In this document: one piece after another, positions 1 to 52,768 of the stretch
Layout of the letters: each line of letters opens with the position of its first letter
Position numbering within the stretch: the first letter of the stretch is position 1
The notes under the pieces: generated by a model
The model's input: only the letters and a program-made list of their open reading frames with translations
Databases searched by the model: none
What the model was told of the DNA's origin: nothing
DNA from: a virus
Reading direction: 5' to 3' (one strand)
Virus record (IMG/VR): IMGVR_UViG_3300006919_000075
Span: 1 to 52,768 of that record
Length of the DNA: 52,768 bases
Translations under genes and position numbers: made by a program

Positions 1-165
1 CGATATGGACTCGATATGGACTCGATATGGACTCGATATGGACTCGATATGGACTCGATATGGACTCGATATGGACTCGATATGGACTCGATATGGACTC
101 GATATGGACTCGATATGGACTCGGTTTGGACTCGGTTTGGACTCGGTTTGGACTAGATCTGGACA
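1..165. repeat. 11-bp tandem repeat array, left part
   Basis: Eleven perfect copies of CGATATGGACT fill 1-121. Three copies of the variant CGGTTTGGACT follow (122-154), then one degenerate copy (155-165). The same perfect unit fills the right end of the window, so the array spans the genome junction. The 11-bp period is close to one helical turn and is open in every + frame as a repeating MDSIWTRYGLD peptide. I read that as a by-product of the period, not a gene. Decay of copies at the outer edge is typical of a slipping tandem array. A role as packaging, replication or terminal site is inference. Confidence 0.95.
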
Positions 166-166
166 C

Positions 167-195
167 AAAAAAACCTGCAGGAGCAAACCTGCAGG
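167..195 (-). terminator. Rho-independent terminator closing the leftward small-gene operon
   Basis: Read on the minus strand, CCTGCAGG, a 6-nt loop and CCTGCAGG are followed directly by seven T residues (plus-strand A at 167-173). Each arm is itself palindromic. It lies 21 bases beyond the stop of the last leftward gene (217) and just before the tandem repeat, as expected for the end of the transcript from about 3016. Confidence 0.85.
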
Positions 196-216
196 CTGAT
201 TATTGGGAGTGCCCTC

Positions 217-357
217 CTAGTGAGCTAGAACGGCGATGCTGACAGTCGACGCTATAAACACGAGGATACCAGCCACCATGCCTAGAACGTCAATTAAGCA
301 GGCCGCTAGTGTGAGCGTAAGCACGGCTTGCATCGATCTTGCGATTAGTTCAAACAT
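217..357 (-). CDS. 46-aa hydrophobic membrane protein
   Basis: A 46-codon ORF starts at ATG 357, five bases after the stop of the upstream gene (363), and ends 21 bases before a strong terminator. The protein begins MFELIARSMQ and is then almost entirely hydrophobic, with a probable membrane segment over residues 10-25 and a second over 26-44, ending at His46. Its place as last gene of an operon and its compactness support it being real. Size and topology would suit a holin-like or membrane-perturbing peptide, but nothing in the sequence proves that. The start lacks an SD, like its neighbours. Confidence 0.55.
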   Translation of the reverse strand: MFELIARSMQAVLTLTLAACLIDVLGMVAGILVFIASTVSIAVLAH

Positions 358-362
358 AACAA

Positions 363-1055
363 TCAGGCGTTCCCTGTAGCTTTGAGAGCATTAGTTGCTT
401 GGTAACCGTGTACCGCGATCGCAATGTTTTTTGCTCCCGCGTTACTCGTGCCAGCGCATAGACGGCACTGGTCACAGGTAACGCCACGATCTGAAGGGCA
501 CCAGATTTCATCTGATGGTAGCTTGTCGCCAGCTTTTCGAGTCGTGAATGTTCTCAAACCCATTTTTTTCGCTTTGTCAGCGTTCGAGGGCTCGCAGCTT
601 GCCATCAAAAAACGACCGTATTTCCGGGCACGCTTTGGGCTCATCAAATTCCAATCGTGAAAATATCCAGTGTGGGCGATCGCGGTTTTGGCTACTTTTT
701 CGAGCTTGGAGAGCGGCAACAAGGAGGGATTACCATACGCGCCGAGACGAACATACCGCCCAGCAAATAGGGCGGAATAGTCGGCAGGCTTGGCGGAAGG
801 GCGCTTGCCTGCCCAGTATGCTTTTTGCACGGTGGTAACCGTCCGGGCTGACACGTAACAGCCTCGGTTACTCGACAGGGGACAGCCTCGGCAGACGGTT
901 TTAGAGTCGCGCCCAGTTAGGCGAGATTCGCCGCATCGCGTGGATTTGTCGACAATCCAAACTTGCGCCGCGCTACCGTCACGCGATATTTTTCGGTTTC
1001 TCGTGCCAGTGGTCGCGATAACGGCAATCGTTTTGTTCTCGTGGATGGTTCTCAT
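363..1055 (-). CDS. Cysteine-rich phage protein, two Cys clusters
   Basis: A 230-aa protein with Cys41, C55-x2-C58, Cys66, Cys154, Cys186 and a closing C194-x2-C197-x2-C200. The two clusters (a CxxC then CY near residue 66, and the final three-Cys group) resemble the phage gp88/DUF7227-type proteins of unknown function, which are also compact and rich in paired cysteines. Metal or Fe-S binding is plausible. The middle (95-150) is basic and aromatic. The ATG at 1055 follows an A-rich leader (AAACAAAAACT) without SD and lies nine bases after the upstream stop. Family assignment is from memory of the motif pattern, not a search. Confidence 0.75.
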   Translation of the reverse strand: MRTIHENKTIAVIATTGTRNRKISRDGSAAQVWIVDKSTRCGESRLTGRDSKTVCRGCPLSSNRGCYVSARTVTTVQKAYWAGKRPSAKPADYSALFAGRYVRLGAYGNPSLLPLSKLEKVAKTAIAHTGYFHDWNLMSPKRARKYGRFLMASCEPSNADKAKKMGLRTFTTRKAGDKLPSDEIWCPSDRGVTCDQCRLCAGTSNAGAKNIAIAVHGYQATNALKATGNA

Positions 1056-1064
1056 AGTTTTTGT

Positions 1065-1361
1065 TTACTTTAGTGCGGGGTGCTTCTCTTTGATTACGTA
1101 AATGTGACACTGTTTGAATTTTATCTTACGCATTGCTTGGTGTGTTCCGCGGCAGCGAAAAGATCTGATTCGGCTAATGTCACCCCGACTTCTTACCCAA
1201 CGGGCAACTGATTCTGCGTCTTGATCCTTGCACGACCAGAATGCGTAGGAAGCGCCGCCCTCTGCTCTGCCCCAACCAGACATAAAACGGTCATATCCGC
1301 CTATGATGGTCGTGTGTGTTTCGGTCTGCTCAGGCGTCCTATCATCGTGTATTTGTTTCAT
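1065..1361 (-). CDS. Small hypothetical protein (98 aa)
   Basis: Not recognised. The 98-aa product has a polar, Thr-rich N-terminus (MKQIHDDRTPEQTETHTT), a Gly/aromatic stretch around 22-45 and a strongly basic C-terminal third (residues 62-98). It sits between the clamp-like gene and the Cys-rich gene in the same direction. Its ATG follows a leader rich in AACAAAAACA and a long hairpin (1384-1437), the arrangement seen before several genes here. The stop is nine bases before the next ATG, supporting one transcript. Confidence 0.65.
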   Translation of the reverse strand: MKQIHDDRTPEQTETHTTIIGGYDRFMSGWGRAEGGASYAFWSCKDQDAESVARWVRSRGDISRIRSFRCRGTHQAMRKIKFKQCHIYVIKEKHPALK

Positions 1362-1383
1362 TTTCTGTTCTGTTTTTGTTTAT

Positions 1384-1437
1384 GTGACGGGTGAAAGGGA
1401 ACGCCCAGGACGTGAGCGTTCCGTGTTCACCCGTCAC
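1384..1437. other. Long intergenic hairpin
   Basis: A 12-bp arm GTGACGGGTGAA (1384-1395) pairs with TTCACCCGTCAC (1426-1437). After a small internal loop GGAACGC (1398-1404) pairs with GCGTTCC (1416-1422), leaving an 11-nt loop. There is no T-run on either side, so it is not a standard terminator. It lies between the stop of the clamp-like gene and an A/C-rich leader of the next gene. An RNA-processing or stability role is inferred. Confidence 0.8.
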
Positions 1438-1440
1438 TAC

Positions 1441-2046
1441 CTATTTGACGATACTCCCAGACATGATGACGAATTGCGCATCGTCGCCGTCGTTTTCGGC
1501 TTGGGTGCCCAAGGCTACCGACGCGGTGAGAGGGGAGTGACTATCCTTGATTCCGAGGGTTACCCACGCCGCTGACTTGCCCGAAGTGTCGGGCGCCTTT
1601 GATGCGTGTTTGATGGCGTAATCGGCAAGCATTTTCAGATATTTTGCATCTATACTGATAAGTGTCCTGTCGTCCTTGAAGTCTGGCACGACGTGTTTCC
1701 AGTTGGGGTAGCGTCCATCTATGGGGTCGAAGGTTGAGACAGTCGACCCGTTAGGTGTGGGCTTCGTGATTGTGTCATTGAGGAGTGCTGCACCTAAGTA
1801 TGCTTTCTTAGAGCCTGCCAGAGCTGACTCCAGGGCTCTTGTGGGTATTATGGCCTGCTGTTCGCTCTCGGTAGGGCATGGGATAGAGGCGAGAATGCGA
1901 CCGTCCGTTGCAACGGCGCGTTTGTGTTCCCCATCGATGAAAACCCCATTTAGTATGGGGCGCGTGGAGTCCTTGCTCGCGAATGCTGCAATATTGTGAT
2001 GTTGCTTGAGTTGTGTGGGCATTGGTGTGCTTTCGTTTCCGTTCAT
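1441..2046 (-). CDS. DnaN-like sliding clamp protein (short)
   Basis: About 201 aa from ATG 2046. Residues about 16-47 (FASKDSTRPILNGVFID, then KRAVATDGRILA) match the pattern of a bacterial beta-clamp domain, where a strand pair precedes a T/VATDGxRLA turn. FDPIDGRYPNWKHVVPDF (about 105-122) matches the G-x-YPxxxxVxP stretch of clamps. The protein is roughly half the length of cellular DnaN, so it may be a reduced clamp or a clamp-domain protein. Upstream ATGs in frame are unlikely starts, because the region before 2046 is a run of AACAAA repeats and a hairpin, and a longer form would overlap the upstream gene. It probably works with the phage polymerase at 41130-42890. Confidence 0.7.
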   Translation of the reverse strand: MNGNESTPMPTQLKQHHNIAAFASKDSTRPILNGVFIDGEHKRAVATDGRILASIPCPTESEQQAIIPTRALESALAGSKKAYLGAALLNDTITKPTPNGSTVSTFDPIDGRYPNWKHVVPDFKDDRTLISIDAKYLKMLADYAIKHASKAPDTSGKSAAWVTLGIKDSHSPLTASVALGTQAENDGDDAQFVIMSGSIVK

Positions 2047-2091
2047 GTTGTTTTTGTTTTTGTTTTTGCTTTGCTGGCAATTCGCCGCCTT

Positions 2092-2115
2092 CCGCCCTCG
2101 ACAATGCAAGGGCGG
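2092..2115. other. Hairpin before the clamp-like gene
   Basis: CCGCCCT (2092-2098) pairs perfectly with AGGGCGG (2109-2115) across a 10-nt loop. It stands just upstream (minus strand) of the AACAAAAACA-type leader of the clamp-like gene and after the stop of the previous gene. No T-run follows. Confidence 0.6.
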
Positions 2116-2122
2116 CGAGCGA

Positions 2123-2488
2123 TTAATGACCAAGCTCTCTTTTCCATGCTGCAGCAGCAGCATTTGACTGGTTGCCTAGAAGAACTAAGGCGAGCGTGTC
2201 CATTCGGTCGCGCAATTCGGGTTCCGCTAAAAAAGGATAGCTCCATAGCGAGCCACTTGAACGGTGAAATTTCACCAGTACCCATAGTAACACCGATGGG
2301 TCATTCATAAGACCACGCGGCTTTGTTCGTCTCCATTGCCCGTTACGGGAGTTGAGACAACCCGCTATCGCGGTTTCGGCTTCTGATCGTTTCGGTGTGG
2401 CAATGCCCCTAGCATGCAGCTTTCCCAAGTAGGGCATGGTTGCGGTAAGGATAGCCTCAAGAGCGAGTCTATGTGTTGTGGTTTTCAT
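2123..2488 (-). CDS. Hypothetical protein (121 aa)
   Basis: Not recognised. A 121-aa, mixed-charge protein with an amphipathic N-terminus (MKTTTHRLALEAILTATMPYL) and an Ala-rich C-terminus. It contains GLMNDPSVLLWVLVKFHRSSG around the middle, which reads like a folded alpha-helical core. Its ATG overlaps the stop of the upstream 103-aa gene by four bases, which argues for coupled translation and a genuine start. It ends 77 bases before the clamp-like start. Confidence 0.65.
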   Translation of the reverse strand: MKTTTHRLALEAILTATMPYLGKLHARGIATPKRSEAETAIAGCLNSRNGQWRRTKPRGLMNDPSVLLWVLVKFHRSSGSLWSYPFLAEPELRDRMDTLALVLLGNQSNAAAAAWKRELGH

Positions 2489-2796
2489 AAAAGGCTGGCT
2501 ACTTTTAGTTTGTTTAATTCCGCTTCGAGTCCGTCACCGCTCACGTGAGCGATTAAAACTCGTTCAACGGCGTTTAGTAGGTTGTCTCGCTCGTTTTCGA
2601 CTCGTTCGAGCTTTTCGTCGAGCGCCTCGATTGTGTCGAATAGGCTCTCGGCTGGCTCTCCGGAATCGGTTAGCAGATAAATATCCTGATATCGTCCGTT
2701 GATAGACCGCGCAATGCCCCCGATGTGCAACTTGCCGCTGGCGAAACGTAGGCGGCATTCGATGGGGAGAATGTTCTTAAGTTCTTCTAGTGTCAT
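2485..2796 (-). CDS. Hypothetical coiled-coil protein (103 aa)
   Basis: The 103-aa product has a short beta-like N-terminal part (residues 1-45, GKLHIGGIARSINGRYQDIY) and then heptad-patterned, Glu/Leu-rich helices from about 55 to 100 (ESLFDTIEALDEKLERVEN), so a coiled coil is likely. It is followed by the 121-aa gene with a 4-base overlap and preceded by a 49-base gap with an AACA-rich leader. No function can be given. Confidence 0.7.
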   Translation of the reverse strand: MTLEELKNILPIECRLRFASGKLHIGGIARSINGRYQDIYLLTDSGEPAESLFDTIEALDEKLERVENERDNLLNAVERVLIAHVSGDGLEAELNKLKVASLL

Positions 2797-2845
2797 AGTG
2801 TTATTGGATTTTCTGTTATTGGTTTTTCTAGTCGGCCCGCGTGGC

Positions 2846-3016
2846 CTACTTCGAAAGAGTATTAGTCGGGGCGGCGTATTCGGACGTGAGACGTTCGAGT
2901 TCCTTCTGGTCGTAATCGTCGAGAGTTCCGGCGTCTAGACTCTCATGTAGTCTGTAGATTCGCTCCATGATGTCGGATATATATTCAGGATCTGTTGTCG
3001 TTGTGTTGTGTTCCAT
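2846..3016 (-). CDS. Small acidic hypothetical protein (56 aa)
   Basis: First gene of the leftward small-gene operon. The 56-aa product, MEHNTTTTDPEYISD onward, is acidic and helical with a charged Glu/Lys-rich middle. The start at 3016 is chosen because the in-frame extension upstream is a CAA/AAC repeat leader, the type seen before other genes here, rather than coding sequence. The frame is open much further upstream (to 3430), so a longer form cannot be fully excluded. Confidence 0.6.
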   Translation of the reverse strand: MEHNTTTTDPEYISDIMERIYRLHESLDAGTLDDYDQKELERLTSEYAAPTNTLSK

Positions 3017-3355
3017 GTTTGTCTTTCGTTTGTTGTCTCGTTGTTGTTGTTGGTATGTTCGCCAATTCCGCCGTCCCGACAGGACACATATCCTAGCACA
3101 CTCCGGAGGCGTCACCGTCGATTTCTCTACCGTGTTCCCGTGAGTAGGCCACATTCCGCCCAAAAAGGCCGAATTCAGGGCGATCTGGCGCGACGTCCGG
3201 ACCAAGCGCAAGGACAACTCGGCGGCGAGCCATAAGTCGTTGCCTATCAGGCACTTTCCGGAAATGCGACGCCAATTAAATACAACAAATCTTGTGCGAG
3301 TACCGGATCGCCCAACCTGGCTTAAGTCGTTGGCGTGGTGGCGTTTGCGGATTTG

Positions 3356-3371
3356 TTGCAAATCGTTTGCA
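3356..3371. promoter_or_regulatory. Palindromic site TTGCAAATCGTTTGCA (copy 1 of 3)
   Basis: A near-perfect inverted repeat TTGCAAA-TCG-TTTGCA, missing only the last base of the 7-3-7 palindrome. It recurs at 41092-41108 (perfect) and 32395-32411 (one mismatch per arm pair). All three copies are just upstream of genes or operons. It has the size and symmetry of an operator for a dimeric regulator. The regulator is unknown. Confidence 0.55.
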
Positions 3372-3397
3372 GAGCAGCTTTGACTGGTGGGCTCAAA

Positions 3398-3460
3398 AAA
3401 AGAGGGTGGGGGAGTGCCTAAGACACCCATTGGACATGCAATGTCCCACCCCCCTCTTTT
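3398..3460. other. G-rich inverted repeat with inner hairpin
   Basis: AAAAGAGGG (3398-3406) pairs with CCCTCTTTT (3452-3460). Inside it lie partly pairing G- and C-tracts and a perfect hairpin GGACAT-GCA-ATGTCC (3432-3446). The T-run on the plus strand (3457-3460) is short. It could act as a terminator or attenuator in either direction, insulating the divergent operons. Confidence 0.55.
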
Positions 3461-3530
3461 GGGGTAACCATATTATATACATGGGGCGTGAGATTTTTTG
3501 GAAAATTTCGGATCGAGGTCAAAGATCTGT

Positions 3531-3559
3531 TTGACACATCTCCTCTTCTGTGAAATATT
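3531..3559 (+). promoter_or_regulatory. Sigma70-like promoter for the rightward operon
   Basis: TTGACA (3531-3536), a 17-bp spacer, then AATATT (3554-3559). The ATG of the first rightward gene is only nine bases after the -10, so the transcript would start at or within a base or two of the start codon (leaderless or nearly so). It is the best consensus promoter in the window. Confidence 0.6.
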
Positions 3560-3568
3560 CTTGTCGAA

Positions 3569-3793
3569 ATGAGCCACCTCAAGCCTGACTTTGACCCTGA
3601 TCTCCAACCCGCAGACGCGTCCTCCGGAATGCCCAGAGGACTCAATGTCTCGGAGTTCAACCGAGCGTTCCGCAAGTGGGAACGGGAGAAGGAAATAGAC
3701 CTTGGACCGACTTCGTGGGGCTCGCGAAACCGGTCCTCAAAGTCTTCGTCACCAGTTTGTGATGAAGGGACTGAGCTAAAAAAAACAGTCTAA
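3569..3793 (+). CDS. Hypothetical protein (74 aa), first rightward gene
   Basis: Not recognised. A 74-aa polar protein: Asp/Pro-rich N-terminus (residues 5-25), a basic helix around 28-42 (EFNRAFRKWEREKEID) and a Ser/Lys-rich tail. It is the first gene behind the promoter at 3531-3559, with almost no leader. It is followed by the nested hairpin at 3804-3854 that precedes the HNH endonuclease. Confidence 0.6.
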   Translation: MSHLKPDFDPDLQPADASSGMPRGLNVSEFNRAFRKWEREKEIDLGPTSWGSRNRSSKSSSPVCDEGTELKKTV

Positions 3794-3803
3794 ATACAAC
3801 GCC

Positions 3804-3854
3804 GGGAGCGAGCGACGTTCACGACTGATCATTCGATCAGAGACGCTCGCTCCC
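3804..3854. other. Nested hairpin upstream of HNH endonuclease
   Basis: Outer arms GGGAGCGAGCG (3804-3814) and CGCTCGCTCCC (3844-3854) are perfectly complementary. Inside, CTGATC (3825-3830) pairs with GATCAG (3835-3840) across ATTC. No T-run follows; instead a CA-rich 25-nt leader runs to the ATG at 3880. It may define a processed 5' end, or belong to the mobile HNH cassette. Confidence 0.8.
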
Positions 3855-3879
3855 AATCACCACCAAGCCGGAAAAAACT

Positions 3880-4440
3880 ATGAGCTTCATTCACGTCCAC
3901 ACTCGAAACTACACTTACGTCCCATTAACTCAGGGACACTTCGCGGTTGTCGATCTCGGCGATTTACCGGAAATCAATTTAAGGTCGTGGTCAGCCTATA
4001 CCACTCCTCACGGCCAAGTAAGAGCCCAAGGAAACTTCAGGCGTCCCGATGGCAGCTACCGGAGCATTGACATGGGACGATCGCTCATTCGCCCGACTCG
4101 GGGCAGGGTAGTTGACCACATCAACAGAAACCCGCTGGACAACCGAAGATCAAATCTCCGGGCGATCACTCACCAACAAAACCTTTCCAACCAAGGTCTT
4201 CGAAAAGACGCTCGTCCCGGAAGGCGAGCGAAGACATCTAAATTCAAAGGAGTATCCTTCATCCGGAGAGCCTCAGTCTTAACCAAGCCATGGGTGGCCA
4301 GATTTCTACACAAGTATAAGAGACACGAGATCGGGACTTTCGCCACTGAGCGCGAAGCCGCTCTTGCCTACGATAGGGCAGTCGTTAAGGCGAAAGGCAA
4401 GTTTGCGGTAACCAATAAGTCACTCGGGTTGCTGCGTTAA
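3880..4440 (+). CDS. HNH homing endonuclease with AP2 domain
   Basis: A 186-aa free-standing phage HNH endonuclease of the HNH-AP2 type. The HNH core is at about 77-100: VVDHINRNPLDN with Asp79-His80, then NLRAIT. A C-terminal AP2-like DNA-binding domain covers about 120-180, with KFKGVSFI, WVARF and GTFATEREAALAYDRA. Such genes cut a specific allele and spread by repair. No flanking host gene looks interrupted, so it appears to be an intergenic insertion. It is preceded by the nested hairpin 3804-3854. The second HNH-AP2 gene (47327-48268) has the same domain order but is longer and not a recent copy. Confidence 0.9.
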   Translation: MSFIHVHTRNYTYVPLTQGHFAVVDLGDLPEINLRSWSAYTTPHGQVRAQGNFRRPDGSYRSIDMGRSLIRPTRGRVVDHINRNPLDNRRSNLRAITHQQNLSNQGLRKDARPGRRAKTSKFKGVSFIRRASVLTKPWVARFLHKYKRHEIGTFATEREAALAYDRAVVKAKGKFAVTNKSLGLLR

Positions 4441-4455
4441 CAGATCGAATAGCCT

Positions 4456-4878
4456 ATGAACCCAACCCCATCAGTTAGCCTCATCCCGCTCTACGGCGGA
4501 CGCACCGCGTGGCACCTCGACACGGACTACCCGCTCCAATGGTCCCATGGCATGAATCGCTTTCGATTCACGATCCCAAAGGGCTTCACTTTCGACGGCG
4601 CGAGCATCCCTTGGTTTTTGCCCTTTGGACGTGGCAGGCTGGGGCTTGTTGCCCCGTTGGTTCACGATTACCTGATTGCGATGGGCGGAGTGGTCGACGT
4701 TGAGATCTCCCTGTGCGACGGATGGTATTTCCTGGGCGAGCGGCAATTCTCCCGCCGAGATGCTGACAGACTCTTTTTCCGAATCCTCCGCGAGCGCGGC
4801 GTTCGACCTCGATGGTTACGTCGGTGGGCGTTTCGATTCGTCCGGCTCTGGAGCTTAATCAGGGGAGACTTTTACTAG
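4456..4878 (+). CDS. DUF1353 family protein
   Basis: The 140-aa product carries the DUF1353 signature: a beta-rich N-terminus, then FTFDGASIPWFLPFGR (about 48-63) and VHDYLI (about 76-81). The motif G-A-S-I-P followed by a conserved H-D-Y is typical. DUF1353 proteins occur in many phages near lysis or tail genes and their biochemical role is not established. The start ATG 4456 follows the HNH stop by 15 bases. The C-terminus is Arg/Trp-rich (RPRWLRRWAFRFVRLW), perhaps membrane-interacting. Confidence 0.85.
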   Translation: MNPTPSVSLIPLYGGRTAWHLDTDYPLQWSHGMNRFRFTIPKGFTFDGASIPWFLPFGRGRLGLVAPLVHDYLIAMGGVVDVEISLCDGWYFLGERQFSRRDADRLFFRILRERGVRPRWLRRWAFRFVRLWSLIRGDFY

Positions 4879-4896
4879 GGCGATGAGTATTCGCCC
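4878..4896. other. Short hairpin overlapping DUF1353 stop
   Basis: GGGCGA (4878-4883) pairs with TCGCCC (4891-4896) over a 7-nt loop. A 35-nt, A/C-rich, apparently unstructured leader then runs to ATG 4932, with AACAAACACAT just before the start and no SD. Confidence 0.6.
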
Positions 4897-4931
4897 GAAC
4901 ACATAAACCACAAGTATAGGAACAAACACAT

Positions 4932-5279
4932 ATGAATACAGACGAACTAACACTCGGACAGATCAAAGAAATCAAGAGCCTTCTCGGCCATACAACCGCA
5001 GCGGATAGCCATCCCTTCGAGGTTGGCAAACCCTACATGCTACGGACGGTAACCCACATCGACGTGGGGCGGATCAAGGCCGTTTACCAAACCGAAATCG
5101 TCCTCACCGATGCGGCATGGGTGGCTGATACCGGACGATTCAGCGAGCAATGGGATAAAAGCGGCGACGATGCTTTTAGTGAGTTGGAAATGTTCCCACG
5201 CGATCAAGATGTGATTGTCGGTCGGGGCGCTCTGATCGACGCGACTCAGCTTAAAGAGCTTCCAACAAAGACGAAGTAA
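4932..5279 (+). CDS. Hypothetical phage protein (115 aa)
   Basis: A 115-aa protein. It starts with a helical segment (ELTLGQIKEIKSLLG, 4-18) and continues as a beta-rich fold (VGKPYMLRTVTHIDVGRIKAV, then EIVLTDAAWVADTGRF). This pattern, a helix with GQIKE then a region giving VGR and TDAAWIADTGR, is common in uncharacterised tailed-phage proteins. No function is known to me. It has an A/C-rich leader and no SD, and it precedes the hairpin that opens the first hexamer array. Confidence 0.8.
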   Translation: MNTDELTLGQIKEIKSLLGHTTAADSHPFEVGKPYMLRTVTHIDVGRIKAVYQTEIVLTDAAWVADTGRFSEQWDKSGDDAFSELEMFPRDQDVIVGRGALIDATQLKELPTKTK

Positions 5280-5286
5280 GCATCCT

Positions 5287-5324
5287 CCTCGCTCCAGGCA
5301 ACCATATCGTGACCTGGAGCGAGG
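5287..5324. other. Perfect 12-bp hairpin opening array 1
   Basis: CCTCGCTCCAGG (5287-5298) and CCTGGAGCGAGG (5313-5324) pair perfectly around a 14-nt loop. The right arm already contains CTGGAGC, the core of the hexamer array that starts 12 bases later at ATG 5336. No T-run follows. Confidence 0.8.
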
Positions 5325-5335
5325 GGCATCCGCCT

Positions 5336-5584
5336 ATGAACGCCACATTATTGCGATCCGGTCATGTCCATATCCAGAGCGGGAGCAGGAGCAAAAGCTG
5401 TATCAGGAGCTGGAGCTGTAGCAGTAGCAGGAGCAGGAGCAGTAGCTGGAGCAGGAGCAAAAGCTGGAGCGGGAGCAGGAGCTGGAGCTGTATCAGGAGC
5501 AGGAGCTGTAGCAGGATCCGTAGCAAAAGCAGGAGCTGTATCAGGAGCTGGAGCAGTAGCTGGAGCTGGAGCAGGATCATATGA
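5336..5584 (+). CDS. Array 1 unit 1 mini-ORF (82 aa)
   Basis: Head MNATLLRSGHVHIQS, then about 65 residues of alternating X-Ser with X mostly Arg, Ser, Trp or Cys, plus a few Lys and Ile. Relative to the other units the head carries a 6-bp insertion (two residues, HI). It ends in RII with its stop overlapping the next ATG. Translation is unproven; see the array entry. Confidence 0.4.
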   Translation: MNATLLRSGHVHIQSGSRSKSCIRSWSCSSSRSRSSSWSRSKSWSGSRSWSCIRSRSCSRIRSKSRSCIRSWSSSWSWSRII

Positions 5585-5859
5585 ACGCAACATTATTGAG
5601 AGCCGGTTATGTCCAGAGCAGATTCAGTAGCAGTAGCTGGAGCGGGAGCTGTAGCAGGAGCAGGAGCTGTAGTATGAGCTGGACCTGGAGCAGGAGCTGT
5701 ATCTGGAGCAGGAGCTGTATCAGGAGCTGGAGCTGTAGCAGGAGCTGGAGCTGGAGCAGGAGCAAAAGCTGGAGCGGGAGCAGGAGCTGGAGCTGTATCA
5801 GGAGCAGGAGCTGTATCAGGAGCAGGAGCAATAGCTGTAGCTGGAGCAGGATCATATGA
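5581..5859 (+). CDS. Array 1 unit 2 mini-ORF (92 aa)
   Basis: Longest unit. Head MNATLLRAGYVQS followed by RFSSSSW and an (X-Ser)n tail that includes the block SCSMSWTWS, also present in units 5, 6 and 8. It ends in RII with ATGA coupling to unit 3. The second plus frame is closed by TGA inside that block, so only this frame runs the full unit on the plus strand. Confidence 0.4.
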   Translation: MNATLLRAGYVQSRFSSSSWSGSCSRSRSCSMSWTWSRSCIWSRSCIRSWSCSRSWSWSRSKSWSGSRSWSCIRSRSCIRSRSNSCSWSRII

Positions 5860-6080
5860 ACGCAACATTATTGAGAGCCGGTTATGTCCAGAGCAGATTC
5901 AGTAGCAGTAGCAGTAGCAGGAGCAGTAGCAGTAGCAGGAGCAGTAGCAGTAGCAGTAGCAGGAGCAGTAGCAGTAGCAGGAGCAGGAGCTGTAGCAGGA
6001 GCGGGAGCTGGAGCTGGAGCAGGAGCTGTATCAGGAGCTGGAGCAGGAGCGGGAGCTGGAGCTGGAGCAGGATCATATGA
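5856..6080 (+). CDS. Array 1 unit 3 mini-ORF (74 aa)
   Basis: Its first 39 bases are identical to those of unit 2. The tail starts with a long run of GTAGCA hexamers, giving a Ser-rich stretch (RFSSSSSSRSSSSS) before Arg and Trp appear. It ends RII, coupled by ATGA to unit 4. Confidence 0.4.
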   Translation: MNATLLRAGYVQSRFSSSSSSRSSSSSRSSSSSSSRSSSSSRSRSCSRSGSWSWSRSCIRSWSRSGSWSWSRII

Positions 6081-6247
6081 ACGCCACATTATTGAGAGCC
6101 GGTTATGTCCAGAGCAGATTCAGTAGCAGTAGCAGGAGCAGGAGCTGGAGCAGGAGCTGTATCTGGAGCAGGAGCTGTATCTGGAGCAGGAGCTGGAGCT
6201 GTAGCAGGAGCTGGAGCTGGAGCAGGAGCAGGAGCAGGAGCATATGA
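6077..6247 (+). CDS. Array 1 unit 4 mini-ORF (56 aa)
   Basis: Head MNATLLRAGYVQS, then RFSSSSRSRSWS and an (X-Ser)n tail with two CIWS blocks. It ends in RSI with its stop at 6245-6247 overlapping ATG 6244. Same architecture as its neighbours. Confidence 0.4.
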   Translation: MNATLLRAGYVQSRFSSSSRSRSWSRSCIWSRSCIWSRSWSCSRSWSWSRSRSRSI

Positions 6248-6456
6248 ACGCCACATTATTGCGATCCGGTTATGTCCAGAGCAGGAGCTGTAGTATGAGC
6301 TGGACCTGGAGCAGGAGCTGTATCTGGAGCAGGAGCTGTATCAGGAGCTGGAGCTGTAGCAGGAGCTGTAGCAGGAGCTGGAGCTGGAGCAGGAGCAGGA
6401 GCAGGAGCTGTAGCAGGAGCTGGAGCAGGAGCTGGAGCAGGAGTAGGAGCATATGA
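6244..6456 (+). CDS. Array 1 unit 5 mini-ORF (70 aa)
   Basis: Head MNATLLRSGYVQS (CGATCC in place of AGAGCC), then RSCSMSWTWSRSC and an Arg/Trp/Cys-Ser tail ending RSI. Its stop overlaps the start of unit 6. Confidence 0.4.
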   Translation: MNATLLRSGYVQSRSCSMSWTWSRSCIWSRSCIRSWSCSRSCSRSWSWSRSRSRSCSRSWSRSWSRSRSI

Positions 6457-6647
6457 ACGCCACATTATTGCGATCCGGTTATGTCCAGAGCAGTAGCTGT
6501 AGCTGTAGCAGGAGCAGGAGCTGTAGTATGAGCTGGACCTGGAGCAGGAGCTGTATCTGGAGCAGGAGCTGTATCTGGAGCGGGAGCTGGAGCTGGAGCT
6601 GTAGCAGGAGCTGGAGCTGGAGCAGGAGCAGGAGTAGGAGCGTATGA
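6453..6647 (+). CDS. Array 1 unit 6 mini-ORF (64 aa)
   Basis: Its first 39 bases equal those of unit 5. The tail begins SSCSCSRSRSCSMSW and ends RSV, with ATGA coupling to unit 7. Several GGAGC hexamers directly upstream place SD-like GGAG 3 and 9 bases before the ATG, as for most internal units. Confidence 0.4.
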   Translation: MNATLLRSGYVQSSSCSCSRSRSCSMSWTWSRSCIWSRSCIWSGSWSWSCSRSWSWSRSRSRSV

Positions 6648-6850
6648 ACGCCACATTATTGAGAGCCGGTTATGTCCAGAGCGGGAGCAGGAGCTGGAGT
6701 AGGAGCAGGATGGGGCGTAGGAGCTGGAGCTGGGGCAGGAGTAGTAGAAGTAGCAGTAGCAGGAGCAGGGGCGGGAGCTACAGCGGGAGCTGGACCAGGA
6801 GCTGGATCAGGAGCTGTAGCTGGAGCTGTAGCTGGAGTAGGAGCGTATGA
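6644..6850 (+). CDS. Array 1 unit 7 mini-ORF (68 aa)
   Basis: Head MNATLLRAGYVQS, then a tail less regular than the others, with GRMGRRSWSWGRSS and later WTRSWIRS. The array is most degenerate here. It ends RSV and is coupled by ATGA to unit 8. Confidence 0.4.
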   Translation: MNATLLRAGYVQSGSRSWSRSRMGRRSWSWGRSSRSSSSRSRGGSYSGSWTRSWIRSCSWSCSWSRSV

Positions 6851-6969
6851 ACGCAGCCATATTGAGAGTCGGTTATGTCCAGAGCAGATTCAGTAGCTGG
6901 AGCAGTAGCTGTAGCTGTAGCAGGAGCAGGAGCTGTAGTATGAGCTGGACCTGGAGCTGGAGCGAATAG
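6847..6969 (+). CDS. Array 1 unit 8 mini-ORF (40 aa), closing the array
   Basis: Variant head MNAAILRVGYVQS, a short tail with the shared SCSMSWTWSWS block, and a normal TAG stop at 6967-6969 instead of ATGA coupling. The head variant MNAA(I/V)L is the form used throughout most of array 2. Confidence 0.4.
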   Translation: MNAAILRVGYVQSRFSSWSSSCSCSRSRSCSMSWTWSWSE

Positions 6970-7001
6970 GAGCTGATAACCGAAGTCACTATCTAACGAT
7001 T

Positions 7002-7118
7002 ATGCCAAAACCAAACCGAGAAGGAGAGACATACGACGAAGCCGAGGCGCGCAAGGCCAAACGGCGGCGGGTTTGGGCCTACAAGATGATGAAGATTCGA
7101 AAGGAAAATGCGAAATGA
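7002..7118 (+). CDS. Small basic protein (38 aa)
   Basis: A 38-codon ORF, MPKPNREGETYDEAEARKA then a Lys/Arg-rich helix and KMMKIRKENAK. Its TGA overlaps the ATG of the next gene (7115) by four bases, which supports it being translated. It starts 32 bases after array 1 ends. No function is recognised. Confidence 0.5.
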   Translation: MPKPNREGETYDEAEARKAKRRRVWAYKMMKIRKENAK

Positions 7119-7375
7119 GAAGAACTGGCCCCACAGACGAACAGATCATTCAAGCGTTCAAAGGGACCGACTTCGGGCCAGAAATCAACGAGTCTGTGAG
7201 CAATAAAAAGCTCCTGATTGCTGCCGCTCTCTTCAAACGAGTTTGTGATTACGGCGATGGCAGCACTATTACTCGTATTATTGAAGACCTTGGGCTAGTC
7301 AGCGCAAGGAGTGGTTGCCCGTTTATTTTTGCTCTGAGATGGGCGTATCGAATTCTGATTCCACCAAACTATTGA
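7115..7375 (+). CDS. Hypothetical protein (86 aa)
   Basis: Starts at ATG 7115 (MRRTGPTDEQIIQAF), chosen for its ATGA overlap with the upstream 38-aa gene; an earlier in-frame ATG at 7073 lies inside that gene. The 86-aa product looks mostly helical, with an AAALFKRVCDY stretch (about 40-50) and a hydrophobic C-terminus FIFALRWAYRILIPP. A winged-helix or small alpha domain is possible, but it is not recognised. Confidence 0.65.
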   Translation: MRRTGPTDEQIIQAFKGTDFGPEINESVSNKKLLIAAALFKRVCDYGDGSTITRIIEDLGLVSARSGCPFIFALRWAYRILIPPNY

Positions 7376-7376
7376 A

Positions 7377-7670
7377 ATGAGTGAAAAACTAGCCAACTGC
7401 CCCGTCTGTGGTGGGGAATGCTTCAGTCAGGTATATAGAGACTTCGTAGATGTTAAGTGCTACGCAGATGGCTGTCCCTACTCGGTTCAGTCGCCCACCA
7501 AAGCCCAAGCCATCGCCCACCACGAGCGACTAGCGGGTCGGTGTCGGTGGGAATACATAAACGAGCAGAAACAGGCAACGAAAACTAGTTGCGAATCTGC
7601 GGTGAACCTACCGTTCTCAGGGGCGTATTGCCCACACTGCGGCAAACAGATTGAGGTGGTGAAAGAATGA
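7377..7670 (+). CDS. Double zinc-ribbon protein, Lar-like
   Basis: The 97-aa protein begins with CPVCGGECF (residues 8-16). Later come KCYADGCPYSVQSPTKAQAIAHH, the C-x-n-C plus aligned A/H helix of Lar-type restriction-alleviation zinc ribbons, and a final CPHCGK (about 86-91). Phage Lar-like ribbons are often small and their targets unknown; the original Lar relieves type I restriction. The stop overlaps the ATG of the next gene by four bases. Confidence 0.7.
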   Translation: MSEKLANCPVCGGECFSQVYRDFVDVKCYADGCPYSVQSPTKAQAIAHHERLAGRCRWEYINEQKQATKTSCESAVNLPFSGAYCPHCGKQIEVVKE

Positions 7671-7903
7671 GCATCAAAGCCTTTAAAGTGATCTACAGGT
7701 ACAATCGCGGGTTCGATTCAATCGTTCTTACTCACACGCCTGGACGTGCCAAGCATAAGGCTTGGCTAGCCCTTAACGATGTCTGTTGGAGACCCACCTA
7801 CGCAGATTTGACGGTGAGAAGAGCGCCAGAATTCGACAGCTTAGCAAGTAAAATTCAGCCCGATCTTGCGGTTGGTTTGACGTGGGCTCAAGCGAATGAG
7901 TAA
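7667..7903 (+). CDS. Hypothetical protein (78 aa)
   Basis: A 78-aa protein beginning MSIKAFKVIYRYNRG, then SIVLTHTPGRAKHKAWLAL and YADLTVRRAPEFD. It looks like a small alpha-beta fold of the phage family with an xTPGxAKxxA turn, whose function is unknown. It is coupled by ATGA to the zinc-ribbon gene before it and overlaps the next small gene by eight bases. A TTCGATTC sequence inside it resembles a tRNA T-loop by chance. Confidence 0.65.
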   Translation: MSIKAFKVIYRYNRGFDSIVLTHTPGRAKHKAWLALNDVCWRPTYADLTVRRAPEFDSLASKIQPDLAVGLTWAQANE

Positions 7904-8054
7904 ACCTTTGTGCAGGCATTGCAAGGGCTCACGTAGCTACTACAGTTCCGAGCATGATGATTACCGGTGTTGGTATTGTCATAGGCCGATCAGCAAGATT
8001 GTGATTAAGGAGGTGGAGGACCGGAGTCCACGGAGGCTCTGGAGGAAATTTTAA
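7896..8054 (+). CDS. Small zinc-ribbon protein (52 aa)
   Basis: A 52-codon ORF with CRHC at residues 6-9 and CWYC at 25-28, a classic two-knuckle zinc ribbon. A charged C-terminal tail (IVIKEVEDRSPRRLWRKF) follows. It overlaps the upstream gene by eight bases and ends ten bases before array 2 starts. Confidence 0.6.
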   Translation: MSKPLCRHCKGSRSYYSSEHDDYRCWYCHRPISKIVIKEVEDRSPRRLWRKF

Positions 8055-8064
8055 CGTGACTAAT

Positions 8065-8271
8065 ATGAACGCAGCCGTATTGAGAGCCGGATTTAATCGG
8101 AGCGGGGGCCTGGGCAGGAGATGGACCAGGAGCAGAAGCGGAAGCAGGAGCATGAGAATGAGAATGAGCAGGTGCAATAGCTGGTGCAGGAGCAGTAGCA
8201 GGAGCAGTAGCGGGAGCTGGAGCGGGAGCAGTAGCGGGAGCGGGAGCAGTAGCGGGAGCGGGATTAAATGA
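8065..8271 (+). CDS. Array 2 unit 1 mini-ORF (68 aa)
   Basis: Head MNAAVLRAGFNRSGG, then LGRRWTRSRSGSRSMRMRM and an (X-Ser)n tail where X is often Gly. It ends GIK with the TGA overlapping ATG 8268. An in-frame ATG at 8056 is possible but not part of the conserved head. Confidence 0.4.
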   Translation: MNAAVLRAGFNRSGGLGRRWTRSRSGSRSMRMRMSRCNSWCRSSSRSSSGSWSGSSSGSGSSSGSGIK

Positions 8272-8354
8272 ACGCCGCCATATTGAAAGCCGGAATTAAC
8301 CGGAGCTGTAGCTGTAGCTGTAGCTGGAGCAGGATCAGGAGCAGGAGCATATGA
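8268..8354 (+). CDS. Array 2 unit 2 mini-ORF (28 aa)
   Basis: Shortest unit: head MNAAILKAGINR and a 16-residue tail of SCSCSCSW type ending RSI. The stop overlaps ATG 8351. It shows that the head and coupling are kept even when nearly all hexamers are missing. Confidence 0.35.
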   Translation: MNAAILKAGINRSCSCSCSWSRIRSRSI

Positions 8355-8557
8355 ACGCAACTATAATTAGAGCAGGTCATGTCCAGACCGGCAGCAGGAG
8401 CATGAGCGGGAGCAGGATCTGGAGCAGGAGCTGGAGCGGGAGCAGGAGTGGGAGCAGGCGCCGGAGCTGGAGCGGGAGCGATAGCGGGAGATGGGGTGGG
8501 AGCTTTAGTTGGAGCCGGATCGGGTGCTGGACCAGTAGCAGGTGCGGGAGCATATGA
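8351..8557 (+). CDS. Array 2 unit 3 mini-ORF (68 aa)
   Basis: Divergent head MNATIIRAGHVQT, then a Gly/Ser/Arg-rich tail with WGGSFSWSRIG. The hexamers here are the most degenerate of array 2. It ends GSI and couples by ATGA to the next unit. Confidence 0.35.
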   Translation: MNATIIRAGHVQTGSRSMSGSRIWSRSWSGSRSGSRRRSWSGSDSGRWGGSFSWSRIGCWTSSRCGSI

Positions 8558-8790
8558 ACGCAGCCATATCGAGAGCAGGATACGTCCAGAGCTGGAGCTG
8601 TAGCTGTAGCAAGAACTGGAGCTTGATCAGGAGCAGGAGCAGGAGCAGGAGCAGATTCAGTAGCAGGAGCAGGAGCAAAAGCTGGACCAGGAGCTGGAGC
8701 TGTAGCTGTAGCTGTAGCTGTAGCTGTAGCTGGACCTGGAGCAGGAGCATGAGCTGTAGCTGGACCAGGAGCAGGAGCAGGCTAATATGA
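8554..8790 (+). CDS. Array 2 unit 4 mini-ORF (78 aa)
   Basis: Head MNAAISRAGYVQS, then SCSCSKNWSLIRS and a long Arg/Cys/Trp-Ser tail ending RLI. Its stop overlaps the start of unit 5. The codons TAC and GCA in the head differ from the other units at third positions without changing the residue. Confidence 0.4.
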   Translation: MNAAISRAGYVQSWSCSCSKNWSLIRSRSRSRSRFSSRSRSKSWTRSWSCSCSCSCSCSWTWSRSMSCSWTRSRSRLI

Positions 8791-9017
8791 ACGCAGCCGT
8801 ATTGAGAGCCGGATTTAATCGGAGCGGGGGCCTGGGCAGGAGATGGACCAGGAGCAGAAGCGGAAGCAGGAGCATGAGGATGAGAATGAGCAGGTGCAAT
8901 AGCTGGTGCAGGAGCAGTAGCAGGAGTAGGAGCGGGAGTAGGAGCGGGAGCTATAGCTACAGCGGGAGCTGTATCAGGTGCTATAGCAGGAGCAGGAGTA
9001 GGAGTAGGAGCATATGA
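8787..9017 (+). CDS. Array 2 unit 5 mini-ORF (76 aa)
   Basis: Almost a copy of unit 1 of this array over the first about 140 bases. The single difference seen (AGA to AGG in MRMRM) is silent in this frame but changes Ser to Pro on the minus strand. It ends RSI with its stop overlapping ATG 9014 of an ordinary zinc-ribbon gene. Confidence 0.4.
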   Translation: MNAAVLRAGFNRSGGLGRRWTRSRSGSRSMRMRMSRCNSWCRSSSRSRSGSRSGSYSYSGSCIRCYSRSRSRSRSI

Positions 9018-9292
9018 ACCTAGACCCAACGCCAGAACAGATAGCGGAGAACGACCGACAACGCGAGGCAATCTACGCCGAACAAGAAAGCATGAGCACC
9101 AAGACAGACACAAGCGACTATAAACCGTGCCCCTTCTGCGGATCCCAACCGGTAAGGAGAGTGGAAGGAACGCTGTTGTCTGTCTATTGCCCACAGTGCG
9201 TGACGGTTGGATTTCGAAATCACACGGATTTAGGATGTCTAGCTGACAACGAATGGAATACCAGAACAAGAAAGAAGTATGAGAGACTATAA
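9014..9292 (+). CDS. Lar-like zinc-ribbon protein (92 aa)
   Basis: N-terminal acidic helix (PEQIAENDRQREAIYAEQES), then a Lar-type ribbon: CPFCGSQPVRR (about 39-49), VYCPQC (about 57-62) and a closing NEWNTR (about 79-84). This C-P-F-C-G, then C-x2-C, then W-N-x-R layout is that of the Lar restriction-alleviation family. Start 9014 is coupled to the last array unit; an internal ATG (residue 27) before STKTD could serve a shorter form. Role in blocking host restriction is inferred from family only. Confidence 0.75.
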   Translation: MNLDPTPEQIAENDRQREAIYAEQESMSTKTDTSDYKPCPFCGSQPVRRVEGTLLSVYCPQCVTVGFRNHTDLGCLADNEWNTRTRKKYERL

Positions 9293-9494
9293 AGAAGTAG
9301 AGAAGAAGGCCGATAAGGCCGAGACGGAAATCAACGACCGCATCAGAGAGATGCTGTTGGATGTCATGATCGCAATCGAAGAACGCGATGAGATAATTGA
9401 GGATCTTGAACACAAAGTTGAGATCTTGACCGAGGAAAAAGAGGACGCCGAAAACCGGCTGGAAGAGATTAGGGGGAGGAGATCTTACGGATGA
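9279..9494 (+). CDS. Coiled-coil protein (71 aa)
   Basis: A 71-aa, highly charged, Glu/Lys-rich protein with clear heptads from about residue 5 to 65 (DEIIEDLEHKVEILTEEKED), so an extended coiled coil is predicted. It overlaps the zinc-ribbon gene by 14 bases and the peptidase gene by four. Its last codons contain the GGGGGAGGAG purine run that gives the next gene a strong SD. Function unknown. Confidence 0.7.
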   Translation: MRDYKEVEKKADKAETEINDRIREMLLDVMIAIEERDEIIEDLEHKVEILTEEKEDAENRLEEIRGRRSYG

Positions 9495-10342
9495 AAAGAG
9501 GAAAACGAAAATCAACAAGGCGCGTGGCACGCGAGAAACTATTCAACGTCAAGCCGTCACCTGAGCGAGAGCGCGACTGGTCGATTCGGAAGGCGGGATT
9601 CAAAAAGAAACAAGTCGGCGAACTTCCGAGTCGTTACACCGTCTATGGCAATGCTGGATACAGTAGCTGGTTCGCTCGCGAGGTTGAGAGCCAAGGGCAG
9701 ACGGGGTCATGTGTGGGCTTCGCGATGGCATCTGTGTTGCGCTACCATTTAGTGATGAGCGGCAAAGCGACTCGCAGCAAATCATATCACGGTAAGCCGA
9801 GCGAGCAGTGGCTTTGGCAGGCTTCGAAGGAGATGGATCAGTTTACCGCTCATCCTTCGACGATGCTCATGTGGGACGGGACTTATCTGAAAACGGTCTT
9901 GGACGTTGCACGCAAATGGGGTTGCGTCTCTCGTAAAACGCTCCCGTTCGGCGAGCTGATCTATGAGAAAACCGACAAGGTTCTCAAGGCGGCATCTGAT
10001 TGGAAGATCAAAAGCTATCATGCGGTCAGTCCGTGGGTCGAAGGCGAAAGTCAGTTTAATGAGGCGGGTATGAAATGGTGGCTCTTCCACCACGGTCCTG
10101 TCCTCACCAGGCTCAACGTCAATGAGTCGTTCATGAAGGCGAACAAACGCACAGGCGTTCTCGATGACACGAGTAAGAAGACGAGCTACGGGCACGCTGT
10201 TTGCGTTGTCGGCTACTCAGACGATGGCGTTCTGATCAGAAATTCGTGGGGCCGACTCTGGGGCGATCAAGGCCATGTATGGGTATCGTGGCGGTATGCG
10301 CGGCTGTTCCTCACCGAAAGTTACGGAATCACAATGGACTAG
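9491..10342 (+). CDS. Papain-like (C1 family) cysteine peptidase
   Basis: A 283-aa protein with the full papain set: oxyanion Gln68 six residues before catalytic Cys74 (SQGQTGSCVGFA), His235 in YGHAVCVVGY, and Asn251 in IRNSWGRLWG. The GYSDDGVLIRNSWG block is highly typical. There is no signal peptide. The first 45 residues are basic and may be a short propeptide or DNA-binding tail. A strong SD (GGAGGAG) precedes ATG 9491. Phage papain-like enzymes are rare. It could process virion or host proteins, or cut cell-wall peptide bridges, and context does not decide. Confidence 0.88.
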   Translation: MKRGKRKSTRRVAREKLFNVKPSPERERDWSIRKAGFKKKQVGELPSRYTVYGNAGYSSWFAREVESQGQTGSCVGFAMASVLRYHLVMSGKATRSKSYHGKPSEQWLWQASKEMDQFTAHPSTMLMWDGTYLKTVLDVARKWGCVSRKTLPFGELIYEKTDKVLKAASDWKIKSYHAVSPWVEGESQFNEAGMKWWLFHHGPVLTRLNVNESFMKANKRTGVLDDTSKKTSYGHAVCVVGYSDDGVLIRNSWGRLWGDQGHVWVSWRYARLFLTESYGITMD

Positions 10343-10347
10343 GACCT

Positions 10348-10863
10348 ATGAAACGAAAACTCATCGCACTTGTCGGAAAGAAGCAAAGCGGCAAAGACAC
10401 TTTCTTTCGCCTGCTGCACGCCCAATCATCTAGATGCAAACGCTTTGCATTTGCTGATGGAATAAAACTTGATGCCTTGATGCTCGCAGGCGTGGAAGAA
10501 ACTCTCGCGCTACATGGCAAAGAAGCTCTCAGAAAGCTCTATCAAGAAATTGGAACTGTGGCAAAACTCGGTCTCGGTGAGTCTTATTGGACCGATGCTC
10601 TTGTCGAGCAGATCAACCGAGACAACCAATTCAAAATGATCCCGGTGGTGACTGATTGTAGATTCCCTTTCGAGGCAGCTCGCCTTCGCGAAGAGTTTGA
10701 TGCCACGGTCATCAAGATCAATCGCGACACGGGCTTGGTTGACGGCCATGAATCCGAGACTCTTGTCGATGACATCGTCCCCGATCTTGAAATCGACAAT
10801 AACGGTCCCCTAACGGAGTTGAAAAAATACGCGGAAGCCATCGCGCATGATGCAACTCAGTGA
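10348..10863 (+). CDS. Deoxynucleoside monophosphate kinase-like P-loop protein
   Basis: 171 aa from ATG 10348, just after the peptidase stop. The P-loop GKKQSGKDT (residues 10-18) with the KDT ending is typical of phage dNMP kinases and related AAA-like nucleoside kinases. Later IPVVTDCRFPFEAARLRE (about 93-110) matches the TDVRFxNEA stretch of this family, and the C-terminus has the NNGxLxxL pattern. It would phosphorylate dNMPs to feed phage DNA synthesis. Upstream in-frame ATGs lie inside the peptidase gene and are rejected. Confidence 0.85.
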   Translation: MKRKLIALVGKKQSGKDTFFRLLHAQSSRCKRFAFADGIKLDALMLAGVEETLALHGKEALRKLYQEIGTVAKLGLGESYWTDALVEQINRDNQFKMIPVVTDCRFPFEAARLREEFDATVIKINRDTGLVDGHESETLVDDIVPDLEIDNNGPLTELKKYAEAIAHDATQ

Positions 10864-11378
10864 GCTTCTTCCCGATATATCGCCAACGATTTGAAGTCGT
10901 TATGCTTGACGGGTTTCCAGCGTATTTCCCGCTGGGAACCCTTCGAGATTTTAAGCCCCAACAGCCATTATCTTGGCCTTGGCAAGTCTTCAGATTACCC
11001 CCCGGCGTTACATTTCACCCTCGAAAACTTCGCCGCCCTGGCCAGGGAAAAGATCTCAGAATTCATAAGTGCCGGGTCCTACTACACCCAACTTTTATCG
11101 AACCCCGCGAGCTCAGGTTCGTCAGAAGAAAGTGGACGGTTGTGATTGATGGGAGGCAAGTTTATAAATCTTATAGCCTCCTGAAAGCTGTCCGAGAACT
11201 CGTCCTTCGATGGCGACGTCGATATGGATGCGAGGTCGAGTATTCGTATCGAGGATCCGTCCAACAACGCAGGCGAGCCAACAAAGACCTCATCCGACTA
11301 CCTGAAACGCTCAAAAAGCGTAAGCTCCCACGCAGCCACATCCCCAGCATTCGGCTTGTCAATGCCAAACTGCCCTGA
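10860..11378 (+). CDS. Basic hypothetical protein (172 aa)
   Basis: Starts at GTG 10860, overlapping the kinase stop (GTGA). The 172-aa product is strongly basic, with Arg-rich stretches around 55-65, 85-93 and 116-136, and many aromatics at the N-terminus. Nucleic-acid binding is likely from composition alone. Not recognised. It is the last gene before the tail module. Confidence 0.6.
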   Translation: MSFFPIYRQRFEVVMLDGFPAYFPLGTLRDFKPQQPLSWPWQVFRLPPGVTFHPRKLRRPGQGKDLRIHKCRVLLHPTFIEPRELRFVRRKWTVVIDGRQVYKSYSLLKAVRELVLRWRRRYGCEVEYSYRGSVQQRRRANKDLIRLPETLKKRKLPRSHIPSIRLVNAKLP

Positions 11379-11390
11379 TAATCTCAGGAG

Positions 11391-11732
11391 ATGGCAAGTG
11401 CGCTACCAACTCCAGCCGGATGCTGTAACTGCGGCACGCCGCTATCGACATCAACTCTCGATGCGTATATCGAGAGTGCGGTCGACTCGGATCTGATTAA
11501 CCAGGTCGGGATTTTTGCTGTCGATACAGTCTCCGTCCTACGAACAATCGCGACATCGTCTGATAACAAACTCGCCACGGTCTTCGGAGCGACACCGTCG
11601 GATCTCACGCACTGGAGGTGGAACAATTCCGGAACCGGCGCTGATGATGGCCTCACGGTCATCCGACCTGCGGATTATTCGACAGCGGGGGTCTGGGAGA
11701 TTGCCGACGAAACCTCAATTGAAATTCCATGA
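11391..11732 (+). CDS. Putative tail-associated protein (113 aa)
   Basis: The 113-aa protein has an N-terminal CCNCG (about 11-15) and then a fold ending DGLTVIRPADYSTAGVWEI. Such D-D-G-x-x-V-I-x-P and G-x-W motifs are common in phage fibre and appendage domains, where a trimer repeat describes a spatial parameter. It overlaps the long fibre gene by four bases, supporting a role in the same appendage. Confidence 0.6.
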   Translation: MASALPTPAGCCNCGTPLSTSTLDAYIESAVDSDLINQVGIFAVDTVSVLRTIATSSDNKLATVFGATPSDLTHWRWNNSGTGADDGLTVIRPADYSTAGVWEIADETSIEIP

Positions 11733-12937
11733 GCTGTTCTACCACAAATGTAGTCATCGCACCGGGGCCGGGAGGCGCTAACGGTGTCGACGGGTCAAAC
11801 GGATCTGACGGCGTCACCGCGTTTTCGGTGACGGTGTCATCGTTCGTCGTTCCGGTTTATGATGAGCTGGTTCCCGTCAATGTCACCATCGAACTCGACC
11901 AAGCGGATTGGATCCCAGTCGGAGTCACGGTATACATCGAGGGCGCTGGATATTACATCGTCCAGGGTGTTTCCGCGGGAGCAGATCCACCTTCGATCCA
12001 GGCATCCAACAATGGCGCTGCCTCGAACACCGCAGCCGGGACGACCATCGGGGTTGGAAAGAAGGTATGCGCGGCTGGAGTTACAGGAGCCACGGCAAGC
12101 TTGTCTGGAGCGGCTGGAGGTGATCTGACCGGGACTTATCCGAATCCGACTCTGGATATTTTCACTCTAAAAGGTGAGCTCTATACTTTCACGGGAAGCG
12201 CATACGGCACCCTGACAGCGGGAACGGATAATCAAACGCTTCACGCCGATAGCGGCGAAGCGAATGGCCTTGCGTATCGAGCGATTGATTTGACGGGGGC
12301 GACGACTGATCTATCGGGCACCCTCGGGCTAGCGAACGGCGGCACTGGCGAGACATCGGCAGCGGACGCATACAATGCACTATCGCCGCTGACGACTCGA
12401 GGCGACATCGTCACGGGCGATGCCTCGGGAGCTGCCCAGCGACTGGCTTTGGGCGCTACCGGGACGGTGCTTACCTCGGATGGAAGCGATGCCTATTGGA
12501 CAGAACCTGCTTCAGCTTCATTCGGCGGAGACGCAAAGGTCGTCCGGTTCACTTCAACAGGACCGACGACACTGTCGGATACTCCAGACGATGCACAGTC
12601 GGGTGTAATATTTATTTGCACCTCGTCGAATCCTGGAAGCATCACGTTACCGAATGCCTTAGAATACGCGACCGCTTCTTCCTCGAAGTTCTTGTCGTTG
12701 CTCCAAGAGAACAACAACCAAGCTGCTGGCATGGTCGTGGCGAATGCGGACTCTGCGGGTAACGATGTTCGTAAGGCAACGACTTCGCTAGGGGCGGCAT
12801 CGTCTGTGGCGATTGCAAAACTTTCGAGTTCCCTGGCGGGAACGTATCAGATGGTGAAGTTCAGAGCCCTCCCGGATGGCGCGGGTGGAGCTTACTGGTT
12901 GCTGGATAGCTTCAACGAAGCGACGAATCTCGTCTAA
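11729..12937 (+). CDS. Tail fibre protein (collagen-like start, repeat shaft)
   Basis: A 402-aa Gly/Ser/Thr-rich protein. A short collagen-like segment (GPGGANGVDGSNGSDG, about 13-28) is followed by beta-rich domains. A shaft motif follows, LSGAAGGDLTGTYPNPTL (about 123-140), then ANGGTGETSAADAYNALSPL and GATGTVLTSDGSDAYW, all hallmark sequences of tailed-phage fibres. The C-terminal domain (about 265-402) probably binds the receptor. The stop overlaps the next ATG (TAATG). Confidence 0.85.
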   Translation: MSCSTTNVVIAPGPGGANGVDGSNGSDGVTAFSVTVSSFVVPVYDELVPVNVTIELDQADWIPVGVTVYIEGAGYYIVQGVSAGADPPSIQASNNGAASNTAAGTTIGVGKKVCAAGVTGATASLSGAAGGDLTGTYPNPTLDIFTLKGELYTFTGSAYGTLTAGTDNQTLHADSGEANGLAYRAIDLTGATTDLSGTLGLANGGTGETSAADAYNALSPLTTRGDIVTGDASGAAQRLALGATGTVLTSDGSDAYWTEPASASFGGDAKVVRFTSTGPTTLSDTPDDAQSGVIFICTSSNPGSITLPNALEYATASSSKFLSLLQENNNQAAGMVVANADSAGNDVRKATTSLGAASSVAIAKLSSSLAGTYQMVKFRALPDGAGGAYWLLDSFNEATNLV

Positions 12938-14703
12938 TGGCCCAATCTAAAGCCAGAGTCCAAGCTGCGGCGCAACTTTCTTTCGAGGGAGGTGTGGACT
13001 CTAATCTCTTGCCCCGGTTGCTTCGCGGCAACCAGATCGCCTGGGCAACGAATTGCAGAATCAGGGGCGGGACGATTTCACCTCGGCCTGGTTTTAGAAA
13101 GCAGGCTCTGACTTTTCCTGTTTCCGGAGACGACACTCTTTTCCAGACCGGAAAGTTCCAAGGTGCGGGATTTTATGTGGGGTCCAACGGCCTCGGAGAG
13201 TTAATGGTATCGATCGGAGGCCGGACGTTTTCGATAGACGCGGATTTTGATGCCCGAGATATCTCCCCGGAGGGTGATCCAAACAGCAGCAAAGCGGATC
13301 TTGTGACCTTCGAGCAAGCCGAGAGATGGATGATCGTCCAGGACGGTCAGGCGGCTCCCTTGATCTATAACCGGTCAGATTCGAGAAGGGCGTATGATCT
13401 CGAAGTGAGTTCGGGCAGTGTCTGTTCTTATGCGAACGGAAGGCTCTGGTGCGCGAGAGGTAATTTCTACACGGCGGGAGATCTTGTAGGATCCTCGAGC
13501 GGTGACCCGACAATCGGACGGCTGGACGCGGTCTTGAAGACCACTGAGAATACTTACTTAAACGAGGGCGGATCATTTTCAACTCCGACCAACAGCGGCA
13601 ACATCCAGTCGCTGCAAGTTTTGACGGCACTCGACACGGTCCTTGGCCAAGGTGACTTACTTGTCTTTACGGAGCAATCGATCTTCGCGACGACGGTGCC
13701 TACGGATAGGACGCAGTGGAAAAATCTTTCCTATCCAGTTCAGCGACTCGTTGCGCCCACAGGAACGGTCGGACCTTTCAGTCCCGTGAATGTCAACGGC
13801 GACATATACTATCGGTCGTCGGATGGAATCAGATCCTTGATTTCGGCAAGGCGAGATTTCAAAGACGGCGGCATGACTCCGTTGAGTTCCGAAATACAAC
13901 GGGCCTTATCTTTCGATTCTCCCGCGCTCTTGAAGCACTCGTCCGGAGTGCTCTTCGACAATCGGCTGCTCCATACGTGCATCGGGCGAACCACAGAGCG
14001 CGGCGTGGTCCATAAAGGAATCGTGAGTCTAGACTTCGATCCTGTGAGTGGGCTCCGCGTCGATGCTTCGCTCGCCTATGACGGGCTGTGGACGGGGCTT
14101 GATTTTTTTCACATCGTCAAAGGCCGTTTAGGTACGAAAGAACGCTGTTTTGTTTTCGCTCTGAGCGACTCCGATGAGATTGAGTTATGGGAATTGGACC
14201 CAGAGCTTTCAGATGACTGGACTGATTCTGATTCCTGCACTCCGATCGAGTGGTTTTTTGAAACGAAAAGCGTCTCCTTCGATAGCCCTTTTGAGATGAA
14301 GCGCCTCGATCGGTTCGAGGTCTGGCTCCGAGACGTCGCTGGAGTCGTTGACTTTTCGCTGTACACAAGACCAGATAGTTCTACTGGATGGAACCTGTGG
14401 CGTTCTTGGCAGGAAAGTGTAAAAATCCAGGACGGGCTCGATTACAACAAGCCCTCGTATCGCCCACGGCGAAGTGTCGCCAATCCACCGAATTCACAAG
14501 AGGATCTCGATCCGAAAAAGCCAGTCGATCAAGGTTACGAATTCCAGTTCAGGTTGTCCGGGACGGGCTCTGCCACAGTGGATACGCTTAGATTTTTTGC
14601 CGAACAGAGAAACGAGGATGTGTATCCTCCATGTCCGCCAGCCGTGGGCGTAGAGACCGAGAACACGAGCTGCCCCTTAGATGACTTTCCACAGATCCCA
14701 TGA
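12937..14703 (+). CDS. Virion structural protein, tail component (588 aa)
   Basis: Begins with the motif FEGGVDSNLLPRLLRGNQIA then NCRIRGGTISPRPGF (about 16-54). This is found at the start of a large group of podovirus-type tail or stabiliser proteins in which GG-x-N/D-S, N-Q-x-A-W and R-G-G-x-x-x-R-P-G-F are conserved. The rest is beta-rich and probably propeller- or barrel-like. It lies between the fibre and collar genes with overlapping starts and stops. A role in the tail tube or nozzle is inferred. Confidence 0.7.
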   Translation: MAQSKARVQAAAQLSFEGGVDSNLLPRLLRGNQIAWATNCRIRGGTISPRPGFRKQALTFPVSGDDTLFQTGKFQGAGFYVGSNGLGELMVSIGGRTFSIDADFDARDISPEGDPNSSKADLVTFEQAERWMIVQDGQAAPLIYNRSDSRRAYDLEVSSGSVCSYANGRLWCARGNFYTAGDLVGSSSGDPTIGRLDAVLKTTENTYLNEGGSFSTPTNSGNIQSLQVLTALDTVLGQGDLLVFTEQSIFATTVPTDRTQWKNLSYPVQRLVAPTGTVGPFSPVNVNGDIYYRSSDGIRSLISARRDFKDGGMTPLSSEIQRALSFDSPALLKHSSGVLFDNRLLHTCIGRTTERGVVHKGIVSLDFDPVSGLRVDASLAYDGLWTGLDFFHIVKGRLGTKERCFVFALSDSDEIELWELDPELSDDWTDSDSCTPIEWFFETKSVSFDSPFEMKRLDRFEVWLRDVAGVVDFSLYTRPDSSTGWNLWRSWQESVKIQDGLDYNKPSYRPRRSVANPPNSQEDLDPKKPVDQGYEFQFRLSGTGSATVDTLRFFAEQRNEDVYPPCPPAVGVETENTSCPLDDFPQIP

Positions 14704-15449
14704 GCACTAACGTAATTCTCCAAGCTGGAACGCTTCCGACAGATTGTTTCGCTTCGCATCAGGCCGAATACGAAGAGTATATCCGACAGACCACCGCCAC
14801 GTTGCCGGAGGATAGTGTATCCTACATCGTGTCAACTACCGCGCCATCTGCAGATGACCGGGATAAGCTGTGGATCCAGGTGGACGCGCAGAACCGTCCG
14901 ATCCGGCAATGGATATTCACCAATTCGCGGTGGGCGTGGCCGCATCCCGTGCCTTACTCAGACAAACGGCTTGTGATGTTCACCGGATCCTCCGCGGAGG
15001 TCGATACATTGGACGGGGGCGTTGCTGGAACGGCGTCAACTTTTGGGGGACCATTCTGGGAGATCGATGCGACCATGTCCTTGAAGTTCCCGCTTGGAAT
15101 TGGAACTCTGGAATCAGGCGAGACGATAGCGCCTGGAGACTCGGGGGGACAGGAACGAGTCACGTTGATTGAAAATGAACTCCCGGATCATGGGCATGTC
15201 GGTAAAGCTTACTACAGATACTCTGGAGGATCCTACTCTGAAGACCCATCCGGTGAATCTGACAATACGCTGCACCAAGGCAGTTCGCATACGACAAGTC
15301 CAAGTGGGAATTACGCGGCATCGGGAGTGCGGACGGAGTCAATCGATGTCGCCTCTGGAAAGTTTGGAAATTCCCACGACAATATGCCACCATACGTAGG
15401 CGTATATTTCATCAAGCGCACGGTTCGTGAATTTTACACTGCGTCATGA
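14700..15449 (+). CDS. Tail collar/fibre-tip protein
   Basis: The 249-aa product ends with a phage collar-type domain: ENELPDHGHV (about 157-166), a His/Gly/Ser-rich loop region, and NMPPYVGVYFIKRT (about 228-241). The NMPP(Y/H) stretch followed by a hydrophobic strand is typical of tail-collar and short-fibre tip domains, where His residues bind metal at the tip. It couples by ATGA to both neighbours. Confidence 0.8.
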   Translation: MSTNVILQAGTLPTDCFASHQAEYEEYIRQTTATLPEDSVSYIVSTTAPSADDRDKLWIQVDAQNRPIRQWIFTNSRWAWPHPVPYSDKRLVMFTGSSAEVDTLDGGVAGTASTFGGPFWEIDATMSLKFPLGIGTLESGETIAPGDSGGQERVTLIENELPDHGHVGKAYYRYSGGSYSEDPSGESDNTLHQGSSHTTSPSGNYAASGVRTESIDVASGKFGNSHDNMPPYVGVYFIKRTVREFYTAS

Positions 15450-16450
15450 GACTAAACCTTGCAGCCGTAAAGGCATCTAGAGTGACCGACATGCTCGGGT
15501 TGTGTGAAGACGACCCTAGGCTTCTTGATTTTTTAAACGAAGGCCATCGCCGGTTGATCCATGCGGGGCTTTACTGGAACACGTTCCAGACGTATCAGAT
15601 TTGCGTTGGCTCTGAAGGGTGCCTGACTTGGCCGAGACAGGTCGCCTCGATCGAGGCGTTGTCTGTTAATGATGCGCCGGTCACTCTTCGGAATGGGTGG
15701 TTTGAGTATCTACAATCCGGGTATGGAATTCGGACGAACGAGAATTCAAGCGAGTTACAGCTCATCGATCGGGGGACGGCTTGCACCTTCGATGACATCA
15801 CCGACAACTCCACGGTGCTTGAGGTATATTCTCTGGTGGCGGAAGACGCGGGATCTCAGTTGCTTGTCCAGGGGTATGATGAGAACGGGAATTGGATCCG
15901 CTCACTGGTCGGTTCGACTTACGTCGATGGGGAGTATATCGACATCTCCACCACGAAGACCCGATCCACGAACATCTTCACAGCGGTGACATCGATCACA
16001 AAGCCGGTCACCAACGGGCCGGTTTATCTCTCTAAAGTCGACGCGAGTTCGGTTGTGACTTTAATCGGTTACTACGAAGCCGACGAAACTCTTCCAAACT
16101 ACCGGCGTAGTTTAATTCCAGGGCTCGCCGATGCACCCAATTATGTGTGCGGGGATGGGGATCCGCTAACAGATCGTCGAGCCGTGAGGGCGGTCGTCAA
16201 GTTGGAACACATCGATGTCGTCAATGACAATGATTTCTTTGTGATCGGGAACGTGTCTGCGATAAAGAACTCAGCCAAGGCAGTTCAACTGGAGGAACAG
16301 CAGAACTTGCAGGAATCGATTCAGCATTTTCAGCTCGCGCTGCAGTTGCTTGACAACGAATTGAAACACTACGAGGGCACTTCGAACGTAGAGCCTTTGA
16401 AAATCGAATCTGATACCTGGGGTGCAGGGCAGATGCCGACTGTCATTTAG
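15446..16450 (+). CDS. Probable head-tail adaptor / structural protein (334 aa)
   Basis: The N-terminus, LCEDDPRLLDFLNEGHRRLIHAG (about 19-41), resembles the start of tail-tubular/adaptor proteins of podoviruses, where a helix bundle contacts the portal. The middle is beta-rich (GYDENGNWIRS, about 139-149) and the C-terminus is a helix with Gln/Glu heptads (about 270-315). The position between the collar and internal virion genes supports an adaptor or tube role. Assignment is by pattern and context. Confidence 0.6.
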   Translation: MRLNLAAVKASRVTDMLGLCEDDPRLLDFLNEGHRRLIHAGLYWNTFQTYQICVGSEGCLTWPRQVASIEALSVNDAPVTLRNGWFEYLQSGYGIRTNENSSELQLIDRGTACTFDDITDNSTVLEVYSLVAEDAGSQLLVQGYDENGNWIRSLVGSTYVDGEYIDISTTKTRSTNIFTAVTSITKPVTNGPVYLSKVDASSVVTLIGYYEADETLPNYRRSLIPGLADAPNYVCGDGDPLTDRRAVRAVVKLEHIDVVNDNDFFVIGNVSAIKNSAKAVQLEEQQNLQESIQHFQLALQLLDNELKHYEGTSNVEPLKIESDTWGAGQMPTVI

Positions 16451-16462
16451 AAAGTTAGAAGT

Positions 16463-17221
16463 ATGCCTTTAAAGTCGATTTTTGGATCCAAGGTTAAGGT
16501 GCCGAAATTCATCAAGGTTGATCCTGATGAACAGGTCAAGAAGGCGTTCAAGTCGATGCAGAAGCAGCTCCCGGAGGGGGCGGCTATCGCGAAAGATATC
16601 GGCAAGGCCGATGCTGACACGGCCTTAGCTGTGCTTGAACGGTTTGCGCCGGGGACGGGCAAAGTCATTGCGCAGCAGATGGAGAACATCCAAGCCGGTC
16701 TGGCCGGTGAGGTGCCCACGGACGTTCAGAACCTGGTTCAGAATCGGGCAGCGGCTCGATCTTTTGCTGGAGGGTTCGGTGGATCCGAGGCGGCTCGTAA
16801 TTTAGAGCTTCGTGATCTCGGACTCACAAGCCTCCAGCGCATGGATACTGCGATGGCTCAGGCAAATCAGACCCTTGGGCTTTTCAAGAGCATGACTCCC
16901 GCGCAACAGTCTGTCGGGAGCATGTTCATGACGCCGCAGCAGCGGCTAGCACACGCTGTCAACGAGCGGAACACGAAGTTCCAACGGGACTTTGCTCAGG
17001 CTCAAGAGAAAGCCAAGCCCAACCCAATCGCTAAAGGGTTATTTGATGCAGCGGTAACCATTGGCGGCGGGGCGCTTGGGTCATTCATCGGCGGCAAATC
17101 GTTAGGAACGACTTTGTCTGCTGCTAAAGGTGCCCCAAGTGTAGGTCAAGCGGGAAGTGGATTCATGGGACCACCAAGCAACTACCAGAATAATTACAGT
17201 CCATACGTTTCCAATTACTAA
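16463..17221 (+). CDS. Putative internal virion protein (252 aa)
   Basis: An Ala/Gln-rich, mainly helical protein with a Gly-rich hydrophobic stretch near the C-terminus (AVTIGGGALGSFIGGKSLG, about 192-210) and an Asn/Tyr-rich tail. This layout, helices plus a possible membrane-active Gly segment, fits small ejected core proteins of podoviruses that help form the DNA channel. It precedes two larger internal-protein candidates. Confidence 0.55.
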   Translation: MPLKSIFGSKVKVPKFIKVDPDEQVKKAFKSMQKQLPEGAAIAKDIGKADADTALAVLERFAPGTGKVIAQQMENIQAGLAGEVPTDVQNLVQNRAAARSFAGGFGGSEAARNLELRDLGLTSLQRMDTAMAQANQTLGLFKSMTPAQQSVGSMFMTPQQRLAHAVNERNTKFQRDFAQAQEKAKPNPIAKGLFDAAVTIGGGALGSFIGGKSLGTTLSAAKGAPSVGQAGSGFMGPPSNYQNNYSPYVSNY

Positions 17222-17225
17222 AGTT

Positions 17226-18302
17226 ATGGCAGACCCAAGTAACCCATTCACAGGATTTTTCCAAAGCCTCGGAGCCGGTATGGAGGCAGGAAGGACACGG
17301 TCTCCTGGCGAGTCACGTTTTGTTACTATGCTCAGGGGCGCGGCTGCAGCTTCCACACCTGCTCAGGACCGATTGAGGCAGCAAGAACTTACTGCGCGAA
17401 ATACCCGTATGCAGCAGGAGCTTGAGTTCAGAATCCAGGACCAGGCGCTGCGGACGAGTATCGCAAGCCAGCGGCAGGAGCTAGATAAACAGAAGCACCT
17501 ACAGGGTTTAGCTGAAGAGAATGCCCGACTTGAAAACGAACGGAACGACGCGGCTGGATTGAACGCGTTTGCATCGGCAATAAGTCAGATTAATTCTTTG
17601 GAAGACGCTGATAGTTTTATGGAGCAGCAGACTGGGTTGTTGAGCTCACTGTCCTCCGAAGGATCGGAGGCTGCGAGAAAGATGTTCTTAGACTTCCGTA
17701 AGGGGAAGGAGATGGAGCGGATGCAGGAAATAGCCGATCTTCGTAGTGAGGTCATGGGATTTGATGGGGCCGATCAGGACGCCGTAGGTAAGATGAACTA
17801 TGGGCAGTTACTTCAGGAAAAGGGGCAGCTCATGTTGAACCGCCCGTGGATGCCGAACGAAAAGACGAGAACGGCTTACGTCAACGGGCAGCAAGTGACT
17901 CTTACGAATCCGAGGTTTAACGGGGGCAGTGGCGATGGGTATACGCCAGCCAATAGGATGTCGGCGTTCGACGATTTCCAGAGGGCCTTGAGGGCTATGG
18001 ATGAAATAGACGAAGGCGAGTATGATGAGACGGAAGGAAAAAAGAAGCTAACCGCCGCGGACGATCGAGCAAGGGCGGCGTTGCGGAGGTTCGCTTCCAT
18101 TGGTGGCTCTAGGGATTGGCTAACAGAACTTCAGTTGGATCAGTATGGTGACGTATTTGAGTCTGTGGGAATGGGGGCACCTGCGGACGAGTCGACCGCC
18201 AAGGAGCGCCTTACTGTGGACGGGGACGTTCCCCCAGATTTGTTTGGGGATCCTAAAAGATTGGAGCAGTTGAACGCCTTCATACTTGAGGCTACTAAGT
18301 AA
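17226..18302 (+). CDS. Putative internal virion protein (358 aa)
   Basis: Starts at ATG 17226 (MADPSNPFTGFFQS), four bases after the previous stop; the longer frame overlaps that gene. Residues about 45-125 are dense in Gln, Arg and Glu with heptads (DRLRQQELTARNTRMQQEL), predicting a long coiled coil. The C-terminal third is acidic. It overlaps the start of the 1823-aa protein by one base (TAATG). Likely a core protein ejected with it; inferred from context. Confidence 0.6.
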   Translation: MADPSNPFTGFFQSLGAGMEAGRTRSPGESRFVTMLRGAAAASTPAQDRLRQQELTARNTRMQQELEFRIQDQALRTSIASQRQELDKQKHLQGLAEENARLENERNDAAGLNAFASAISQINSLEDADSFMEQQTGLLSSLSSEGSEAARKMFLDFRKGKEMERMQEIADLRSEVMGFDGADQDAVGKMNYGQLLQEKGQLMLNRPWMPNEKTRTAYVNGQQVTLTNPRFNGGSGDGYTPANRMSAFDDFQRALRAMDEIDEGEYDETEGKKKLTAADDRARAALRRFASIGGSRDWLTELQLDQYGDVFESVGMGAPADESTAKERLTVDGDVPPDLFGDPKRLEQLNAFILEATK

Positions 18303-21300
18303 TGAACCCGCAGACCCAAGAGATATTACGGCAAGCAAGAGCAGCAGCACCTGCTCTTGTTGATGTTTCTGATGACGTCCTCGTAGAAGCTCTCGGGAAC
18401 GTGTATCCGGAAACTACCCGGTATGCGGGGTTCAAGGGGGACTTCCTGAGAGGAGAACTTTCTCGAAGCGGGACCGCAAGGAGCCAAGCTGCGGTAGCCA
18501 AAGAGTCCGGGGTCGGGGTCATGGGGCCTTTGGAGCAGATAGATGCTTCGATCCAATCCGGGACTAAGCGTATGCAAGCTGCGTTTGCAAATCTGGGAGC
18601 CGACGTGATTGGGTCTGATACAGCCAAAGCTTTATTGGCAACGAGGGGTAAATACACAGGAGCTTTCGAAGAAGCCTCCGATGCGATTCAGGAATGGTCG
18701 GATGCCCAGAGTGAAGAAGCATCTTTTCTAGCGAGGACTCGCGACCTTTCAGAACCAGGTTATGTTCAAACGGCGGCTAACTTAGTTGCTGAATCACTAC
18801 CGTCCCTTGCACCTGCAGTGGTGGCGGGTCCAGCAGGTATGCCAGCGGTCTTGGCCGCTACTGGTATCACTAGCTATGCCAGTGTTGCGGATTCGGTAGA
18901 GCGGGAGATGATGGGCATGGGAGCCTCCCGTAAAGAGGCCGAAGCAATCGCACACGCCGAGGGAGCCACTGCTGGTTTAGCCACGACCTTAATCACGGCG
19001 GGGTTCAACAAGTATTTTCCAGGTCTCGAAGGTGTGCTTGCTGCGGGGCCTAAGCGCGAAGCAGCGAGGCAAACGATAAAGTCGGCACTCAAGGCATTTG
19101 GCGTGTCTGCGGCTAGTGAGGCTGCGGAAGAATCTCTCGACGAACTGTCTCAGAATATCCTCGCTGAGATGGTAAGAAGTCCTGAGAGGGACATGGTGGA
19201 TATATTGAAGGATGTTGGGGCAGCGGGATTTGTCGGGGGCTTCTTTGGTGGTGGATTCAAGTTAAGCTCCCTCGGAGTCGATGCTTATCGAAGCGGCGAC
19301 ATAAAGAGATGGCAAAGCGCCAGAAAAGCTAAGGGGCCAGACGCCACAATTCAGACTTCTTTTACGCCCGGAGAGGGACAGGGCGTAGCTGACATGAGGC
19401 TTGGTTCAGCGTTCACAACGCGACCAGAGGATCTCCCCGTCGATCCAGTGACCGAAGGGACTTTCGAAGGAAGCAGCACTGAGGGGGTTTCGGAACCCGC
19501 ACCGAAAGACCAAGCGGAAGTCCGCCCTACCGAAGGCACTTTCACCGGCAGCGTCAGTGTCTCTGAGCCGGTCAGTGTCGACAAGCCAGAGTCGGGAGAA
19601 CTTAGGCAGACTGAATTTGAGGGTGTCCGAGATAAACGGACTGAAGCGCCGTCAAAAGAAGAGGAGCTCGCTGATCTAGAAAAACAGGGACTTGCGGCAC
19701 GGCAAGAGATCGAGAAGCGACAGGCCAAAGAGTGGAAACAGAATCAACTCGATACCAGGGGAGAAGAAGTTTATTACCATGGCGTGGCGAAGCCTTTCAC
19801 GATAGCCAAGGGCATGGAGGACGCGGGTAGTGAATTGAATTTGTTCGGCGGTGGGCTCTACCTCACTGACGACCTCTACACGGCATCGACTTACCAGGGC
19901 AAAAACAAAGCCAAGGCATTCAATCCTTGGGAACCATCAACCAGAAAGCCTGCTCCGGGTGAGCAGGTGGGGGTCGTTTATGAAGTCGAATTCGATACCG
20001 ACGATGTGAAGTTTTACGATCTCGATGCGGAGGCTTCGCCGGAAGTAATCAGTTATTTTAAGGACTCCTTTGATCAAGATCTCGTTGGTGATGTCGAAGA
20101 GTCCGGTGGCCTTGATGGCCGATCATTAGGAGAGCTCATCCGAGAGGCGCAGGGGTTCTCTCCTGAGCTGGATATCCCAGCTTACGAGATCCAGGAGATG
20201 ATCTCCGGGGTTAAGGATGCTCTAAAGAGAGACGGTTACCGAGGATTCTCTCACAAGGGAGGCTTGCTTACTGGGAACAAGAAAAGGACTCACGATGTCA
20301 AGATCCTGTGGACCGATGATATTAGCACTCCGATTTACCAAGAAGCGGTCGATTTATCTGAACGGATACGGGAGCCGGGTGCTGCACAGGTAGTCGAGGA
20401 GACAGGCACTCAGGAGAACCTGTTCCCCAGCAGTGTCATTTCCGCGATCGAAGCGGAGGGGGCTTCTGTCCGGGCATCAGAATCTGTTGATAGGGTGAGG
20501 CAGTTGACTCAGGGACTGGAAGAGCAGCTTCGTGTCTTGTCTAAGATCCAAACCACGGCAGAGCAACTTGAATCTCTAGCGGAAGGAGATACCGTCCGAT
20601 CTGCTAGAGAGCAGTCCACGCTCGCCCGATCTAGCGAACGCCAACAGAAGGCAGTCGTTAAGAAGATTCGGAATCAGATTAAGAAACTGTCCGACGCTCT
20701 TTTGGATACGGCAGTTGAGGAGGTGGCTGCTGCGAGTGCAGGCAGCGATGTGGTGGCCGAGGCGGCAGAGGCTTTTGGAAGTTCAGAGGCGCTGCTTCCC
20801 TCTAGCAGCATGTTATCTGTCACTGACGCGGAGATTGAAGCTGTGGCGTCAAAGCTAGACTCTTTGAGTGACGGTGATGGCAAGGTTAGCTTCGGACTGG
20901 GCGCGTTCGGGGAACCGGGGGAGACTGTTAGCAACTTGTTGAGGCGAGTGTTTTTCAAAGACACATCGACCGGTGCCCTTCGTTGGGATCCGACGAAGAT
21001 GCGAACATTCACCAGAAAAGCTTACAGATTTTACAACGGGACAACTGCACCTCCTCAAGTGAGAGAGGCTCGCGATAAGGCTATGTTCGATCGGGCATCT
21101 CTCGAGGATATGGCCAGTAGAATAGTGGCGAGAGTGGATGAGGAACTTGAGAAGCTTCCTGGTGAATCCAAGGCGGAGGGACTGAAGCAGGCAAATGATT
21201 TTCTTCTTGGTAAAGAAGAGGCGGAGCAAGGTCTTTTGACTGAGGATACCAAAGACGTGCTTCGCGCAGCGCGATTGTTCTTGGATAACTTGTCCAACTC

Positions 21301-23773
21301 GATTGTTGATATGGGCCTTTTGGGCAAGGATCTTTCAGAGACTATTGGAGCCAACATTGGTAAGTATCTCCTGCGCTCTTACAAGATGTATGATCCCGAC
21401 GCTAATTGGAACTGGGATACGATACCGGAGGGAATAAAACAGAACGCCAGACAGTGGGTCATCGCGGAAGCCGAATCGATCGCTGGCGAGGGGAAGAAGG
21501 GTCGGGGTAACATCAAAGATGTTGTTGACGCGCTTCCTGATAAAATGGGTCCGGATTGGGTGGATGTTGTCTCCGCAGTTATAAAAGGTGAATCGGAGAC
21601 AGAGCTCCAACAGCGGGTGGATCATCTACTCTCTCGAATTGTTCCGGGCCAGGATGCAGTAGACGCGCAAGATAATGCAGACTGGTTGATGGGCCACTCA
21701 AACAAGGGACAGTCACCAGTTGCCTCGTTCACGAAGCGCAAGGAGATAGTCGAGCCGATCCGGGATTTGATGGGCGAGATAAGAGACCCGATCGTAAATC
21801 TTGTCAGTACGACTGAGCGGCTGTCTAAAATACGCCAACGCTACGACGAGCAGCTTAACGCTGTGGAAGTGGGCCTGAAGACCGGATTTTTTAAAAAAGG
21901 CGACGACGGTAAGATAGCAGGGTGGAGGCCACTTGTCTCAAACAAAGATTTGGCGCTTCGGGGTCTCAAGGACATCTACGCTCCAGCGGGTTTGGATACA
22001 TACGTCCTGGATTACCTTTCGGGCAAGGATCAGGAGACTAGCCAATTATTAATGGGGTTACGGAAAGCTGTAGGTCTGGGCAAGTTCTCGCAGGTCATCT
22101 TGAGTCCAGCCACCTGGGCGACTTCGGGACTTGGTGCGTTCGGGTCTTCTTTTGGGGCTGGGCAGTTACTTGCATTTCATTCAGAAGGATCCAGGATGAA
22201 GATGTATCATCCGGTCTCTAGGGTTGTTAAAGATGCCGTAAAAAAGAACAAGAAGAGGTCGCAGCGAGCTGATACGACTGAGAAACGAGCGGCGCTGGCT
22301 CAGGAGAGCGCCAAGGATTTCTTAGAGAATAATGGAGTCGATCGAATATTCGAGGATCCTGGGTTGATCGAAGATCTTGCAAGGGAGTATGGAGCTCTAG
22401 AAGAGGGAATCATGACTCGTGAGTTGCTAAACCAAGGCGAGCTGACGATGGAGACTTTAGAAGACAAACTTGGTGTTGGCCCAGGCCCGAAGAGCAGACT
22501 CAAGCTCCTTAAGCGGGGCATGGACAAAGCCTCGAAATGGTATGGGGCGGCGGATCGGGTGGTAACGAAACAGGGAGGGTTTTTGACAGAACTGGTCACC
22601 TACGCGCAAGCGAAACCGGAAGCGTCTATGGGTGAGATATTCCAAACCGCTGCTGATATAATCAGGAACGTCACACCCACGCCGTCTAAGGTGCCCCAAG
22701 GAGTGAGGAAATTAGTTGCCGCTGGGGCGCTCCCGACTTATCTGACTTTCCAGTGGGAGAACTACCGAAACACATACAACGCCTTTTCTCTGGCGCAGCA
22801 GGAAATTAAGTCCGGGAATCCGGTGCTTCAAAGGAATGGGATTCTAAGGCTGGGTAGTATAACCACCGCTTTATTCGCTGCGACTAATGTGTTGGGCAGT
22901 GTGCTATCGGCACTTGCTGACTGGTTATTTCGGGACGAAGGAGAGTCGGACGCGGATCAGCTACGAGGATTCGGAAAAGAACCCCTCCAGAAGCGAGAGT
23001 CTCTACGGGAGCTCGCCCCATACTTCCACCAGGACGAGGGCATGGCGTTTCTCAGCTATAAGGAGGGTGAGGAATTCACTTACATGGTCAGCTCTTACGC
23101 GTTGGCTCAGTCATCAGTAGGCTCTGTGGTCGCTCTACCGGCGTCGATATTGAAATTGAAAGGAGCAGGCGCTGTGGGTGAGGCGGCAGCGCAGGCCATG
23201 AATACGGTTGCTTCCCAGCTAACGGGCTTGGGCATCTTGTCGAAGTCGATGATCGAGATTGCTTTAAATTCAAAACAGGACGCTAAAGGGACGGTGTTCA
23301 ACCCGGAGCTAGGATACCTAAAGGCGAACGAGGGTGCCATTTCAAAGGTATACAACGATGTATACAGGCCAGGTGTTTTGAAGTCGTTAGAAAAAGCCAC
23401 AGCCGAGCGATCTGTTAATTACTATGGAACGATTTCAGAACCAACCGACGAGTTGTTAAAGGCGCTTGGCGTTAGGATTGTTCGGATAGAAATACCTAGA
23501 TCGGTTAAAGCGAATATGGGGTCTTTCGACCGACGACTCCGCGCCGCTAAGATGATTTACAGCGACAAACCGGATTCGAATCGAAACACACCGGAGCGCA
23601 AAGAAGAGTCTGAGCAGTCAGTGGCTGCAGTGGTTCGTGATTACAAAAGTTTCATGGAGGACATGCAGCACCTCTTGCCGGATTCTGAGTTACGTAAGTT
23701 CGAAAAGAACTACAACGAAGGAACCGCGTCAGGCAAGAATGCGGTCGCGAAAGATCTCAGGAAATCGTGGTAA
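18302..23773 (+). CDS. Giant internal virion protein with ADP-ribosyltransferase-like domain
   Basis: 1823 aa, the largest gene and the equivalent in place and size of the ejected core proteins of podoviruses. An N-terminal helical part (1-330) has hydrophobic stretches at about 160-200. A low-complexity acidic linker follows (about 350-480). Residues about 485-650 resemble an H-Y type ADP-ribosyltransferase: YYHGVAKPF with His493, FGGGLYLTDDLYTASTY (515-531, Tyr520), and YEVEF (560-564) with candidate glutamates. The remainder is mostly helical, with hydrophobic segments near 1520-1545 and 1605-1640. I see no lysozyme motif. GTG of the terminase gene overlaps its end by seven bases. Confidence 0.75.
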   Translation: MNPQTQEILRQARAAAPALVDVSDDVLVEALGNVYPETTRYAGFKGDFLRGELSRSGTARSQAAVAKESGVGVMGPLEQIDASIQSGTKRMQAAFANLGADVIGSDTAKALLATRGKYTGAFEEASDAIQEWSDAQSEEASFLARTRDLSEPGYVQTAANLVAESLPSLAPAVVAGPAGMPAVLAATGITSYASVADSVEREMMGMGASRKEAEAIAHAEGATAGLATTLITAGFNKYFPGLEGVLAAGPKREAARQTIKSALKAFGVSAASEAAEESLDELSQNILAEMVRSPERDMVDILKDVGAAGFVGGFFGGGFKLSSLGVDAYRSGDIKRWQSARKAKGPDATIQTSFTPGEGQGVADMRLGSAFTTRPEDLPVDPVTEGTFEGSSTEGVSEPAPKDQAEVRPTEGTFTGSVSVSEPVSVDKPESGELRQTEFEGVRDKRTEAPSKEEELADLEKQGLAARQEIEKRQAKEWKQNQLDTRGEEVYYHGVAKPFTIAKGMEDAGSELNLFGGGLYLTDDLYTASTYQGKNKAKAFNPWEPSTRKPAPGEQVGVVYEVEFDTDDVKFYDLDAEASPEVISYFKDSFDQDLVGDVEESGGLDGRSLGELIREAQGFSPELDIPAYEIQEMISGVKDALKRDGYRGFSHKGGLLTGNKKRTHDVKILWTDDISTPIYQEAVDLSERIREPGAAQVVEETGTQENLFPSSVISAIEAEGASVRASESVDRVRQLTQGLEEQLRVLSKIQTTAEQLESLAEGDTVRSAREQSTLARSSERQQKAVVKKIRNQIKKLSDALLDTAVEEVAAASAGSDVVAEAAEAFGSSEALLPSSSMLSVTDAEIEAVASKLDSLSDGDGKVSFGLGAFGEPGETVSNLLRRVFFKDTSTGALRWDPTKMRTFTRKAYRFYNGTTAPPQVREARDKAMFDRASLEDMASRIVARVDEELEKLPGESKAEGLKQANDFLLGKEEAEQGLLTEDTKDVLRAARLFLDNLSNSIVDMGLLGKDLSETIGANIGKYLLRSYKMYDPDANWNWDTIPEGIKQNARQWVIAEAESIAGEGKKGRGNIKDVVDALPDKMGPDWVDVVSAVIKGESETELQQRVDHLLSRIVPGQDAVDAQDNADWLMGHSNKGQSPVASFTKRKEIVEPIRDLMGEIRDPIVNLVSTTERLSKIRQRYDEQLNAVEVGLKTGFFKKGDDGKIAGWRPLVSNKDLALRGLKDIYAPAGLDTYVLDYLSGKDQETSQLLMGLRKAVGLGKFSQVILSPATWATSGLGAFGSSFGAGQLLAFHSEGSRMKMYHPVSRVVKDAVKKNKKRSQRADTTEKRAALAQESAKDFLENNGVDRIFEDPGLIEDLAREYGALEEGIMTRELLNQGELTMETLEDKLGVGPGPKSRLKLLKRGMDKASKWYGAADRVVTKQGGFLTELVTYAQAKPEASMGEIFQTAADIIRNVTPTPSKVPQGVRKLVAAGALPTYLTFQWENYRNTYNAFSLAQQEIKSGNPVLQRNGILRLGSITTALFAATNVLGSVLSALADWLFRDEGESDADQLRGFGKEPLQKRESLRELAPYFHQDEGMAFLSYKEGEEFTYMVSSYALAQSSVGSVVALPASILKLKGAGAVGEAAAQAMNTVASQLTGLGILSKSMIEIALNSKQDAKGTVFNPELGYLKANEGAISKVYNDVYRPGVLKSLEKATAERSVNYYGTISEPTDELLKALGVRIVRIEIPRSVKANMGSFDRRLRAAKMIYSDKPDSNRNTPERKEESEQSVAAVVRDYKSFMEDMQHLLPDSELRKFEKNYNEGTASGKNAVAKDLRKSW

Positions 23774-25608
23774 AGTCTAAGCTACAGAAGCAGATGGACG
23801 CGGTCATTGCCGCGAAGCAAGAGGCGCGAACGCGTCAAGTGCTTACGTCCGATCCGCTGAATGAAACTCTGGCCGCGGCGTTCAGCGGTGTCGATTCTGA
23901 GTTTGGGCCGAACACCTACGGTCGAGAAGTCGTTCCCGGATTGACGCAACTCGAATACGAGTTCCTTTCGTTTCGAGACCATCTCGGTCTGCAAAAAGCG
24001 CGATGCACGCGTTACGACAATTTCAGGAATATCTGCGGCATCCTATTTCCAAAGTTAGAGTGGAACCCTTGGCTGGACAAACAAGTCCGGTCACTTTGCG
24101 ATAACGACTTTGTTAGTTGGACTGGGTGCGCGGCTTCAGGCAAGACTCATACTGCTAGTTTGTGGGCAGTAGTATGGTGGCTTTCTGATCCACATAGCTC
24201 TGCGGTGGTCTTGACGTCGACGACTAAGTCGATGCTCCGAAAGCGAGCATGGTCCGAAGTCCAAAAGCTTTACACCAACATGGATGCTGTTCCTCCTGGA
24301 AACATGGTGGACTCAAAGACTACTTGGCAGGCTTCAAAAGGGGATGAGAAGAATGCCATCTTCGGTCTTGCCGTCCGAGACGGCAACACCGCTGCCGCAG
24401 TCGCGGGGATCCAAGGTATCCACACTAAGCGCGTGCTTGTTATTGTCGACGAGGCAACCGATACGCCTCAGGCGATATTTGATGCAACCGCTAACTTGTT
24501 CTCCGGGTGCGAAGAATTCCAGATGCTGGCTATCGGAAACCCGAACAGCCACTACGACCCTCACGGCAAGTATTCTGAGCCACTTGACGGCTGGGACACG
24601 GTGACAGTTGAAACTGAAGAATGGGAGACCAAGACTCAGCTCAACGGATTGCCTGGTGTTTGCGTCCGGTTTGATGCTGAAAAATCTCCGAACATCGAGT
24701 TGGGTGAGACTAAGTATCCTTACCTTGTAACCAAGGCGCAGCTAGAAGGGTCGCGGAAGAAACTAGGAATGGACTCGCCTCTGTTTTGGAAATTCCAAAG
24801 AGGCTTCTGGGCACCTGCCGGTGTCCTCCAGACTGTCTTCAATGAGACCCTGTTGGCCAAGATGCGAGCCCACGAGGGCTTCCTCTTTAGAAGAGAGATG
24901 CACGTCATAGGTGGGTGCGATCCAGCATTCGGTGGAGGAGACAGAGCCGTAATACGGTTCGCCGTTGTCGGCGTGACCGAGAGCGGCAAACTTGGGTTGG
25001 AACTAGAACCACACGATGAGTTGGAGATCGACGCGGACTCCTCTGAGCCCGTCCATTTTCAGCTAGCTTCTCAAATCCAACAGATGTGTGAGAAGCGGGG
25101 ATGTAGCCCTCAGAATTTTGGGATCGATGCTTCGGGAGAGGGCGGGGGTCTGGCTGACATCTTAGCAAAAAACTGGTCCCCTCGAATTAACCGCATTGAG
25201 TTCGGGGGCAAGCCCTCGTCTCGACCAGTGTCTTATGAGGACATGCGGCCATCGCACGAGGCATACGACCGCAAGGTGACTGAGCTATGGTTCTCGGCCA
25301 GGGAGTATTTGCAAGCCGGTCAGCTTCGCGGGATCGATGGTTGGACGGCGAAGGAGTTCTGTTCTAGAGAGTTCTCTGATGAGCGGCGAAAGATCTCAAT
25401 TCAGACAAAGCGCGATATGAAGGCTATGTATGGTAGCTCGCCTGATATAGCAGATTGCACAGTCATTATTGTCGACGTCGCTAGGACGACCGGGATTAAT
25501 CTTTACACTGAAGACCACGTCAGCGAGAAAGAGTCACTACCTCCAGAGGTTAACGAGATCTACGACGATATCGGAGACGAATTCGATTATGCAGATATTG
25601 AAGTCTAA
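23767..25608 (+). CDS. terL: Terminase large subunit
   Basis: The 613-aa DNA-packaging motor. Walker A GCAASGKTH at 120-128, Walker B VLVIVDEATD with Asp228-Glu229. The C-terminal RNase H-like nuclease has Asp385 in GGCDPAFGGGD, Asp454 in GIDASGEGGG and Asp563 in DIADC. It uses GTG 23767, overlapping the upstream gene by seven bases. It sits upstream of the portal, as is usual, while the only small-terminase candidate is far away at 50977. Confidence 0.93.
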   Translation: MVKSKLQKQMDAVIAAKQEARTRQVLTSDPLNETLAAAFSGVDSEFGPNTYGREVVPGLTQLEYEFLSFRDHLGLQKARCTRYDNFRNICGILFPKLEWNPWLDKQVRSLCDNDFVSWTGCAASGKTHTASLWAVVWWLSDPHSSAVVLTSTTKSMLRKRAWSEVQKLYTNMDAVPPGNMVDSKTTWQASKGDEKNAIFGLAVRDGNTAAAVAGIQGIHTKRVLVIVDEATDTPQAIFDATANLFSGCEEFQMLAIGNPNSHYDPHGKYSEPLDGWDTVTVETEEWETKTQLNGLPGVCVRFDAEKSPNIELGETKYPYLVTKAQLEGSRKKLGMDSPLFWKFQRGFWAPAGVLQTVFNETLLAKMRAHEGFLFRREMHVIGGCDPAFGGGDRAVIRFAVVGVTESGKLGLELEPHDELEIDADSSEPVHFQLASQIQQMCEKRGCSPQNFGIDASGEGGGLADILAKNWSPRINRIEFGGKPSSRPVSYEDMRPSHEAYDRKVTELWFSAREYLQAGQLRGIDGWTAKEFCSREFSDERRKISIQTKRDMKAMYGSSPDIADCTVIIVDVARTTGINLYTEDHVSEKESLPPEVNEIYDDIGDEFDYADIEV

Positions 25609-25609
25609 G

Positions 25610-26062
25610 ATGAAAGTCCCTCCGGGAGGGTGGACCTACACGATCGAGTCAGGGACGTCATTTCGCGGAACGACGCTTGAACGCCTTGTTGACGAGGTGC
25701 GAGAGTATTATTTCACGAATGACCAGTTACCTCCGAAGGACTTGGATATGCTGATCCAAGATCAGATTTGTTCAAAAATCCCGGACGCGGAAGCTAAGTG
25801 TTACGACGCTACCCCACCGACCTTTGGAGAACTCATCAAGAGAGCGGGGACGGCGCTGGTCAATTTTTCTAGAAGCGGGTTCGAGGTCGTGCCGGATGAA
25901 GTTCTGGTAGAACGACGGGCCATATGCTTAGAATGCCCTTTGTGGAAAGGTGAATCCTTTTTCGGGGTAGGTCGGTGTGGTGCCTGCGGCTGCTCTGGAT
26001 TCAAACTCTACGCAGCGAGCGAACGCTGCCCTAAAGACAAATGGACGACTTACTCAACATAA
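25610..26062 (+). CDS. Cysteine-cluster protein between terminase and portal
   Basis: About 150 aa from ATG 25610, one base after the terminase stop; an alternative ATG 25589 would overlap the terminase. The N-terminus (about 1-50) has the look of a short domain with PPKDLDMLIQDQIC. The C-terminal half has CLECPLW, GRCGACGCSG and ERCPKDKW, a tight group of six or seven Cys suited to zinc binding. Similar small Cys-cluster proteins occur beside terminase genes in other phages, with unknown role. Its last 22 bases overlap the portal gene. Confidence 0.65.
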   Translation: MKVPPGGWTYTIESGTSFRGTTLERLVDEVREYYFTNDQLPPKDLDMLIQDQICSKIPDAEAKCYDATPPTFGELIKRAGTALVNFSRSGFEVVPDEVLVERRAICLECPLWKGESFFGVGRCGACGCSGFKLYAASERCPKDKWTTYST

Positions 26063-28206
26063 ATGAAAGTGGTAGCCTACCGAACACGCGGGTGGCAGAT
26101 CCAGTCGCAGCTCGTCGCATTGCCGAGGATATCATCGACAACAACCAACGTCGTCTCGAACGCAATCAAAAAGTCAAAGGGCTCGTCGATGGGAACCCTC
26201 CTTATTCAGGGAGTAAGCTGAAGAAGGCGGGGCAGAGTTATCGGTCCAACTTCAATTCAGGGCAGGCGTTATCATTTTTGCAAACGTCACTCACGGCTTA
26301 TTATGACCTCTTTTCCGAAGTATCAAACTACGCAACCGTTGTCTGCGACACGGGGAATTCGGAGCAAGATTCTAACTGGAGTCGAATCCTTACTGAGGAA
26401 TTTGATAAGCTTCAGCGTGAGGATCCTTGTTTGGACTATGGTATTCAGCTTAGCCAGCATGATATGGTGCTTTACGGTTCTGGTCCGGTTATTTGGGAGA
26501 GGGAAGACGACTGGGTAACCTACCCACGAAAGCATGACCGCGTCATGCTGGATAACAACGAACCCTCTGATATCATGCGCTGGACGAAGTGCGTTGTTCG
26601 CGAGGTGTTCACTCCAGCCGATCTGTATCGATACATCAATAACGAGTCCGCCGCGAGGAAACGCGGGTGGGATGTCGATGCGGTGAAGAAATCCATTCTC
26701 CGCGCCACTAGCGAGTTCTCGACTTATCCAAAAGACTGGGATCGGACACAACAGGCGATCAGGAACAACGATCTTGAGTTCACCAACCCAGACCAAGTCA
26801 TAAATGTGGCACGATTGTATTTCAAGGAGTTCCCCTCAAAAGACAACAAGGAAGGCGGCATCTCCGAGGTGTGGATCAATTTAGATCAGGACTTCGGGTT
26901 CCTTTACCGCAGCATTCGAAAATACGACAACTGGAAGCAGCTCATTTGCCCGTTCATGATGGATCGGGGCGACGGGACTTATCACTCAATCAAAGGTCTT
27001 GGTACTCGGATGTTCCCGTTCCTGTGGACTAAGGAGCGCCTCACAAATTCCCTGGTTGATAATGCTTTCGTGATGGCGTCTCTTCACATCAAGAATCAGC
27101 AGACCGGTAACGCGACTCCCGACTCAATGGTGACGATGGGGCCATTCACGATATGGAAAAACAATTTCGAGCCGATGAACTTCAATCAGATTGGGAGTTC
27201 AATGGACGCCGCGATGTCAGTGTCCAGGGCAATGGACAACGAGCTTCAGGCGAACCTGGCACAATTCAAACCACAGACTGCTCAACCGCAGGGGAACCCC
27301 AGGACCGCATTCGAAGTAGCCTCGACGGTAAACCAGCAGTCGGTCCTTACCAAGACTGGGATCCAGCGATTCTACGAGCAGTTAGATGACTGGTATGCGG
27401 AACGGTTCCGCAGAGCGACCCGAGGCAAGCTGAATACGTTCAGTTCAACCGCTTTGGCCGCTAAGGAATTCAGGAAACGCCTCGTGGAGCTTGGGGTTCC
27501 AGTCGAGGCTACATCCAAGTGTAAAGTCACCGCTACACGGACCATCGGTCAAGGGAGCCATTTTCTGCGGACGAACACATTGCAGCAGCTCCTCGGCACA
27601 ATCGGTGCCACTCTCCCAGAGGGTGGCAAGGTCAACCTGTTGGATGACTACATCGCCGCTTCTGCGGGTTATGCGGTTGTCGATCGATACAATCCTAAGA
27701 ATCGAAAGGCGACGACCTTACAAGATCACGAATGGGATGCGATGCAGGAGAACAGCACGATGCGGGTTGGTGGCGAGGTGATCGTGACCGATACTCAGAA
27801 CGATGTGGTCCACATTAGCGTCCACCTTACATCAGTAGCCGAGGGCATGGCAGCGGGGCAGAACATGCAGGAAGTCGTTGCCTACGCAATGTCGGTCATG
27901 CCCCATACCATGGAGCATTTACAGCGGTTGGCGGCAGACCCTCTAAGACAAGCCGAGTTCGCCGCGCTAAACGAACGTTTTTCTGCGACCCAAGATCAGC
28001 TCGACGAGCTGGTGCCTTCGCTCGAACAGCAGCAACAGGCCGAAGCGATTCAACAAGGAACGGATCCAGCAACCCAGCTTGAGACGGCTAAGGCGGAGCA
28101 TCAGATGCGGCTAAATGAAGCCAAGACAGCGGCTGATATTGAGATGAATCGGCGCAGAACCGACAGCCAGATCGAGGCGATGCAGCGGCAGTCCACCGCT
28201 AAATAA
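26041..28206 (+). CDS. Portal protein
   Basis: The 721-aa product has the position, size and layout of a podovirus portal: directly downstream of the terminase, a mixed alpha-beta body with GNPPYSGSKLKKAGQSYRSN (about 51-70), and a long helical C-terminus. The last about 80 residues are Gln/Ala-rich (QQQQAEAIQQGTDPATQLE), a barrel-like region seen in large portals. No catalytic motif is expected. The start overlaps the previous gene by 22 bases in another frame. Confidence 0.85.
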   Translation: MDDLLNINESGSLPNTRVADPVAARRIAEDIIDNNQRRLERNQKVKGLVDGNPPYSGSKLKKAGQSYRSNFNSGQALSFLQTSLTAYYDLFSEVSNYATVVCDTGNSEQDSNWSRILTEEFDKLQREDPCLDYGIQLSQHDMVLYGSGPVIWEREDDWVTYPRKHDRVMLDNNEPSDIMRWTKCVVREVFTPADLYRYINNESAARKRGWDVDAVKKSILRATSEFSTYPKDWDRTQQAIRNNDLEFTNPDQVINVARLYFKEFPSKDNKEGGISEVWINLDQDFGFLYRSIRKYDNWKQLICPFMMDRGDGTYHSIKGLGTRMFPFLWTKERLTNSLVDNAFVMASLHIKNQQTGNATPDSMVTMGPFTIWKNNFEPMNFNQIGSSMDAAMSVSRAMDNELQANLAQFKPQTAQPQGNPRTAFEVASTVNQQSVLTKTGIQRFYEQLDDWYAERFRRATRGKLNTFSSTALAAKEFRKRLVELGVPVEATSKCKVTATRTIGQGSHFLRTNTLQQLLGTIGATLPEGGKVNLLDDYIAASAGYAVVDRYNPKNRKATTLQDHEWDAMQENSTMRVGGEVIVTDTQNDVVHISVHLTSVAEGMAAGQNMQEVVAYAMSVMPHTMEHLQRLAADPLRQAEFAALNERFSATQDQLDELVPSLEQQQQAEAIQQGTDPATQLETAKAEHQMRLNEAKTAADIEMNRRRTDSQIEAMQRQSTAK

Positions 28207-28252
28207 ATAGGTTTGACATAGCGGCAATGTTGGGGCGAGGGTCTGTCAGACG

Positions 28253-29203
28253 ATGGATCCTTTATACTCGATCATATACCCTACCAGTCGAAAGATTCCA
28301 CATCTCGACTGGTTCCTCGATTCTCTCCAGAAACAAGCTTCCGATGAGGAACTGAGAAGAGTTCAGTTGATCGTAGTCGACCGCTTTTCGCAGGAGAACG
28401 GGCGATACAATTGGTTCGTTCAACACAAGGGACTCGATAAGTTCCACTCGGTTGTCCGCACACCTGTGAAGCCTTGCACGATCAGCGGCAAGTATCGTCT
28501 GACCAGCAAAGATTGGTTCGCGGCCTCCGCCTTTCGAAACACTGGAATCCTTCTGGCCGATGCCGACCATCTTGTTTTCGTGGACGACTTGTCGATAGTA
28601 ACACCGGGATGGTGGGATTCGGTTAAAAAATCACGCGAGCAGCAGAAGGTTTACTTCGGCACATACGCCAAACATCGCAAGATGATCGTCAAGGACGGCG
28701 AGATCGTGTCGTCGGACCCGTGGCCCGGAGGTGCTGACACGCGGCTGCAGATTAGCGCCGAGACTCGTGTCTGCACGGGTAGCTGGATGTTCGGCTGCAG
28801 CGTGGCGGTGCCGACTGAAGCGATGCTTCAGATAAACGGCTTCGATGAAGATGCCGACACCATGGGCGGGGAGGATTATGCTGCAGGCATGATGCTGGAG
28901 CGGCGCGGTTGGGAATGCGTTTTTTGCGTCGAGATGAAGACCATCGAGAGTGATGAAGACCACGAGGTCGGAGAAGTTCTTCCTCGACTCATCAAAGAGC
29001 ACCCAGACCCGAATCAGAAAGATTTCAGTCACATCTATCTAGAATGGATCAAGTCCGGTCAGCGAGACACCGCGGCTTTCTATAACAACCGTGGTCTATC
29101 TCTTCGAGATGCGCGTAAGCAAGTTAGGAAAACCAGAACTCTGCCAGAATGTTCGATCCCGGAGCATGACTGGCGCGACGGGCAACCCTTCTCGGAAATG
29201 TGA
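28253..29203 (+). CDS. Glycosyltransferase, GT2-like (GT-A fold)
   Basis: The 316-aa protein opens with YSIIYPTSRKIPHLDWFLDSL, the N-terminal strand-helix of GT-A enzymes. It has a VFVDDLS metal-binding segment (Asp111-Asp112) and the later INGFDEDADTMGGEDYAAGM (about 194-213), where an E-D acid pair follows the GFDE turn. It would transfer a sugar from a nucleotide donor. It lies between portal and scaffold genes with a methyltransferase and a propeller protein, so virion glycosylation is one possibility. A second GT2-like gene is at 45661-46704. Confidence 0.8.
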   Translation: MDPLYSIIYPTSRKIPHLDWFLDSLQKQASDEELRRVQLIVVDRFSQENGRYNWFVQHKGLDKFHSVVRTPVKPCTISGKYRLTSKDWFAASAFRNTGILLADADHLVFVDDLSIVTPGWWDSVKKSREQQKVYFGTYAKHRKMIVKDGEIVSSDPWPGGADTRLQISAETRVCTGSWMFGCSVAVPTEAMLQINGFDEDADTMGGEDYAAGMMLERRGWECVFCVEMKTIESDEDHEVGEVLPRLIKEHPDPNQKDFSHIYLEWIKSGQRDTAAFYNNRGLSLRDARKQVRKTRTLPECSIPEHDWRDGQPFSEM

Positions 29204-29206
29204 TTT

Positions 29207-29830
29207 ATGGACTATAAAGCAAAACTGTTACAAACCCTACCGACCATGGACGGTTGGTGTGATCCGGCAAAAGCGAATCATGCCTTCGATATGGTGGTGG
29301 CGAAAGACCCGTCGTTAATAGTCGAGATAGGTGTGTTTGCTGGACGCAGCTTGATTGCTTTTGCGCTGGGGCTAGAGCAAGTCGGACGAGAGGGGACGGT
29401 TGTCTACGGGGTCGATCCCTGGGCGGCTTCGGATGCCATCTGTAACAACGAGGGTGAAGCTGTCACGACAGAGTGGTGGAATAACGTGGACTACAACCGC
29501 ATGAAGCTGCAGTGTCAGAGCGTCGTCAACCAGCTTGGTGTCACCGATCGAGTTCGCCTAGTTCAAAAGTCGTCTGTCGAAGCTTACGCCGACATACCGG
29601 GGGAGATCAACATGCTCCATATCGATGGTAACCACTCCCAGTGGGATAGTTGCCGCGACGTCACCGTCTGGGTAGACCGCGTGAAGACGGGCGGGATTAT
29701 CTATCTCGATGACGAGGACTGGGCTTCGACGAAAAACGCTCAGGAATTGTTAGAGCTAAAGTGTAAAAAACTTGGCGTCATTAAATCGACAAACGAATGC
29801 GGGTTCTACGAAAAGCTTGGTCCACTCTAA
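29207..29830 (+). CDS. Class I SAM-dependent methyltransferase
   Basis: 207 aa. Motif I is VEIGVFAGRSL (39-49), followed by the acidic end of strand 2 at YGVDPW, MLHIDGNHSQWDS (about 129-141) and GGIIYLDDEDW. The IDGNHS/W motif and LDD are typical of the Methyltransf_24 group, often acting on sugars. It is placed three bases after the glycosyltransferase. Substrate unknown. Confidence 0.85.
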   Translation: MDYKAKLLQTLPTMDGWCDPAKANHAFDMVVAKDPSLIVEIGVFAGRSLIAFALGLEQVGREGTVVYGVDPWAASDAICNNEGEAVTTEWWNNVDYNRMKLQCQSVVNQLGVTDRVRLVQKSSVEAYADIPGEINMLHIDGNHSQWDSCRDVTVWVDRVKTGGIIYLDDEDWASTKNAQELLELKCKKLGVIKSTNECGFYEKLGPL

Positions 29831-29841
29831 GGAAGTTCTTT

Positions 29842-31200
29842 ATGGCATCTCCTTCTAAACAGCTATACCTCGACATGGACAGTAAGTTGAAGTCGTTTCA
29901 AGACGACCTCGGTAGTCGGGCTACTTCCATCAACGAGGCGATCGAGGAGATCAACGTGCACTTGGAAGAGTTCCGAAGGATCCAGGACAAAAATAACCTG
30001 TCGGTTGATAAGATCATGCGTCAATTCGAGCAGGATATTCCCCGGTTCGAAGACCAAACCAATTTCGAATGCGGCATCTTTCCTTTGCCCTACGGCGAAG
30101 ACAACCGGCTCTACTTCAATCCGACTGTTGTGGAGGTGAAAGGTGAGCGGTGGTTGATTACGCGAAACTGCCAGATCGATCCACACAAGCCGCCGCCATA
30201 CAACAGCTTTTCCAAGCTGACGCGATACAAGATCATAAGCGACAACGAGCTCGGTCCAGGGATCGACATCAAGTTGCCACTTGGCAATTCGAAATTGGAA
30301 CAGTGGGAAGACCCCCGTATCTTCAATTCCGGAAACAAATTGTGGCTCACCTGCACGAACTTCATCCAGCGCAAGACCTACGCGCATCAAACGATGGCGG
30401 TGCTCGATTTGGATTGGAATATCCTGGGCATCAATCATCCGGTCTACGGAAATAACGGGCACGATCTGTGGGCGAATAAAGGCCACGAGAAGAACTGGAC
30501 TTGGTTCCTTCACGAGAACGAGGTCTACATGATCTACAACATCGAACCGCATACCGTTGTCAGATGCGACTCCGCCGCGAGTCCTGTAGAGACTTTAGAA
30601 ACGCAGCTTGAAAAGGACATCTGGTTCTACGGACAGCGTAGGGGCGGCTCAAACCCGATTCGAATCGGAGACGAATACTTTGCGTTCTTCCATAGCTCAA
30701 CGCCATGGTGGAATGGTAGGCGACGGTATTACATGGGGGCTTACGCCTTCGAGGCGAAGCCACCGTTTCGAATCACCAGATCTTCCACGATCCCGATGCT
30801 GTATGGCAGTGCTCACAACCGGCGAGTTCTAGAGTTCCCGTTGGTTATTTTTCCTGGTGGGAGTCTTTACGACGCAGAAAAACAAGAGCACTTCGCGGTC
30901 TTCGGGGTGAACGATTTTGAATCCGGATGGATTCGAATCCCGCACAAAGACCTGCTCTCAACGATGAGAATTTATTATGATGTTGAAAAAGAAAAAGAAC
31001 GTGACGTTCCAGCTTCCGCCAGCAGAATTGCCTCAATCAAACGAGTGGCGAAGGTCACCGGAACTGACTTCGGCGATAAAGAAATACCTGAGTCTACCGG
31101 AGATGCTGGGTGCGATTTATTTGCTGCGGCGGGAGAGTCCAAAGCAGTTGATCCACCTCCCGCTAAACGCTCCAGAAAACGAGCAGCTAAGGCTAGCTAG
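29842..31200 (+). CDS. Five-bladed propeller protein, GH43/GH130-like
   Basis: 452 aa from ATG 29842 (MASPSKQLYLDMDS). An N-terminal helix (about 5-60) leads to a propeller-like region with WEDPRIFNSGNKLWLTCTN (about 154-172), KNWTWFLHENEVYMIYNIE (about 217-235) and YYMGAYAFEAKPPFRI. An E-D-P-R-I motif and the alternate W/Y-rich strands are typical of GH43, GH130 and related glycan enzymes. Catalytic residues cannot be named. The C-terminal about 75 residues overlap another gene and contain GDAGCDLFAA, a dUTPase motif 1-like stretch, then a Lys/Arg/Ala tail. Confidence 0.65.
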   Translation: MASPSKQLYLDMDSKLKSFQDDLGSRATSINEAIEEINVHLEEFRRIQDKNNLSVDKIMRQFEQDIPRFEDQTNFECGIFPLPYGEDNRLYFNPTVVEVKGERWLITRNCQIDPHKPPPYNSFSKLTRYKIISDNELGPGIDIKLPLGNSKLEQWEDPRIFNSGNKLWLTCTNFIQRKTYAHQTMAVLDLDWNILGINHPVYGNNGHDLWANKGHEKNWTWFLHENEVYMIYNIEPHTVVRCDSAASPVETLETQLEKDIWFYGQRRGGSNPIRIGDEYFAFFHSSTPWWNGRRRYYMGAYAFEAKPPFRITRSSTIPMLYGSAHNRRVLEFPLVIFPGGSLYDAEKQEHFAVFGVNDFESGWIRIPHKDLLSTMRIYYDVEKEKERDVPASASRIASIKRVAKVTGTDFGDKEIPESTGDAGCDLFAAAGESKAVDPPPAKRSRKRAAKAS

Positions 31201-31294
31201 CATGGAGGATGGCTATTATCTGTGCCTTAACAAGCTCTTGTCGTTAGCAGAAATTGACGAGAGCCAACCCGAAATTGAAGCGACCTTTGAATGA
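30977..31294 (+). CDS. Hypothetical protein overlapping the propeller gene (105 aa)
   Basis: In another frame, ATG 30977 opens 105 aa: MMLKKKKNVTFQLPPAELP, then a helical region (residues 25-60) and MEDGYYLCLNKLLSL. It overlaps the propeller gene by 224 bases. Its stop overlaps ATG 31291 of the scaffold gene, arguing that the frame is used at least at its end. A shorter form from ATG 31202, one base after the propeller stop, would remove the overlap and give 30 aa. I prefer the long form, but either is possible. Confidence 0.5.
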   Translation: MMLKKKKNVTFQLPPAELPQSNEWRRSPELTSAIKKYLSLPEMLGAIYLLRRESPKQLIHLPLNAPENEQLRLASMEDGYYLCLNKLLSLAEIDESQPEIEATFE

Positions 31295-32388
31295 TTATGA
31301 GTGAACAAGAAAACCAAGAACCACAAGCACCAACGAGTTTTGTCGACTCGGTCATGGCCGCGACCAGCAATGAAGCCCCCGCGCCAGAACCTCCTAAAGA
31401 GGCTCCCGCTAAAGTTGATGAGCCTGCTGCAGGCACGGTCGATCAGGAAACTGAGGCTCCTTCGACAGAAACTGAAGTAACGCAAGACAAGTCCAGCGAT
31501 CAAAATTGGAAAGCTTTGCGTGACGCCAAGAAAGCCCTAGAGGCTGACAAGCTCTCCGCGCTCGCTGAGATCGATCGATTGAAAGGCAACTTGTCGAAGT
31601 TCGATCAGGCCGAGATCGACAAGCTTCGGAGCGATTACGACTCCTTGTCTGCGGAACTCGCGACGGTCGATGCCTACCGATCGCCGGAGGTCAAGGCGGC
31701 GAAAGAGCGAGCCGAGGCCACGGCATCTGATACGGTGAAGGCGATCCGGCGACTCATACCGGAAGCGGAAGGTCTCGAAAAAGCCTTGGCGCTTCCTGCT
31801 GATCAACGAGACGCCAAGCTCGCTTCGCTGCTTGAGGAAGCGTCGCCTGCTGCCGCTGCTCGTGTCTGGACTCAAGTCGATCGGCTCGATGAAGCTCATG
31901 CCAGTGTGGACGCTCTTGCTGAATCGGCTCGCGCCAAGGGTGCTGACTGGAAAGCGGAACAGACTCAACGTCAGGAAGCCGAGCGAGCTCAACTAGCTGA
32001 GCAGACAGATCAGTTGTTCCAAGCAGGTCTCCAAGCTGCGGTGGAGGAGATGCCCGAACTCTTCAGTCTCGACGGCACCGACGAACAAAAGCAGCAGACT
32101 TCCGACCGGATCAACTACGCGAAGCAGGTGCTAACCGCTCAGATGAGCCCAGAGGAGACGGTCCAGACGGCGTTTCTCGCAGGCATCGGTAAGACTGCCC
32201 TGGTCCGAGAAAAAGCCTTCACCGCGGCTGTGGTGGAGCTTAAGAGCGCGAACGAGGAACTCCAGGCTCGAATCAGTGAACTCGAAGCCGCTGAACCCGG
32301 AGGCGGATCCTCTCCAGCAGATGGTGGTGCTCCTGAGATCAAAGCCGGGACATTCGCCGATACGATCATGTCGATGACTAGCGGATAA
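31291..32388 (+). CDS. Scaffolding protein
   Basis: The 365-aa product has an acidic Pro/Glu-rich N-terminus (residues 5-65, PAPEPPKEAPAKVDEPAAG) and then long Ala/Glu/Lys helices predicted as coiled coil (about 75-115 and 195-245). Gly/Ser-rich sequence lies near the end. This is the usual design of a capsid scaffold encoded just before the major capsid gene. A second ATG two codons later (MSEQENQ) is an equal start candidate. Confidence 0.8.
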   Translation: MIMSEQENQEPQAPTSFVDSVMAATSNEAPAPEPPKEAPAKVDEPAAGTVDQETEAPSTETEVTQDKSSDQNWKALRDAKKALEADKLSALAEIDRLKGNLSKFDQAEIDKLRSDYDSLSAELATVDAYRSPEVKAAKERAEATASDTVKAIRRLIPEAEGLEKALALPADQRDAKLASLLEEASPAAAARVWTQVDRLDEAHASVDALAESARAKGADWKAEQTQRQEAERAQLAEQTDQLFQAGLQAAVEEMPELFSLDGTDEQKQQTSDRINYAKQVLTAQMSPEETVQTAFLAGIGKTALVREKAFTAAVVELKSANEELQARISELEAAEPGGGSSPADGGAPEIKAGTFADTIMSMTSG

Positions 32389-32394
32389 TCGGTA

Positions 32395-32411
32395 TTGCAA
32401 AGCGTTCGCAA
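32395..32411. promoter_or_regulatory. TTGCAA palindrome and possible promoter before capsid gene (copy 2 of 3)
   Basis: TTGCAAA-GCG-TTCGCAA is an inverted repeat with one arm mismatch, sharing its frame with the sites at 3356 and 41092. On the plus strand TTGCAA (32395-32400) is 17 bases from TTAGTA (32418-32423), so the site could also be a -35 for the capsid transcript. A repressible capsid promoter is one reading. Confidence 0.45.
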
Positions 32412-32416
32412 AATGG

Positions 32417-32504
32417 TTTAGTATCGCGGCTGGACGTATTGAGAAGTCGTTCATCTCGATAGGCGATCTTAGCCCTGGGTTCGCCGCCAGTGCGCGATAC
32501 TAAA
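32417..32504 (+). ncRNA. Structured 5' leader of the capsid gene
   Basis: TTTAGTATCGCG (32417-32428) pairs perfectly with CGCGATACTAAA (32493-32504). Within it CTGG/CCAG extends the stem. Two further hairpins follow, ATTGAGA/TCTCGAT (one G-U) and GGCGA/TCGCC, giving a three-way-junction-like fold. The ATG is 24 bases after the stem closes, preceded by TTTAATTTGC and no SD. I see no match to hammerhead or other known ribozyme cores. Confidence 0.6.
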
Positions 32505-32528
32505 TCTTTAATTTGCTAGAGAACGCTT

Positions 32529-33740
32529 ATGGCTTGCGAGAATGTCTATGACGCCTTCAAAGTGGCGTCCGAACACCTTGGCCCGGAACTATACCGAAGG
32601 GCCACATTTGACTCCATCTGGAGTAACCTCATCCCGCGTGGAGAGTTTCCCAAACATGTCGGACTGACAAAGTCTGTCTTTGAACTGGGGAATGCCTATC
32701 CGACGACGGACGAACGGTCATGGGACGCCTACACTAATGCGACCGGATCGAATGCCGGGGCTTGTGCCTACAACTTTACAGACTATACCGTTGGATTTGA
32801 CGAGCTGACCTACAGCCCGACGCACTTCCAACTACGTGGGCCTGTTCTGTGTAAGGACGAGCTCAACTTCTCTCACCTGGCTCCTGAGTTCTTGAACGGT
32901 TATGTTGAAGAGCTCACCAAGCTCACGAAAGCTGAGTTGGACAACAAGCTGTGCAAGGAATACTACGATCTCACGCCGAAGGCAGTGATGACCGCGTCGT
33001 TCCCAATCACTGCAGCCGGTGCTCCATTGACGGCTCTTCCGGAAGCAACGAGTGATCTGACCCAGGAAGCCCTCGACAAAACCTACGTCCACCTTATCCA
33101 CAAGCGTGCATCGAACCCAGATTCGTCTGGATTTGTCAGCTTGGACAACGGTGGTCCGCTGTTTTCCCTATATCTCGGCATGGAGGCATCTCAATCAATC
33201 ATCCTGAACAACTCTGAGTTCCGAAAGGATCTCCGAGAAGGCCAGATGAACGATGAGTTGTTCCGCAGATTGGGTGCGAACACCGCGATCAAGGGATTCC
33301 GGCACCTCATCAACCCGCTCCCTCCTCGGTTCACCTTCTCCGGTGGAACCTACACGCGCGTCAACACCTTCGCTGACGTGAGTGGAACGAAGGGAACTTA
33401 CCAGGACATCAACCCTGCGTATCTCGACGAATCTAGCGCCCCTTACGAGGCAGCATTCATCTTGAGTCCGCACGTCATGAACTGGGATTGGGTTCGCCCC
33501 GATAACCAGGTCGGAAACACTCGTTGGGAACCCATGAGTTACATGGGTGACTGGAAGTTTGTCACGGGCGACGAAGCCTGCGCGAACGACGGCACTGGTT
33601 ACGATCCATTCCACAAGTATGGACGTCACATCGCGGAGCTCTCCGGAGCCGCGAAACCCGCAGCAAACCGCGAAGCCGGTTTGATGATCCTCTTCAAGCG
33701 TTGCCACTTGAGCAGCTTGACGACTGTCACCTGCACATAA
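32529..33740 (+). CDS. Major capsid protein
   Basis: 403 aa, directly after the scaffold gene and with its own structured leader and terminator, as expected for the most abundant virion protein. It has no signal or cleavage motif. The start region (MACENVYDAFKVASEHLGPE) and the later YVEELTKLTKAELDNKLCKEYY helix with FDELTYSPTHFQLRGPVLC before it suit an HK97-like N-arm and E-loop layout. I cannot name its family. The codon pattern is regular and the frame is uninterrupted. Confidence 0.8.
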   Translation: MACENVYDAFKVASEHLGPELYRRATFDSIWSNLIPRGEFPKHVGLTKSVFELGNAYPTTDERSWDAYTNATGSNAGACAYNFTDYTVGFDELTYSPTHFQLRGPVLCKDELNFSHLAPEFLNGYVEELTKLTKAELDNKLCKEYYDLTPKAVMTASFPITAAGAPLTALPEATSDLTQEALDKTYVHLIHKRASNPDSSGFVSLDNGGPLFSLYLGMEASQSIILNNSEFRKDLREGQMNDELFRRLGANTAIKGFRHLINPLPPRFTFSGGTYTRVNTFADVSGTKGTYQDINPAYLDESSAPYEAAFILSPHVMNWDWVRPDNQVGNTRWEPMSYMGDWKFVTGDEACANDGTGYDPFHKYGRHIAELSGAAKPAANREAGLMILFKRCHLSSLTTVTCT

Positions 33741-33752
33741 TCCTTAACATGA

Positions 33753-33778
33753 GAGGGGCCTTCCTCGGAGGGCCTCTC
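33753..33778 (+). terminator. Terminator after the capsid gene
   Basis: GAGGGGCCTTCC and GGAGGGCCTCTC (33753-33778) form a G/C-rich stem with G-U pairs and a tight loop. It is followed by TCCCTTTACTTCTT before the next ATG. It lies 13 bases after the capsid stop. Confidence 0.7.
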
Positions 33779-33792
33779 TCCCTTTACTTCTT

Positions 33793-34113
33793 ATGGACAT
33801 CAACTCTAGACTTTACCGAGACAATCGAGTCACCCTCAATGATCCAGATTCTGTCGTAGCCAAGAAGATGGCTATGGAGCGTGAACAGTCCATGGGGAAA
33901 CATGGATTCGATTGGATCAACGACACTGACCCTCACAGTGGTCCATACTGTGCGCTTCAGACTACCGAGGCTACAATCATTTCAACAATCACTGGTGAGC
34001 AGATCAGTGGTTCGACTGTCACTTTACCCGCAGGATTTCTGCTGATGGGCCATATCACTTCTTTCACTCTGTCTAGTGGAGCTGTGGTCGCATACAAGTC
34101 ATTGAGCTTATAG
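33793..34113 (+). CDS. Putative capsid-associated protein (106 aa)
   Basis: A 106-aa product, polar at the start (MDINSRLYRDNRVTLNDPDS) with a compact beta-rich C-terminal half: TEATIISTITGEQISGSTV (about 56-74) and PAGFLLMGHITSFTLSSGAVVAY (about 77-99). The last part, with an L-x-G-x-I-T-S-F-T-L-x-S-G-A-V-V-A-Y pattern, is typical of small head-decoration or head-completion proteins that follow a capsid gene. Inferred by context. Confidence 0.55.
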   Translation: MDINSRLYRDNRVTLNDPDSVVAKKMAMEREQSMGKHGFDWINDTDPHSGPYCALQTTEATIISTITGEQISGSTVTLPAGFLLMGHITSFTLSSGAVVAYKSLSL

Positions 34114-34117
34114 ACTC

Positions 34118-34348
34118 ATGCAACTTGCATTTGAAATCAGCCTAGTTGGAAACGCCGCACACGGCAAAGGGTCGATCTATCCGTTCGATCCTTATGACTG
34201 GGTTGATGATGCAGCCGATCAAATCATCGACGATTTAGGGAACCAACTTTGTTTCTATGATACCGAGGTTTTCGATATTGTTGATGATGCAGGAGACACA
34301 ATAATCGACGACACGTCCGATACACTAGTAATAGCTAAGGCTTACTGA
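34118..34348 (+). CDS. Acidic structural-region protein (76 aa)
   Basis: 76 aa, very acidic, with three related segments: DDAADQIIDDLGNQL (about 29-43), VDDAGDTIIDD (about 55-65) and DTSDTLVI. The V/D-D-A-x-D-x-I-I-D-D unit is repeated, suggesting short beta repeats like those in phage fibre linkers. It sits between a decoration-like gene and the LamG fibre. No function known. Confidence 0.55.
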   Translation: MQLAFEISLVGNAAHGKGSIYPFDPYDWVDDAADQIIDDLGNQLCFYDTEVFDIVDDAGDTIIDDTSDTLVIAKAY

Positions 34349-34349
34349 C

Positions 34350-35888
34350 ATGGCTACTAAACGAATCAAAGATATCACGGGGTCGACTACGACTCCTGCA
34401 TCCGACGACTATGTGGCGTTGGATGGCGTAACAAACGGAACCCGAAAGATCACCGCAGACAATTTGCTGATAGCGGCAGGCGACACGTATCTTGAAGAGG
34501 CGAACAACTTGTCCGATGTGGCGAGTGCCGCTACTTCCAGGACCAACCTCGATGTCTACTCTACAACTGAGGTGGACGATCAGACTTACACTCCAGCCGC
34601 CGTCAACGACCGCACCAACTCGCGACAGCCGAGCAATGGGGTGTATTTTGACGGAACAGCAAAGCTGGATTGCGCTAAGGCTGGCGCTACTGACCTAACG
34701 ACCGAGAGCTTCACAATCTCCACGTTGGTGAGGGTTCCTGATACAGTCTCGACAACTAACACGCTAGCAGCTACCCGCACTCTCGCAGAGGGTTTCCAGC
34801 AATTTCTACGGGCTTCTGGAGCATACGGCACGCAGATCACTGATGTCAGTGCTAATGCCGCGTCAACTGCCGATGACGGAGAGGACGTCAGGGGTCGAAC
34901 TGTTTTGCTTACATCGGTGATTGACCGAGCTGCCGACACGTTGACCCGCTACATTGACGGCGCAGTATCCACTGGCGCGGTTCTTGATACTAGTGCCGTG
35001 ACGGGGGATCTTTCTGACATTGGCACGGGAGGCTTTCACGTTGGCCACCGAAACAGTGACTTCTACCTAGACGGTGGGGAGATCTTTTCGAGCGTTCTTA
35101 TTACTCGTGCGTTGAGTGCGGCAGAAGTCCTTACATTGTACAAGCGGGGCAATATCCCAGAAATTGCAGACCAATGGGGCGGAGTTGAAATCACAAGCGG
35201 CTCCCTTGAAGTCGGCCAACGCTACCGAATCACAAACTTTCAGGCAGGGGATGATTTCACAAACGTCGGCGCGGGCTCTAACGCTAACGACGTTGAATTC
35301 GTCGCCACCGGCACAACGCCGACAACATGGACTAACTCAAGCGGTATTACCCCTATCGGTGCAGTAGTAGCCCTACTTCCTGAAAACATTGAGAGCGATG
35401 GCTCAATCGTCGACGCCAGCAGCAACGAGTTGAATGCCGTAGGCACTAATACTTCTGCGTTGCTGGTGAAGGTCACAGAAAGCGGGACTTTCACGCCTAG
35501 TCTCCTGTTGGGGGGCAGTTCTGCCGGTCAGGTCTATAACACCACGAACACGTTCGGAAACTTCAAGGTTGTCAATGACGGGGCGCACTGCCATGTGTGG
35601 GGACGGATCCAGTTCAATGGCGGGGCAGGAGATAAGGGCTCTGGAATTGGTGCCGCTGTGATGGCTGGTTTACCGAAAAACGCTGCTGCATCTGCTGCGG
35701 ACGCGATTCCAGTTTTGTTGACGATCAACAATGCCAGCGGTCTGACATCGTTGACTTGCGGCATCATCGCCCAAGGGTCAACGCAGATCACCCTGCACGA
35801 CAACGGAGCTGCCGGTTTGGTCGCTCTCCAAGAGACAAACCTTTTAGACACATCGATTGTCCGTTTCAATTTCGTTTACCCGATCTAA
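34350..35888 (+). CDS. Tail fibre/receptor-binding protein with LamG-like domain
   Basis: 512 aa. The N-terminus (MATKRIKDITGSTTTPASDDYVALDGVTNG) is a common phage fibre attachment segment with an ADNLL ending. Residues about 95-275 form a LamG/concanavalin-like lectin domain: VYFDGTAKLDC, ESFTISTLVRVPD, then LTRYIDGAV, FHVGHRNSDFYLDGGE and ITRALSAAEVLTLYKRG. C-terminal domains (about 290-512) are beta-rich with TFGNFKVVNDGAHCHVWGRI. It is likely a sugar-binding receptor protein. Confidence 0.8.
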   Translation: MATKRIKDITGSTTTPASDDYVALDGVTNGTRKITADNLLIAAGDTYLEEANNLSDVASAATSRTNLDVYSTTEVDDQTYTPAAVNDRTNSRQPSNGVYFDGTAKLDCAKAGATDLTTESFTISTLVRVPDTVSTTNTLAATRTLAEGFQQFLRASGAYGTQITDVSANAASTADDGEDVRGRTVLLTSVIDRAADTLTRYIDGAVSTGAVLDTSAVTGDLSDIGTGGFHVGHRNSDFYLDGGEIFSSVLITRALSAAEVLTLYKRGNIPEIADQWGGVEITSGSLEVGQRYRITNFQAGDDFTNVGAGSNANDVEFVATGTTPTTWTNSSGITPIGAVVALLPENIESDGSIVDASSNELNAVGTNTSALLVKVTESGTFTPSLLLGGSSAGQVYNTTNTFGNFKVVNDGAHCHVWGRIQFNGGAGDKGSGIGAAVMAGLPKNAAASAADAIPVLLTINNASGLTSLTCGIIAQGSTQITLHDNGAAGLVALQETNLLDTSIVRFNFVYPI

Positions 35889-35893
35889 GCATT

Positions 35894-36193
35894 ATGGCTA
35901 ATAAAACAGAATACGTATTAGGACTTCTCAACTCGGTTGAGTCTCAAGCTGCAAACCGGGCAGCAGGCAATGCCCTTCAGGCCGCACTCGCTCCGATCAA
36001 GGAGCGGATGCAGAACAAGAAAGCTCTCGGACTCAATCCGACTGCGGATAAAGCACCAGCAGTGATCGCAACCGTGAGAGCGGCCATCTCGGCTTTTGAG
36101 GCCAAACAGGTCATCTTAACGCCAACCGATGAGGAAATCCTGGCGGGGCTCGCTGCTGCGGAGGATGCTACGCCTACGGAGCTTGGCGATTAG
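35894..36193 (+). CDS. Hypothetical helical protein (99 aa)
   Basis: 99 aa from ATG 35894 (MANKTEYVLGLLNSVESQA), five bases after the fibre stop. Ala-rich and mostly helical, with a short acidic end (EEILAGLAAAEDATPTELGD). Unrecognised. Its TAG stop overlaps the GTG of the next gene. Confidence 0.6.
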   Translation: MANKTEYVLGLLNSVESQAANRAAGNALQAALAPIKERMQNKKALGLNPTADKAPAVIATVRAAISAFEAKQVILTPTDEEILAGLAAAEDATPTELGD

Positions 36194-36564
36194 TGTCAAT
36201 GCGCCTGCCCCATAAAGAAGTTATCGAGCCCGATAGGGATCTCGTCCTTATTTATGGGGCAGATGCGCGTGGTGGCATCTCGGATCGAGCCTACTCGACG
36301 GTCACTGAGCTGACATCGCCGCAGTCATCTGTTGTTTCCGGAGATGCCGAGTCCGTTGACGGTGGCATCATGTTGGTCGATGCCTCAAATGCTCCAGTAA
36401 CGATCACGCTGGTGGGCTCGAGCGTGACTGTCAAAAAAATCGATTCGACTTCGAACCCGGTGCATTTCAGTGAGCCGCTGGACGGCATCGTTCAAAGTAT
36501 CAACTACCAAAATACTTCGCTCGATTTGGCAAAGTCAGATTCGGACGATTGGTTCATCGTATGA
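36193..36564 (+). CDS. Hypothetical structural protein (123 aa)
   Basis: GTG 36193 overlaps the upstream stop; ATG 36199 (MRLPHKEVIEPDR) two codons later is an alternative. The 123-aa product has VSGDAESVDGGIMLVDASNAPVTITL around 47-72. This is typical of small phage beta-helix or fibre-tip domains that describe a time-like parameter (x-VTITL-x-G, D-x-T-S-N-P-V). It ends with ATGA coupling to the next gene. Confidence 0.55.
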   Translation: MSMRLPHKEVIEPDRDLVLIYGADARGGISDRAYSTVTELTSPQSSVVSGDAESVDGGIMLVDASNAPVTITLVGSSVTVKKIDSTSNPVHFSEPLDGIVQSINYQNTSLDLAKSDSDDWFIV

Positions 36565-37784
36565 GTTACGTCGAAAAGTTTGATGTCGGATTTGCTGATT
36601 CTCCCTCGACTGATGCGTTCGGGCGAGCCCGTGTTTCGAATACGGGGCAGCGGCTCGATGTTGAATTTCTTTACGGGAAGCAACCCGAGTACTTCGACGA
36701 GATTACGACCAACGGAACGGTCACCTGGAACTCATCCAGCCGAGACCTGACTCTGGCACTGTCTGCTGCGGCAGATGGGAACGAGGCGCAAATGGCGAGC
36801 TATCCGATTCCATGCACGCCGGGCAACAGTCAGTTGATCGAGATGACCGGTGTCTTGGATCTAGCTAACCTTGGGACGGGGACGACTTCAGTGTTTGTGC
36901 GGTCAAGCGCCACTGGCTCAGTGGTCGAGGAGGTGATCACACAGGACTCGTGGGTCGAGGCTTCGAGTGGGGTCAATTGGGATACGTCGCACATTTTCGG
37001 AATAGATTTTCAGTCTCTGAAGGTTGGGAGGCTCAGATTTTACCTGAACCAATCGGGACAGCAAATAAAGATCGCTGAGGTCAATAATGACAACAAGGTA
37101 GCGACGGGCTACTGGCAGCTTCCGAACCAGCCGTGCTACTACCGGGTCTACAATACAGCCACGGCGACCCGTTGTGAGATTGGTTACGGGGACTCAGACA
37201 ATGCGGTGGGCTTTCGGTATGAGATCGACTCGGTAGTGGCGACAGCCACGATGAAGGCTATCTGTTGCACGGCAAAGAGCGAGGGTGGTCCTGGGCTTCT
37301 TGATCTTCCTGGGCTTAGCAGATCGGCTGATATGGCGCAGACGCAGGCGACCGTTTCGACCACGTTGATTCCGCTCATTTCGATCCGTGCTAAATCGACT
37401 TTCGGCGGGGTCGACAATCACATGCTTATACGGCCCAAGAATCTCTCGCTCGAAGCCGAAGAAGCCATAAGATTTGTGGTGATCGTTGGCGGCACCTTGA
37501 CTGGTGCTAGTTGGAGTGACGTCGACACGACTTACTCTTGTGTCGAATACGACACTGCGGCAAGCGCGGTTTCTGGTGGACGAACGATTGTGTCTGAATA
37601 CCTTTACGCTGACGTTGGAGGGGGTTCCAGACCTGGTGCCAAGACCATTGCTGTTGATCTTGGGAAGACCGTTCTATGGGACCGCCAGGGTTCCGAAACT
37701 GGAATTCTAACTGTCGCCGCCGTAAGAACCCGTTCCTCCAATTCGGCGTGTCTTTGTTCGGTAAACTTTGAGGAGATTAGATGA
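36561..37784 (+). CDS. Putative virion structural protein (407 aa)
   Basis: 407 aa from ATG 36561 (MSYVEKFDVGFADSPSTDAF), which overlaps the upstream stop. The opening with DAFGRARVSNTGQRLDVEFLYGKQP (about 16-40) is the start pattern of phage tail or base proteins that have a long beta sandwich. The body is beta-rich and ends in CLCSVNFEEIR. A role in the virion surface is likely from this and the context. Confidence 0.65.
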   Translation: MSYVEKFDVGFADSPSTDAFGRARVSNTGQRLDVEFLYGKQPEYFDEITTNGTVTWNSSSRDLTLALSAAADGNEAQMASYPIPCTPGNSQLIEMTGVLDLANLGTGTTSVFVRSSATGSVVEEVITQDSWVEASSGVNWDTSHIFGIDFQSLKVGRLRFYLNQSGQQIKIAEVNNDNKVATGYWQLPNQPCYYRVYNTATATRCEIGYGDSDNAVGFRYEIDSVVATATMKAICCTAKSEGGPGLLDLPGLSRSADMAQTQATVSTTLIPLISIRAKSTFGGVDNHMLIRPKNLSLEAEEAIRFVVIVGGTLTGASWSDVDTTYSCVEYDTAASAVSGGRTIVSEYLYADVGGGSRPGAKTIAVDLGKTVLWDRQGSETGILTVAAVRTRSSNSACLCSVNFEEIR

Positions 37785-38269
37785 TGAAAGCAGCAGTCGA
37801 AATACTTCAGATTCATGCAGCCACACTACTCGGATTGGTCGCAGTTGTATTACTGTTTGGATGCGCCAGGAGAGAGCGCCCCTACACCTGGGAGTCGACC
37901 ACCATCATCCATCCCGATGGAACCCGCGAAGAGACCCGCACCATCAACCGGAATGCGATCATCTCCGCAAGCGGCTACAAGCTCGAACTCGACAAGTTCC
38001 ACGTTGACGAGCGATTCGAGGAAGGTGACTCAAACGGTCCTGGAGACGCTCACTATGCGGTGAACTCGGAAGGAGCGAAAGCATCGCCAGAATCTCAAGC
38101 TCTGAAAGCTTTTCAGGAAGGGCTGGGGTTCGCCTCAGCATACGCTAGAATTCAAGCTCCCCAGCAGGTTGAGCCTGAGCCCGACAATCAGTTGAGCCCG
38201 GATGATCTTGAAGACATCCGGGCTTTGCTGGACGAACTTGGAAGACAGACCGAACGATTGGAAGAATAA
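37781..38269 (+). CDS. Lipoprotein, possible outer spanin
   Basis: 162 aa. A signal-peptide-like hydrophobic stretch (about 13-27) ends in LLFGC with lipobox Cys28. It is followed by RRERPYTWESTTIIHPDGTREE and a charged helical part with a final coiled-coil-like segment (about 140-160). GAGGAG just before the ATG is a proper SD. A lipoprotein next to a small membrane protein at the end of the late operon suits a spanin or lysis pair, but no endolysin is visible nearby. It may instead be an exclusion lipoprotein. Confidence 0.6.
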   Translation: MMKAAVEILQIHAATLLGLVAVVLLFGCARRERPYTWESTTIIHPDGTREETRTINRNAIISASGYKLELDKFHVDERFEEGDSNGPGDAHYAVNSEGAKASPESQALKAFQEGLGFASAYARIQAPQQVEPEPDNQLSPDDLEDIRALLDELGRQTERLEE

Positions 38270-38535
38270 TGCCTGAACCCGTCAAATCCGTCTTAGAATC
38301 GCTAGCCAAGTCAGCGCCATCGCTGACTGGGTATGTGTTGCTAACCAGCATGTTTTTATGGCACATCAACAGTATGGCGGCTCTAGACAACCTAGTTGCA
38401 AAGCAGCGCATCGCCGCGTGTCACGATATTAAGGAGCAATCGAACAAGGTCATGGACAACCTGGCCGAGGCGATGCAGCTCCAGGCACTCGCGTTCAAGG
38501 AGTTGAGCGTTCGGCTCGAAAGAATCACCGATTAA
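38269..38535 (+). CDS. Small membrane protein with coiled coil, holin-like
   Basis: 88 aa with one membrane segment (about 19-37, LTGYVLLTSMFLWHINS) and a helical, charged C-terminus (about 45-88) with heptads. It overlaps the lipoprotein stop and ends the rightward operon. The plus stop TAA and the minus stop of the primase-helicase share bases (38532-38535), so the two convergent genes have no gap and no terminator between them. Holin is only a possibility. Confidence 0.6.
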   Translation: MPEPVKSVLESLAKSAPSLTGYVLLTSMFLWHINSMAALDNLVAKQRIAACHDIKEQSNKVMDNLAEAMQLQALAFKELSVRLERITD

Positions 38536-40649
38536 CCGACTCGCTCGACCGTCCAGGTTTTCTGGTTTGAACGACCGATCTTGTGGCTGACCTTGAACGC
38601 AGGTGATCCGACATCCTGCAGCACTCTGAGCCTTCGTCCGAGGACTTGCGGCCCACTGAGCCAGTTGCAGTCAAAACCTTGCAGGTGGCTGAAGATCTCT
38701 ACGCTCGAGCCGTGAAGTTTCTCGCCTGGATTTTCTGTGAACCAACACAACAAGAGCTCATCCAGGCTCGAATCGTTCGAATCGTGATAGACGAGTTTAT
38801 CGATATCAGGATGGCTTCGCCTCACGACGCCATACCGCTTGTCGCGTAGCTCCTCCGGGATCACCCAGGTGTTGTCGACGTGGTAAAGGAAGTCGGATAA
38901 ATCCTCTTCGATCGGGATCAGAGAGTCGAGCTTGTCCTCGAAGTGCCATCCGTCGTAGCATTTCAAAAGCGTGATCTTGTCGACATTGTCAGCATCGATG
39001 CTGGGCACTGCCCTGATTGATTCGGGGCTGAGGTTGCAAGAGATTGTGAGTCGCCAAGATAATGGCAACGTCACGGTGTTCCCGAATTTTGCTTCGACGC
39101 CGATTTCAGTATTGGCGACGATCTTTTTGACCTTCGACGAGAGCGCCGATCGCGACTTCTCAAATCGATCAATCCCGTCGTCGCTCATCATGAGGTGCTC
39201 ACAGCCTGCGAGATCCGAGTTAAATCTGGTTCGGCCCAAGATCCACTCTGTCGGATTAGCTACGCGGCCCCCAAGACACTTGGTTATGACGCGCTGCGCC
39301 AGGGTTTTACCGACGCCAGCGTCACCTGCCAAGACCAGCGCCTGCCCTACCTGGTAAGTGGAGTCGCTCACAAGCGAGCGCCTTGCTACCTGAAGCCAAG
39401 AGACGAAGGTTGGAAGCTGCTCTTCACCTAGAAGGGTTTTGAAGAATGCGCCTGCCGTTGTGTCGAAAATGTCTTTGTCGTTCTCAGTTCCGAAAACTAC
39501 CTCCGGAGAGTTTGTGACCAAAATTCTTTTGCCAGCTATCTCATGGAGCCCTTTCGGCCATCCTGCCAGATCGCCTGCCCAAGCCACCAACCGGTCTCTG
39601 ACCACCTGCGATACGGCTGTCTTGATCTGATCCCTACCGGCACCCAGACACTCAACTTCATTCGTCCAGAGATCTTTGGCGAGGGTCTCAAACTTCCCTT
39701 GCTTGGTTACATCGGCAAGAAAGGTATGCCCACCACCCACGCAGTAGCTCCGTCCCACGAAAAGTGCTGCGTCTGTAGGTAGATCAGCTCCTTCGCCCTG
39801 CATTCCTTCGCGAACTGCCCGTCTGGCATCCGCGATCGCATCCTTAAACAGCGTCTTTTTGAGTCCCAAAGTCGTGATGGCAGCGTCGATCAGGAGCGAG
39901 CCACCTTCCCGGCCTGCCATTCGAGACACCGTCTTCACGAGTCTTCGCATGGTATCGAGATCATCAGTGTCGATCTCGTCCTTGTGGAGTTCGAGCAGCG
40001 CCTGGACCTGCGCGAGACCATCCGTTTTCGCAGGTATGACAGGAAAGCTTTCCCAGGTGTATTTGAAATCCTCAAAACTGAGAGCTCTAATGTCGTCACA
40101 TGCTTTTTGCGGATTCCCGTAGGGGATTCGGAGCAGTTGAAGGTTGGGAATTCTCTGGGCATACCTCTCGGTGGCCAGGTAGAAGTCGCCGTTGAGGGCA
40201 GTGTCCGCGTCGCCGCACCAGATGACTCGATCCGGATTCGTGAAATCTAAAATCTCTTTGAACCCTGGTGACAGGGCGTCTTTATCGAGCAGGCCCCCGA
40301 AGAAACCTGATATCGCGACCGCGTTGTATCCTGCCTCCGCTAGGCACATCGCCTTGAACTCTCCCTCGGTGAGATACAGATCCTTTTTTTCCAAGTCGAA
40401 ACCGGTTGGAGGGATATACATCGCGACTCCAGTTGCCGGAGGCTGCGTATACTTCATCTGGCCTCGTGGGGAGTCCAGTCGCATCCGACAGAAGCCGGTT
40501 TCCTCTTTCGATAGATCGAAGTAAGGGATCAAAAGTCCAGAGCCCAGTCCCGGTTGAGACATTAGGGATTCCGACTCTTCCCGGTCGATGTGTCTGACGC
40601 CGCAGGATTCAAGCATGGCGGCAGAGACGCCTGGTCGTTGTGGGTTCAT
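38532..40649 (-). CDS. Primase-helicase (TOPRIM-like plus SF3/D5-like ATPase)
   Basis: 705 aa. The N-terminal part has a TOPRIM-like fold: LYLTEGEFKAMCLAEAGYNA (about 91-110) with conserved Glu, then RVIWCGDADTALNGD (about 137-151), as in DUF3854-type phage primases. The C-terminal ATPase has Walker A GDAGVGKT at about 438-446, then MMSDDGIDRFEKS (Walker B region) and RLTISCNLSPESI, the pattern of SF3/D5-like phage helicases. It would unwind and prime the phage genome. It is last in the leftward replication operon, six bases after the RuvC-like gene. Confidence 0.85.
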   Translation of the reverse strand: MNPQRPGVSAAMLESCGVRHIDREESESLMSQPGLGSGLLIPYFDLSKEETGFCRMRLDSPRGQMKYTQPPATGVAMYIPPTGFDLEKKDLYLTEGEFKAMCLAEAGYNAVAISGFFGGLLDKDALSPGFKEILDFTNPDRVIWCGDADTALNGDFYLATERYAQRIPNLQLLRIPYGNPQKACDDIRALSFEDFKYTWESFPVIPAKTDGLAQVQALLELHKDEIDTDDLDTMRRLVKTVSRMAGREGGSLLIDAAITTLGLKKTLFKDAIADARRAVREGMQGEGADLPTDAALFVGRSYCVGGGHTFLADVTKQGKFETLAKDLWTNEVECLGAGRDQIKTAVSQVVRDRLVAWAGDLAGWPKGLHEIAGKRILVTNSPEVVFGTENDKDIFDTTAGAFFKTLLGEEQLPTFVSWLQVARRSLVSDSTYQVGQALVLAGDAGVGKTLAQRVITKCLGGRVANPTEWILGRTRFNSDLAGCEHLMMSDDGIDRFEKSRSALSSKVKKIVANTEIGVEAKFGNTVTLPLSWRLTISCNLSPESIRAVPSIDADNVDKITLLKCYDGWHFEDKLDSLIPIEEDLSDFLYHVDNTWVIPEELRDKRYGVVRRSHPDIDKLVYHDSNDSSLDELLLCWFTENPGEKLHGSSVEIFSHLQGFDCNWLSGPQVLGRRLRVLQDVGSPAFKVSHKIGRSNQKTWTVERVG

Positions 40650-40654
40650 AGTTT

Positions 40655-41092
40655 TTAGGGTGCCCAGTTTATATCCAGGCTGTCAAGATACCAACGCATC
40701 AAAAGCGCGGCATCGCTTATCTTGTGGGTCATCCGCATGTTCCACGCAGGTTGTAATTCATCTTGGGCAAGGGCGTGTAGCTTTTTCTTACGCTCACCAT
40801 AGCTATCGGCTTTGATGTGAAGATCCTTTTGCCATTCTTGAGGAGTCACATAGATCCACTCTTGCTCCGGGAATGCTCCTTCCCAGTGCCCCATCGACCT
40901 GAAAAGATTTGCCTGAACCTTTGGCAACCGGCTCGCCGTGCCCCACAGCTTTTCCATGACGCAGACGTCGATGTCTAAAAATCGAGGGATCTTTTGAAAC
41001 CCTTGATAAGAGAAGCTCTCAAAGCCCCCGCAGTCATCGTAATAAATAGCCCCGCCACGTGTTCCTGGATCAATCGTCAATACTTTCGGCAT
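40655..41092 (-). CDS. RuvC-like Holliday junction resolvase
   Basis: 145 aa from ATG 41092. RuvC fold signatures are Asp8 in LTIDPGTRGGAI, Glu47 in VCVMEKLWG, and H123-x3-D127 in THKISDAALLMRW. These are the four acidic/His positions of the RNase H-like resolvase site. It probably resolves replication or recombination branches before packaging. The perfect palindrome TTGCAAATCGTTTGCAA overlaps its start codon. A longer in-frame version from 41185 would overlap the polymerase gene and is rejected. Confidence 0.85.
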   Translation of the reverse strand: MPKVLTIDPGTRGGAIYYDDCGGFESFSYQGFQKIPRFLDIDVCVMEKLWGTASRLPKVQANLFRSMGHWEGAFPEQEWIYVTPQEWQKDLHIKADSYGERKKKLHALAQDELQPAWNMRMTHKISDAALLMRWYLDSLDINWAP

Positions 41093-41108
41093 TGCAAATC
41101 GTTTGCAA
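41092..41108. promoter_or_regulatory. Perfect palindrome TTGCAAATCGTTTGCAA (copy 3 of 3)
   Basis: Perfect 7-3-7 inverted repeat overlapping the first base of the resolvase gene, in the gap behind the polymerase gene. The same core is at 3356 and 32395. GCAAAATGG also occurs just upstream of this site on the minus strand and in the capsid site on the plus strand. A bound regulator here could block internal expression of the resolvase and primase-helicase genes. Confidence 0.6.
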
Positions 41109-41129
41109 ATACCTGCCCATTTTGCAAGC

Positions 41130-42890
41130 CTACTTGTCATACATTGAACTGACCGACGATTCGCAGCTAAGAGGGAGCCCTTCAACTACTTCGCGAGAGA
41201 GCTCTTCCTCCACGATCGCCGTGCAGACCCCGACTTCATCATCTGGAACTTCACATATGACTTCGTCATGGACCGTCCAGAGAACCTGGATGCCTCGCTT
41301 GTCGATCCGGCGGACGGCATCAGCGAACACGTCCCGTGCCAACGACTGGACCACGTTCTCGACCAGTAGCGAGCCCCAAACTCGTTCGCGTTTACAGTAA
41401 AGGCCGCGTTCGATCGTCGTGCTTACGGATTTGCCTTTGCTCCCTATGTGATTCCTGATGTCGAAGTATCGAAGGATTCGTCCGGTGGGCAGCTCGACGT
41501 TCCACGTGGCTCCTCGATGCTCGTTGATCGCTTGGTGAAGTCGGACCCAGTAATTGACGATCTTCCAATTCGCCGCTCTCCAGCTAGCGACCTCCGCCTC
41601 CGCTTCCTCCTCAGAGAGGTGAATTCCGAAGGTGCTGGCGAACTGTCGAAACCGTGCGGCTCCAGCTCCGTATCCCAAGCCAAGGGTCTTTACCTTGGAC
41701 ATCTGCCGGAGCTCCGGGTTGACCTTTTTCAGTGGCCGTGGGTCATCGTAACGGCCAGTCGCTCTAAGCGCCGCCTCATAGATATCGGTGCCTTTTCGGA
41801 CCTCGTCCAAAAACTCAGTATCTTCCGTCAAAAAGGCCAACACCTTTGGTTCGATGGACGATAGGTCGCTGACGAGCAGCTTGTGGCCGGGACGGGCTAT
41901 GAATAAATTCCGGATGTTGACTCCGAACACCTTCCCCTTCGGGAGGTTTTGGAGATTGATCCCCGCGTCACCCGCCCACCTGCCCGTGAGCCGCGATCCG
42001 CAATACTTTAGACTGAAGTGAAGGATGTCCTCCGGGGTGAGGCGAAGCTTGATCTTGTGTAGGGTGGCGTAAAATTTCTTGAGCGACCGTAATTCGGTGA
42101 ATGCCTGCACGAAGGGGAGATCCACGCTCGTCGACCATTTGATCCATTCCGGGTCGTCCTTCGCGGTCTTTCCCGGCATCCCTGTCTCGCCTGCTTCAAC
42201 GCAGGCCGCTCTCAATGCGCCGGGAGATAAGATGGCTCTGCCAGAGTCTCTCCAGGGTATCTGCGCAATCAACTCTGACTGCTTTTCGGTTACTGTTTTG
42301 ATCGCAGCGTCAAGCGCCTCGCGATCAATTTTGACGCCGCGGATCCCTTGGAACATCGTGAGCTCACTGAGCTTCCACTCGTTTTCTGGAAGTTCCTTAT
42401 GAAATTTCTCGAACAGCTCGTAGCACAGAGCAGCATCGTGCGCCGCGTAATCCTCCATCAAGAGTCTGGAAGATGGGTCGAAGTCTTTCCAGTGTTTCCC
42501 TTGGGCCTTGTTACGGACCTCTTTCGAGACGTCTTTGTTCAAGAGCACTCTCGAGGCGGATGCGAGATCCCTTTTGATTTGAAGGTAAGCGGGAATGGCG
42601 GTGGTGTCATACCACCGAGATGGTCGTGCCTTGACTTTGCCACTGTCGTAAAGTCGTTTCCACACCCAGTAATCGAACTGGGCGTTATGGGCAACCCAAG
42701 GGATGCCGTCGATCCGGTGCCACGGGCACGCGGGGTCTAAGGGGTCACCCGTCCATGAAAAGCGACCGACTTTGATCGCCACCAGATAAGGGTAGTAATC
42801 CGGATGCCGAGTGTATGCTTCAGCACCCAGCTCCTTAACGCTACAAACCTTGTCATAGAAGGTCTCAAAGTCGATCGCTGAGAATTTCAT
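41130..42890 (-). CDS. Family A DNA polymerase with 3'-5' exonuclease
   Basis: 586 aa. N-terminal DnaQ-like exonuclease: Asp7 and Glu9 in FSAIDFETF, then HNAQFDYWVWKRL (about 69) and YAAHDAALCYELF (about 150). Family A polymerase: motif A LLVSDLSSIEPKVLAFL (about 340-356, Asp at its start), motif B region KVKTLGLGYGAGAARF (about 398), motif C WTVHDEVICEV (about 538). It is a compact form without a 5'-3' exonuclease. Read with the clamp-like gene it should be the replicative polymerase. Confidence 0.93.
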   Translation of the reverse strand: MKFSAIDFETFYDKVCSVKELGAEAYTRHPDYYPYLVAIKVGRFSWTGDPLDPACPWHRIDGIPWVAHNAQFDYWVWKRLYDSGKVKARPSRWYDTTAIPAYLQIKRDLASASRVLLNKDVSKEVRNKAQGKHWKDFDPSSRLLMEDYAAHDAALCYELFEKFHKELPENEWKLSELTMFQGIRGVKIDREALDAAIKTVTEKQSELIAQIPWRDSGRAILSPGALRAACVEAGETGMPGKTAKDDPEWIKWSTSVDLPFVQAFTELRSLKKFYATLHKIKLRLTPEDILHFSLKYCGSRLTGRWAGDAGINLQNLPKGKVFGVNIRNLFIARPGHKLLVSDLSSIEPKVLAFLTEDTEFLDEVRKGTDIYEAALRATGRYDDPRPLKKVNPELRQMSKVKTLGLGYGAGAARFRQFASTFGIHLSEEEAEAEVASWRAANWKIVNYWVRLHQAINEHRGATWNVELPTGRILRYFDIRNHIGSKGKSVSTTIERGLYCKRERVWGSLLVENVVQSLARDVFADAVRRIDKRGIQVLWTVHDEVICEVPDDEVGVCTAIVEEELSREVVEGLPLSCESSVSSMYDK

Positions 42891-42893
42891 TTC

Positions 42894-43538
42894 CTATCTT
42901 TGGATGGGTTCGAAGGAACTAAGTCCCGGAGTCTCATTCATCCATGCCAACATCTCCTCACTGGTCAGACCCTTGTTTTTTGGCTCAACAACTAGCCAAG
43001 TGTTTGGCCCGAACTTGCGAGGCGACACCGCTAGCTCCCACTGGGTCGTCCGTGGGTCGCCTTCGGGTGACGTGATCAAGGTCGCGTTAACGATCGGCTG
43101 GACCGCTTGAAAGCTCGTTTTGGTAAACGAATACTTTGCGCGGCACCATCCGGTTTCGCCGAACACGTAGTCTGGATTGTCGTAGTCGCCGACGTCCACT
43201 AGGAACGTGACGTCTGCGGCGAGCTTCACTTGTTTCGCGTCGTCGATGGTGAATCCGAACCCCTCAGCTTCGGCGTCTGCGGCAGACGCGAATTTGAGCG
43301 GGAGAACTCCGGGTGTGTATTTTTTCGTCACCTCCAGATAATACGGTCGAGAGACTTCCAAAACGACTGCCTTTACCGGCGTGTCCAATTTCCATTCTTT
43401 GCCGAGGAGTAGATTGCCATTTTGAAGGAGCGGATCGTCGCTGGTTGAGTTTTGAACTAGTTTGAGGTATCGGGCTTTGATTGGGACATCGCCCCAGCCC
43501 ATGGATTCTCCAGATGCGCTTTCAATATCAATAGTCAT
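42894..43538 (-). CDS. Putative single-stranded DNA-binding protein
   Basis: 214 aa from ATG 43538 (MTIDIESASGESMGW), 13 bases after the nuclease stop; the in-frame extension upstream lies inside that gene. The protein is beta-rich with many aromatic and charged residues (KYTPGVLPLKFASAADAEAE, GWCRAKYSFTKTSFQ) and ends with LGLSSFEPIQR-like sequence. Phages with a paired nuclease of this type often have a DNA-binding protein at this position. No motif proves it and the call rests mainly on context. Confidence 0.5.
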   Translation of the reverse strand: MTIDIESASGESMGWGDVPIKARYLKLVQNSTSDDPLLQNGNLLLGKEWKLDTPVKAVVLEVSRPYYLEVTKKYTPGVLPLKFASAADAEAEGFGFTIDDAKQVKLAADVTFLVDVGDYDNPDYVFGETGWCRAKYSFTKTSFQAVQPIVNATLITSPEGDPRTTQWELAVSPRKFGPNTWLVVEPKNKGLTSEEMLAWMNETPGLSSFEPIQR

Positions 43539-43551
43539 ATTACTTATTTCT

Positions 43552-44595
43552 TTATTTTTGCTTGTAAACCGCTGCTTTCGATTCGCCAGGTTCGATGCCA
43601 GCGGCAGCATCGGCCCGGAATTGTGTTTCCCAGACTTTTTTCTTTCGGTCGGGAGCGACATCTCTAGCGAGCTTCACACAGTCGTTCACTGACACCGTCA
43701 GTGCCGCGGCGAAGTCCTCCTCTGAGACGCCAAGATCTTTCAAAGTATCCCTGACCACGTCGATGTCGATCACCTTAGAGGCTCCCTTGCGAGTCCCCAG
43801 CCGGAAGCCCTCGACTTCGACCCCAATCTCCATGAGCTTAATCGCTTTGCAATTTACGGACTTTTTGAAGCTGTCGAACCAGGCAGTCGCCACTGGCAAC
43901 ACCTTGAGCGCCGCAGAGACCTCTTCGGCAGTGTCGATGCTCCAATCGTGATTAAGCACAGGGAGCTCGTTCGTCGGATTCGAGAATGTGTTGTAAGCTT
44001 CATGGCAAGTTCCGACGTGCTTGCAGAACCGGCAATTGTCAGTCGCTTGTCGGAGGCCACCCGTCCGTTGGCGCTCGTGAATCATATCGATCCGGGCTTT
44101 GAGTCGAGGGACGTCCGAGCGTTTGTAGGTATGCATCTGGATCACCTTCAGTCGTGGCGCGAGCATGTAGACATCGATCTCGTCGATGTGGAGCCACTCG
44201 TCAAATGCCTTCACGGTATAATCCTGAAACTGCGCGTTGCCACTTGGGTGATCGACTGGGTTCCATCCGAATTTGTAATCGATCATGATCGCTCGATCGC
44301 CGTGAAACTGAATTCGGTCGACGGTCCCGGCGTAAGCGCCATCCGGATACCGAAATCCGTATTCCAACAATAGCGTGTCCGGCTCTTCTTTCGGAAGGAT
44401 CTCCGCCAACATCTGCTTGCCAGATTCGAAAGCAGGCAGATCCTCTTCGAGGAGCTTTTCGTCGTTCATCGTTTCCATCGCGTAGTGGAGACGTGAACCT
44501 GCTTCAGTCAAAGGATGCACCTCGGCATCTTCAGGTTGTTCGAAATCAGAACAGATTTCGATGTTCTTAAGTGAGCTTGGTCTTATTCTTTTCAT
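43552..44595 (-). CDS. PD-(D/E)XK nuclease with Cas4/AddB-like Fe-S cysteines
   Basis: 347 aa. Nuclease motifs: His37 in SRLHYAME, GTVD with Asp93, IDYK with Asp106 and Lys108, and a QxxxY helix (Gln122 to Tyr126). Cys15 (EICSDF) near the N-terminus and C188-x2-C191-x5-C197 after the nuclease core match the one-plus-three cysteine pattern of Cas4, AddB and Dna2 Fe-S nucleases. Probably an exonuclease in phage recombination or DNA degradation, next to a presumed DNA-binding protein. Confidence 0.85.
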   Translation of the reverse strand: MKRIRPSSLKNIEICSDFEQPEDAEVHPLTEAGSRLHYAMETMNDEKLLEEDLPAFESGKQMLAEILPKEEPDTLLLEYGFRYPDGAYAGTVDRIQFHGDRAIMIDYKFGWNPVDHPSGNAQFQDYTVKAFDEWLHIDEIDVYMLAPRLKVIQMHTYKRSDVPRLKARIDMIHERQRTGGLRQATDNCRFCKHVGTCHEAYNTFSNPTNELPVLNHDWSIDTAEEVSAALKVLPVATAWFDSFKKSVNCKAIKLMEIGVEVEGFRLGTRKGASKVIDIDVVRDTLKDLGVSEEDFAAALTVSVNDCVKLARDVAPDRKKKVWETQFRADAAAGIEPGESKAAVYKQK

Positions 44596-44600
44596 GATAT

Positions 44601-44831
44601 TTAGTTTGCTAATGATCTTTTCAGTCCTTCGAGCTCGTCGTCGAATGAGATTCGGTCGCGTTCATCTGCGCGGAAAGCGTCGACAAAGTCGATCGGGTAT
44701 CTAAAAACCTCGCCCTCGCTATCAATCAACCAGCTATACGCCAGCATGGAATGCCAAAGGATCTTGGGGACGACCGCTTGAACCTCGTCCCGCTCAAGAA
44801 ATTGCGGTTCTTCGTCAAAGTTTTGCTTCAT
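44601..44831 (-). CDS. Small acidic hypothetical protein (76 aa)
   Basis: 76 aa with VVPKILWHSMLAYSWLI (about 20-36) and an acidic C-terminus (FRADERDRISFDDELEGLKR). The ATG at 44831 has a GGGGAGG purine run eight bases upstream, one of few strong SD sites. It overlaps the preceding gene by 17 bases and is followed five bases later by the Fe-S nuclease gene. Function unknown. Confidence 0.6.
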   Translation of the reverse strand: MKQNFDEEPQFLERDEVQAVVPKILWHSMLAYSWLIDSEGEVFRYPIDFVDAFRADERDRISFDDELEGLKRSLAN

Positions 44832-45006
44832 AGGAGAACCTCCCCGCCCCAGGTTTCAAGTTGCCAGACTTAGAAAACGTGCCTCTCAAAATCGGGGCGA
44901 AGAGGAAGTGGCGATCTCGACTCAGGACGCTTGCCGGCGATGGCCCCAGGGAGATGTAGACCAACCCCGAGCCGAGATCAAAGTTTATGACGTTGCCGGC
45001 AAGCAT
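44815..45006 (-). CDS. Hypothetical protein (63 aa), first in leftward operon
   Basis: 63 aa with a hydrophobic, Gly-rich N-terminal half (NVINFDLGSGLVYISLGPSP, about 5-24) and a basic tail. It directly follows the promoter 45014-45042, whose -10 lies seven bases from its ATG. Mild support only: size is small and the family is unknown, but its position and overlap with the next gene favour it. Confidence 0.5.
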   Translation of the reverse strand: MLAGNVINFDLGSGLVYISLGPSPASVLSRDRHFLFAPILRGTFSKSGNLKPGAGRFSYEAKL

Positions 45007-45013
45007 TGATGAG

Positions 45014-45042
45014 AAGTTATTCTATGTCTGACAGATAGTCAA
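45014..45042 (-). promoter_or_regulatory. Leftward promoter with TGTCTGACA operator
   Basis: Minus strand: TTGACT (45042-45037), 17-bp spacer, TAACTT (45019-45014), then seven bases to ATG 45006. The spacer holds the palindrome TGTC-W-GACA (45025-45033), shared with the promoters at 49700-49728 and 52465-52493. It drives the polymerase/nuclease operon. The short distance to the ATG predicts a leaderless transcript. Confidence 0.55.
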
Positions 45043-45043
45043 A

Positions 45044-45658
45044 CTAATTTTTCACAAGCCAACCAAGCCCCGCGTAAGAGGGACACTCGAAGTATGGGAA
45101 CTTCCGGTCGCGGTTAAACGCTTCGATCGCCTTCGGCACGCCTTCGCATGATCGCGTGTCGTGCAGCCAGATCACCCCGTCCCTTTTGACATAAGGCGCG
45201 AATTTGATTAACTCGCCGAGTGTCTGTTCGTAAGTATGAGAAGTATCGATTAGCAAAAAGTCGATTGACTCCTCTGGAAATTTCAAATCTTCAGCTAAGC
45301 TATCTGACGCGATCGTCCGCAAGAAATCCGGATCCCCTACTCTCTGCCGAGTAGAGTCAAGGCACTCAGCGTCGATATCGACACAGGTGACTGCTGCTGG
45401 CTCCTCCTGGATCGAGTTGACATCTGCTACAGCAGCTACGAGCGCGGTGGTGGACTCGCCCAGCCGCGTTCCGAGCTCAACCACATGGTCGATCTGTTTG
45501 TTCAGCCCTTGCATCCGTATCTCATGATACATGAGCGGGAGATACATGCTGATATCGCTGAACTTCAAAGTGGCTGCTCTTAGGGCCGCGTGGTTCTTGA
45601 AAGCTTCGTTCAGGAAGCTCATCCCGTCTTCTGGGCCAAGGGGTTTCGTCTTTGTCAT
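45044..45658 (-). CDS. SAM-dependent methyltransferase
   Basis: 204 aa from ATG 45658 (MTKTKPLGPEDGM), two bases after the GT stop. Motif I is VVELGTRLGEST (59-70), followed by VTCVDIDAECLDSTRQR, FLLIDTSHTYEQTL and GVIWLHDTRSCEGV. The I-D-T-S-H-T-Y and H-D motifs are typical of the Methyltransf_24 group, like the enzyme at 29207. It is probably the last gene of the helicase operon. The target could be a phage sugar. Confidence 0.85.
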   Translation of the reverse strand: MTKTKPLGPEDGMSFLNEAFKNHAALRAATLKFSDISMYLPLMYHEIRMQGLNKQIDHVVELGTRLGESTTALVAAVADVNSIQEEPAAVTCVDIDAECLDSTRQRVGDPDFLRTIASDSLAEDLKFPEESIDFLLIDTSHTYEQTLGELIKFAPYVKRDGVIWLHDTRSCEGVPKAIEAFNRDRKFPYFECPSYAGLGWLVKN

Positions 45659-45660
45659 GT

Positions 45661-46704
45661 CTATTTCAAGAAGTAAGGGTCTACCCAAGAGGCTTCGAAT
45701 ACCCTCAACTTGAGGTCGAGCGGCTGACCTCTCATCTCGTCCCACAACGTATTCAAATTGCGACCGGCTCCTTCGACATTTATCGGGCTCCGCTTGTAGT
45801 CGGTGCCTTCGTAAATTGCCCATCCGCGAGGATCAGTCAGCCATGGGAAGAGGAAGCCGCAGTCATTGCAAATGATGAAACTTTGGAACTCACTGTCGAC
45901 GACTCTGACGTCCTTTCCTCGCAGTAGGAAGAATTCACTCCACTGGAAATAGCTTACTTCGCCGACGACTGCTCTGATGGTTGCGATGAGTTGCTCACAT
46001 TTGTGGCAAGCTGCTGCGAATGGCCTCTCTGGAGGAGATTCGCAGCGACCCGGATTCGCTCCATAATCATGGGGGATGCGAAACATTTTGTTCCCGACCC
46101 GGATGCAGGGGATTTCAGAGTTAGCGAGCCTAGCGGCGAAGTCGTGATCTTCGAAATGGTAAAAGCCAAAGGCGACCTCGTTAAAGCCATTCACTTCGAC
46201 CCAAGTGGTCATGTCGAGCGAGTTGTTCCCGTAGCAATTTATAGGCGTTCGCTCGTGAAACGTCTGCGGGAGGTCTTCGAATTGGACTGCGTCCCAGTTG
46301 ATTATGCCCTCGTCCTCGTTCCAAGCCTCCGCGGGCGCGTGTTGGAAATGGAAATCGACTAGATGCCTGCTAGGTGCTGCTAGTAGTGTCTCTGTGAGCG
46401 TCGGATGGATTAGTCGCCATTCCGATAGCCTGACGAACCTTTCCGACTCACCAAAAAGAGGGCTCTGATTGAATACTGAGCAATCGAGATAATGCCTAGG
46501 CAGCGTCGGGTGGGGGATGACCGGTACGTGGGTCACTGGGAAGTCGGCATGTGCAGCGAGCTCTTTGACTGCATCCTGATGCCGCAAAAAATAATGATCG
46601 CTTAGAACTAGCTCGAAGTCCTTCGATGTCTGTTTTTTCAGACCCTCAAACATAAGCCGGACTAACCCCAAGTTGAAACCGCAGGTCGCGGCGTAATTTA
46701 TCAT
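45661..46704 (-). CDS. Glycosyltransferase, GT2-like
   Basis: 347 aa from ATG 46704 (MINYAATCGFNLGLVRLMFE), which overlaps the stop of the GT25 gene. The N-terminal Rossmann-like strand and helix are followed by SDHYFLRHQD, and NGFNEVAFGFYHFEDHDFAARL (about 178-199) gives the E-D acid pair typical of GT-A enzymes. A Cys-rich insert near 245-300 (CHKCEQL, ICNDCGFLF) is unusual. Substrate unknown. Confidence 0.75.
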   Translation of the reverse strand: MINYAATCGFNLGLVRLMFEGLKKQTSKDFELVLSDHYFLRHQDAVKELAAHADFPVTHVPVIPHPTLPRHYLDCSVFNQSPLFGESERFVRLSEWRLIHPTLTETLLAAPSRHLVDFHFQHAPAEAWNEDEGIINWDAVQFEDLPQTFHERTPINCYGNNSLDMTTWVEVNGFNEVAFGFYHFEDHDFAARLANSEIPCIRVGNKMFRIPHDYGANPGRCESPPERPFAAACHKCEQLIATIRAVVGEVSYFQWSEFFLLRGKDVRVVDSEFQSFIICNDCGFLFPWLTDPRGWAIYEGTDYKRSPINVEGAGRNLNTLWDEMRGQPLDLKLRVFEASWVDPYFLK

Positions 46705-47330
46705 AACGGTAGATCCGTATCTCGTTGAGAGGCTATTCGCGGTAACACGCAATAGGCGTTAAGGTGAGGGTAGGTATCCACAAGCATCTGTTGGTCGATG
46801 CGACCTCGCATGAGCTTGTTTGTCTCTAGGAGAATGTCGAGGGCCTGTCGTCTGATCGTGTAGAAATGGAGGCACTGGCCGAATCCACGATAGATGGACT
46901 CGCTCATCTGAGTCATCTGGGTTGTCTCTGTTGACCCAACGCAACAGGCGCCCCAATTGATAAAATTCCAATCTGGATCGATCGCGCCTATGTCTTCGAC
47001 CACGTCGCCGTAGACGTCTGACCAGCCGTCATTAAGCCACACGTCGTCCTCGACAATATCCCAGCACTTTTCAGACGGATGTCGCTCGGCTGAGTTTTTG
47101 AGCGATGACCACAGATGCCAATGGGTCAGATTCTGTCCGATGTAGGCTCCTCGGATCTCGCCTGGATCCATTAAGTATTTCAGATTTGGCACCTGGCGGG
47201 TCTTCAAGCCTCTGCCAGGGTATCCGAAAAAATAACTCCAAGACGGGCAGTGGCGGTCTTTCAGGTGGGCCTCACACGCCCTGAGCTTATCATGGTGCTG
47301 ATTCCAATGAGTCACTATGATCGGGATCAT
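46701..47330 (-). CDS. Glycosyltransferase, GT25/LPS-type
   Basis: 209 aa. CWDIVEDDVWLNDGW (89-103) with Glu94-Asp95-Asp96 matches the acidic motif of GT25-type LPS/LOS galactosyltransferases. The rest has WNFINWGACC and the C-terminal IDQQMLVDTYPHLNAYCVLP. It may act on a phage-carried or host glycan. It overlaps both neighbours by four bases, including the HNH gene upstream. Confidence 0.75.
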   Translation of the reverse strand: MIPIIVTHWNQHHDKLRACEAHLKDRHCPSWSYFFGYPGRGLKTRQVPNLKYLMDPGEIRGAYIGQNLTHWHLWSSLKNSAERHPSEKCWDIVEDDVWLNDGWSDVYGDVVEDIGAIDPDWNFINWGACCVGSTETTQMTQMSESIYRGFGQCLHFYTIRRQALDILLETNKLMRGRIDQQMLVDTYPHLNAYCVLPRIASQRDTDLPL

Positions 47331-48268
47331 GCCGCCTCCTTCTTTCGATTCCTAGAGATTTGATAATTGGCGGTCTTAGCTGCTTCTAGAAGTAGACGGG
47401 CTTCTCCGCTGTCGACTATAGCTTTTCGGTATTTTAGATACCACGACTTTGCTTCGTTTTGCACGAAGGGTGAGTGTTCGCCTTGCCACTCAAGCGAGCA
47501 CAGACGTGCAACCAGATTTGCGAGCCGGACGTCTTCGTAAGAACCGAAATGGCGTGTGATGCCGTTTTGGATTTTCACCTGCCATTTATTATCGCGCGTA
47601 TGCCACGAGACGTTATTCACATCTCCTCGATCGCCTATTTTGAACTTTGCGTTCGCGTTGTTCGCTGCGCGTGGGACCGCCCGTATTTCTGAATCCCGGT
47701 TGTCTAACCTGTCATGATGGATATGGTCGATGAATCTCGGGTCGTCGAGAGACTCGATCTCGCCTTTCCACAGCGAGCAGAGACGTTGTAGGTGGATCTT
47801 TTTGCCATCAAAATCTACCTGCACGTAGCCATCAGCATTTAGGCTGAGGTGCTGCACCGATACGAGGGCGAGCGCCTCCTCTCGGTTCGTCATTTTGACG
47901 AGAGCGCCGCAGTTAGTGGTCACATGCAACTCGTCATCGCAACGAATTATTTTGTCCGCTGGGAACACGAGATTGGATCGTATGGAGGTCAACACGTCCC
48001 CGTTAAAATAGTGGACATTCGCTTTCGGGTGCTGCTTGTAGAAAGATTTTGCCAAGGTGGACAGATACCCGTCGCGCCCGTCGATCCAAGTCTTGAGTGC
48101 GCAGACTCTGTTGGCCTTGGATAGTTTCGCTGTAAACGTAATTCCCGGCTTTTTATTTTGCAGCCACTCGAAAAAATCGGAGTCGACCTCAATATGGGTT
48201 CGGCCAGAGAGGGCAATTGGGTGTTTGCTAGCGTTAGATATGGCTATCAGTGAGGTGGTTGTTTTCAT
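47327..48268 (-). CDS. HNH homing endonuclease with AP2-like domain (second copy)
   Basis: 313 aa from ATG 48268; an in-frame ATG at 48325 lies within the RNA structure and is less likely. HNH: Asp181-His182 in RFIDHIHHDRLDNRDSE (about 178-194), RAV after it. AP2-like: VNNVSWHTRDNKWQVKIQ and HFGSYEDVRLANLVARL (about 218-256). A 170-residue N-terminal region is extra relative to the gene at 3880. Its stop overlaps the GT25 start, so it is translationally joined to a glycosylation gene. Confidence 0.85.
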   Translation of the reverse strand: MKTTTSLIAISNASKHPIALSGRTHIEVDSDFFEWLQNKKPGITFTAKLSKANRVCALKTWIDGRDGYLSTLAKSFYKQHPKANVHYFNGDVLTSIRSNLVFPADKIIRCDDELHVTTNCGALVKMTNREEALALVSVQHLSLNADGYVQVDFDGKKIHLQRLCSLWKGEIESLDDPRFIDHIHHDRLDNRDSEIRAVPRAANNANAKFKIGDRGDVNNVSWHTRDNKWQVKIQNGITRHFGSYEDVRLANLVARLCSLEWQGEHSPFVQNEAKSWYLKYRKAIVDSGEARLLLEAAKTANYQISRNRKKEAA

Positions 48269-48280
48269 GCGGAAAAAAGA

Positions 48281-48376
48281 ACGCGCCCCTCTCATTTTGA
48301 CGGGACAACCACCAAGCCAGACCATCAGAAGACCCGCTGGAACTATGCAACCAGCGAGATTTTGAGAAGGGCGCGA
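48281..48376 (-). ncRNA. Structured RNA with T-tract before the HNH gene
   Basis: On the minus strand CGCGCCCTTCTCA and TGAGAGGGGCGCG close a 13-bp stem (one G-U). Within it CGCTGG pairs with CCAGCG, and a GGG/CCC arm encloses a U/G-rich loop. The closing arm is followed by TTCTTTTTT, so it can terminate transcription after the helicase gene, or act as a regulated leader for the HNH gene. It resembles a three-way junction with intrinsic-terminator ending. Confidence 0.65.
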
Positions 48377-48434
48377 AAATTAAAAGGTTTAGCATGACTT
48401 GGTGTATTGCTGAAACTAATGTAGCCCAAAAGCC

Positions 48435-49691
48435 TCACGGACGCAAGTCCGCGTCGACGAGATTCGCAATTTGACCACGCTTGGCCTCCAGGTTCCGCCG
48501 AATTTTTTCCTCCACCGACCCCTTGACGATGGGCACAACAAAGCGCACATCAGATTTTGATCCATCTCGATAGGTGCGACCAGTGGCCTGTATGAAGTTG
48601 GTAGCCGAATCGGTCAGATTGAGAATCGAGGTGCGTGGACGCTCGCCCGAAAGATCCTGTAGGTTCAGCCCTGCGCCGCCCGACTGGTAATTCACCACGA
48701 GCACGTCCAGCAGCCCCCGCTGGAAGTCTTTGGGGTCACATTTCTCAACGCCATCAATGCGCCCCACCTTCCTCTTTGCTTTTCTGTGAAGCGCGGCGAG
48801 GGATTCAGACGAATCCTGGAAGCTGACGAAATGAATGACTGATTGGCCTGCCGCCAGAAACTCCTCCCCGAGCTCGAATAGGGACTGCAGCTTCTCGTGC
48901 TCAATCTTCTGTCGCAGCCGCAGTCGCTTTGTGAGCGCGGAAGGCGTCTCTTGAGCTAACTCTTCCAGTAGGTCGGCGTATGCCGCATTCAACGCTCTGA
49001 GATCTCCCACCTCAATGCTCCGCGTTTGCTCGTGCAGCTCCGGTAAATCGCCTACCTCGGCAATCCGGACGCGATCCATCTTGCCCTCCAGCATTCCGTT
49101 GATGTCGCGCATCGTGGCTTCTCCACCGACGTAGTCCAGTCCGCCGAAGCGGCCCTGCACGCAGCCGTGCCGCAAGCACCAATCCCAATGATTATTCCGG
49201 TGAAATACCCGAAGGGCGTGTCCGATGCCCTTCATTTGAAAGGGATTTTCAAAGGGTGTCGCTGAAAGCATCAGGGTGAGAAACCCTTGATCGACGCAGT
49301 CAATCAGCATCTTTGTCTGATAGGCTTTTGGATTCCGAGCATTGTGGATTTCATCAAATATCCAGAGCACTTCCTTCCGATTGAAGTCGAACCTATAGGA
49401 TTTGTGGGTATTTCCTGACCGATAGAGGTTCGGGGCAGTGCCTCGAACCGCTTTTTGCCAGGATTCGCAGAAGACAACCTCGACTCCGACCGCTTTTGCG
49501 GCCTCGATCCACTGGGGTTTCGTTATCGCGGGGCACACAATCCCAGCTTTCGCGCCGATTTCTTTCGCCACAAACAGGGCTTTGATGGTCTTCCCGGTCC
49601 CCATATCGCTGCAATCGAGCGCAGATCCGGTTGTCGCGAGACTGTTTTTTAGGGTTTGGACTCCTGATTTTTGGTAATCTCGTAGCTGCAT
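48435..49691 (-). CDS. SNF2-like superfamily 2 helicase
   Basis: 418 aa. Walker A DMGTGKT with G31TGKT35, DEIH at 113-116 (VLWIFDEIHNARN), SATPFENP (143-150), and motif V/VI LNLTDSATNFIQATGRTYRDG (about 365-385). This set, with Y-Q near residue 6 (LRDYQKSG), fits phage SNF2-type DEAD-like ATPases used in replication or remodelling of bound proteins. Promoter 49700-49728 puts it under the TGTCAGACA palindrome with an eight-base distance from -10 to ATG. Confidence 0.88.
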   Translation of the reverse strand: MQLRDYQKSGVQTLKNSLATTGSALDCSDMGTGKTIKALFVAKEIGAKAGIVCPAITKPQWIEAAKAVGVEVVFCESWQKAVRGTAPNLYRSGNTHKSYRFDFNRKEVLWIFDEIHNARNPKAYQTKMLIDCVDQGFLTLMLSATPFENPFQMKGIGHALRVFHRNNHWDWCLRHGCVQGRFGGLDYVGGEATMRDINGMLEGKMDRVRIAEVGDLPELHEQTRSIEVGDLRALNAAYADLLEELAQETPSALTKRLRLRQKIEHEKLQSLFELGEEFLAAGQSVIHFVSFQDSSESLAALHRKAKRKVGRIDGVEKCDPKDFQRGLLDVLVVNYQSGGAGLNLQDLSGERPRTSILNLTDSATNFIQATGRTYRDGSKSDVRFVVPIVKGSVEEKIRRNLEAKRGQIANLVDADLRP

Positions 49692-49699
49692 AGTGGGGT

Positions 49700-49728
49700 T
49701 ACTATGTCAGACAAGTGGTCGATTTCAA
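49700..49728 (-). promoter_or_regulatory. Leftward helicase promoter with TGTCAGACA operator
   Basis: Minus strand: TTGAAA (49728-49723), 17-bp spacer, ATAGTA (49705-49700), then eight bases to ATG 49691. Palindrome TGTC-A-GACA occupies 49705-49713, touching the -10. Like the sites at 45025 and 52478 it would be a repressor position. Confidence 0.5.
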
Positions 49729-49741
49729 GGAGGAAATCGGG

Positions 49742-50152
49742 TGGTTAAAGACAAAATCGTCTTTAACCAATGGGCAAAAACCCCAGTAAAACGATGGTTA
49801 AAGACGCGGCTGATTTTTGTCTTTAACCACTTTTGGTAGGCAAATTTTGCCTAGTGCTGAAAAAATGCGACGACGAAGGTCAGACACACTCGCTCGATCT
49901 CGTCCCGAAAATGGGAAAATGGGTGGAAAACCATGGTTTTGGTTAAGGTCGGTTAGGGTCAAAATTTGTCTTTAACCATCGACTTTGGCCTTTATTCATG
50001 CGGGTTTCGTGGACCTTGTGGTTACGGTTACGATAGTGTTGTTTTCTTATATACGAGAAACTGAAATACGAAATTTATTTCGTGTTTAATTTTCCTATAT
50101 ATAGAATGTTACCGTCTTTAACCGTAACCACGTAGCCGCTACGCGGCTACGT
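49742..50152. other. Repeat-rich intergenic region, candidate replication origin
   Basis: Between the leftward helicase and rightward small genes. TGGTTAAAGAC and its inverse GTCTTTAACCA form 49742-49769 (6-nt loop) and a second pair at 49795-49829. GGTTAAGGTC and GGTTAGGGTC (49941-49960), GTCTTTAACC (49968-49977), twin GGTTAC (50020-50031), and GTCTTTAACCGTAACC (50114-50129) follow. An AT-rich tract (about 50041-50110) includes ACGAAAT-TT-ATTTCGT. A perfect 10-bp hairpin ACGTAGCCGC-TAC-GCGGCTACGT closes the set (50130-50152). Iterons, an AT-rich segment and a hairpin beside replication genes suggest an origin. An operator cluster is the alternative. Confidence 0.6.
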
Positions 50153-50256
50153 AGGACACAGTTAAAATCTGCTTTGGTAAGGATCTATTAGGTAATAGCT
50201 GACGCGAGTAACATGGCGACCTTGACCTCGTCAAGCCAATCAGGTAAATTTATCAC

Positions 50257-50472
50257 ATGGCGAATTCACCCTCTTCTGGTTCATCCTTTTCTCCCCGACC
50301 TCACATCCTCCACGAGGCGGAGGACTCGGATCTCTCGTCACCGAGTCCTTCGCCATCTCCTGGATCCGACCTATCGGCTCGAGACGCCCTCAAGGTCGAG
50401 CTCGTTCTCCTTCATAGGGCACTTAATCGCATCATAGGTCGCCTAGAGGACGTTCTTGACGAAATGAAGTGA
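50257..50472 (+). CDS. Small acidic/Ser-rich protein (71 aa)
   Basis: 71 aa: Ser/Pro-rich N-terminus (about 3-36, with SPSPSPSPG) and a helical C-terminus with heptad-like VELVLLHRALNRIIGRLEDVLDEM. It is the first rightward gene after the repeat region. A competing frame from 50213 is a shadow with Arg/Ser composition. A small disordered plus coiled-coil protein, function unknown. Confidence 0.55.
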   Translation: MANSPSSGSSFSPRPHILHEAEDSDLSSPSPSPSPGSDLSARDALKVELVLLHRALNRIIGRLEDVLDEMK

Positions 50473-50663
50473 GCTACAGGGACCAGAATGCCTTTTTTTA
50501 CCATTGCGTATCGACCTAGGAGCGCGTTTCACCTTTTCCGAGGGTCATGAGACCAGGATTCTCCCAAAACGCGGTTTTACGGCCTTTTTGAAAGCCCGAC
50601 CTTTTAAAATCGATTCTTTGCCCTCTCGGAACGACCTAGAATGCCTTTTGGGCAGTTGACGGC

Positions 50664-50993
50664 ATGAATTTTCTCTGCGAGATTATCCCGCATCCTATGA
50701 AAGATCTTTTTGAACCTGGGCACGTCTACAAAGTCACGCAGGGCAAACGGCACCAAGTCCTACGCAGGGAGGGGCGGGTGGTTCTCGCTGAGTCATCACC
50801 TTGTGGTTTTGAGGTCTTCCGCCTTAAGCACAACCACGCTCGCGTGATAGCAGGCAACTCGATCGAAGAGTCTATGGGTCCGCCTTCGAATAACGAATGG
50901 GGATCGCCTCGAGGCGTGACGGTGATGGACAAGGCACGGGCAGAAGCTCGATTTGCTGAATGGGTTTCTCAAGATAATGAAATCACTCACTAA
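50664..50993 (+). CDS. Hypothetical protein (109 aa)
   Basis: 109 aa; possible start at 50664 (MNFLCEIIP) or at ATG 50697 (MKDLFEPGHVYK) within it. The core GHVYKVTQGKRHQVLRREGRVVLAE suggests a small beta-barrel, followed by an acidic helix. Its end overlaps the next gene by 17 bases. The about 190 bases before it contain only two partial repeats of CGACCTAG and AGAATGCCTTTT. Function unknown. Confidence 0.6.
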   Translation: MNFLCEIIPHPMKDLFEPGHVYKVTQGKRHQVLRREGRVVLAESSPCGFEVFRLKHNHARVIAGNSIEESMGPPSNNEWGSPRGVTVMDKARAEARFAEWVSQDNEITH

Positions 50994-51411
50994 AGTTCCA
51001 GAAATTCAGGCGCGTCGGCGAGCAAAAGGGCTCCTTGACCAAGGGCACTCTGTCGACGAGGTCGCTGAGTTGCTCGCGATTAAGCCTAGGGAGATCAAGG
51101 GCTGGATCAGAAAATATGAGTGGGCTTCCCCGACCCCGGCTGAGTTGTCTCTACCGGTCGCGGACGATGATGTCTCGGATGAATTCCATCGGCTAATGAG
51201 CCGGGACTGCATCGACACATTGCACCAGATCCGTAGGCTCCCGAAGACTGCGGATATCGATGATCTGCTCAAGCTCGAGCGGATCAAAGAGCTTTTGAGT
51301 AAGCGTGCGGAGCGCGAGCTCGATCGGAACGCCGATAAGCAGACGGCGGCAGCAAAGACCGTGATCAACATAGCGGCACTTCGCGAATTCGGCACGGGAG
51401 GGGTGCGATGA
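50977..51411 (+). CDS. HTH protein, possible terminase small subunit
   Basis: 144 aa from ATG 50977 (MKSLTKVPEIQARRR). Residues about 12-42 form a helix-turn-helix (RAKGLLDQGHSVDEVAELL, then IKPREIKGWIRK), as in small terminases and phage regulators. The rest is helical and charged, ending RAERELDRNADKQTAAAK. Small terminases have such an N-terminal HTH and oligomeric helix, and none is near the large subunit gene. A regulator is equally possible. Confidence 0.5.
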   Translation: MKSLTKVPEIQARRRAKGLLDQGHSVDEVAELLAIKPREIKGWIRKYEWASPTPAELSLPVADDDVSDEFHRLMSRDCIDTLHQIRRLPKTADIDDLLKLERIKELLSKRAERELDRNADKQTAAAKTVINIAALREFGTGGVR

Positions 51412-52358
51412 GAGTCTTCGTAGCGGGGCATACTGGATTAGTCGGTCGAGCGGTGGTCGAGGCGCTAGAAGCCAGCCCGATCATGGAGCCGGTGGTCCCG
51501 AAAAAGAGAGTGGACTACCGCGATCAACGAGATACCCGAGAGCTTCTTAACGACCTGGCTCCTGACGCGGTCGTGGTCGCCGCGGCTCATGTTGGGGGCA
51601 TCCTTGCCAATTCTTCAGATCGGGTCGCTTTTAGTTTAGAAAACACCCTCATCTCCACCAATCTGATTTCTGCTGCGGCTGCGGTTCGCGTTCGCAAGCT
51701 CGTCAACTTGAGCTCGTCCTGCGTCTACCCTCGGCATTGTCAACAGCCGATGAAGGAGGAGCACCTGCTGTCGGGGCACCCGGAGCCGTCTAACCAACCG
51801 TATGCGCTCGCGAAGCTCAACGCGATGGAGTTGGTCAATGCCTATAGAGACGATCGGGGCTTGGACTATTTTTCGCTGGTCCCTCCGAATCTATTCGGGG
51901 CGCATGATAATTTCTGTCTCCGGTCAGGGCACTTTATCCCGGCGGCTTTCCACAAGATATGGGAGGCGAGCAGGAGTGTCCAAAGGGAGGCGCGATTTTG
52001 GGGCACGGGCAACGTCCTGCGGGAGTTCATGCTTGCGGATGATCTCGCGAGCGCGATCGTGCATTTTTTGGATTCGGCCCCCGGCAATGTTCCTCCGGTG
52101 GTCAATGTTGGAACCGGAGTCGAGATGAGTCTCCTTCGTGCGGCGTCCGCTATCGCGAAGCACAAGGAGGTCGTTGTGAAGTTCGATCAGGACACGTCAA
52201 TGGAGGGGATGCCGCGAAAAGTCATGGACTCTTCGATCGCACACTCTACTGGATGGTCTCCACGTTACACTTTCGAGGAGGGAGTTTCGCGGGTATGGGA
52301 TTGGCTCCATTCAACTGACAAACAATCCATTCGCTTAGGTTCAAGTTCGCTTCGGTAG
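51408..52358 (+). CDS. fcl: GDP-L-fucose synthase-like NAD-dependent epimerase/reductase
   Basis: 316 aa. Rossmann start RVFVAGHTGLVGRAV (2-16) with the GxxGxxG pattern. LVNLSSSCVYPRHC (98-111) with Ser102-Ser104, and NQPYALAKLNAM (129-140) with Tyr132 and Lys136 form the catalytic S-Y-K set. PPNLFGAHDNF and NVLREFMLADDLA follow as in Fcl. It would convert GDP-4-keto-6-deoxymannose to GDP-L-fucose or a similar sugar. Start SD is GGGAGGGG. Its final 113 bases overlap the convergent regulator gene. Confidence 0.85.
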   Translation: MRVFVAGHTGLVGRAVVEALEASPIMEPVVPKKRVDYRDQRDTRELLNDLAPDAVVVAAAHVGGILANSSDRVAFSLENTLISTNLISAAAAVRVRKLVNLSSSCVYPRHCQQPMKEEHLLSGHPEPSNQPYALAKLNAMELVNAYRDDRGLDYFSLVPPNLFGAHDNFCLRSGHFIPAAFHKIWEASRSVQREARFWGTGNVLREFMLADDLASAIVHFLDSAPGNVPPVVNVGTGVEMSLLRAASAIAKHKEVVVKFDQDTSMEGMPRKVMDSSIAHSTGWSPRYTFEEGVSRVWDWLHSTDKQSIRLGSSSLR

Positions 52359-52458
52359 CTGCCTTCACGTAGAGGGCTTTCTCTTCGGGTAGGCATCGGA
52401 AGGCCACTCGTCCAATTTTCGGATTGTCATCGTCTCGCGTGCGAGTCATTGTCGTCAT
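52246..52458 (-). CDS. Ribbon-helix-helix regulator (70 aa)
   Basis: 70 aa; ATG 52458 (MTTMTRTRDDD) with an alternative at residue 4. RVAFRCLPEEKALYVKAATEANLNLSEWIVCQLN (about 17-50) has the strand, helix, turn (NLNLSEW) and second helix of an RHH/Arc-type DNA-binding domain. Its promoter holds the palindrome TTGTCAGACAA, matching sites in two other leftward promoters, so autoregulation and control of the replication operons is likely. Its 3' end overlaps the fcl-like gene on the other strand. Confidence 0.7.
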   Translation of the reverse strand: MTTMTRTRDDDNPKIGRVAFRCLPEEKALYVKAATEANLNLSEWIVCQLNGANPIPAKLPPRKCNVETIQ

Positions 52459-52464
52459 CCCCGT

Positions 52465-52493
52465 TGCCTAGTTTAAATTGTCAGACAAATCAA
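52465..52493 (-). promoter_or_regulatory. Promoter of the RHH gene with TTGTCAGACAA operator
   Basis: Minus strand: TTGATT (52493-52488), 17-bp spacer, TAGGCA (52470-52465), then six bases to ATG. The -10 is weak. The 11-bp palindrome TTGTC-A-GACAA (52478-52488) fills the upstream half of the spacer, as in the other two leftward promoters. Confidence 0.5.
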
Positions 52494-52546
52494 CAGCTAA
52501 ATTTTTGCGCGGCGTCCCCGAGGTTAAAAACATTTTACTGGCCCCC

Positions 52547-52597
52547 TACTTCTCTAAAATAAATTGCGCGTGGTCCTGGCCTTTTAAAAGAGAAGTA
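52547..52597. other. Inverted repeat near the right end
   Basis: TACTTCTCT (52547-52555) and AGAGAAGTA (52589-52597) are complementary, and an inner CTTTTAAAAG palindrome sits at 52581-52590. The stretch 52494-52660 holds no convincing gene, only this and AT-rich sequence before the tandem repeat. Confidence 0.4.
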
Positions 52598-52660
52598 ACT
52601 AGACGCCTAGGTCTTGAGTATTACTACTGTCAACATCTTAAAAGTAGCTCGACTTGTTGA

Positions 52661-52768
52661 AATATTGGACTCGATATGGACTCGATATGGACTCGATATG
52701 GACTCGATATGGACTCGATATGGACTCGATATGGACTCGATATGGACTCGATATGGACTCGATATGGA
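52661..52768. repeat. 11-bp tandem repeat array, right part
   Basis: A degenerate copy (52661-52671) is followed by eight perfect CGATATGGACT units (52672-52759) and nine bases of a ninth. The last 97 bases (52672-52768) equal the first 97, so the ends overlap inside the array. The true unit number cannot be known from this window. Confidence 0.95.

Follow-up and report, generated by a model that had tools for sequence, protein, structure and literature searches.

A phage gene with a predicted Sm fold and two arrays totalling thirteen repeat-peptide mini-ORFs

Why would a phage genome carry two arrays of tiny, low-complexity open reading frames chained by overlapping stop and start codons? 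The question was raised by an earlier note on a virus record of 52,768 bases (hereafter the window, i.e. the whole stretch of DNA analysed), which carries phage-type genes for a DNA polymerase, a helicase and a tail protein. The note described 13 mini-ORFs sharing a conserved head and an (X-Ser)n tail, and proposed either a variable peptide family or a long translational relay feeding the zinc-ribbon gene that follows. Our analyses indicate that the arrays are best explained as an expanded copy of the second half of a widespread and apparently undescribed two-gene phage cassette, the first half of which is a small gene lying just upstream and predicted to fold like the RNA-binding Sm proteins of animals and archaea. 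The function of this pair is not known.

We first verified the arrays themselves, and the observation was confirmed in full. Array 1 comprises eight units, all on the forward strand (5336..5584, starting with MNATLLRSGHVHIQS followed by (SX)n, then 5581..5859, 5856..6080, 6077..6247, 6244..6456, 6453..6647, 6644..6850 and 6847..6969, the last ending in TAG), and array 2 comprises five, also on the forward strand (8065..8271, 8268..8354, 8351..8557, 8554..8790 and 8787..9017). All 7 + 4 internal junctions are ATGA, with the stop TGA inside the next ATGA, and unit 13 overlaps in the same way the ATG at 9014 of the downstream gene (9014..9292, +). The SD-like GGAG hexamers described before the internal starts are also present. 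All 13 lengths are 3 mod 6, so the two-codon register is never lost. Some corrections and additions emerged: the first unit is separated by 56 nt from the gene upstream (4932..5279, +), which turned out to be the key partner; unit 9 may start at an in-frame GTG at 8056; and the two arrays are separated by about 1.1 kb of ordinary small genes (6970-8064). Moreover, units 9 and 13 share a 192-nt block (the first 192 nt of unit 13) at 94% identity, indicating that units copy within the genome and that expansion is by duplication. In the tails of the window, X also includes Cys, Ser, Ile and Lys.

In the window alone, the case for coding is open. The Ser-X frame contains 0 stops in all 13 tails, against 14 and 81 in the other two forward frames, but two of the three reverse frames are also nearly open (1 and 4 stops) because hexamer repeats seldom make stops, and openness alone therefore does not settle coding. 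In contrast, relatives settle it. A search with the head retrieved IMGVR_3300020195_000087 (L009; contigs compared in this analysis are designated by L numbers), where mini-ORFs MNAVMFRANYLP... have the same Ser-R/W/G tail but a different DNA hexamer (TCACGG/TCATGG instead of AGCAGG/AGCTGG), and lie downstream of a homologue of the window gene 4932-5279, which we call the anchor (115 aa, LTLGQIKEIKSLLG...VIVGRGALIDA).

In order to establish how general this arrangement is, we searched with an alignment of anchors and found 79 viral loci. In 74 of these an X-Ser mini-ORF follows the anchor directly, and in 64 stop and start overlap, 59 of them at the -4 NTGA overlap (47 ATGA, 12 GTGA) and 5 at TAATG. 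The same was observed in the MAG contigs L095, L097, L100-L103 and L105 and in Manatee Spring phage MW202573. MAG contigs holding the cassette (Planctomycetota, Bathyarchaeota and others) may be misbinned phage contigs, and accordingly no host is assigned. A reverse search, started from the head motif and not from the anchor, gave five contigs, three of which show the anchor directly upstream, while the other two begin at the contig edge (one of them, L199, keeps an anchor-like C-terminus). The association is not without exceptions: a few anchors lack the mini-ORF (L059, L082, L088, L092), some mini-ORFs follow unrelated genes (L069, L019), and in the window itself the anchor and the first unit do not overlap. 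If the X-Ser mini-ORF family is defined by a head MNxAxLRxGxxxS, a start overlapping an upstream stop and Ser at alternate positions, the 13 units of the window belong to it, and 74 of 79 relatives have the mini-ORF after the anchor. Most relatives have one unit, whereas L083 has seven, L066 five, and L060, L040 and L069 three. The window, with 13, is the largest array seen, and its closest relative (L016, anchor 75% identical) has one.

Codon usage indicates that the peptide is under selection. The head consensus is MNAA(V/I)LR(T/A)G(F/Y)DxS, in short MNAAxLRTGFDxS, and its residues R7 and G9, which are invariant by definition because they also served to select the heads compared, use all 6 Arg and all 4 Gly codons. 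Ser codons are nearly uniform within an array (mean 95% homogeneous) but differ between phages, the main codon being TCG, TCA, AGC or TCT in 30, 14, 11 and 7 of 62 loci, respectively. AGC and TCN cannot interconvert in one step, yet the peptide pattern is the same. An SD-like motif precedes the mini-ORF in 44% of loci, against 12% at control positions in the anchor gene, largely because the C-terminal PRSQK of the anchor is usually written with (A/C)GG-AG(C/T). However, the tails prefer NGG codons far beyond the anchor gene (Gly GGG 91% vs 21%; Arg CGG/AGG 90% vs 25%), which pure protein selection does not explain; one-step mutation from TGG inside a quickly turning-over hexamer array could account for it, but a nucleic-acid constraint is not excluded. 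TCC and AGT are never the main Ser codon.

The earlier note had proposed asking whether, in related phages, the head and the ATGA junctions persist while the tails vary, and comparison of near-identical phages shows that they do. L200 and L202 have a 100% identical anchor gene but tails of 60 and 74 aa, L038 and L048 have 99.4% anchor identity and tails of 88 and 34 aa, and L038 and L045 (99.7%) differ by an internal reshuffle, with the same head and junction in each pair and the Ser-X alternation retained. The interpretation offered in the note is supported only in part: that of a variable peptide family is strongly supported, whereas that of a translational relay is not.

What, then, is the anchor? 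Pfam, PHROG and PDB sequence searches returned nothing significant. An AlphaFold2 model built from 42 sequences (pLDDT 85.8) matched by Foldseek only Sm/LSm proteins among the top 50 PDB chains (probability 1.00, best E 1.6e-3, target TM mostly 0.5-0.78). Profile comparison by hhalign links the anchor, as a distant relative, to DUF6948 (PF22253; prob 98.1, E 1.1e-13 over 63 columns), a phage protein family of unknown function, and a separate model of DUF6948 (pLDDT 88.5) again matched only Sm/LSm proteins in the top 50. DUF6948 proteins are also among the best structural matches in viral proteins. Nevertheless, the window anchor matches no Pfam family, and so does not match DUF6948 above the Pfam gathering score, and none of 39 relatives matched the DUF6948 model at E 0.1, although L013 and L014 do match. 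The Sm assignment rests on fold prediction, as no Foldseek PDB hit passes E 0.001, no PF01423 match was found in the window at E 10, and hhalign with a few archaeal LSm sequences found no sequence homology (prob 0.1-0.2). Where these profiles were aligned, the LSm Asn of NLVL faces Glu, so RNA binding in the classical pocket is doubtful. An Sm fold is thus a supported prediction for the anchor, but that it is an LSm protein is not shown.

A second flavour of the same plan is found with DUF6948. In 77 of 84 loci, DUF6948 genes are followed, usually with overlap, by an ORF with a different head (MSNLLKIKHHGH or MSKLNKP) and a (Gly-S/Y/D)n tail. A few of the 77 are weaker or more distant matches, and six of the seven exceptions are loci with under 60 nt, or no sequence, after the gene. 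Isolated phages of Pectobacterium, Dickeya, Vibrio, Iodobacter and Chlorobiaceae have it. Contig L060 carries a DUF6948 + Gly-X pair immediately followed by the anchor and three Ser-X units. The same plan therefore occurs with two tail chemistries, which argues for a functional pair and not an accident of one repeat.

Taken together, we favour, with moderate confidence, the view that the arrays are a 13-fold expansion of the second gene of a two-gene cassette, in which the first gene encodes a small protein with a predicted Sm/LSm fold and the second a short translated protein with a conserved 13-residue head and a dipeptide-repeat tail where Ser alternates with mostly R, W or G. As the second gene starts inside the stop codon of the first in most relatives, the two are probably made together by terminating and restarting ribosomes. 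The head would dock on the Sm-fold protein, or on a shared target or ligand, and the tail would be a flexible, disordered, multivalent, basic and aromatic arm whose order of residues matters little but whose alternation and composition matter, as for low-complexity tails that bind nucleic acid or drive clustering. Retained alternation with free order is what is expected if composition and spacing matter. In this view, tails grow and shrink in whole hexamers, and in this phage the whole second gene has also been duplicated in tandem, which keeps the ATGA coupling and raises copy number and variety. Neighbouring genes include helicases, exonucleases, RecT/Erf annealing proteins and SSB, making a role with RNA or ssDNA in replication or recombination plausible. 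What the analysis demonstrates is the architecture, its conservation, protein-level selection and the rapid turnover of tails; the Sm fold is a prediction, and coupling, docking, RNA or ssDNA binding and clustering are our inferences, made without peptide, ribosome or structural data. If correct, the cassette would give phages an Sm-like protein with a paired low-complexity partner, a small genetically tractable model for how repeat tails work and evolve, and a case where peptide composition is conserved while order turns over quickly.

Among alternative explanations, the one that survives best, although we consider it unlikely, is that the tails are hypervariable decoy, toxin-like or surface peptides diversifying under an immune or receptor arms race, with multiple units supplying a repertoire. 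This would be consistent with the rapid tail change between near-identical phages, the up to 13 units per genome and the basic, Trp-rich composition (mean net charge +0.14 per residue). However, variation is mostly in the order and number of the same three residues and not in new residues, no signal peptide was noted, and the association with the Sm-fold gene is tight.

Less likely still, the hexamer arrays could act at the DNA or RNA level, as a recombination or slippage hotspot or a GG-rich R-loop or quadruplex element, the open frame being incidental. The period-6 GG pattern, the near-exclusive NGG codons, the frequent replication and recombination neighbours and the nearly open reverse frames of the window speak in its favour. 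In contrast, between phages the DNA hexamer changes while the Ser-X peptide stays, the head is conserved as protein with free synonymous change, and the start codon is placed exactly in the anchor stop in 64 of 79 loci, with SD enrichment. Predicted RNA folding and quadruplex energies showed no consistent difference from synonymous recodings, with few quadruplexes and none in the window tails tested. The minus-strand Pro-Ala frames are not kept in relatives, where one reverse frame is stop-rich, and the DNA similarity of the arrays to (Pro-Ala)n genes of Vibrio phages 1.185.O and D164 reflects unrelated repeats on the other strand.

Finally, a relay metering ribosomes into the Lar-like zinc-ribbon gene at 9014 (PF14354, E 1.5e-5, below its cut-off) is very unlikely despite the unbroken ATGA chain ending in its ATG, since the homologue of this gene in L016 (L016:4330, N-terminal similarity) has no array before it and the single mini-ORF there instead overlaps the upstream Sm-fold gene, other relatives end the array before various genes or none, and the conserved coupling is with the upstream gene, so that the zinc-ribbon gene is probably not a conserved part of the cassette, even if the last overlap may still couple translation in this one phage.

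DUF6948 is already catalogued as a domain, but its pairing with a dipeptide-repeat gene, the Sm-fold prediction and the tandem arrays were not found in the databases searched, nor did literature searches for DUF6948 or for such repeat genes in phages, limited to open-access papers and thus leaving out subscription papers and preprints, return anything relevant. The two-gene architecture, shared by well over 100 phage contigs, many from uncultured phages, appears to be undescribed, and its repeat genes are left unannotated in some deposited phage records (for example Iodobacter phage PhiPLPE).

How does the cassette compare with known systems? The amino-acid tandem repeats of Borgs (PMC9879509) are likewise fast-evolving in-frame tandem repeats giving disordered regions on mobile elements, but they are not tied to one partner gene, and no conserved head or start/stop-coupled mini-ORF array is noted in the abstract of that study. 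DUF6948 shares with the anchor the N-terminal motif LTLGQIKEIK, the predicted Sm fold and a downstream overlapping dipeptide-repeat ORF, whereas the C-terminal half differs, as do the head and tail of the partner. With Sm/LSm proteins (archaeal SmAP, spliceosomal Sm, Hfq), the anchor shares a predicted N-terminal helix plus five bent strands, but not the Sm1/Sm2 sequence signature; formation of an RNA-binding ring oligomer was not assayed here. A more speculative reading, which we hold as no more than a tentative possibility, is that phages encode their own Sm-type ribonucleoprotein or condensate system in which the disordered, sticky tail is a separate, translationally coupled and interchangeable subunit of Ser-R/W/G or Gly-S/Y/D flavour, free to expand by hexamer slippage and gene duplication, an independent invention of what eukaryotic Sm proteins do with RG tails. 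SmB, SmD1 and SmD3 carry arginine-glycine tails, RG dipeptides of SmD1 and SmD3 appearing in the literature, and an Sm core is there likewise associated with a dipeptide-repeat disordered tail. In eukaryotes, however, the tail is on the same chain, whereas here it is a separate, overlapping, duplicated gene with Ser-X or Gly-X repeats.

On contig L060, one of the viral relatives, a DUF6948 + Gly-X cassette was found to be directly followed by an anchor + three Ser-X mini-ORFs (3288-5050). Ser-X mini-ORFs follow genes other than the anchor on contigs L069 (3198-3957) and L019 (3806-3970), so the mini-ORF can move on its own. In the Ser-X tails of 62 loci, Gly and Arg are written almost only as NGG, unlike in the neighbouring gene.

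The same 11-bp tandem repeat (CGATATGGACT) is present at both contig ends of the window (1-164 and 52666-52768), indicating either a circular-genome junction inside the repeat or short repeated termini. Moreover, this phage carries at 9491-10342 a gene for a cysteine protease of the papain family (C1; PF00112, E 4e-14), and, just upstream of the cassette, at 3880-4440, an HNH endonuclease with an AP2 domain, a likely homing endonuclease.
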